Virus record (IMG/VR): IMGVR_UViG_3300042287_000308
Span: 1-26,561 of that record
Strand: one strand, 5' to 3'
Length of the DNA: 26,561 nt
Source: a virus
A program made the translations under genes and the position numbers. The notes under the pieces were generated by a model. That model worked only from the letters and a program-made list of their open reading frames with translations, made no database searches and was not told where the DNA came from. Positions within the stretch are counted from its first letter, which is position 1. Every line of letters begins with the position of its first letter. This document shows, piece after piece, positions 1 through 26,561 of the stretch.

Positions 1-41
1 TCGTGCCTAGCGTAAGTTGGGAAAGCTAATACTGGAATCAT
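1..41 (-). CDS. 5' end of a second gene, possibly a glycosyltransferase (cut by window edge)
   Basis: An ATG at 39-41 overlaps the TGA of the upstream glycosyltransferase as an ATGA junction, and the frame stays open to the left edge. Only 13 residues are visible, MIPVLAFPTYARH. A short beta-strand-like start ending in P-T-Y-x-R-H resembles the N-terminus of GT2/GT-A family glycosyltransferases, and the direct coupling to a GT-B glycosyltransferase fits that. Thirteen residues cannot establish a family, so the functional guess is inference; the presence of a translationally coupled start is what the sequence shows. Confidence 0.45.
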   Translation of the reverse strand, partial: MIPVLAFPTYARH

Positions 42-1228
42 TTGAGCAACTTTCTAAGAATTGGCATCCAGCTATTTTCCCATACCTTTTCAACATCAAA
101 CTGGCTGGCAAAATCTATGGCTACCTGTGAAGTGCCACGCTCTGCCTTGTAAGATTCCTCTAGGGCATTGACCAAGCTAGATACATTCGGAGTCATCCAC
201 CAAGCGTCTTGACCGGCATCCCAACTTAGCTGTCCATCAACTAGCCAAGAGTCAGGGCTGATTAGATCAGGGGTTGCTGCCCAGTTAGAACCGATGACCC
301 TCGTTCCACATGCCAAACTTTCAAGACTCGGGACCCCAAAGCCTTCACCCAAGCTAGGTGCCAGCAAGACATCCATCCGAGTGTATAGAGCAGCAAGATC
401 AGACTGAGCCAAACCGAATCGGTAGTCTTGTGGGTTTGGAAAGATTACCTGCTCTTTGGCAACGCCAACAGAGTTCAAGATGTTGAGCAAGTTCCAGCCA
501 CCAGCTTGACCCATAGCATCGGTGTGGAGATACAGCACAGCGTCAGGGTGCTTCTTAGCAAACAAGCTAAAGGCAAGAATAAGCTCGCCATAGGCTTTGC
601 GGTGTACTAGACCGGATGCCTTGTTAGCAGCAACAACACCGACTAGGAACTGGTCTGGCTCTAGTCCCATGTAGGCGTTTATTTCATGTCTGCCTATCTT
701 GCTTGTTGGCTTGTAAACCTTGGTGTCAATCGCGTGAGGTGCGTACTCACACTCAATACCCTTCTCGGTTAGCTGTCTAACGCCATGAGGTGACATCGCG
801 ATTGGGGTGACATTGTCTTTGCGTAGAAACTTCTCAACGCCTGGTGGCAGAGTCACATGGTCAAGTGGTGTCCAAGCTGCGATTGGGAAGTCGTCATAAA
901 GCTTTGACTTCATAACCCACACATCGTAAAGGCTAATAAATAGATTGGGCTTGTCATGCTGAGCGATAAAGCTCTTGTGATCTACTGGACCAGAATCATT
1001 TGAGTAAAGGTCTAGCCCTCTTGGGTAGTGTGGCACCTTGCCGTATGGGGTCGAGATTTTGCTGGGTATTCCCTCGAGTCCATAGTTGGACAGCATGGCA
1101 ACATCAAGACCTGAACGCTTGAGTCGGTCAACTAGCATTGTGGCTTGTTGCCCGTATCCGGTTGGAGCGTTGTAGCTATTGGACCAGACACTTACAGCGC
1201 CAGTCAGTTTCTCTTTATTCGTAGGCAT
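38..1228 (-). CDS. GT-B fold glycosyltransferase (GT4/GT1-like)
   Basis: This 396-residue protein should transfer a sugar from a nucleotide-sugar donor to an unknown acceptor in the cytoplasm. The C-terminal half carries the retaining GT4 signature: PSLGEGFGVPSLE at residues 291-303 contains the E-x7-E pair (E295, E303), followed by ACGTRVIGS. The N-terminal half has an APTGYGQQ stretch near residues 21-28, where a Gly-rich acceptor-domain loop is expected. Length is normal for the family. No Shine-Dalgarno is visible before the ATG; a TATTAT box lies 5 bases upstream, so the mRNA may be leaderless. The gene follows the capsid region and is coupled to another gene at its 3' end. Phage glycosyltransferases next to structural genes are known to decorate virion proteins in some mycobacteriophages; that role here is inference. 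Confidence 0.85.
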   Translation of the reverse strand: MPTNKEKLTGAVSVWSNSYNAPTGYGQQATMLVDRLKRSGLDVAMLSNYGLEGIPSKISTPYGKVPHYPRGLDLYSNDSGPVDHKSFIAQHDKPNLFISLYDVWVMKSKLYDDFPIAAWTPLDHVTLPPGVEKFLRKDNVTPIAMSPHGVRQLTEKGIECEYAPHAIDTKVYKPTSKIGRHEINAYMGLEPDQFLVGVVAANKASGLVHRKAYGELILAFSLFAKKHPDAVLYLHTDAMGQAGGWNLLNILNSVGVAKEQVIFPNPQDYRFGLAQSDLAALYTRMDVLLAPSLGEGFGVPSLESLACGTRVIGSNWAATPDLISPDSWLVDGQLSWDAGQDAWWMTPNVSSLVNALEESYKAERGTSQVAIDFASQFDVEKVWENSWMPILRKLLK

Positions 1229-1233
1229 ACTTT

Positions 1234-1262
1234 ATAATAGCAAAAAAGACAGGGGTCACAGT
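1234..1262 (-). promoter_or_regulatory. Candidate minus-strand promoter giving a leaderless glycosyltransferase mRNA
   Basis: On the minus strand a TATTAT box (1234-1239) lies 5 bases before the ATG at 1228, and the -35 position falls in the arm of the preceding terminator hairpin. A start point 6-7 bases after the -10 would sit at the initiation codon, and no Shine-Dalgarno is present. Leaderless mRNAs are common in Actinobacteria. The -35 match is weak, so this is a candidate only. Confidence 0.35.
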
Positions 1263-1280
1263 CCTACGCTCTGTGACCCC
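1242..1280 (-). terminator. Rho-independent terminator (minus strand), distal of a tandem pair
   Basis: Perfect 10-bp inverted repeat GGGGTCACAG (1252-1261) / CTGTGACCCC (1271-1280) with a 9-base loop. On the minus strand the hairpin is followed within four bases by six T (1242-1247). It lies just upstream of the glycosyltransferase start, so it would insulate that gene from leftward readthrough. Confidence 0.7.
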
Positions 1281-1316
1281 CATCCCCTTTAGTTTACTTG
1301 GTAGCTGGTAAGCTAG

Positions 1317-1350
1317 AAAAAGACCCCTGCGATGCAGAAACATCCAGGGG
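1317..1350 (-). terminator. Rho-independent terminator (minus strand), proximal of a tandem pair
   Basis: CCCCTG (1324-1329) pairs with CAGGGG (1345-1350), and after a one-base bulge GATG (1331-1334) pairs with CATC (1341-1344) around a 6-base loop. On the minus strand it is followed by TCTTTTT. The same hairpin lies in the plus-strand leader of the HNH gene, directly before its ribosome binding site. Confidence 0.65.
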
Positions 1351-1377
1351 CATGAGCAGACTTACAAGGAGTCCACT

Positions 1378-1941
1378 ATGACCGAGTATAAGGCTTGTAG
1401 CAAGTGCAAGCAAGTAAAGCCGACATCTGAGTTCGGCATACATCGCAAAACCTCTGATGGCTTTTATTCTCAATGCCTAATCTGCCATAGGCAAGCTAGA
1501 ACTGAATACAGAAAAAGACACTCAGGCACAATCAAAATCGAGCAAGCTGAGCAGTATGCCAGAAACAGAGAAGCCAGAAAAGCGTATGCAGTTGCTTGGC
1601 AAAAGGCTAATCCTGAAAAGTTTAAGCATTACATTAGTGTTTCTAAAAAAAGAAATAAGGAAGCAATAGCAGCAAATACAAGGCGTAGAAACGCTAGGCG
1701 TAAAGCTAATGGTATTTATCGGGTAGCTAAAAAAGAGCTCATCAAACTAGGTCAAGGCCCTTGCTTCTACTGTGGGTCAAAAGAAAGAATAACTATTGAT
1801 CATGTGGTTGCTATTGACAGAGGTGGGACTGACTCGATTGGCAATCTAGTTCCAGCCTGTAAATCTTGTAACAGTCGTAAAAGACATCTGACAATTATGG
1901 AGTGGCGACTTTACAATCAAAGGAAAACCCCCCTGAGCTAA
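1378..1941 (+). CDS. HNH endonuclease (homing-type, opposite strand)
   Basis: This 187-residue protein has two zinc-binding parts. An N-terminal treble-clef-like CSKCKQVKPTSEF motif (C7, C10) is followed by a second pair, CLIC. A basic, coiled central region of about 80 residues may bind DNA. The C-terminal HNH domain has CFYCG, IDHVVAIDRGG and NLVPACKSCNSRK, i.e. DH, then N, then paired cysteines. AAGGAG at 1366-1371, six bases before the ATG, is an excellent ribosome binding site. It is one of two plus-strand genes in the window and lies between the capsid gene and a glycosyltransferase, flanked by minus-strand terminators. That placement suggests a free-standing homing endonuclease inserted into a late operon. 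The target is unknown. Confidence 0.85.
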   Translation: MTEYKACSKCKQVKPTSEFGIHRKTSDGFYSQCLICHRQARTEYRKRHSGTIKIEQAEQYARNREARKAYAVAWQKANPEKFKHYISVSKKRNKEAIAANTRRRNARRKANGIYRVAKKELIKLGQGPCFYCGSKERITIDHVVAIDRGGTDSIGNLVPACKSCNSRKRHLTIMEWRLYNQRKTPLS

Positions 1942-1955
1942 TGCCCAGAGGGGTT
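1918..1955 (-). terminator. Rho-independent terminator of the major capsid gene
   Basis: AACCCC (1926-1931) pairs with GGGGTT (1950-1955); the stem continues as CTG/CAG and GC/GC with two single mismatches around a TAAT loop. On the minus strand it runs into TTTTCCTTT. It begins about 20 bases after the capsid stop codon and overlaps the last codons of the convergent HNH gene. Confidence 0.65.
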
Positions 1956-1974
1956 CCCAAGAAAGAACTAGCTG

Positions 1975-3126
1975 TTAGCTAGCCCCCCCTTTGAAGTACC
2001 CGATGTGGGTAGCGTGGGTTAGTCCACCATCAAGACGGATTAGGCCTCGGTAGGTAACTGTGTCAGTGTTGAATGCGTAATCGGCTGACTGGTCAACGCG
2101 GATTCCACCTGCAACGCGAACCTTGAAGCTTGGTAGGTGACCGAATAGAACCGACTTGGTTCCAGTTCCTACTGCTGCTACGTTTGGGTTCTCGTACACT
2201 GGGTAGCCAAGCAAGGTTGCTGGCTGTCCAGGAACTGCAGAGTTGGTCCAGATATAATTTCCGGCCCCATCTTTGAGTTTTCTGGCCGCTGCGATACCGG
2301 ACTTGCTCATCTGGAAGCCTAGGCCTGGTAGTACGCGAGCGCCATCGGCGATTCCGTAAACCAAGTCAATTAGGTTCTCGTATGAAGCTGCTCCAGATAC
2401 ACCAGTTCCACCAGTTACTACTGAGCCAGCGGCTGCAGATAGCTTTGTGGTTAGAACGGAGTTAGCCTGTAGACCCAAAGAGGTTCCTAGCTGTTGTGCA
2501 ATGTAGCTTGAGATGTTGAATCCAGCGTCAGTTACTAGTTCCTGAGCTACCTGTACAAGTGCGCCGTACTTCTCAGCACCAAGAGTGATGGATGAGAAGG
2601 TTGGGTTGCTCTCGGAGATAGTTCCAGCAGCTGCTACTGATCCAGCGGATGAGGTAGCGGTTACTGTTGGGATAACTAGGTTCTCACCAGAGGTGGTGTT
2701 GAATACCTCAGACACAGTTAGCATTGGGCCAACTAGCTGAGCGATTTCAAACACCTGGTCATAGAAAGACTGACCAACTGTGTTAGCGGATGGAACTAGG
2801 GTACGAGCCTCGCGAGCGAAGTCGTATCCGCGCATTTCGCCAGAAGCGATTGCACGAAGGATGTCAGCGTCAGAGTTCTGAGCTGATGGAGCTGATGGTA
2901 CATAAGAAGCTGCTGCCTCAGATGCGCGAGCTTCGCGCTCTGCTAGCTTGCGAGCAGTTTCGATAGCTGTGTCGGCCTGGTCAATGTCAGCCTCGATACG
3001 AGCAATCTTTTGGTTTTCCTCAGCAGATAGTCCACGCTTTTCAGCCTGTGCAATGTCTAGAACTTCTCTAGCCTGTGCGATCAGGTTGTTGCGGGCATCT
3101 GTCTGTGACTTGATAAAGTCGGACAT
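1975..3126 (-). CDS. Major capsid protein, HK97 fold
   Basis: This 383-residue protein assembles the icosahedral shell. Residues 1 to about 90 are a charged, Ala-rich coiled coil (starting MSDFIKSQTDARNNLI) typical of the HK97 delta/scaffold domain that the maturation protease removes. The remainder is the phage_capsid fold, with SVAAAGTISESNPTFSSITL where the E-loop to P-domain strands are expected and a long central helix around AQELVTDAGF. The frame can be read 17 codons further upstream. The start at 3126 is chosen because AGGAG lies four bases before that ATG, and the upstream codons are made of a noncoding direct repeat. It follows the portal and protease, as in HK97-type head modules. 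Terminators on both sides indicate its own transcription unit, which suits a protein needed in hundreds of copies. Confidence 0.92.
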   Translation of the reverse strand: MSDFIKSQTDARNNLIAQAREVLDIAQAEKRGLSAEENQKIARIEADIDQADTAIETARKLAEREARASEAAASYVPSAPSAQNSDADILRAIASGEMRGYDFAREARTLVPSANTVGQSFYDQVFEIAQLVGPMLTVSEVFNTTSGENLVIPTVTATSSAGSVAAAGTISESNPTFSSITLGAEKYGALVQVAQELVTDAGFNISSYIAQQLGTSLGLQANSVLTTKLSAAAGSVVTGGTGVSGAASYENLIDLVYGIADGARVLPGLGFQMSKSGIAAARKLKDGAGNYIWTNSAVPGQPATLLGYPVYENPNVAAVGTGTKSVLFGHLPSFKVRVAGGIRVDQSADYAFNTDTVTYRGLIRLDGGLTHATHIGYFKGGAS

Positions 3127-3147
3127 GATTCTCCTATAAATAAATGG

Positions 3148-3177
3148 GTTATGGTTTCCTGCGGTGCTGACACTCAA
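3148..3177 (-). promoter_or_regulatory. Candidate capsid gene promoter
   Basis: Minus strand: TTGAGT (3172-3177), an 18-base spacer, then CATAAC (3148-3153), placing the start point about 15 bases before the capsid ATG, just ahead of its AGGAG. An alternative -10 is TATAAA at 3215-3220, immediately after the preceding terminator. One of the two is expected, because transcription from upstream should stop at 3223-3262. Confidence 0.4.
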
Positions 3178-3201
3178 CAGACAGCGGTGCTTACACTCAA
3201 C
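3161..3201. repeat. Direct repeat (2 x 18 bp) in the capsid leader
   Basis: GCGGTGCTgACACTCAAC at 3161-3178 and GCGGTGCTtACACTCAAC at 3184-3201 match at 17 of 18 positions with a 23-bp period, close to two helical turns. The copies lie between the upstream terminator and the capsid start and overlap the candidate -35. They could be operator or activator sites; no protein is identified. Confidence 0.7.
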
Positions 3202-3222
3202 TGTTAGCTACAAGTTTATAGG

Positions 3223-3262
3223 CAAAAGAAAACCCCAGCTCAGAAAGGGGGTTGAGCTGGGG
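3223..3262 (-). terminator. Rho-independent terminator upstream of the capsid gene
   Basis: Perfect 10-bp stem CCCCAGCTCA (3233-3242) / TGAGCTGGGG (3253-3262) with a 10-base loop. On the minus strand it is followed by TTTTCTTTTG. It ends the operon that carries terminase, portal, protease and the 58-residue gene. Confidence 0.8.
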
Positions 3263-3274
3263 CTAAAGAAAACT

Positions 3275-3451
3275 CTATCGTGTTTCTTTACTGTCAACAA
3301 CCCTTGCTTCTTTGGCTGGGTTGTATGAGTTTGTGTTGTCGAGTTCCCATACTGCTTTAGCTAAGTCATCAGCTAGGTCAGCAATTACGCCTACTGATGG
3401 GTTGCCGGCAACTTTTAGGATAGCTCTCTTGATGTCATCTTTGCTTGCCAT
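3275..3451 (-). CDS. Small hypothetical protein of the head operon (58 aa)
   Basis: A 58-codon frame runs from ATG (3449-3451) to TAG (3275-3277). It begins MASKDDIKRAILKVAGNP and ends VVDSKETR. AAAAGGA lies about eight bases upstream, inside the end of the protease gene, whose stop is only two bases away; this spacing is typical of a coupled gene. The product is a soluble, mostly helical acidic protein with no recognised domain. It is the last gene before the terminator that precedes the capsid gene, so a head-assembly role is possible from position only. Confidence 0.75.
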   Translation of the reverse strand: MASKDDIKRAILKVAGNPSVGVIADLADDLAKAVWELDNTNSYNPAKEARVVDSKETR

Positions 3452-3453
3452 GT

Positions 3454-5169
3454 TTATATCCTTTTGAGTAGAAGGTCAAACTGCTTTTTCTTTAGGTCTA
3501 GCAACTCAAGGCCATTGTCAATTACTTCATCAATCTCTGGCTGTGCCTTTAGCTTGTTGACCACATCGGTAATCAAGTTAGCGTTGGCCTCGTCAAGTTC
3601 CTCACCAGACTCTAGCTTTAGCAGGGCATCAGCTAGCTGGTCAGGGTTGATGGTTTGGGCTGATCTAACCTGTGCGGTTGTTGCTTCATAGGCTGGAAAG
3701 CTCACGATTGACACCTCGAATAATCTGACAGATTCTAGGGTTCTAGTCTGTCCGTTGGTTGACCATGAGTCTTTGATGACATTGAAGCCAAAGCTCATTG
3801 AATCTATAACCTTAGTGCGCAATAGCTCGGCAATGTCCCTGCCTCGGGTTGTGTTGGGAAGTTGGGCAGTTACCTTTAGGCCTCGGTTGTCCTCGACCAA
3901 CTGCATAGTGCCACCTCTTAGGGAAGCCAGTGGCTCACCTGAGTCATGGTTCCAAAGTAACTTTACCTCGTTGCGAGATTGTAGCGAGCGCTTGAAAGCA
4001 CCAGGGGCAACATACTCGATGAAGCCACCAAGGTCCTCGGATGGGGAATTGAAAACAGAGGCGTAGCCGGTAAAGCTCATGCCGTCACCCTCAGCCCTGA
4101 CCTCAAAGTCAACGCTGTTGGTTCTTATCTCTGGCTCTTTAGTCTGTGGGCCGTCAATCTTTAGTGCGATTGCTCTAGCGACCTTTAGCCACTTGTCTTT
4201 GTTATCCATGCGGTTTCTTTCCTCTGCTCTGATTCTAGCAACTACTGAATCAGCGTAGTCTTGGGTTCTCTGTGCTGCTCTCTTGCTTGGACCTGATCCC
4301 CAAAGTAAGTGCGCCACTACACCTGCTGATGGATAGTTGTCTGAGTCTGGGTTGGCATCTGGTGCATCAAGGTCAACTAGGTGTCTAGCAATCCAAGCAG
4401 CTATGCGAATCCACTTGTCATCACTTACGCGACCTTCAGCCATCTCTCTAGCTTCTCTGATTGTCTTAGGTGTTACGCCGTCACCGGCAAGACCTTCCTC
4501 GTAATACTCAAGTCCACGCCGAGCTGCTGCTCTCATGTAGGCAGGGGCTTCTTGGTTTATAGCTCGTTCCTCATCATTGGATTCCCAAGCATTGCAGTAG
4601 TAGCCACCATCAACAAAGTCATCCCAACGCTCACACCAGGCTTTGTCGCCCTCAGCGTTCACTCTTGACTCGTCAAAAAAGAAACAGTTGCCACAAGCCC
4701 TGCCCTCTGGAACATCCTCAGATAGAGCTGGTCTGTAATTGTCTGGCAGGTTAGCACCCTCGTCATCAGGCTCGTCAATTTCCTCGACCTCTTCCATCTC
4801 GACAGCAATCATCTTTGGCGTTGGTATCTTTTCAAGCTGGAATACATTTATGACCATCATCTTGTCGGTTGGCTCAAAGATGCCATCTTCATATTCGAAC
4901 AATCTGACCACAGCAAACTGCTCTTGAACTGCCTCGACCTGAGCTGCAACTCTTGGATCAAGTGGTGCCCAAGATACAAAGTCACCAACTTCTAGTGAGC
5001 CAACTGCTGCTCTTTCGCCAACAAACTCAGTTCCCTCGTCAATGCTGATAGCGACAGCTTGGTCAATGGCTGATTCTTTTGAGTCATGGCAACCGATTGA
5101 TTCGCCATCCTCTTTCTCAACAGCCCAGTTAGGGCAGTCAGGGTTGGTCTGTGTAATGTAATAGGGCAT
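3454..5169 (-). CDS. Capsid maturation protease (HK97 prohead protease, U35-like) with long multidomain N-terminus
   Basis: This 571-residue protein cleaves the capsid delta domain during prohead maturation. The protease domain occupies residues about 355-505: ASVFNSPSEDLGG, the catalytic His in LLWNHDSGEP (H408), the catalytic Ser in DSMSFGF (S457 or S459), then EVSIVSFPAY. The N-terminal 350 residues are extra. Residues 1-50 form a small MPYYITQTNPDC-type domain, 57-117 an SH3/tudor-like strand region (VGDFVSW), and 159-194 a Cys cluster (C159, C162, C179, C192). Residues 210-320 form a helical region with GLEYYEEGLAGDGV and VVAHLLWGSG. A TTG seven codons upstream was rejected in favour of ATG at 5167-5169, two bases after the preceding stop. 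Similar extra domains occur with capsid-related genes of other actinophages, by recall. Confidence 0.88.
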   Translation of the reverse strand: MPYYITQTNPDCPNWAVEKEDGESIGCHDSKESAIDQAVAISIDEGTEFVGERAAVGSLEVGDFVSWAPLDPRVAAQVEAVQEQFAVVRLFEYEDGIFEPTDKMMVINVFQLEKIPTPKMIAVEMEEVEEIDEPDDEGANLPDNYRPALSEDVPEGRACGNCFFFDESRVNAEGDKAWCERWDDFVDGGYYCNAWESNDEERAINQEAPAYMRAAARRGLEYYEEGLAGDGVTPKTIREAREMAEGRVSDDKWIRIAAWIARHLVDLDAPDANPDSDNYPSAGVVAHLLWGSGPSKRAAQRTQDYADSVVARIRAEERNRMDNKDKWLKVARAIALKIDGPQTKEPEIRTNSVDFEVRAEGDGMSFTGYASVFNSPSEDLGGFIEYVAPGAFKRSLQSRNEVKLLWNHDSGEPLASLRGGTMQLVEDNRGLKVTAQLPNTTRGRDIAELLRTKVIDSMSFGFNVIKDSWSTNGQTRTLESVRLFEVSIVSFPAYEATTAQVRSAQTINPDQLADALLKLESGEELDEANANLITDVVNKLKAQPEIDEVIDNGLELLDLKKKQFDLLLKRI

Positions 5170-5171
5170 TT

Positions 5172-5432
5172 CTATACCTGCTTCATCCAATGAATGATGT
5201 GTCCTGCTTTGTCAGATACTGCATAAAGCTCTTGTGAGGCGTACATATCAAACTGCATCGTTGTTAGCTTTTCAAGACCCAATCCGTTATTTATAGTGAC
5301 ACCAGGGCCGCCAAGATAAACCTTTGCTGTGTTATCAGCGTTATGAATAGAAAGCCTAAAGTCGCTGTTGCTAGTGCCATCAACAAGTGTTGCTGTTAGC
5401 CCGATAGTGGAGTGACCTGTGGTAATCGGCAT
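5172..5432 (-). CDS. Small head-associated hypothetical protein (86 aa)
   Basis: This 86-residue protein starts MPITTGHSTIGLTATLVDG. Its start overlaps the portal stop by one base (TAATG) and it ends two bases before the protease start, so it belongs to the head operon. The sequence reads as a compact beta-sandwich: alternating strands such as LTATLVDG, FRLSIHNADN and KVYLGGPGVTI, then LYAVSDKAGHIIHWM. By recall, comparable small beta proteins occur in the head modules of other environmental phages, usually unnamed. A minor head or decoration role is inferred from position and fold impression only. Confidence 0.8.
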   Translation of the reverse strand: MPITTGHSTIGLTATLVDGTSNSDFRLSIHNADNTAKVYLGGPGVTINNGLGLEKLTTMQFDMYASQELYAVSDKAGHIIHWMKQV

Positions 5433-6781
5433 TACTCAACCTCGTAGGCTGCTGTCGGGTCCTCTGGGTTTACCTGAGCGATACCTTGTAGCTGGACAGT
5501 TGGCAATCCGGTGTGAGCAATCTCTGGCAAGCCCATAGCAGCCATAACCTCAGCAGGGTCGAATCCTGAGTTGACAAGTTTCTGCGCCATGTTGACTCGC
5601 TTGTCGGTAGCTACTAGCTCGGCTGCGTCAATGTTTACGCTGGCTAGTGGCACTCGGATAATCTCTCCGCCGTCAACTGGTGGCAAGTCCTCAAGTCTGC
5701 GGATGTCGTTGATGGTCAAGTATCCAGCCTGAAGTCCAACGCTGTAAGCAGTAAAGCGAGAGTTGGCATCGCCTCTTAGCAAGCCGTCAAGTGTGAACTT
5801 GATGAAGGCAGTAGATCCACCAGGCTCGTTTGCCATTAGAGGTGTAAAGGCTGACTCTAGTTTCTGAACGATTGGTCTAAGTGTGTGAGTCACAAAGGCG
5901 ATGTTGTTTTGCTCAACGCTGGAATAGGTGTTGGTGCCTGGTAGTCCTAGCAGGTGAGGTGGGATGTTGAAAGCGCGAGCCACATCTTCGACAGCCATTC
6001 TGCGTGAGTCAATGAACTGTGCCTTGTCGTTTTCGACTGAGGTGTTTACATACTTAGCTCCACCAGATAGAACTCCGGTCTTGTGGGCTTTTCTAAATCC
6101 TTTGTGTCTTGCATCGAAGCCGTCAACAAGTTGCTTGGCTTGCTCAGGTGTTAGGTTGCCAGGGAACTCGATAATGCCCTGAGTGCTTGCACCTTGACCA
6201 AAGAATCTAGCAGCGTATGACTCTAGCGCGAGTGCAAGTCCAAAGTTATCCTTTAGTGCTGTGACTCTTGAGATGCCTCTGGTTTCACCTGGTCTGACCA
6301 CATCAGGAATGTGTATCATTTCGTTCTTTGTTAGTGGCTTTGGTTCATCCTGATGAATGTAAACAACTTCACCAACCTTGTTCTTGCGAATCTCAACCTT
6401 GGCTGGATTTAGAACTGTCATGTTGATTACGCGACCAGCGCCATCTCTAAAGACTCGGACAAAGCCGTTGCCATCAAGCAACATAGAAACAATCAGCGAT
6501 CCGTAAAAGGCTTCCTTGGTGGTATCAATGTCTGGCTGTTGTACCCAAACTGGTCTAGGTCTAAAGGCAAAGCGAGCGCCATCTCTGCGGATGTATGAGT
6601 CAATCGGCAGGGTAGAGATTGTGTCAGAGATAAGGCTGACTGCTGAAAAGATTGCGTTGACTCTAAAGACAGTTTCAGGGTTGACTACTGTGCCCGATTG
6701 GTTTAGGACTTCAATGTCGCCACCGGTTCCCCAGATGGTCTGAAAGCTGATAGCTCTGGACTCGAAAAGATTGTTAAGCAT
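5432..6781 (-). CDS. Portal protein, HK97 family
   Basis: This 449-residue protein should form the dodecameric DNA gate at one capsid vertex and dock the terminase. Recognisable phage_portal features are VNAIFSAVSLISDTISTLP near residues 42-60, LDGNGFVRVFRDG, the conserved SRVTALKDNFGLA helix, GVLSGGAKYV (the GxLxxG strand) and VARAFNIPPHLLG around residues 265-278, the family's most characteristic segment. The length is close to the family norm. It lies between a 43-residue membrane protein and the 86-residue head protein, with AAAGGA upstream of the ATG. The C-terminal 50 residues are a polar, Pro-rich tail. Confidence 0.93.
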   Translation of the reverse strand: MLNNLFESRAISFQTIWGTGGDIEVLNQSGTVVNPETVFRVNAIFSAVSLISDTISTLPIDSYIRRDGARFAFRPRPVWVQQPDIDTTKEAFYGSLIVSMLLDGNGFVRVFRDGAGRVINMTVLNPAKVEIRKNKVGEVVYIHQDEPKPLTKNEMIHIPDVVRPGETRGISRVTALKDNFGLALALESYAARFFGQGASTQGIIEFPGNLTPEQAKQLVDGFDARHKGFRKAHKTGVLSGGAKYVNTSVENDKAQFIDSRRMAVEDVARAFNIPPHLLGLPGTNTYSSVEQNNIAFVTHTLRPIVQKLESAFTPLMANEPGGSTAFIKFTLDGLLRGDANSRFTAYSVGLQAGYLTINDIRRLEDLPPVDGGEIIRVPLASVNIDAAELVATDKRVNMAQKLVNSGFDPAEVMAAMGLPEIAHTGLPTVQLQGIAQVNPEDPTAAYEVE

Positions 6782-6784
6782 TGG

Positions 6785-6916
6785 TTATTTCCTTTCGAGA
6801 GCCAAGCCAAATAGTAATGAAAATACACCAGCAAGAATTACGCCTACTGGTGGAAAGATTAGACCTGCACCGATGCTAATGCTCAAAGCCCCTAGCACTT
6901 GAAGTATGGTTGCCAT
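6785..6916 (-). CDS. Small two-segment membrane protein between terminase and portal (43 aa)
   Basis: A 43-codon frame runs from ATG (6914-6916) to TAA (6785-6787). Two hydrophobic stretches, about residues 4-20 (ILQVLGALSISIGAGL) and 21-38 (IFPPVGVILAGVFSLLFG), end in the basic tail ERK. TAAGG overlaps the terminase stop and serves as a ribosome binding site. Its own last codons carry the AAAGGA used by the portal. Tiny hydrophobic proteins at this position occur in other actinophages, by recall; no function is known. Tight packing on both sides supports it as a real gene. Confidence 0.75.
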   Translation of the reverse strand: MATILQVLGALSISIGAGLIFPPVGVILAGVFSLLFGLALERK

Positions 6917-6923
6917 GACCGCC

Positions 6924-8444
6924 TTAGATAAAGAATTGTGGGACAAGCTGTTCAGACTCTACTCTACCAACAGTTGCCCTATCAAAGGCGATTACAGCAG
7001 CAACAGCCGCGTCAATCTTTCTAGGTGAGCCTCGATTGTCTTTTACAATTCTTGGTCCAATCCTGTCGGTCTTGACTACTGCGTTGGTCAGGTGTCGCTC
7101 AAGTAGTGGGTCGCCATCGTGGATCATTGTCTGCTCAGTTACCGCTGTGTAGAACTTGGCACAAGCACCAACCATGCGACTTGGGCTAGTTGAAGGGAAC
7201 TCGATAACTGGCAAACCCATCTCAGCCATAGCATCCATAGACCTTTGCCAGCGATAAGGGTCACAAGCTATCTCTTTTACATTGTGAGTTGAGCAGAATT
7301 GGATGATTACATCTTCGACTTCTTGGGTGTTTACACGCCAATCATCCGTATCCTCTGGCTGTTTCTCCCATGTTTTGATCATAAATAGGTAGGGCTTTTC
7401 ATCCTCTTTGGGTATGGTGCAACCCATCAAGCTGGTGCAGTCACCATTGAATGAGCCGTCAAAGCCGATGATGATGTCCTCATCTGGTCGCAACTCTCGC
7501 TGTTCGGCTAGTGGTTGCCAGGCTCCATTGGGTAGCCAAGCGTTCATCGAGCTGACCCATTGGTTCAATCGCTTAGTTCTAAACTCTGGCTCAGGTGTTC
7601 GCCTGACTGCTGATTCAAAGTCATCCTTGGAAACTAAATCGTCAAAGCCAGGATTAGCGGCTTGCCACACTAGGGGATCTCTGTGGTCTGCCTCATCCGG
7701 TGCTGCCCACCAAGCCATAAAGAAAGTAGGGTCATCTATTTCACCGCTGGCAACTCTATTGCCGTATTGGTAAAGGCTATAAGCGATAGAGTCTTGCCCT
7801 GTCATGTCTGTCTTTTGACCGGCTGTTGTGATAGCGATGAGCTGACCTAGCTTGCCTCGGTTTCCCATAGCAAGCGAAAACACATCAAACAAGGTTCGGT
7901 CTTTATGTGCATGGGCCTCATCAAAAATAATTCGTGTCGGGTTCAAACCTTCTTTGCTGTAACTCTCGGCAGAAACAACTCGATAAACGCTATTGGTTGA
8001 AGGGACAAAGATTGCATCTCGATACAAGGTGCAAAGCTCTGATAACTCAGACTGCTCTACCATGCGCTTAGCCTCACCGAATACGATGCGAGCCTGTTCC
8101 TTTTCAGCGGCTACTGAGTAAACCTCACCACCTTGGATGCCCTCGGCAATCAAAGAATAAAGACCAAAGGCAGCAGAGCTTAGGGCAGACTTTCCGTTCT
8201 TTCTCGGCATCCCAATTAGGGCAGTTCTAAACTGTAATCCTTCGTCTTGATCCCTAGCGTAGACATGGCGAACTAGTTCCTTTTGCCACTCTCGCAAGAC
8301 AAGCGATTGACCTGCTTTACCTGCAATGCCATCTTTACCAATAGAGCCAAATGCCTCTGTGAACTCAATGGCATACTCACCATCACCGCGAGCAATAGCT
8401 TCAGGCGATACAGGTGTCAGGTTTGCTGGTGGCCAGCTATTCAC
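6924..8444 (-). CDS. terL: Large terminase subunit (ATPase-nuclease)
   Basis: This 506-residue packaging motor translocates and cuts DNA at the portal. The ATPase domain has Walker A GMPRKNGKS (residues 78-86), Walker B RIIFDEAH (171-178) and a coupling motif at ITTAGQ (about 205-210). The nuclease domain begins with the acidic strand IIIGFDGSFNGDCTSL (D329), and later acidic residues include DPYRWQ and KIDAAVA. Length and order match the Terminase_1/YmfN-like family of HK97-type phages. The start is GTG at 8442-8444, with AGGAAGG seven bases upstream; it overlaps the small subunit stop by eight bases. Confidence 0.95.
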   Translation of the reverse strand: MNSWPPANLTPVSPEAIARGDGEYAIEFTEAFGSIGKDGIAGKAGQSLVLREWQKELVRHVYARDQDEGLQFRTALIGMPRKNGKSALSSAAFGLYSLIAEGIQGGEVYSVAAEKEQARIVFGEAKRMVEQSELSELCTLYRDAIFVPSTNSVYRVVSAESYSKEGLNPTRIIFDEAHAHKDRTLFDVFSLAMGNRGKLGQLIAITTAGQKTDMTGQDSIAYSLYQYGNRVASGEIDDPTFFMAWWAAPDEADHRDPLVWQAANPGFDDLVSKDDFESAVRRTPEPEFRTKRLNQWVSSMNAWLPNGAWQPLAEQRELRPDEDIIIGFDGSFNGDCTSLMGCTIPKEDEKPYLFMIKTWEKQPEDTDDWRVNTQEVEDVIIQFCSTHNVKEIACDPYRWQRSMDAMAEMGLPVIEFPSTSPSRMVGACAKFYTAVTEQTMIHDGDPLLERHLTNAVVKTDRIGPRIVKDNRGSPRKIDAAVAAVIAFDRATVGRVESEQLVPQFFI

Positions 8445-8889
8445 GATGCGCCTTCCTAGTCATAAGTTCCTCTAGCTTGCTCATCTTTTTGACCTCAGCA
8501 ACGCCGAGTCTGCTTCTATCAGTTGGGGTAAAACCAAGCAGAGATAGGTTGGAGTAGATTGACTTTTCTAGCTCTCGCAAGCCTCTGCGATCCTTGGGGT
8601 TATTGTCTGTCATCACTCTCACCCTTAAGTTCCAACGCTCGTCAACCATTTCACAGGTCATGAGCAAAATTTCAATGTCGCTGTTTGGACTTATCCAAGC
8701 AATGCCAGATTCCCAAACTCGGTCCCACAATTCTTTTCCATATTTCAACAAAGGTCGAGCTGGTTCAGGTGTTGACAAAGCTTGTGGGATAAGCATGACA
8801 GTTGATTGGTCTGGCAAAGCTCGCTTGCCTGGGTTGCCAGTCAGTCGCTTTATTTCAGTTGGGACTGGTGGCCTGCCAACTTGACTCAT
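8437..8889 (-). CDS. terS: Small terminase subunit, P27 family
   Basis: This 150-residue protein recognises packaging DNA and delivers it to the large subunit. The N-terminus GRPPVPTEIKRLTGNPGKR (residues 5-23) is the signature of the P27/Terminase_4 small subunit. A helical middle (LLKYGKELWDRVWESGIAWI) and a basic C-terminus follow. GGGAGA lies six bases before the ATG and overlaps the stop of the upstream methyltransferase. It sits directly before the large subunit in the usual order. Confidence 0.92.
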   Translation of the reverse strand: MSQVGRPPVPTEIKRLTGNPGKRALPDQSTVMLIPQALSTPEPARPLLKYGKELWDRVWESGIAWISPNSDIEILLMTCEMVDERWNLRVRVMTDNNPKDRRGLRELEKSIYSNLSLLGFTPTDRSRLGVAEVKKMSKLEELMTRKAHRE

Positions 8890-8891
8890 TG

Positions 8892-10010
8892 CTAATCTCC
8901 CTGAGCTGGCAGTAGCTCAGCTTTCTGACCTGTGAGTTTTTCCCAGCGTTCGAGAATAACATCGCAATACTTTGGGTCCATTTCAATCACAAAGGATTTT
9001 TTGTTGGCTTGTTCACAAGCAATCAAAGTGGTTCCAGAGCCAGCAAACATATCAACGATGTTTGTTTCTTGAATTGAGTTCAAGCAGTATGCAACCAAGT
9101 CAACAGGCTTGACAGTTGGATGAAACTTTTCAATCGCTCGTTTGCTTTCAAAAACATTCGCTCCATAAAAAGGTGAGCCATTGTGACCCCAATACCAAAC
9201 AAACTCATGGCAAGGTTCAAATCGGTGCATCCTGTGTTGGATTGGTTTGACCCAAACAATCAAAGACTTTGGTTTGCCAATGCTCTGTGTTGCTCCCAGA
9301 AACTCGCCTGCTGTCTTGGCATCACCACAGATAAACATTGTTTCAGCAGAAACTTGTGAGATGGCTTTTGCAATCACATCAGCAAACTCAGCACCATCAT
9401 TTTGGATGCTGGACTTGTCAGACTTTTTGACATAGTTGAAGCCATATGGTGGGTCGGTAAAGATGGCGTATTTTTCTTTGCCAAAATGCATCTTTGAATA
9501 TGTTGATGCATCTGTCGAGTCTCCACAAACAAGAACATGATTGCCCAACTGCCAAGCATCACCAAGTGCAACTCTGCTTGGTGCAGACTCTGGTATTTCA
9601 TCCTCAACAATTTCATCTGGATTCGCTGGCATCTCCAAAGGTTCAAAGCCAAACTCAGCAAGCTCCCAACCCTCGGCCTCAAGTTCAAGCAGTTGAGATG
9701 TCAAGACCTCTTGGTTCCAGTTGGCAAGCTCGGCTGTGCGATTGTCGGCGATTGCAAAAGCTTTGACTTTATCTGGAGTCCAGTCATTTGGAATTTTCAC
9801 AATTTCAATATCAGTCCAGCCCAATCGCTTGGCTGCTTCGACAGTTCCATTGCCTGCAACAATCACACCAGCCTCGGTGATGACGATTGGTTTGCGTTGC
9901 CCAAACTCTTTCAGGCTTGCCATGATTGCGCTCAGGTTTTTTTCATCGTGCTGTCGAGCGTTCTTTGGGTCAGGCGTCAGCTCAGCGATGCGTAGGGTTT
10001 CAATGTTCAT
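8892..10010 (-). CDS. ParB-like domain fused to a DNA N4/N6 methyltransferase
   Basis: This 372-residue protein has two domains. Residues 1-95 are ParB/sulfiredoxin-like (LTPDPKNARQHDEKNL, IVAGNGTVEAAKRLG, and KAFAIADNRTAELA). Residues 145-365 are an amino-methyltransferase with the catalytic DPPYGFNY (186-193), HPTVKPVDL (297-305) and the SAM-binding FAGSGTT (322-328). The catalytic motif precedes the SAM motif, which is the beta-class order. It probably methylates adenine (DPPY) in phage DNA. Such fusions are common near terminases and may protect against host restriction or mark DNA for packaging; the latter is inference. It ends two bases before the small terminase start. Confidence 0.92.
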   Translation of the reverse strand: MNIETLRIAELTPDPKNARQHDEKNLSAIMASLKEFGQRKPIVITEAGVIVAGNGTVEAAKRLGWTDIEIVKIPNDWTPDKVKAFAIADNRTAELANWNQEVLTSQLLELEAEGWELAEFGFEPLEMPANPDEIVEDEIPESAPSRVALGDAWQLGNHVLVCGDSTDASTYSKMHFGKEKYAIFTDPPYGFNYVKKSDKSSIQNDGAEFADVIAKAISQVSAETMFICGDAKTAGEFLGATQSIGKPKSLIVWVKPIQHRMHRFEPCHEFVWYWGHNGSPFYGANVFESKRAIEKFHPTVKPVDLVAYCLNSIQETNIVDMFAGSGTTLIACEQANKKSFVIEMDPKYCDVILERWEKLTGQKAELLPAQGD

Positions 10011-10181
10011 TTTTATAGCTTACCAAAAAGCTTTAGTTTTGCGGGGCTACACAGAAGCTCAGGGGCTCGGGGTGTAAGGTTGCAAGTTGCTAAAGAAAAG
10101 ACCCACCCCTAGGTAAATACGGCATGGGGGGCCACAGGTGGCTTGTACAGGGCTTTTGAGTGTTATTGCTAAGTGATTTGA
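10011..10181. other. Intergenic region between HNH and methyltransferase genes (candidate cos or promoter region)
   Basis: This 171-base region has no convincing reading frame and is one of the larger gaps in the packed part of the genome. It contains a GC-rich run, GCATGGGGGGCCACAGGTGGC (near 10121-10141), and CCACCCCTAGG. On the minus strand a possible weak terminator, CCCC...GGGG, is followed by TCTTTTCTTT (about 10092-10130). cos sites often lie next to an HNH gene and the small terminase, and this region is about 1.2 kb upstream of terS. No cohesive end can be proved from the sequence. Confidence 0.3.
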
Positions 10182-10523
10182 CTAGCCGACATACCTGTTG
10201 CCCTTACGAGCGTTACAGGTGCGGTGCGCTGGAGCCAAAGGACTTTCTGGATTGCCTGGTATGAGGTGGTCTGCCTGTATCTGGGTGCGATCAGTAAAAG
10301 CTTGTTTACAAATGTGACAATGAGTAGCCGTTTCCCTCACCACCCTAGCCCGCTGGCGATAATCCCCCCCGTATAAAAAAGCCTTCCGTAGTTTTCTTTC
10401 TGGCGAATAGACTCGGGGTGCCTTCTCTCTTGGTTTTCTTTCCAGCCGGCAAGCATCGCAATACTCTGACCTAGCCTTGAATAGTGCCTTGCACTTGAGG
10501 CAGGGCTTAGGGAATACGATCAT
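10182..10523 (-). CDS. HNH endonuclease (packaging-associated type)
   Basis: This 113-residue protein begins with a CLKCKALFKAR zinc knuckle and a second pair, YCDAC. A basic linker leads to the HNH core: CHICKQAF, then ADHLIPG (D-H) and HRTCNARKGN (H...N). Small HNH proteins beside terminases are needed for DNA packaging in HK97-like phages, which is the likely role here. An ATG 15 bases further upstream is possible. The ATG at 10521-10523 is preferred because it forms an ATGA overlap with the upstream zinc-ribbon stop. Confidence 0.85.
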   Translation of the reverse strand: MIVFPKPCLKCKALFKARSEYCDACRLERKPREKAPRVYSPERKLRKAFLYGGDYRQRARVVRETATHCHICKQAFTDRTQIQADHLIPGNPESPLAPAHRTCNARKGNRYVG

Positions 10524-10693
10524 CCGTCTTTGCCCCATCCGATACCCATGAAGGTTACTGCTGGTGGGTCGTACACTCTTACTAAGTCTTTGACACAGTT
10601 GGCACAGAGCGGTGTCCTATCTGGCTCGTCTATCTTTCTTATGACAGACATCTTGAGGTCACAGGTCTTGCACTTGTAATCGTATGTAGGCAT
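10520..10693 (-). CDS. Small zinc-ribbon protein, FmdB-like (57 aa)
   Basis: A 57-codon frame begins MPTYDYKCKTCD and carries two Cys pairs, C8/C11 and C30/C33. The P-x-Y-x-Y-x-C-x2-C start is the hallmark of FmdB/zinc-ribbon regulatory proteins. Its ATG overlaps the stop of the methyltransferase frame upstream, and its TGA overlaps the next HNH start (ATGA). It probably binds one zinc; the partner is unknown. It may act with the neighbouring HNH protein, but that is inference. Confidence 0.8.
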   Translation of the reverse strand: MPTYDYKCKTCDLKMSVIRKIDEPDRTPLCANCVKDLVRVYDPPAVTFMGIGWGKDG

Positions 10694-11622
10694 TAGTTTC
10701 TTTCTAGTATTTCCTTGATGCCTAGCAAGCTAAGGGCTAGCTCTGCTTGCTGAGGCACTACTCCGTTGCCACAGGCTTTCAGCTCATCGTTACGCTTGAG
10801 TCCGATGTCTGTTATCCAGCCTTCAGGTAGTCCCATCATCCACTCTGTGAACTTAGATGAGAGTCTATGGTTTCCTTCTTTGCCGTCTGGTTTGGTTGGC
10901 TCTGGTGCTGGTCTGCCGATAATAGCTTCCCAGCGTCTTATGGCTGGCTCGAACTTACCCCAGTTGGTAAGCAGTACTTGATCCTCAATGCGTGACTTAG
11001 GTGCACCTGCCTGAACTTGTTTGCTTGATGAGTTATAGTTGCCGGCTCTTGGTGTGCCAAGTAATACCTCACCACTATTGATTACTGCTCTGGCTACTGT
11101 GTCTGTCTGCACCTTGCCATCTCTTTCATGTGGCTCTGAGCCATCCTTGTAATCCCTTGTGGTTGGTGTTGGGAATAGGTCGGGTTTGTGGAATACCTGA
11201 GCCAGTGTTACCGAGTGCATTGAACCTGGCTTTTGCTGTGTGCTTGACAAGTTGCCTGTGTATTGATCACTAACTGTTGGGGTAGGCAGATTGTTGGCTT
11301 CTCTACTTACTTTGTGGCCTTGCAACTTAGCCAAGTCCATAGCTTGATCTCTAATGCCAACTGTGTTGCCTCGCCTTCGAGCCTCATCCTCACCTAGTGC
11401 GCCACCCTCGCCCGAACTAGCTATTGGGGTGCGCAACAATAAAGACTCTGAATCGTTGGTGTGGAGCTCCGGCATCACTAGCTCGTACACCTGACCATCG
11501 AGCATCGTACCCGATGTCTGCCAAGTCCCCAAGAACGGCTCCGATAGCTCTAAGAGCTGGCTTTCCGTTGAGTGTTCCCAATACTTCATCTGTGTATTCC
11601 ATACCATTGTTGGCTTTTGCAC
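10693..11622 (-). CDS. Second frame of the cytosine methyltransferase locus (target-recognition-like region, motif X)
   Basis: This 309-residue frame is +1 relative to the methyltransferase catalytic frame and overlaps it by 206 bases. It contains a spaced (L/F)-x-T-P motif four times: LRTP (63-66), LPTPTVSD (112-119), FPTPTTRD (150-157) and LGTPRAGN (188-195). It ends with WMMGLPEGW and the motif X-like GNGVVPQQA (285-293). The first repeat, and an upstream TWQTSGTM segment (33-40), are encoded inside the overlap. The first codon, GTG at 11620-11622, has no visible Shine-Dalgarno, so the protein may arise by internal initiation or by +1 frameshifting from 11417-11974. It probably supplies target recognition to the catalytic part. 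The true N-terminus is uncertain. Confidence 0.7.
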   Translation of the reverse strand: MQKPTMVWNTQMKYWEHSTESQLLELSEPFLGTWQTSGTMLDGQVYELVMPELHTNDSESLLLRTPIASSGEGGALGEDEARRRGNTVGIRDQAMDLAKLQGHKVSREANNLPTPTVSDQYTGNLSSTQQKPGSMHSVTLAQVFHKPDLFPTPTTRDYKDGSEPHERDGKVQTDTVARAVINSGEVLLGTPRAGNYNSSSKQVQAGAPKSRIEDQVLLTNWGKFEPAIRRWEAIIGRPAPEPTKPDGKEGNHRLSSKFTEWMMGLPEGWITDIGLKRNDELKACGNGVVPQQAELALSLLGIKEILERN

Positions 11623-11974
11623 TTAGTAAACCCCTAACATTTTCGATAACAACTAATTTTGGTTTGATTTCTTGTATTGCTCGGTAAAACTCTGACCATA
11701 AGCCTGAGCGAGTTCCATCCTGTAATCCTGCTCGCTTACCTGCCAGAGATAAATCCTGACAAGGAAAGCCACCTGTGAGTATGTCAACTGGCTCAACCTG
11801 TGTGAAGTCAACCTTGCTTACATCTCGGTAGTTTGGAACGCCTGGAAAGTGTGCCTCAAGTATCTGACTTGGTGCATCTTCCCACTCACAATGCCAAGCA
11901 ACCTCAGCACCTGTTAGCTTTGTTACAGCTAAGTCAAGACCGCCGTATCCGCTGAATAAGCTCCCAATTTTCAT
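11417..11974 (-). CDS. C5-cytosine DNA methyltransferase, catalytic part (motifs I-VIII)
   Basis: This 185-residue frame has motif I FSGYGGLDLA (7-16), motif IV GGFPCQDLS with catalytic C72, motif VI ENVRG (111-115) and motif VIII QRFRVF (173-178). It stops after FIVAHPNS. Complete m5C methyltransferases are usually 300-450 residues with a target-recognition domain and motifs IX and X. Those parts are absent here but appear in the +1 frame downstream (10693-11622). The stop is a TAG at 11417-11419. Two-polypeptide m5C enzymes such as M.AquI are known, so this can be a natural split. A frameshift mutation or an assembly error is the alternative. The start overlaps the phosphoesterase stop by four bases. 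Confidence 0.85.
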   Translation of the reverse strand: MKIGSLFSGYGGLDLAVTKLTGAEVAWHCEWEDAPSQILEAHFPGVPNYRDVSKVDFTQVEPVDILTGGFPCQDLSLAGKRAGLQDGTRSGLWSEFYRAIQEIKPKLVVIENVRGLLSAKANNGMEYTDEVLGTLNGKPALRAIGAVLGDLADIGYDARWSGVRASDAGAPHQRFRVFIVAHPNS

Positions 11975-13116
11975 AGCTTGTAAACAGTTCCGGTGAAGTC
12001 AACACCCTTGTCAAGCACAAAGGTTACTAAGCCTGGCACAGAGTCCTCGCCTGAGCGTAATCTCCACCAGCCTGAGCCGTTGTCCATAGTGCTGGCCTGA
12101 ATCCAGAAGCGCGATGATCCTCTTGAGGTTGAGCCAAGCTCTAGCACTCTGAGGTGATGGAAGTGTCCAGATACCCCGATGGTTGCATCACCCACAGGCT
12201 GCTTACCAAAGGCTTGCTGTCGCCACCAGGTAGGCACTTGGTCTGGTCTTGGGCTTTGGTGTCCATGCCAGATACCGAGTATGTGGAACTGGTCGTCAAA
12301 GATGTCTATGGCTAATGACTCGTCATGCTTTTGAGGTTCATAGAACTTGATGGGCATCTGTGTTTCTTTTGCCAGCCTTGCAAGTGTGCGCCCGATGTGA
12401 ATACCCCAGTCATCGGTTGGTGTGCCTTGTTGCTTACCCCTGACACGCCATTGGCAATGGTTCGAGCCAACTGATGCGTAAGTGATGTCATTGCTGTATT
12501 GAGCGAGTAGCTTCAAGTGATCCCAAGCTAGGGTAGTTGCGATGTCAACCTGTTGCATTGGGCTGAGGTCGTTGCTCTGAAGCTGATTGCCACCTGTGTT
12601 GTCAAAGCCCTCTACTGTGTCACCTAAGTCAACAAAGATAACCTTGGCTGGTTTCTCTCGCTTGAGCAGGGCAGTTAGCTTTTCTTTTGTTTCCTCTACT
12701 CTGGCAAGCATGGCTTCGATGCCGCCTCGATGGTCAACCTTGCCAACCTGTAAGTCAGACCAAAGAATTACTAAAGCCTTTTCAGAAGTCGTTCTGAATT
12801 CTTTCTTAGGCTTTATGCCTTTCTTGGCTTGTGAGTAAAGCAATGGCAGGTCAAGGTTTGCCACCCTGCGCCTGAAGGTAAAGCGATAGCTTGATAGCCA
12901 TTCGCCGTCATAGCGTTGCCAGCGTGATGTGCGTGGTGTTCCGGTTACCTCAAACTCATCTGGATCAAAGCCCTGCTGGGTTAGGAAGTCATCAAAGCTA
13001 GGTACACCTGATGTTGCTGGTAGTTGTGCCCAGCCTTCGTTGCCGTCAAACTCAAAGGCAGGTCGGTACTCTTTAGGCGTTTCTACTTTTGGTGCCGGTT
13101 CTAAGTTATCTAGCAC
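11971..13116 (-). CDS. Calcineurin-like metallophosphoesterase
   Basis: This is a dinuclear-metal phosphoesterase of about 381 residues. Ordered motifs in the C-terminal two thirds are SDLQVGKVD (D-x), VDLGDTVEG (GD-x-x-[ED]), GSNHCQ (GNH-type), WHGHQSP (H) and SGHFHHLR (GHxH). The N-terminal 110 residues are Pro/aromatic-rich and lack a recognised fold. By recall, related phage phosphoesterases often follow a small HTH protein, as here. The substrate is unknown; nucleic acid ends or a nucleotide are possible. A TTG at 13144-13146 also opens this frame. The GTG at 13114-13116 is chosen because AGGAAAG lies nine bases upstream and the HTH stop is only eight bases further on. Confidence 0.85.
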   Translation of the reverse strand: MLDNLEPAPKVETPKEYRPAFEFDGNEGWAQLPATSGVPSFDDFLTQQGFDPDEFEVTGTPRTSRWQRYDGEWLSSYRFTFRRRVANLDLPLLYSQAKKGIKPKKEFRTTSEKALVILWSDLQVGKVDHRGGIEAMLARVEETKEKLTALLKREKPAKVIFVDLGDTVEGFDNTGGNQLQSNDLSPMQQVDIATTLAWDHLKLLAQYSNDITYASVGSNHCQWRVRGKQQGTPTDDWGIHIGRTLARLAKETQMPIKFYEPQKHDESLAIDIFDDQFHILGIWHGHQSPRPDQVPTWWRQQAFGKQPVGDATIGVSGHFHHLRVLELGSTSRGSSRFWIQASTMDNGSGWWRLRSGEDSVPGLVTFVLDKGVDFTGTVYKL

Positions 13117-13327
13117 AGCTACACGCTTTCCTGCGATGAGCCACAATGGGCTTCTCGCTAATGGTTATGCCCCTAGCCGTTAGTTGCCTGGCTAATGATG
13201 TTGAGGTGAATTGCTCGTTAGCTATGGCAGCTACAAGAATGGCTTGATCCTTCGTGTCCAGAGTTTCCAGTATCGTTCTTACTTTGCAGGATGATTTCCT
13301 CACCTGTGGTGTTAGTCCTTCTAGCAT
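13106..13327 (-). CDS. Small helix-turn-helix protein
   Basis: This 73-residue protein has helices in ETLDTKDQAILVAAIANEQF followed by FTSTSLARQLTARGITISEK and VAHRRKACSC, the spacing of a helix-turn-helix with a basic recognition segment and terminal Cys residues. GAAAGGGG six bases before the ATG (13325-13327) is the strongest ribosome binding site in this neighbourhood. That supports this start even though it lies 110 bases inside the preceding gene. It overlaps the phosphoesterase start. It could be a small DNA-binding regulator; the target is unknown. Confidence 0.7.
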   Translation of the reverse strand: MLEGLTPQVRKSSCKVRTILETLDTKDQAILVAAIANEQFTSTSLARQLTARGITISEKPIVAHRRKACSCAR

Positions 13328-13544
13328 CGTTGCCCCTTTCAGTTGCTTCCCTCAGTAAGTTTAGAGCCAAATCACCGATTTCTGGCTCAAGGTAGTGCCA
13401 TTCGACTTGCATTATTCTTTCCATCAATCTGGCAAGATTGCGCCTAATTGCTTCTAGCTCACTCGACCACTCGCGCTCGTCATCCTTGAGCAGCAAGATA
13501 GCGTCAAAGATTTCTCGCTCATCAGCGTTAGTAAAGTGAGTCAT
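13218..13544 (-). CDS. Hypothetical protein, helical with degenerate tail (108 aa)
   Basis: The first 70 residues are strongly helical and charged: MTHFTNADEREIFDAILLL, then LEAIRRNLARLMERI and PEIGDLALNLLREA. The last 35 residues are low in complexity (Asn/Thr/Ser/Gly, ending CSCHS) and are encoded where the HTH gene already runs in another frame. AAGGTG precedes the ATG by seven bases, and the ATGA overlaps the upstream small gene's stop. The tail may be a by-product of the overlap. No family is recognised. Confidence 0.65.
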   Translation of the reverse strand: MTHFTNADEREIFDAILLLKDDEREWSSELEAIRRNLARLMERIMQVEWHYLEPEIGDLALNLLREATERGNDARRTNTTGEEIILQSKNDTGNSGHEGSSHSCSCHS

Positions 13545-13663
13545 CGTGACACCTTATACAGCAAGGTGTAGAAGGCCCGCCTCATTCTTAGTGTCTTGTA
13601 TGCCCAATGAACTCGCATGATGCGCCAGTTGATTGGTTGCCTCTCAGCTCTGTGTTTTGCCAA
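13541..13663 (-). CDS. Small basic protein (40 aa, TTG start)
   Basis: A 40-codon frame opens with TTG (13661-13663) and ends in a TGA that overlaps the next ATG (ATGA). The product begins MAKHRAERQPINWRIMRVHW and continues with repeated basic-hydrophobic residues up to LLYKVSR; it is very basic. GTGAGGG lies just upstream, in the end of the preceding gene. A shorter version could start at the internal ATG (13616-13618). Starts of the MAKHR type are frequent in actinophage small genes, by recall. The function is unknown; nucleic-acid or membrane binding would suit the charge. Confidence 0.55.
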   Translation of the reverse strand: MAKHRAERQPINWRIMRVHWAYKTLRMRRAFYTLLYKVSR

Positions 13664-13886
13664 TGTCCCTCACCGCCTCGATAATCTCAACGACTCTCTC
13701 GATGGTGTCAACATCTACTGTGGTTCTTAGGACTGCATCCTGGTTGATTGAGTAGATAACTTGCTCAGTCAGATACTCAGTCATGTCTTTTGCGCCTTGC
13801 TGGTAGCCGTTTGCAAAGCCTCTACCAAAAGCCATAGTCAGTTTCCGCGCTCGCGATTCTTCTCGGTTAGGTCGCCATCCAATCAT
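13644..13886 (-). CDS. Hypothetical protein (80 aa)
   Basis: An 80-residue protein begins MIGWRPNREESRARKL and continues with FGRGFANGYQQGAKDM, then a helical DVDTIERVVEIIEAVRDIG end. Its ATG overlaps the upstream Nmad1-like stop (ATGA), so it is translated from the same message. The Gly-x-Gly aromatic segment followed by helices resembles other short phage proteins that lie beside nucleotide-metabolism genes, but no family can be named. Confidence 0.7.
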   Translation of the reverse strand: MIGWRPNREESRARKLTMAFGRGFANGYQQGAKDMTEYLTEQVIYSINQDAVLRTTVDVDTIERVVEIIEAVRDIGKTQS

Positions 13887-14194
13887 TTGTCAGGCCACTC
13901 TCCGTCTAGGACCAGCAAACCGATAATTGCGTAGTTTGCAAGGTCAATGAAAGAATCGCGCAATGCTTCATGCTCAGGTGCGTTACCTGAGTCAGTCAAG
14001 TGATTGATCCTTGCCAACTTGTCATGCATCCTGACTCGTAGGCCGTTGATAGCTCCACCAGGTGCGTTGCTGATGTTGGTCGGACCGTAGTCATTGTGCT
14101 TCGAGAGCAGGAGCTTTGCGTTCTCGTCAAAGTATCTAATGACTGTTGCGTCAAAGCTGGTGCTTAGGTCTATGCCTTTGATTGTTGACTTCAT
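13883..14194 (-). CDS. DUF1599/Nmad1-like protein (nucleotide modification-associated)
   Basis: This 103-residue protein has the family pattern KHNDYGP (32-38), then VRMHDKLARINHL (a K-x-x-R helix) and DSFIDLANYAIIGLL near the C-terminus. These fit the D-L-A-N-Y-A helix of DUF1599, renamed nucleotide modification associated domain 1. The fold is thought to be all-alpha and MazG-like. Such genes are often found in phages with modified bases, so a role in nucleotide or base modification metabolism is possible. It lies in the small-gene run and overlaps both neighbours by four bases. Confidence 0.75.
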   Translation of the reverse strand: MKSTIKGIDLSTSFDATVIRYFDENAKLLLSKHNDYGPTNISNAPGGAINGLRVRMHDKLARINHLTDSGNAPEHEALRDSFIDLANYAIIGLLVLDGEWPDK

Positions 14195-14481
14195 GGTTTC
14201 TCAGTCACCTCAGCAATCAACTCTTTTGCTTGGTGCTCTATCTTGGTGACTGTGTAGGCAAGCTCGTTAAGGTTCTTGATTAGCTTGTCAAGGCTGCCAT
14301 CCACCATGGCGTTCACCTGGTTGTTCATGTCCCTTTTGTATTGTCCGTTTATTTCCTCAACGATGTCCTCGGCTGTTGGGATGTAGCCCTGATCCAAGTG
14401 AATGGATACATAGTCAAGGATGTTGTCACGCTGATAACGGATACCGGCGTAAAAGCCTTCTGCGTAGGGTGAGAGTGTCAT
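14191..14481 (-). CDS. Hypothetical coiled protein (96 aa)
   Basis: This 96-residue protein begins MTLSPYAEGFYAGIRYQRDN. An N-terminal aromatic/Gly segment is followed by a long amphipathic helix from about residue 48 (QYKRDMNNQVNAMVDG onward) to the end, probably a coiled coil. GAGGTAG precedes the ATG and contains the stop of the upstream gene. It overlaps the Nmad1-like gene by four bases. The AEGFYAGIRYQRD segment resembles the FGRGFANGYQQGAKD segment two genes downstream, so the two may be distant relatives; this is by eye. Confidence 0.7.
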   Translation of the reverse strand: MTLSPYAEGFYAGIRYQRDNILDYVSIHLDQGYIPTAEDIVEEINGQYKRDMNNQVNAMVDGSLDKLIKNLNELAYTVTKIEHQAKELIAEVTEKP

Positions 14482-14483
14482 GG

Positions 14484-14726
14484 CTACCTCGATGAGATGT
14501 TGTATTGAGGGTCAACATAGATTTCAATGTTGTCCACGATGTCAATGACCTTAGCGATTGCCTTGGTTGGGACTGGGTACGCTGCCTTGATAAGACTTAG
14601 CACCTCGTTCTTCATTAGCATCCTGCCCATGTAGATTCCGTCAGACTTGGCTACACCAAAGTTGTACTGGTGAGGCTGGAAGTCTTTGACAGCGAACTCA
14701 AGTGGCTCTGGATTATAGTTAGGCAT
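14484..14726 (-). CDS. Hypothetical protein (80 aa)
   Basis: This 80-residue protein starts MPNYNPEPLEFAVKDFQPHQ and contains GIYMGRMLMKNEVLSLIKAA, then IAKVIDIVDNIEIYVDP. Its start overlaps the preceding gene's end by eight bases, and it ends two bases before the next ATG. The GIYMGR-x2-MKNEVLSLI part again resembles the aromatic-Gly then helix pattern in 13644-13886 and 14191-14481. No known domain is recognised. Confidence 0.7.
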   Translation of the reverse strand: MPNYNPEPLEFAVKDFQPHQYNFGVAKSDGIYMGRMLMKNEVLSLIKAAYPVPTKAIAKVIDIVDNIEIYVDPQYNISSR

Positions 14727-14901
14727 TTGCTCTCATTTCTTTGTAGGTTTGCTTGATGTGTTCGATTAGCTCGATGCGAGCCTTGGCTTCGTTGCGTGTC
14801 TGTGCCGTCATACCTGGCACACCCTCTTGAAGCGTGAACTGTATTTCAGTCCACTTCTGAGCCTCGGCAATAATGCGTTCAGCTAGTTCTTGTTCATTCA
14901 T
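14719..14901 (-). CDS. Hypothetical helical protein (60 aa)
   Basis: A 60-residue, almost wholly helical and acidic/basic protein, beginning MNEQELAERIIAEAQKW and ending EHIKQTYKEMRANA. Its ATG overlaps the stop of the small membrane protein upstream (TGAATG). It could be a coiled-coil adaptor. The family is unknown. Confidence 0.7.
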   Translation of the reverse strand: MNEQELAERIIAEAQKWTEIQFTLQEGVPGMTAQTRNEAKARIELIEHIKQTYKEMRANA

Positions 14902-15062
14902 TTGCGAGTGTCCTTTGTTAGTGCGTTGACTGCTACAAAGAAGGCAAGGATCAAACCTGCGACTCCGAGTGTGTAACCCCAGCCCAGATGTATTTCTTGT
15001 ATCTGCCAGCTTGCTATCAAGATGCCGGTTAGTGAGATTAGGTAAAGAATTATTGTTTTCAT
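14898..15062 (-). CDS. Small membrane protein with two segments (54 aa)
   Basis: A 54-codon frame runs from ATG (15060-15062) to TGA (14898-14900). Two hydrophobic segments are visible: residues 3-18 (TIILYLISLTGILIAS) and 28-47 (WGYTLGVAGLILAFFVAVNA), with a polar turn between and a basic tail TKDTRK. Both ends are coupled to neighbours (ATGA upstream, TGAATG downstream), which strongly supports a real gene. The function is unknown. Its position in the early small-gene run argues against a lysis role. Confidence 0.75.
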   Translation of the reverse strand: MKTIILYLISLTGILIASWQIQEIHLGWGYTLGVAGLILAFFVAVNALTKDTRK

Positions 15063-15217
15063 TTGGTTACCTCGATTACTGATGCGATGCCAACATGAGG
15101 TCTGCCGATTTTGAACCAGGCAATACCCTTCTCAGCTAACTCTGTAACTTGATCTAGTGACTCACCTAGCATGATGAGTGACTGACCGGATAAATAAGTG
15201 ACTTTGAACTTGCGCAT
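15059..15217 (-). CDS. Small hypothetical protein (52 aa)
   Basis: A 52-codon frame begins MRKFKVTYLSGQSLIMLGES and ends GIASVIEVTK. It reads as a beta-alpha-beta unit: strand KFKVTYL, helix SLDQVTELAEKGI, strands AWFKIG and GIASVIEV. The ATG overlaps the stop of the upstream gene (TAATG), and the TGA overlaps the next ATG (ATGA). It has no recognised family. Proteins of this size and pattern are common fillers in phage early operons. Confidence 0.72.
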   Translation of the reverse strand: MRKFKVTYLSGQSLIMLGESLDQVTELAEKGIAWFKIGRPHVGIASVIEVTK

Positions 15218-15387
15218 TATGCACCTAGCTTTCTTGCTTGTGCATCGGTGATGAAGTTGTGGTATCTAAGTGCAACGATTAGATTGCTTGGGCTGAAGCT
15301 TGCGATTAGCTCGTTCAGTAACTTCTCTGCATCAGCTGGGTTTGCACCCTTGTTTACTAGCCTGGTAATCATTTTGCTGGTGTTCAC
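15217..15387 (-). CDS. Small hypothetical protein, first gene after the promoter (56 aa)
   Basis: The frame stays open far upstream, into the RusA gene. The likely start is GTG at 15385-15387, because AAGAAGG lies seven bases before it and the upstream codons belong to the promoter and leader. The product begins MNTSKMITRLVNKGANPADA and ends HNFITDAQARKLGA. It is helical, with a pattern (NKGANPADAEKLLNELIA) resembling small helical-bundle or UBA-like folds. It is the first gene downstream of the TTGACA promoter and leads the run of small genes. Confidence 0.65.
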   Translation of the reverse strand: MNTSKMITRLVNKGANPADAEKLLNELIASFSPSNLIVALRYHNFITDAQARKLGA

Positions 15388-15427
15388 TTTGTTGCCTTCT
15401 TTCTGGCCCCCCTTGGGCCGTAGTAAA

Positions 15428-15458
15428 AGAATAGCATAGTTTTTGGCTAAATTGTCAA
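15428..15458 (-). promoter_or_regulatory. Sigma-A-type promoter for the small-gene operon
   Basis: On the minus strand a perfect TTGACA (15453-15458) lies in an AT-rich stretch, with TATTCT (15428-15433) 19 bases downstream and TATGCT (15433-15438) 14 bases downstream as alternative -10 boxes. The 115-base gap to RusA is unusually large for this genome. The leader contains a GGCCC...GGGCC hairpin before the AAGAAGG ribosome binding site of the next gene. Confidence 0.55.
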
Positions 15459-15502
15459 ATTTTTGTGTTTTTTGCCTGTTTTCGGCGTGTCGCGCTAAAA
15501 GG

Positions 15503-15901
15503 CTAGTTGAGGGTTTTGACCTGAATTGTGGCCCCTGGCGCGATGCCCTCGGCGTAGAGCTTACGAGCTGAGATTCGGACAATGCGGCTGTCATCAATGA
15601 CCACGCCTGAATCGGTCAGGCTATCCCCTACTGCCCTTATGAGCTTGTCTAGGTCAGGTGACACGCTTGGGAGCTGGCGATCTACTGTCTTCGGCTTGGG
15701 TAGATAGAAGTTGACGATTAGCTCACATGGCTCGTCTATTGGTTGCCAGTCATCCGGCAGGGTAGCTATTGCTTCTTGGACTATGGCCCTACGCCATGCC
15801 TTGTGTTTGGAGCTGTTGACCTGGACAATCCTGCCATGCATTATGGCGTGTGATCCTTGGCTGGCTGGGTCGCCTGTAACGCTAAGGCTTACCTCTGCCA
15901 T
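15503..15901 (-). CDS. rusA: RusA-like Holliday junction resolvase
   Basis: This 132-residue endonuclease resolves four-way DNA junctions. The acidic catalytic cluster of the RusA family is clear: SPDLDKLIRAVGDSL (D83, D85, D93) and VVIDDSRIV (D103, D104). The N-terminal strand VTGDPASQGS and the basic middle (KAWRRAI) also fit, as does the length. It closes the replication/recombination operon with SSB, helicase, annealing protein and exonuclease genes upstream. GGGAG lies about five bases before the ATG, inside the end of the upstream membrane protein. Confidence 0.92.
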   Translation of the reverse strand: MAEVSLSVTGDPASQGSHAIMHGRIVQVNSSKHKAWRRAIVQEAIATLPDDWQPIDEPCELIVNFYLPKPKTVDRQLPSVSPDLDKLIRAVGDSLTDSGVVIDDSRIVRISARKLYAEGIAPGATIQVKTLN

Positions 15902-16049
15902 ACAGCTCCCATGCTCCCATTATGGCAGCCCAGGTATAAAGCAAACCGAAGGTTATTCCCAACCAATCTAAACCGCTTGTTGAGTGCGTAGATAGGTTTA
16001 TTAGTATGCCGGCGGTGACGGCTGGGAATAACCAACGGAGATTTTTCAA
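15882..16049 (-). CDS. Small membrane protein (55 aa, TTG start overlapping a stop)
   Basis: A 55-codon frame starts at TTG (16047-16049), which overlaps the TGA of the SSB gene (TTGA), and ends 20 bases inside rusA. Two hydrophobic parts are visible: residues 5-20 (RWLFPAVTAGILINL) and about 28-46 (DWLGITFGLLYTWAAIMGAW), followed by ELYGRGKP. No Shine-Dalgarno is needed if translation is coupled to the upstream stop. The same TTGA junction is used for the membrane gene at 21962-22120. The function is unknown. Confidence 0.62.
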   Translation of the reverse strand: MKNLRWLFPAVTAGILINLSTHSTSGLDWLGITFGLLYTWAAIMGAWELYGRGKP

Positions 16050-16375
16050 AAGGGACTTGGCTCGTGTGTCGGCTCGAAGATTCCCTTGATGATGTTTAGT
16101 GGCTCGGCTGGAACTACCAAGGGGTTGTTGATGCTTACCTTGATGGACTGCTTTGCCTCGCCTTCCTTGTTGGTCCAGTTGTCAATCTCTGAGCTGTATA
16201 AGCCCTCGACTTGAACTGTGTCGCCAGCCTCAAGCGTAGTTGGCTGCTTTAGCCAAACTGTGTAACGCTTGTTGATGGTGTCGCCTGTTTTGGTTTCATA
16301 GGACTCGGTTACCTCGATGCCCTTGCCTTCATAGAAGACTCTGGTGATCGCGCCCTTTACCTTGATTATTGCCAT
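16046..16375 (-). CDS. ssb: OB-fold single-stranded DNA-binding protein
   Basis: This 109-residue protein begins MAIIKVKGAITRVFYEGKG, with beta strands at 2-13, 18-26 (GIEVTESYE), 34-44 (INKRYTVWL), 52-60 (DTVQVEGLY) and 76-83 (QSIKVSIN). This is the spacing of an OB fold. The C-terminus EPTHEPSPF ends in P-F like the partner-binding tip of SSB proteins, although it is less acidic than usual. Its position between DnaB and RusA fits an SSB for phage replication. The assignment is by fold impression, since sequence conservation in this family is low. Confidence 0.7.
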   Translation of the reverse strand: MAIIKVKGAITRVFYEGKGIEVTESYETKTGDTINKRYTVWLKQPTTLEAGDTVQVEGLYSSEIDNWTNKEGEAKQSIKVSINNPLVVPAEPLNIIKGIFEPTHEPSPF

Positions 16376-16407
16376 CTCTTTATTTCCTTTCGATTTGTTG
16401 TTTTACT

Positions 16408-16683
16408 CTAGTGGTCACCAGCGACATGGTTGGGATTGGTGCAGTCGAGATGCCCACAAGTTCTAGTGCCAGGTAGGACTGGCTTGCCGTCAAAGATTGG
16501 GATGGTGAGAGTAGCCTTGTCAAAATCGCCCTGCCAAGGGATGCACTTCTCGGATCCATACTTGATGACCAAGGCTCGGTGCATCCGACAGGATTGGCAC
16601 TTGAGGTCTTTGCGCTTGCGCTTATGGGTGTTGACCTTCCAGGTCGCTCCACATCGGCAGCATAAGGCCACATTGTCATCCAC
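16408..16683 (-). CDS. Zinc-binding protein, HNH-like remnant or relative (91 aa)
   Basis: This 91-residue protein has Cys pairs CCRCG (9-12) and CQSC, then PWQGDFDK and PGTRTCGHLDCTNPNH at the C-terminus. The last segment resembles the C-x-H-x2-C and N-x-x-H finish of HNH/treble-clef proteins, but the usual D-H catalytic pair is not obvious. By recall, similar proteins are frequent and unnamed in actinophages. The start is GTG at 16681-16683, because the DnaB stop is in the same frame just upstream. It could be a nuclease or a zinc-dependent DNA-binding protein. Confidence 0.7.
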   Translation of the reverse strand: MDDNVALCCRCGATWKVNTHKRKRKDLKCQSCRMHRALVIKYGSEKCIPWQGDFDKATLTIPIFDGKPVLPGTRTCGHLDCTNPNHVAGDH

Positions 16684-16692
16684 CCCATAAGC

Positions 16693-17922
16693 TTAGCCAA
16701 TCACTCTGGAAAGGTGACCCTCGAACTTGAGTGCGACTTCTCCAAGTCCACCATGTCGGTTCTTAGCTACCTTCATTATCATCTGGCTCTTTTGCCACTC
16801 GAACTGGTCATCCTCAGTTTGAACACGATGCAACAAGATAACTGAGTCAGCATCCTGCTCAATACCACCTGAATCTCTAAGGTCAGCCATGTCAGGCTGG
16901 GAATCTTTGCGCTGCTCTGGGCCTCGGTTTAGCTGGGCTAGTGCAATTACCGGCACATTCAAATCCCTAGCTAGGTTCTTGAGTCCGATGGAGATGTCAG
17001 TGATCATCTCGTAACGCTTGCGACCTCGCTCGGTGTCTTGAATCAAACCTAAGTAGTCCACCACAATCGCCTCAAGTCTGTTATTGCCCTTCACGCTGTT
17101 TGCGAGCGCTCTAATCTGTAAAAGGTTCTGGCCTGACTTGTCATGGATTGCGAGCTGGTGCGATTGGATGTCTTGCCTGACTTTGGCAATCCTGTCCCAC
17201 TCCCACTCTTGTAGGTTTCCCTTCTCGATGTTGCCGATGTAAACCTCAGCTTCCATGCTGATTATGCGGTTATAAAGTTCGCTCTTGCCCATCTCAAGGC
17301 TGTGAAAAGATACAGGGCCTTGCTTAGATAGCTCCCAAGCAATCTGTAAGCCCACAATAGTTTTACCGACACCTGGTCTTGCGCCGATGATGTAAAGCGC
17401 GCCTGGTCGGAATCCTGTGATGATGTCGTTGAGTAAAGGCCAAGGGCTTTCTGGGTAGTGCTTTGGCTTGTCTATCTCGTCAAGGTAAGGCAACAGTTCA
17501 TCGGCAACATAGCTTGGCTTTGTAGCGGTGTTGCGATCAATGAGTTCATCAATCTCTTTTTTGGCTGTGTCAAATACTGTTGCCAAATCCTCATGCTGAG
17601 CTTTGCTGTGAATCATCGTGCCGGCAACTGCGAGTCTGCGTCTCGTGGCATCCTCAATCACCTTGTTTGCGTAGTAGCTAACTGAAGCTGCTGTTGGGGT
17701 TGCGGTAATGATGTCATGTAAATAGCTGGCAAGCTTTGGTAAGGCTGCACCGACTGTCATAACATCAATCGGTTGGCGACCTGCCTTCATCTCTAGCAGG
17801 GTTTTGTAGATTCGCTCGTTGGCAATATCGTCAAAGTCTGCTGGTGTCAGGGTTAGATTATCTAGTGCCTTGCCATTAGTCAGTAGGATTGACCCGATTA
17901 CTGACTGCTCGAATTGTGTCAC
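16693..17922 (-). CDS. dnaB: Replicative DNA helicase, DnaB-like
   Basis: This 409-residue hexameric helicase unwinds DNA at the phage fork. The N-terminal DnaB domain runs from about 1 to 100 (EQSVIGSILL, ANERIYKTLLEM). The RecA-type domain has Walker A ARPGVGKT (181-188), the catalytic Glu in SLEM (E209), Walker B IVVDYLGLI (D288), LAQLNRG (328-334) and RDSGGIEQDAD (348-358). Length and motif order match bacterial and phage DnaB. It overlaps the initiator gene by four bases (GTGA); GGGAGAG precedes the GTG start. Confidence 0.94.
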   Translation of the reverse strand: MTQFEQSVIGSILLTNGKALDNLTLTPADFDDIANERIYKTLLEMKAGRQPIDVMTVGAALPKLASYLHDIITATPTAASVSYYANKVIEDATRRRLAVAGTMIHSKAQHEDLATVFDTAKKEIDELIDRNTATKPSYVADELLPYLDEIDKPKHYPESPWPLLNDIITGFRPGALYIIGARPGVGKTIVGLQIAWELSKQGPVSFHSLEMGKSELYNRIISMEAEVYIGNIEKGNLQEWEWDRIAKVRQDIQSHQLAIHDKSGQNLLQIRALANSVKGNNRLEAIVVDYLGLIQDTERGRKRYEMITDISIGLKNLARDLNVPVIALAQLNRGPEQRKDSQPDMADLRDSGGIEQDADSVILLHRVQTEDDQFEWQKSQMIMKVAKNRHGGLGEVALKFEGHLSRVIG

Positions 17923-18590
17923 TTGACTCTCCCGATGAATAGCTTAGGCAATGGTTTGGCTTCAGCGACTTCAACACTCTCATAGAGTCCCTTGTTTAGC
18001 CAAGAGGCTGGGTAGGGAATGTATTTATCCTCTGGCAACTTTCCCTCAGCGTAGGCTTTCGTCAGCTTCAATAACTCATCAGCGGTTTTGGTTTTGGTTG
18101 CTTTGCTCCACGCTTTTAGGGCATCAGCTTTGGCTATCTTTTTCGGATAAAGATTCCAAAACTCATCAAATCCCTCTAAGTGTTTTTCTTTATCTTTAGT
18201 CTTCTCTAAGTAATTAGTATTCTTAATGTCCGTTGGCTGTTCCATAGTGGAATGACCCGCGCTGGAGTCATCCGCTACGGAATCAACCGCCTCTGGGTCA
18301 AGAATGTGAAACGATGTTGGACCGAACTGTCCGTTTTCTTTCTTGGTTCTTTCCGTTCTGAGCCAACCCTTGTCAGTTAGCACTCTGATTGCTTCATTGA
18401 TTGCGTACCTGCCAAGCGTAGTCTGTCGCTCAATCTGCCCATAGGTAAGCTCATAGCCTTCTTTGTGGCTCATCAGGTAAGCCAGGAGCCTGAACGCGTT
18501 AGGACTTATCTGTGGATCTCTGATTGCGCTATTCGGGACTTGAGCAAAGGGCTGTGAGTCATGCCGGTAGATTTTGTAAACGCCACTCAT
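17919..18590 (-). CDS. Winged-helix replication initiator / helicase-loader-like protein
   Basis: This 223-residue protein has two parts. Residues about 8-90 form a winged helix: ISPNAFRLLAYLMSHKEGY, LTYGQIERQTTLGRYAINEA and IRVLTDKGWLRTERT (helix, recognition helix, wing). A Ser/Asp-rich linker leads to residues about 135-205, with FDEFWNLYPKKIAKADALKA and YIPYPASWLNKG. This tail is typical of phage replisome organisers and DnaD/DnaT-like loaders. The gene is coupled directly to dnaB, so it probably binds the origin and recruits the helicase. The noncoding hairpin region two genes upstream is a candidate origin. Confidence 0.82.
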   Translation of the reverse strand: MSGVYKIYRHDSQPFAQVPNSAIRDPQISPNAFRLLAYLMSHKEGYELTYGQIERQTTLGRYAINEAIRVLTDKGWLRTERTKKENGQFGPTSFHILDPEAVDSVADDSSAGHSTMEQPTDIKNTNYLEKTKDKEKHLEGFDEFWNLYPKKIAKADALKAWSKATKTKTADELLKLTKAYAEGKLPEDKYIPYPASWLNKGLYESVEVAEAKPLPKLFIGRVK

Positions 18591-18784
18591 GCGACACTTG
18601 CCCTGTCGAGCATGACCATCAATACAGTTGCGTTGACTACCTTGGTGTCAAAGGCTTCCTTGACGAGCATTGCCCAGTCACCGGCATCGAGGCCGTAGGC
18701 TTTGTAATCCATCTCAGCCATGAAGATGTTGCCGCCGTAGTATTCAAGAATCTCGGCGAGTGATTTATTTTCCCAGTTAAACAC
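18587..18784 (-). CDS. Hypothetical protein preceding the initiator (65 aa)
   Basis: A 65-residue protein begins MFNWENKSLAEILEYYGG and contains MAEMDYKAYGLDAGDWAML. It starts at GTG (18782-18784), with a textbook AGGAGG (18793-18798) eight bases upstream, and it is the first gene after a 140-base noncoding region. Its TGA overlaps the initiator ATG. It is acidic and helical, with no family recognised. As leader gene of the initiator-helicase operon it may set expression through coupling. Confidence 0.72.
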   Translation of the reverse strand: MFNWENKSLAEILEYYGGNIFMAEMDYKAYGLDAGDWAMLVKEAFDTKVVNATVLMVMLDRASVA

Positions 18785-18924
18785 TAAATGTGCCTCCTAA
18801 ATTAGGTTGGCACACTACACTTAGTAATGATGCCAACAGTCTGATTGTTGGTTATCAACGCCCTCTAGGAGTTCACCTTCTAGGGGGCATCTTTATTATT
18901 CAGTTATAGGTTTACCATAGCACC
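18785..18924. promoter_or_regulatory. Noncoding regulatory region with two inverted repeats (candidate origin or attenuator)
   Basis: This 140-base gap upstream of the initiator operon contains a hairpin with a 12-bp stem (18860-18871 with 18877-18888, two G-T pairs, loop TTCAC). The hairpin is followed on the plus strand by ATCTTTATTATT. A second inverted repeat is GTTGGCA (18806-18812) / TGCCAAC (18831-18837). TTATCAACG (18852-18860) matches a DnaA box at 7 of 9 positions. No reading frame is evident. On the plus strand the first hairpin looks like a terminator, but no plus-strand gene precedes it. Confidence 0.55.
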
Positions 18925-19266
18925 CTAAAAGTATTCGGGGTCTGATTCCAGCAAGTCTTTTGTAAAGTCGTCATTTAGTAGCCACCAGCCACCATGCCCA
19001 AAGATAGGCACTTCAGTAGGCGTTTCATGGTTTCTTAGCTTCCAGCCCATCTTGCGACCTAGCTCAGCAAAACCAGCGTTTGACTCTAGCAAGCCGTTAG
19101 CCTCGGCACAAAGTGGGATGATGTTGCTCGACTGACTAGCTAGGTGATTCTTACTTCCCATGCCTCGATTGAGTCGGTGGTGAGGTATCAGGTCATCGCC
19201 TTGAGTGCCACAATGCCAGCAACCAAGGTCGCGCTCTAGGTATTTTTGGAATTGTTTTTTAGTCAT
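18925..19266 (-). CDS. HNH-type endonuclease
   Basis: This 113-residue protein has CWHCG (C16, C19), LIPHHRLNRGMGSKN (H29-H30), SNIIPLCAEANGLLESN (C53, N57) and a C-terminal WKLRNHETPTEVPI. The order Cys pair, H-H, then Cys...N fits a small HNH/treble-clef nuclease group found in phage replication regions. The start overlaps the upstream gene by eight bases. A DNA-processing role during replication or recombination is possible; a homing endonuclease is the alternative. It is one of three clear HNH genes in the window. Confidence 0.78.
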   Translation of the reverse strand: MTKKQFQKYLERDLGCWHCGTQGDDLIPHHRLNRGMGSKNHLASQSSNIIPLCAEANGLLESNAGFAELGRKMGWKLRNHETPTEVPIFGHGGWWLLNDDFTKDLLESDPEYF

Positions 19267-19483
19267 CGAACGGATCGTAAATCTTGGCTGGCATCTCTCC
19301 AGGTTGGAAGCCTAAAGCGATTGTGTTGTCAGAAACCCCACCATTGACAGCCTCAACGATGTCGGTGTTGTCGGTGTTGTCGGTTATACAGGTATGCCTA
19401 CGCCGCCACTCTCGGACAAGCTTGACTGCCTGAGCATCATCAGTCTTTATTTTGGCCCCACAAGAGCAGGATTCGGCTATCAC
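19259..19483 (-). CDS. Hypothetical Cys-containing protein (74 aa)
   Basis: A 74-residue protein starts at GTG (19481-19483). It has a CSCGAKI pair near the N-terminus and WRRRHTC about 20 residues later, which together could hold one zinc. An Asp/Asn/Thr repeat follows (ITDNTDNTDIVEAV), from a short tandem nucleotide repeat near 19360-19385. The end is EMPAKIYDPFDD. It sits between a coiled-coil gene and an HNH gene in the recombination operon. The start is not supported by a strong ribosome binding site. Confidence 0.65.
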   Translation of the reverse strand: MIAESCSCGAKIKTDDAQAVKLVREWRRRHTCITDNTDNTDIVEAVNGGVSDNTIALGFQPGEMPAKIYDPFDD

Positions 19484-19499
19484 CCGATAAGGCTACCAG

Positions 19500-19838
19500 C
19501 TAGGCGTGTCGCCATTGAAGTTCGACATTCTTGCTCATTACAGCCATCATTGTGGCTTGGTCTGACAGGGTTTTCATCTTGGTCTTTATCCTGTTGTATT
19601 CAGCCCTAGCAAGGTCAGCCTTTAGCTTTTCCTCTACTGCTTGCAACTTAGCCACAGCTTGCCGGTCTGCCACAGTCCCAGAGTTGTTTAGGAAAGCCAG
19701 CGATACAGCTCGGTCATACGCTGAATCAGCATCTGCCAGCTTGCACTCGGCATCGTAGAGAGCGTTAGCTCCCTTGTCCATCTCTTTCGTCAGCCTTTGT
19801 AATTCCTCGACTATGTGGCCTGGTGTAATAATCTCCAT
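19500..19838 (-). CDS. Coiled-coil protein of the recombination operon (112 aa)
   Basis: This 112-residue helical protein begins MEIITPGHIVEELQRLTKEM. Heptad-rich helices run through CKLADADSAYDRAVSLAF and AVAKLQAVEEKLKADLARA to MKTLSDQATMMAVM. GAGAGG lies seven bases before the ATG. By recall, proteins with this T-P-G start and two long helices occur next to RecB-like exonuclease and annealing genes in many actinophages, usually unnamed. Its role may be accessory to recombination, inferred from conserved neighbourhood. Confidence 0.78.
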   Translation of the reverse strand: MEIITPGHIVEELQRLTKEMDKGANALYDAECKLADADSAYDRAVSLAFLNNSGTVADRQAVAKLQAVEEKLKADLARAEYNRIKTKMKTLSDQATMMAVMSKNVELQWRHA

Positions 19839-19980
19839 TTTTTAACCTCTCAGCTTTCTCTCTTTGTAACTTCCAAATGACACTTATTGAATCGAAGTCG
19901 CCTATCTCAAATTGCTCTTGTAGGCACTCTTGAGTTTCAAGAATTGAGGCCAGCAGAATCCTCTTTGCTTGTAAGTCCAT
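19765..19980 (-). CDS. Hypothetical protein overlapping both neighbours (71 aa)
   Basis: A 71-codon frame starts at ATG (19978-19980), inside the end of the annealing gene, and runs 74 bases into the coiled-coil gene. Residues 1-50 are helical and charged (QAKRILLASILETQECLQEQ, then ISVIWKLQREKAERLKNG). The last 20 residues, in the overlap, look random. The 98 bases not shared with other genes would otherwise be an unusual gap in this packed operon, and they contain the ribosome binding site of the next gene. The call is plausible but not firm. Confidence 0.45.
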   Translation of the reverse strand: MDLQAKRILLASILETQECLQEQFEIGDFDSISVIWKLQREKAERLKNGDYYTRPHSRGITKADERDGQGS

Positions 19981-20473
19981 TAGCTACTGCCTTGATCCTG
20001 TCGAGTGTGTCATCGGTTGCGCCACCTGTTTTAGCTTGGCTGTATAACAATCGTAAACCCTCGATGTCATTGCCTAATGCCAGTGTCATGGCATCCCAAT
20101 CTTTAGCAGTTGCTGAACTCTTGACTTGTCTGTTGCGAACTTCCTCAGATGAAGCGATTCCCTTTTTAGTATCAACAGCTAGAGCAGCAACCATCGCGCG
20201 ACCCCATGCTGCGGTTTCTGCGTTCTGAACTTCGCTATCTCTAGTAAAGTTTGTAGGCCCTGGGATTGGTTCCCAAGCTGTTCCGATACCTGGTCGGGAA
20301 TCATCCGGTGAGCGATAAGCGGCAGCTGTGTAGATAATCCAATCCTTGCCGTTCACGTTTACAAACTCATAGCTGACTTGTTGTAGTGAGCCTTGAGGGA
20401 ACTTCTCCCTGAACTCGACTATGCGTGTCGCTACATCAATGTAGTCCAATGGACCTTTGTAGTTGTTTGCCAT
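19937..20473 (-). CDS. Putative single-strand annealing (Erf/Rad52-like) protein
   Basis: This 178-residue protein has DYIDVATRIVEFREKFPQGS, then IIYTAAAYRSPDDSRPGIGT and SEVQNAETAAWGRAMVAALA (residues about 82-101). The A-x-A-Y-x3-D core followed by an N-A-E-T-A-x-x-R-A helix is characteristic of a protein that lies beside the RecB/YqaJ exonuclease in many actinophages. It is often linked to Erf/Rad52-type annealing proteins; that link is from fold comparisons, by recall. An exonuclease directly upstream makes a two-gene recombination pair. The C-terminal 60 residues are variable. Confidence 0.65.
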   Translation of the reverse strand: MANNYKGPLDYIDVATRIVEFREKFPQGSLQQVSYEFVNVNGKDWIIYTAAAYRSPDDSRPGIGTAWEPIPGPTNFTRDSEVQNAETAAWGRAMVAALAVDTKKGIASSEEVRNRQVKSSATAKDWDAMTLALGNDIEGLRLLYSQAKTGGATDDTLDRIKAVANGLTSKEDSAGLNS

Positions 20474-20475
20474 TT

Positions 20476-21360
20476 CTATTTCCCTTTCTCGTGGTGTAGG
20501 TATGGTGCGCCACCAGCTCTTGATCTCAGGCTGAGCAGATGCTCACCAAAGACTAGACCTCGCTTAGCCCCATCCATTGCGTTTATTACTCTAGCCTTTA
20601 GGTCTGTCATTTTTGCGTTAGCCTTCTCATACTCGTCAACCGAGTTTAGGTAGTGCATCCCTAAGTCATCAAGGTCAACCTCTGTGTCAACAATGCCAGG
20701 TGATAAGGCCCTAATCGTTTCTAGCGTTGAGTTGCTTCCATCCCAGTAAGGCATTTTCATGTCTAGGCAAGCTTGTCTGAATCTAACAGCAGCATCCCAA
20801 AGTGTCTGTGCCTCAAACTCATCCCACTCGATGTCAAACTCCATGTAGCTAGAACCTGCGAGCGCAACTAACTTAGCTTGCTTGATGCCAAAGACTCTCA
20901 TGTACCAAAGCACTTGAGCGCGGTAAGCCTGTGGCACACCACTCCAGTAGTCGCGTGAGAACTTGACCTCGATAATTCCAAGTTGACCATCCTCAGTTTG
21001 ATAAATGCCGTCAGGGTTTGACCTAGCCCAAGGGTGTTCTTTGTTTGCCCATGTTCCAGTTTCCCAAATAGTCAGCTCAGGGTGCTCGTCAGCAAACAAG
21101 TTCAAGATAGGTGACTCAAGAATTGTGCCGAGCTTCATGCTCATGTTAGGCGTTACCTCGTCAGGAATCTGACCGGTCTTTTTAGCCCACTTAGTAATTG
21201 CTGATTCCCAAGTGCTTAGTCCGGCGATTGCTCCGATGTCAGAGCCACCAACAACACCTGGTTCGTTTCTTAGATCGTGCCACTCTTGACTGCCGTTGGC
21301 AAAGTCGCCAAGTAGTACAGCATCGAGTAGTTCGGTGAATGGTAGTTTGTTTACTGGCAA
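20476..21360 (-). CDS. YqaJ/RecB-family exonuclease
   Basis: This is a 5'-3' exonuclease-like protein of about 294 residues. YqaJ motifs are SQEWHDLRN near the N-terminus, VGGSDIGAIAGLS, the catalytic Asp in ARSNPDGIY, IIEVKFS (E-x-K) and YRAQVLWYM (Q). It generates single strands for the annealing protein downstream. A GTG at 21391-21393 opens the frame earlier but lies within a perfect hairpin. The TTG at 21358-21360, six bases after GAGAGG, is preferred. The length with either start is near the family norm. Confidence 0.88.
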   Translation of the reverse strand: MPVNKLPFTELLDAVLLGDFANGSQEWHDLRNEPGVVGGSDIGAIAGLSTWESAITKWAKKTGQIPDEVTPNMSMKLGTILESPILNLFADEHPELTIWETGTWANKEHPWARSNPDGIYQTEDGQLGIIEVKFSRDYWSGVPQAYRAQVLWYMRVFGIKQAKLVALAGSSYMEFDIEWDEFEAQTLWDAAVRFRQACLDMKMPYWDGSNSTLETIRALSPGIVDTEVDLDDLGMHYLNSVDEYEKANAKMTDLKARVINAMDGAKRGLVFGEHLLSLRSRAGGAPYLHHEKGK

Positions 21361-21383
21361 GGTTTCCCTCTCTTTTCCTTGTC

Positions 21384-21418
21384 GCAAGGCCACGCTAACT
21401 CTCTCGGCGTGGCTTTGC
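21384..21418. repeat. Inverted repeat between the divergent exonuclease and whiB genes
   Basis: GCAAGGCCACGC (21384-21395) pairs with GCGTGGCTTTGC (21407-21418): 12 bp with one G-T pair and an 11-base loop. There is no T tract on either strand, so it is not a normal terminator. Lying between diverging genes, it may be an operator or an mRNA leader structure. Confidence 0.6.
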
Positions 21419-21450
21419 TATTGCGTATGGTTTCACTCTAGGGTGTACCT

Positions 21451-21726
21451 ATGACATTACGCCAGATTGAACGCAAATATATTGAGTTGCAAGAAGCAAT
21501 AAGAAACAATGATGGGGTCCAATGTGCCTCAGTCCCAGAGGTCTTTTTCCCAGAGGATGAGCATGACCTCGAGATTCGTAAGTCAATGGTCAAGGTAGCC
21601 AAAGAGGTCTGTAATGATTGCCCAGTCAGGCTAAGGTGCTTTGACTATGCCCTATCAGCAGGTATGCAGGGCATTTGGGGCGGCACTACCTATGAGGAAC
21701 GGGTAAAGCTTAGGGCTTCGAGCTAG
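21451..21726 (+). CDS. whiB: WhiB-family iron-sulfur transcriptional regulator
   Basis: This 91-residue protein has the four cysteines of the WhiB cluster (C25, C54, C57, C63; C-x2-C-x5-C for the last three), followed by GIWGGTT (residues 74-80) and a basic end (EERVKLRA). These bind a 4Fe-4S cluster and the sigma factor. AGGGTG lies six bases before the ATG. WhiB proteins occur only in Actinobacteria and their phages; the one of mycobacteriophage TM4 interferes with host WhiB2 and alters superinfection. The gene is transcribed opposite to its neighbours and ends tail-to-tail over the membrane protein gene by 17 bases. Confidence 0.95.
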   Translation: MTLRQIERKYIELQEAIRNNDGVQCASVPEVFFPEDEHDLEIRKSMVKVAKEVCNDCPVRLRCFDYALSAGMQGIWGGTTYEERVKLRASS

Positions 21727-21958
21727 GGCCTGACTTATCGGCAATCTTGCCAAAGCTCTTGTTTAGCTCGTCTGGGTCAATCTTGCCGTCTGCTAGGTAG
21801 GAACGAGATAGCTCTTGAGCCACATCAATCACACCGGCAAAGGCAGCCATAGCAACAGCCTGGATAACCTCAAGTCCAATAACAGCTCCACCGACAAAGA
21901 TACCGGTGACCTTCAAAATGATGACCGCTAGGGTCCTGCGAGCGATGTCTAACCACAT
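21710..21958 (-). CDS. Membrane protein of the lysis region (82 aa)
   Basis: This 82-residue protein begins MWLDIARRTLAVIILKVTGI. A long hydrophobic stretch covers residues about 9-45 (through FVGGAVIGLEVIQAVAMAAF) and is followed by a polar tail with DGKIDPDELNKSFGKI, which resembles an EF-hand-like acidic loop. AAAGGA is seven bases before the ATG. It is the last gene of the lysis operon. By recall, similar Gly/Ala-rich membrane proteins with a DGK-x3-E tail occur beside endolysins in other actinophages. It could be a holin or antiholin; this is inferred. Confidence 0.72.
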   Translation of the reverse strand: MWLDIARRTLAVIILKVTGIFVGGAVIGLEVIQAVAMAAFAGVIDVAQELSRSYLADGKIDPDELNKSFGKIADKSGPSSKP

Positions 21959-21961
21959 AAG

Positions 21962-22120
21962 CTAGTCCTTTCGTAAAGGGTAAGTTGCTGCCCAAATGAG
22001 AATTGTCACGATTATTGCCCAACCTACAAAGTCCTTGGCAGAGCCTTCAAGCACTACCCAAGCGATACCTAAGCCGAGAATGGTCCAAGACTGGTCGAGC
22101 TGGTCCTTTAGAAACTTCAA
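21962..22120 (-). CDS. Small holin-like membrane protein (52 aa, TTG start)
   Basis: A 52-codon frame starts at TTG (22118-22120), overlapping the TGA of the upstream gene (TTGA), with TAGGA four bases before. It ends at TAG two codons before the next gene. The sequence begins [18 protein letters not shown] and has two hydrophobic segments: 12-24 ([13 protein letters not shown]) and 32-46 ([15 protein letters not shown]), then PLRKD. Size, two segments, charged tail and place next to an endolysin are typical of class II holins, but sequence alone does not prove it. Confidence 0.65.
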
Positions 22121-22944
22121 AACTTCCTACCTGCCAATGCAACTTGGGTAACAATCACAGAGGCAACGATCACTTGTTGCGACTGCTCTCGCACCTCTGG
22201 ACTTAAATCAGAGCCGATTGAGCGTAGGTTCTCTCCAAGTTTAGCAAGCTGTTCTAACGCTAGTTGAGGCAGGGCTGCTATGTTTTCTATCAAACTTTGC
22301 TCGACTTCAGGCTCTAAAACGGGCGTAGGCGTGTTTTCAGGCGTTGGGGTAGGTGATGGGCTTATTTCAGGCTCAATCGGCTCTACGGGGCTTACAGGGC
22401 TGATTACAGTAGGTTCTGGCTCTGGCGTGGGTTCAACTGGTGAAGCAGGGGCAGGTTCAGGCTGAGGTTCAACAGTAGGTTCAGGGCTGGGTTCAATCGT
22501 AGGCTCAGGCGTTGGCTCAGGGCTAGGTTCGATTGTTGGCTCAGGGCTTGGCTCAATCACTTCCGGTTCTTGCGTAACTTCTGGAGTAGGGCTACCAGAT
22601 GGTACAGGCTCAGGCTCGGTATCAGGAATAAAACCAGGATGGTAAAGCAAAGCAGAATCCAGCTCACCGCCGTCAAAAGATACCACGCTAACAAAAGTGG
22701 TGAACTCACCAGCAAAGCCACCCTCGCAAAAGTGCTGGGGAATGTTGCCCTTATCCAAGAAGTAGTCGTTTTCATTGTTCCATCCAATTCCGTAGGTCTG
22801 TTGATTTCCGTTTGAGTCTTGGCAAATTACAGTTGCTGAAGCTTGTGCGGCATAGGCAGGTAAAGGTTGCCAGACCATAAAGAAAACAAAAAAGCCCACA
22901 GAGATTATCCGTAGGCTTTTTGAAGTTTGTAATTGTTTGAGCAA
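22117..22944 (-). CDS. Secreted Pro/Glu-repeat protein of the lysis region
   Basis: This 275-residue protein starts at TTG (22942-22944). A signal peptide (basic residues to about 12, hydrophobic 13-25) ends at AYAAQA near residue 32. A small extracellular domain (about 35-105) contains two Cys (C41, C73) that may form a disulfide. Residues 108-215 are a spacer of P-E-P, S-P-E-P and T-I-E-P repeats. The C-terminus has a helix and a hydrophobic segment (about 257-271, [15 protein letters not shown]) that could be a membrane anchor. It could span the cell wall. A role in lysis or superinfection exclusion is inferred from position. The first 22 codons also encode a terminator hairpin. Confidence 0.72.
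22882..22921 (-). terminator. Rho-independent terminator inside the signal-peptide codons of the next gene
   Basis: Stem 22889-22902 (AAAAAGCCCACAGA) pairs with 22908-22921 (TCCGTAGGCTTTTT): 14 bp with two G-T pairs, a 5-base loop and A/T ends. On the minus strand it is followed by TTTTTTGTTTTC. It starts about 25 bases after the endolysin stop but lies within codons 8-22 of the secreted protein gene; the U tract encodes Phe and Val residues of the signal peptide. Confidence 0.8.
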
Positions 22945-22945
22945 G

Positions 22946-23623
22946 CTATCCGAGTTTTGACCAAGTTAGAGGGCCGACAATTCCGTCTGCTAGTAGTCCA
23001 TGCTTCTTTTGGAAAGCGACAACAGCAGCGTGAGTCATTGGACCGAATGGACCAGGTGGGTTTACACCTAGTTTGTTTTGTAGGTAAAGAACATCTGGGC
23101 CTGCTGGTGCGCCTCGTCTAAGCATCTTGCCTGGGTATGGTCTTGAACCATTAGCCGGTGCAACACTTGGCTTGGCAGGTGCGACAGGTGCAGCAGTAGG
23201 TGCGCCTCTAAATGCTTCATAGTCAATGTTTCCAGCACCCATAGTTGGCTTGCCACCGACTCGGAAAGATAGGTGAAGGTGAGCGCCGTAGCCGTTCTCT
23301 TTACCTAGACCTGAGCCACCGACAAGTCCGATTACCTGACCCTGCTTTACTTCCTGACCAGCAACAACATCGATGCGTGATAGGTGTAGGTAGTCTGCAT
23401 TGTGACCTGATGGGAAGCTCTGGAAAATCATGCGACCGCCAGCACCAGCAAAGGTTGGGACAATGCCAGTTATTGTGCCGTCTGCGATTGCCTTGATAGG
23501 TGTTCCAGTTGGGACTGCGTAGTCTGTGCCAGGGTTCCTTGAAGGGCTTACTTTTCTGTTGCGATGTCCGTCAAAGCTGTCAGAGATGCTTCCGCCGTCT
23601 ACCGGTCTAATCCATGCTGTCAT
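22946..23623 (-). CDS. Endolysin: M23 peptidase plus peptidoglycan-binding domain
   Basis: This 225-residue enzyme should cleave host peptidoglycan peptides. Residues 1-135 are M23/lysostaphin-like: [13 protein letters not shown] (30-42, D34), ADYLHLS (H80) and GAHLHLSF (H115, H117). The usual first zinc ligand, a His four residues before the Asp, is Asn30 here. A Pro/Ala linker (141-162) leads to a PG_binding_1 domain (about 167-222) with LYLQNKLGV and [10 protein letters not shown]. No signal peptide is present, so it depends on a holin. AGGACAATA precedes the ATG, which overlaps the holin stop by one base (TAATG). Confidence 0.9.
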
Positions 23624-23868
23624 TATTGTCCTATCGTTGCGGCTATCAAGCCAATGATTGCTATTGCTGATCCTGTTAGCCCTGTGTAGGCAACGCGCTC
23701 AATCCAAGCAAGCCTGGCAAGCGTTAGTTCTACTTCTCTAAGGCGTTCCGGCACATCGTCAAGGTGATCTAGTTTCTGTAAAACCTTGACCAGAATCTCG
23801 CCATGCTCTAGTTGCTTCTTGTAAATGTCAGCCTGAGTGATGCGTACTGAAGTTGTTTCCTCGGCCAT
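23623..23868 (-). CDS. XhlA-like holin / hemolysin-type membrane protein
   Basis: This 81-residue protein begins MAEETTSVRITQADIYKKQL. A coiled coil over residues about 15-53 (ILVKVLQKLDHLDD, ERLREVELTLARLAWIERV) is followed by a single C-terminal membrane segment (56-80, AYTGLTGSAIAIIGLIAATIG). This is the architecture of XhlA/BhlA-type lysis proteins. It sits immediately before the endolysin and overlaps it by one base. It probably acts with the other small membrane proteins of the cassette in releasing the endolysin. Confidence 0.8.
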   Translation of the reverse strand: MAEETTSVRITQADIYKKQLEHGEILVKVLQKLDHLDDVPERLREVELTLARLAWIERVAYTGLTGSAIAIIGLIAATIGQ

Positions 23869-23870
23869 TA

Positions 23871-24197
23871 CTATTCGATTTCAGGAGCTACCCAAAGGCA
23901 GGTTTCTTCATCGAGTACCCAAGACTCATCTGGCTTTGGTGGGATGAAAGCATCACGCCCAGCATCGTAGGTATAACCAAGACCAGCGTAGTTCTTACGG
24001 AAAGCCTTAGACTGGTCTGCTGCTGGCTCGTTGGTTGCAGGGTCATAGTAAACGCCAGCCCTAGTGTTGAAAGATGTTTGCTTGTAGGTGTCACCTGTGC
24101 GCTCCGACAGTTCTGCCTCTTTGCCGTCATCTTCCTGTCTGCCGACAGTGACAAAGATTACGATGTTGTTTTCATCGAGTTTTGCAAAATGACTCAT
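23871..24197 (-). CDS. Tail fibre-associated conserved protein (108 aa)
   Basis: This 108-residue protein starts MSHFAKLDENNIVIFVTVG. It contains KQTSFNTRAGVYYDP, FRKNYAGLGYTYDAGRDAFI and a C-terminal SWVLDEETCLWVAPEI. The KNYAG-x-GYTYD...F-x-x-P-KP...SW-x-LDE pattern is widespread in marine and freshwater phages (by recall, also in cyanophages), in proteins lying next to tail-fibre genes. It overlaps the glycine-rich fibre gene by four bases. The function is unproven; fibre assembly or virion attachment is inferred from context. Confidence 0.8.
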   Translation of the reverse strand: MSHFAKLDENNIVIFVTVGRQEDDGKEAELSERTGDTYKQTSFNTRAGVYYDPATNEPAADQSKAFRKNYAGLGYTYDAGRDAFIPPKPDESWVLDEETCLWVAPEIE

Positions 24198-25252
24198 GAG
24201 AAAGTTACCGTTTCGCTCGTAGTTGATGTGGCTGTTACAACATAAACTTTTTTACCGCTAATAGTGCTGTTTGTTTGTGTTACCCCACCCGAAAAGCTAA
24301 CAGTAGTCGAAGTAGGGACTGTAAAGATAATAATACCAGAGCCGCCATTACCAGCACTAGCGTTAAACTCCGTGCCACCGCCACCGCCCCCTGTGTTAAC
24401 AGTGCCGTTTCCACCGTTATTGGTGTCAATAGCGCCATTTCCACCGCCACCAGTTCCACCTGTTCCGCCAGCGACTGCTGAGCCACCACCGCCACCACCA
24501 CCGCCTCTAGTAACAGAAGAACCAGTAATCGATGAAGCTAAGCCATTGCCGCCATTACTTCCACTTCCATTGCCAGCTGTTACTGGTGAGCCTGTTGAAC
24601 CTGCCCCACCACCACCAGCTCCACCACCGAAAGAAGCGTTTCCAGCACCACCATTAGTTCCTTGTAATAATGTGCCAAGTCCACCTGCAGTTCGGTCACG
24701 GAATCCACCACCACCAGAACCACCGCTAGATACATTCGCGTTAGTGCTTTGACCACCACCGCCACCGGTACAAGCAATTTGTGTAAGGAGTGAGGGAGAA
24801 CCTTGAGAACCACCATTGTTATTGCTTGTAGCACCAGCGCCACCAGCTCCAACGATAATTGCAAATGTGCCATTAACAATACTTGTGGGGAACTCAGCAG
24901 TAACAGAACCACCGCTTAGCTCACCCTGAACATTGTTGCGATAACCACCAGCTCCACCACCACCAGCAGCAGCACCAGAGGAGAAAACACCGCCACCACC
25001 ACCGCCACCGATTACTAAGTATTCCAAAGTTGGGGCAGCAGGAGCTAAAGAAGCGTAAGCTGTGCCGTTCCAAAACTCGAAGGTGTCGGTATCAGCTAGG
25101 TAAGTAACCATTCCCTCTGTTGCTGTGGCAGTGCTGATAGCAGAGGCCCTAGCTGCTGTGCCAGCAAAGGTCATAACAGCCTGGTCCATCAAGTAGGTGT
25201 TAACATCCGCTGCCGCTAAAACTTCTCCAGCAGTAAATACTTTTCTTGGCAT
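24194..25252 (-). CDS. Glycine-rich tail fibre / receptor-binding protein
   Basis: This 352-residue protein has a 70-residue N-terminal module, MPRKVFTAGEVLAAADVN through YLADTDTFEFWNGTAYASL, probably the virion-anchoring part. After a short linker, residues about 80-300 are a poly-glycine region (VIGGGGGGG, GGGGAGGYRNN, IVGAGGAGAT and similar). Such regions form polyglycine-II sandwiches in phage adhesins. The last 45 residues are Ser/Thr-rich beta (ISGKKVYVVTATST). It is a likely host-binding fibre. The N-terminal module is duplicated as a separate gene immediately upstream. AAGGA precedes the ATG. Confidence 0.85.
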   Translation of the reverse strand: MPRKVFTAGEVLAAADVNTYLMDQAVMTFAGTAARASAISTATATEGMVTYLADTDTFEFWNGTAYASLAPAAPTLEYLVIGGGGGGGVFSSGAAAGGGGAGGYRNNVQGELSGGSVTAEFPTSIVNGTFAIIVGAGGAGATSNNNGGSQGSPSLLTQIACTGGGGGQSTNANVSSGGSGGGGFRDRTAGGLGTLLQGTNGGAGNASFGGGAGGGGAGSTGSPVTAGNGSGSNGGNGLASSITGSSVTRGGGGGGGGSAVAGGTGGTGGGGNGAIDTNNGGNGTVNTGGGGGGTEFNASAGNGGSGIIIFTVPTSTTVSFSGGVTQTNSTISGKKVYVVTATSTTSETVTFS

Positions 25253-25285
25253 TGTTTTCCTTAGTCGTTATCTAGTTCAAAGTTT

Positions 25286-25489
25286 TTATAGTGGTAGAAA
25301 GCTAGTGCCGTTGTAAAACTCAAAAGTATTCGTATCAGCTAGGTAAGTCAGCATACCCTCAGTAGGCGTAGGAATGGCAGAACCTCTAGCAGCCGTTCCA
25401 GCAAAGGTCATAACCATCTGATTCATCAGAAACGAGTTTACATCCGAGGCTGCAAGAACCTCGCCAGCGGTAAATACTTTTCTAGGCAT
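25286..25489 (-). CDS. Stand-alone copy of the tail-fibre N-terminal module (67 aa)
   Basis: This 67-residue protein is a near copy of the first 69 residues of the following fibre. The first 14 residues (MPRKVFTAGEVLAA) are identical, VMTFAGTAAR is shared, and about three quarters of positions match. It stops where the fibre continues into its linker, right after NGTSFLPL. The ribosome-binding context (TTGTTTTCCTT on the plus strand) is also duplicated. It could be the anchor left after loss of an earlier adhesin tip, or a real small baseplate part. Substitutions are mostly conservative, which suggests it is still under selection. Confidence 0.8.
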   Translation of the reverse strand: MPRKVFTAGEVLAASDVNSFLMNQMVMTFAGTAARGSAIPTPTEGMLTYLADTNTFEFYNGTSFLPL

Positions 25490-25524
25490 TGTTTTCCTTG
25501 TTTGTCTTAGTCAAAGTTTAGCAG

Positions 25525-26561
25525 TTAGAAGCTTAGGCGGTCATCATCAAGTATGCCGAATAGGGCATCATCGAGAATAAACAAGGTAAAGTCCAATCTT
25601 TCAAGCGACAGGTTGACACGCTTCTCATTGTTAGACCAATCATGGCTAACCCCGATGACCCTGCAATACTGCTCAATGACCGGTGGGATAGCTGAAGGTG
25701 TGAATCTAACATTTACAATGTCGCCAATCTCTAGGTCAAGAACCTTATTCTGCTGGGCCTCGGAAAGCACATCCAAGATAACTGACAAGCTTTGGAATCG
25801 GTATTGTGGCTCTTTGAACCTAGCCAACAAGAAGTCAGCCAGATATTGAAGGTCATCAGCCGAATCATTTAGAAGCCCTGTCGCGCTGTAAGACCTTGGG
25901 CCATAAGTTCCCTGTGACTCAGTATCCTCGGCAAGCACCTCGTCAGGCACTACCTTGTTATTGCTTAGAACTATGCGGTTGTATAACTGCTCCGATCCAT
26001 AGACAACCTCAAGGTCAGCAAAAGGGATAACTGTAAATCCTGGAACTGAAGCCTCATCGGTAAAGGACACATCAATAACACCAGGGGCCGAGTTTCTTTC
26101 TTTGAATACAAACTTGCCATCCTTAGAGATAAAGACATCACCTGCCTCGCTAGTAGCAACTAACTGAAGGTAGGCAACTGTCTGTGTTCCCTCGGTGATA
26201 GCGATGTTACTTAGCAAGCTATCGCCGGTGTCAATGCTCCGTCTGTCGCTAGGCCAATTCACCTCTGGCAGGTCAAGGATTCGTGTAACCCTAGCGCCTG
26301 ATAGCTCGGCAGCAGGTGTGACTGCTGGCAAGTTGTTGATGGTCAGGTTACTTAGTGCATCTGAGCTCTGGATGCTGACCACAGACCTGTTGCTTGGTTG
26401 GTAGATAATGTCAAGGTCATCAATAAAGCCATAGATAACTGGGTAGCCATTACAGCTAACTCTTACTTCTCGACCAGGAATAAGCTGACCAAAATAAAAG
26501 CCAGCCTCATAAAGTGGGTCAAATAATCTGTCGGAGTTATCAAGCTGTATGTCAATAGTTC
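25525..26561 (-). CDS. Minor tail / baseplate protein (5' end beyond window)
   Basis: The frame is open to the right edge, so at least 345 residues are present and the N-terminus is missing. The visible start (near the edge) reads DIQLDNSDRLFDPLYEAGFY, then GQLIPGREVRVS and YGFIDDLDI. This is the L-D-N-S-x-R-x-F-DP pattern of minor tail proteins with a baseplate-hub-like fold. The later part has repeated beta strands and ends GILDDDRLSF. A GTG at 26380-26382 could look like a start, but the conserved upstream sequence shows it is internal. It precedes the fibre genes, as expected for baseplate genes. Confidence 0.8.
   Translation of the reverse strand, partial: TIDIQLDNSDRLFDPLYEAGFYFGQLIPGREVRVSCNGYPVIYGFIDDLDIIYQPSNRSVVSIQSSDALSNLTINNLPAVTPAAELSGARVTRILDLPEVNWPSDRRSIDTGDSLLSNIAITEGTQTVAYLQLVATSEAGDVFISKDGKFVFKERNSAPGVIDVSFTDEASVPGFTVIPFADLEVVYGSEQLYNRIVLSNNKVVPDEVLAEDTESQGTYGPRSYSATGLLNDSADDLQYLADFLLARFKEPQYRFQSLSVILDVLSEAQQNKVLDLEIGDIVNVRFTPSAIPPVIEQYCRVIGVSHDWSNNEKRVNLSLERLDFTLFILDDALFGILDDDRLSF

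Follow-up and report, generated by a model that had tools for sequence, protein, structure and literature searches.

Overlapping reading frames of a phage cytosine-5 methyltransferase locus probably encode two subunits, one with exchangeable cassettes

When the catalytic half of a phage DNA methyltransferase ends at a stop codon and the remaining motifs lie in another frame, is the gene broken, is it read through by a frameshift, or are there two genes sharing the same DNA? This question is raised by a locus on the minus strand of the viral record IMGVR_UViG_3300042287_000308 (26,561 nucleotides, analyzed at full length and denoted the window), in which a catalytic open reading frame (11974-11417, 185 aa) is overlapped over 206 nt by a second frame, in +1 (ORF2, 11622-10693, 309 aa). 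We consider it likely (probability of roughly 0.8) that the pair encodes a heterodimeric DNA (cytosine-5) methyltransferase, whose GTG-initiated ORF2 subunit would carry exchangeable cassettes that set the target. The observed basis of this model is that both frames are selected, the start of ORF2 is conserved, the cassettes are shuffled and the arrangement is widespread.

The two frames and their parts

The catalytic ORF (alpha subunit, 11417-11974, minus strand) carries motifs I to VIII, including SLFSGYGG, GGFPCQ, ENV and QRFRVFI, and ends in ...QRFRVFIVAHPNS-TAG; this 185-aa end is common to most close relatives of the window. Motifs I, IV (PCQ), VI (ENV) and VIII (QRxR) are present in order, which places the protein in the C5-cytosine DNA methyltransferase superfamily. 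It matches only the N-terminal half of the Pfam profile PF00145 (positions 1-163 of 324; E = 2.6e-38), as well as the PHROG family phrog_363 'DNA methyltransferase' (E = 2e-68), and scores above the TIGR00675 cut-off.

ORF2 (beta subunit, 10693-11622, minus strand) consists of an N-domain, four LxTP cassettes and a C-module with motifs IX and X. It matches phrog_1008 'DNA methyltransferase' (E = 8e-57); no Pfam, NCBIfam or PADLOC family match was found, and a sequence-profile search against solved structures detected no relative. The N-domain (11449-11613), with the pattern W-N-x5-W-E ... T-W-x2-S-G-x-M-x2-G, is coded wholly within the catalytic gene; its residues W8, W15, G38 and G43 are invariant in 73 sequences, and the segment TWQTSGTM corresponds to residues 33-40. 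The LxTP units start at residues 63, 112, 150 and 188, and belong to sequence clusters m2 (11290-11436, the first part still within the overlap), m8 (11176-11289), m3 (11062-11175) and m5 (10966-11061). The C-module (10723-10965) includes WGKFEPAIRRWE, the motif IX-like RLSSKFTEWMMGLP and motif X, GNGVVPQQ (GNGVVP at 10753-10770), with invariant columns. In the window, motifs IX and X are found on ORF2 only, and the catalytic ORF lacks both. The frames, coordinates and motifs given in the original prediction (I to VIII before the TAG at 11417-11974, GNGVVP in the +1 frame at 10693-11622) are thus confirmed by the ORFs and by the matches to PF00145 and phrog_1008, as is the placement of the first LxTP (residue 63) and of TWQTSGTM 5' of the TAG, with LxTP recurring at 112, 150 and 188.

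The genes are tightly packed, like those of a compact phage operon: the catalytic ATG shares bases with the stop codon of the preceding ORF, and the ORF2 stop with the ATG that follows. Directly upstream (11971-13146, minus strand), with a 4-nt overlap with the catalytic ATG, lies an ORF with an exonuclease PHROG match (phrog_284). The ATG that overlaps the ORF2 stop belongs to a 57-aa, zinc-ribbon-like ORF with two CxxC pairs (10520-10693, minus strand), followed by an HNH-like endonuclease ORF (10182-10538). A second methyltransferase, a fusion of a ParB-like N-terminal domain with an N6/N4 methylase domain, is encoded at 8892-10010 (minus strand). Elsewhere in the window, two adjacent minus-strand ORFs (24194-25252 and 25286-25489) have the common N-terminus MPRKVFTAGEVLAAxDVN, which suggests a tandem duplication of the start of a virion protein; the longer one (24194-25252) runs on into a glycine-rich repeat region.

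Selection across the overlap and the start of ORF2

Constraint on both frames over about 200 bases had been proposed from the sequence of the window itself, and comparison with relatives bears this out, far beyond chance. Among 55 diverged representatives (relatives at <80% nucleotide identity), the +1 frame is open across the overlap (11417-11622) in all 55, compared to 5.4 expected from shuffles that keep the catalytic amino acids and permute synonymous codons; shared ancestry means that the counts here and in the tests that follow are not statistically independent, but the size of the effect greatly outweighs this caveat. No excess was observed in two upstream +1 control regions (open in 1/55, with 1.1 expected, and in 0/55, with 1.4 expected), or for the +2 frame over the overlap (0/55). 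Of 41 C5-methyltransferase loci in other actinobacterial genomes, 20 passed the filters, 7 of this family and 13 outside it. The +1 frame is open in 7/7 family members; among the 13 outside the family, it is open in one, and the W-x2-SG-x-M signature is found in none (all 20 together, 8 open vs. 4.4 expected).

Synonymous differences, measured where two relatives encode the same amino acid, are reduced in codons 119-150 compared to upstream codons, in close pairs (0.064 vs. 0.190) as well as in middle pairs with 80-90% amino acid identity (0.301 vs. 0.521); in codons 151-184, the reduction is visible at larger distance only. In codons 119-142, third positions account for 0.35-0.38 of the changes, down from 0.50-0.57, and the first-position share rises. 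The first codon position of the catalytic frame is the third position of the +1 frame, and this shift implies that constraint is stronger on the +1 protein in that stretch. When a +1 profile built from the window clade was applied to 26 held-out distant genes (fused genes with <66% amino acid identity), all 26 scored 47-93 bits, and in each of them the real score was reached by 0/100 synonymous shuffles.

Part of the resemblance in the +1 frame follows from the catalytic protein, the W-x2-SG-x-M signature being the +1 reading of LADxGYDA, and shuffled distant genes still average 8-27 bits against the +1 profile, as expected if the +1 conservation were a passive shadow of the conserved motifs VI-VIII. 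However, such a shadow is rejected by the synonymous shuffles, the codon positions, the held-out profile and the unrelated enzymes: the openness of the frame, the synonymous suppression, the codon-position shift, the conservation of the start, the 0/100 shuffles in 26 genes and the lack of such a frame in 13 other C5-methyltransferases leave it exceedingly improbable. These observations indicate that both frames are under selection across the overlap.

The start of ORF2 is a GTG (11620-11622) directly after an in-frame TAA (11623-11625), with the sequence AGGGG (11631-11635) located 8 nt before it. Where a relative has an in-frame +1 stop shortly before this point, the next usable start codon falls at the position found in the window, catalytic nt 352, in 62/62 cases (GTG in 61, ATG in one, the latter turning a catalytic Ser into Asn). 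The preceding Arg is encoded by AGG, giving AGGGG 8 nt before the start, in 58/62 of the genes that must start there vs. 8/59 of the others. In these 59 relatives without the upstream stop, an ATG is present 21 nt earlier in 54, with GGTGG 5' of it in 32/59, compared to 1/62 among the relatives with the stop. The same start elements are kept in most of the cultured phages and GC-rich genomes examined, fused ones included. Judging by its position, AGGGG would act as a Shine-Dalgarno element.

The original prediction had left two options, a two-polypeptide enzyme with a dual-coding overlap or a +1 frameshift fusion; the former is supported, with enzymatic activity as the part predicted from sequence. 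A programmed +1 frameshift joining both frames into one polypeptide would fit the location of ORF2, in +1 and overlapping the catalytic 3' end, and the existence of fused relatives. However, ORF2 has its own conserved start with a Shine-Dalgarno-like element, and its first domain, of 60 residues, which lies 5' of any point where a shift would be useful, is conserved at the protein level. A shift near the stop would skip this domain. In addition, the length of the catalytic ORF varies (about 185-197 codons), and no fixed shift site was noticed on non-systematic inspection. Because the in-gene start and the upstream domain are conserved, we consider frameshifting very unlikely; the conserved start and the Shine-Dalgarno-like element argue for internal initiation, and two polypeptides produced in this way appear to be the best reading.

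Relatives of the locus and the LxTP cassettes

Searches of viral contigs with each ORF identified 155 loci, with the same +1 relation in nearly all. In a frame-by-frame survey that took in mycobacteriophages and actinobacterial genomes, the N-domain of ORF2 was in the +1 frame in 177/177 distinct loci; N-domain and C-module are combined in a single +1 ORF in 128 of these, the C-module is fused to the catalytic frame in 30, and the arrangement is different or incomplete in 19. A quick tree of the catalytic part requires at least 8 changes of state between fused and non-fused forms. Among cultured phages, 571 records match ORF2; the split form is found in Arthrobacter phage RedFox (gp42/43) and Mycobacterium phage Dorothy (gp71/72), the fused form in Daenerys (gp70), Aggie and prophi104-2, and in actinophages the two ORFs are annotated as paired methyltransferase genes. 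The deposited second-subunit starts of RedFox gp43 and Dorothy gp72 lie after or near the catalytic stop: gp43 (L158, 2777-3397) is annotated from a later start that loses 92 conserved +1 N-domain codons, and gp72 (L159, 2687-3238) from one that loses 62.

An assembly error or a recent frameshift mutation producing a pseudogene in one phage could look like this in a lone contig, and the catalytic frame is indeed interrupted in a single relative, L003, by a premature stop near 4037 (127 codons) that is probably due to a sequencing indel. Nevertheless, the same split is present in more than 100 independent metagenome contigs and in cultured phages (RedFox, Dorothy), so that a recent error is already refuted by the relatives and is hardly conceivable. 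Close relatives with one intact frame and an extra base near 11420, which the original prediction had named as the mark of an assembly error or a recent mutation, were not what was found; relatives with a 93-99% identical catalytic part are nearly all split as in the window. The +1 start of ORF2 in 177/177 loci and the same split in 128 imply that neither mutation nor assembly error is involved. Thus, the overlapping two-ORF arrangement, which recurs in hundreds of phages, is by these comparisons a conserved design and not a broken gene.

Decay of the +1 frame, expected in fused relatives, is ruled out. In the fused lineages, the frame is open in 18/18 representatives vs. 8.0 expected, synonymous differences remain suppressed (0.142 vs. 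0.463 at 70-80% identity), and the +1 start is kept in nearly all. The start and the first domain of ORF2 persist in the 30 loci with the C-terminal module on the catalytic frame; in the Rhodococcus phage ReT1v-1, for example, the full motifs are in frame 0 and the LxTP cassettes in +1. The +1 frame outlives the split, which argues that ORF2 is not merely a broken-off C-terminus, and the persistence of its N-domain and start suggests that it may do more than complete the enzyme. These patterns indicate a role for the N-domain and the cassettes that does not depend on having motifs IX-X in the same frame. The same persistence of start, N-domain and cassettes in 30 loci with IX-X already in the catalytic frame could be taken to mean that ORF2 is an independent protein (e.g. 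a regulator or an anti-restriction factor) that merely overlaps the gene and is no subunit. However, in the window and 127 other loci, the sole motifs IX-X are on ORF2, beside a catalytic part that lacks them, and we regard an independent protein as improbable.

The LxTP repeats delimit 575 segments with a median of 38 aa (IQR 33-44). Greedy clustering at 58% identity (single-linkage had chained most segments into one family) sorted the 540 segments of 22-60 aa into 122 clusters, 61 of them with at least 3 members, which occur at varied positions and with varied neighbours. The order is m2-m8-m3-m5 in the window, m2-m8-m18-m3-m5 in L228 and m17-m49-m72 in L028, two relatives with catalytic proteins 99% and 95% identical to that of the window, respectively. 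At the DNA level, a single cassette, cleanly inserted as 132 nt, sets L228 apart from the window, and in L028 every cassette is replaced between flanks that are 94-96% identical. Mean sharing of cassette sets declines with distance, to 0.32 among relatives with 93-97% catalytic identity and further to 0.07 among those with 78-83%. By this sequence evidence, the LxTP repeats are cassettes of about 38 aa shuffled between near-identical genes.

The cassettes are located between motifs VIII and IX, the target-recognition region of this enzyme class, and are probably interchangeable units that choose the methylated sequences. In two predicted structures, one of them of a fused homologue, they have low pLDDT and are mostly disordered, and any fold as recognition domains is putative. 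The fused homologue is modelled with confidence in its catalytic part and C-module (pLDDT 91-97) and finds its closest structural counterparts in M.HhaI and M.HaeIII; the model of fused homologue L027 also aligned over 498 columns, with a poor rmsd of 15.6, to a DNA cytosine C5-carboxymethyltransferase (PDB 8yf3). The low pLDDT in both models and the lack of a detected structural relative would be compatible with disordered linkers or products of repeat-driven slippage instead of target-recognition units, a real but minor possibility given the placement between motifs VIII and IX, the uniform size of about 38 aa, the dozens of distinct recurring sequence families and the exchange of whole units between otherwise near-identical genes.

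Proposed enzyme and known systems

In the model that we favor, ribosomes starting at 11974 would make the catalytic subunit with motifs I-VIII, and separate initiation at GTG 11622 would yield the second subunit, with the N-domain, four LxTP cassettes and the C-module (IX, X). The two would come together in trans as a single enzyme, with the N-domain probably docking on the catalytic subunit and the C-module completing the enzyme fold, and the pair would methylate DNA. The cassettes would set the target sequences, so that their exchange between phages would change specificity, conceivably for evasion of host restriction.

What seemed an oddity of one or two enzymes emerges as a design that phages have conserved, and the case for long dual coding in DNA phages is strong. 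This explains why the annotation of many phage methyltransferase genes shows two 'DNA methylase' genes that are truncated or overlap; such annotation loses the conserved N-domain. Should the cassettes be recognition units, phages reshuffle methylation specificity by swapping parts of about 38 residues, a possible way to evade restriction, and offer a ready source of programmable cytosine methylation modules. Two points go beyond the original prediction: fused relatives still have the +1 start and domain, and the LxTP repeats are shuffled cassettes. The subunit anatomy has precedents; what appears to be new is how widely dual coding is conserved, that fused forms keep the +1 frame and that the cassettes form a shuffled array. 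An open-literature search found no paper on any of these three, which is weak evidence of absence, and both window ORFs fall into PHROG 363 and PHROG 1008, family records without mention of the overlap.

M.AquI targets CYCGRG and M.EcoHK31I targets YGGCCR; Lee et al., in 1995, reportedly found the small subunit of the latter coded in an alternative frame within the large one. Both enzymes are precedents for a subunit split, as the original prediction had pointed out for M.AquI: the large subunit of M.AquI (alpha/beta) carries motifs I-VIII and the small one the distal variable region and IX-X, and in M.EcoHK31I, I-VIII and X are on one subunit and IX on the other (PMC3404938). The M.AquI partition is the same as that of the window pair. 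For M.AquI, we know of no shuffled cassette array or alternation between fused and split forms, which are features of the window family. M.EcoHK31I likewise needs two polypeptides, the second reportedly in an overlapping alternative frame, similar to the +1 overlap of the window, which is under selection. Compared by motif layout, however, the window has motif X on the +1 subunit and a catalytic subunit that stops after VIII.

The recognition domains of Bacillus phage enzymes are said, after Trautner et al. in 1996, to be about 38 aa long. In the Bacillus phage m5C methyltransferases (SPR, SPbeta, phi3T, rho11, H2), tandem target-recognition domains confer several targets (PMC8936443). The shuffled cassettes of about 38 aa between VIII and IX in the window family resemble these tandem domains. 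However, the Bacillus phage enzymes are single polypeptides, whereas the window has two ORFs, with the cassettes mostly on a separate, dual-coded subunit. We know of no LxTP signature in those multispecific enzymes.

Searches with distant +1 ORFs identified loci in phages of Acinetobacter, Salmonella, Klebsiella, Vibrio, Pseudomonas, Synechococcus and Microcystis and on Leptospira and Acinetobacter plasmids, and a genome scan found one on a MAG contig labelled archaeal. A search of plasmids for relatives of M.EcoHK31I turned up further +1 examples, though M.EcoHK31I was not among them. In Salmonella phage W5_chr3 (L347, 1614-2543), the annotated 'Mte8-like' gene is the +1 frame, with LPTP and motif IX, and the catalytic frame on the same DNA carries no annotation. 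The loci from other phyla have motifs I-VIII and X in frame 0 and motif IX on the +1 ORF, i.e. the M.EcoHK31I motif distribution, with a TWPRSGMM-type signature and LPTP in most of the +1 ORFs. There is about an even chance that all these represent a phage m5C class spanning several phyla, with a constant catalytic frame and a +1 subunit that has tandem LxTP cassettes as individual, combinatorially exchanged recognition units, in which IX and X switch frames between split and fused forms and the +1 start is nearly always kept. By motif layout, the window belongs to a variant whose +1 subunit has also taken over X, as in the partition of M.AquI.
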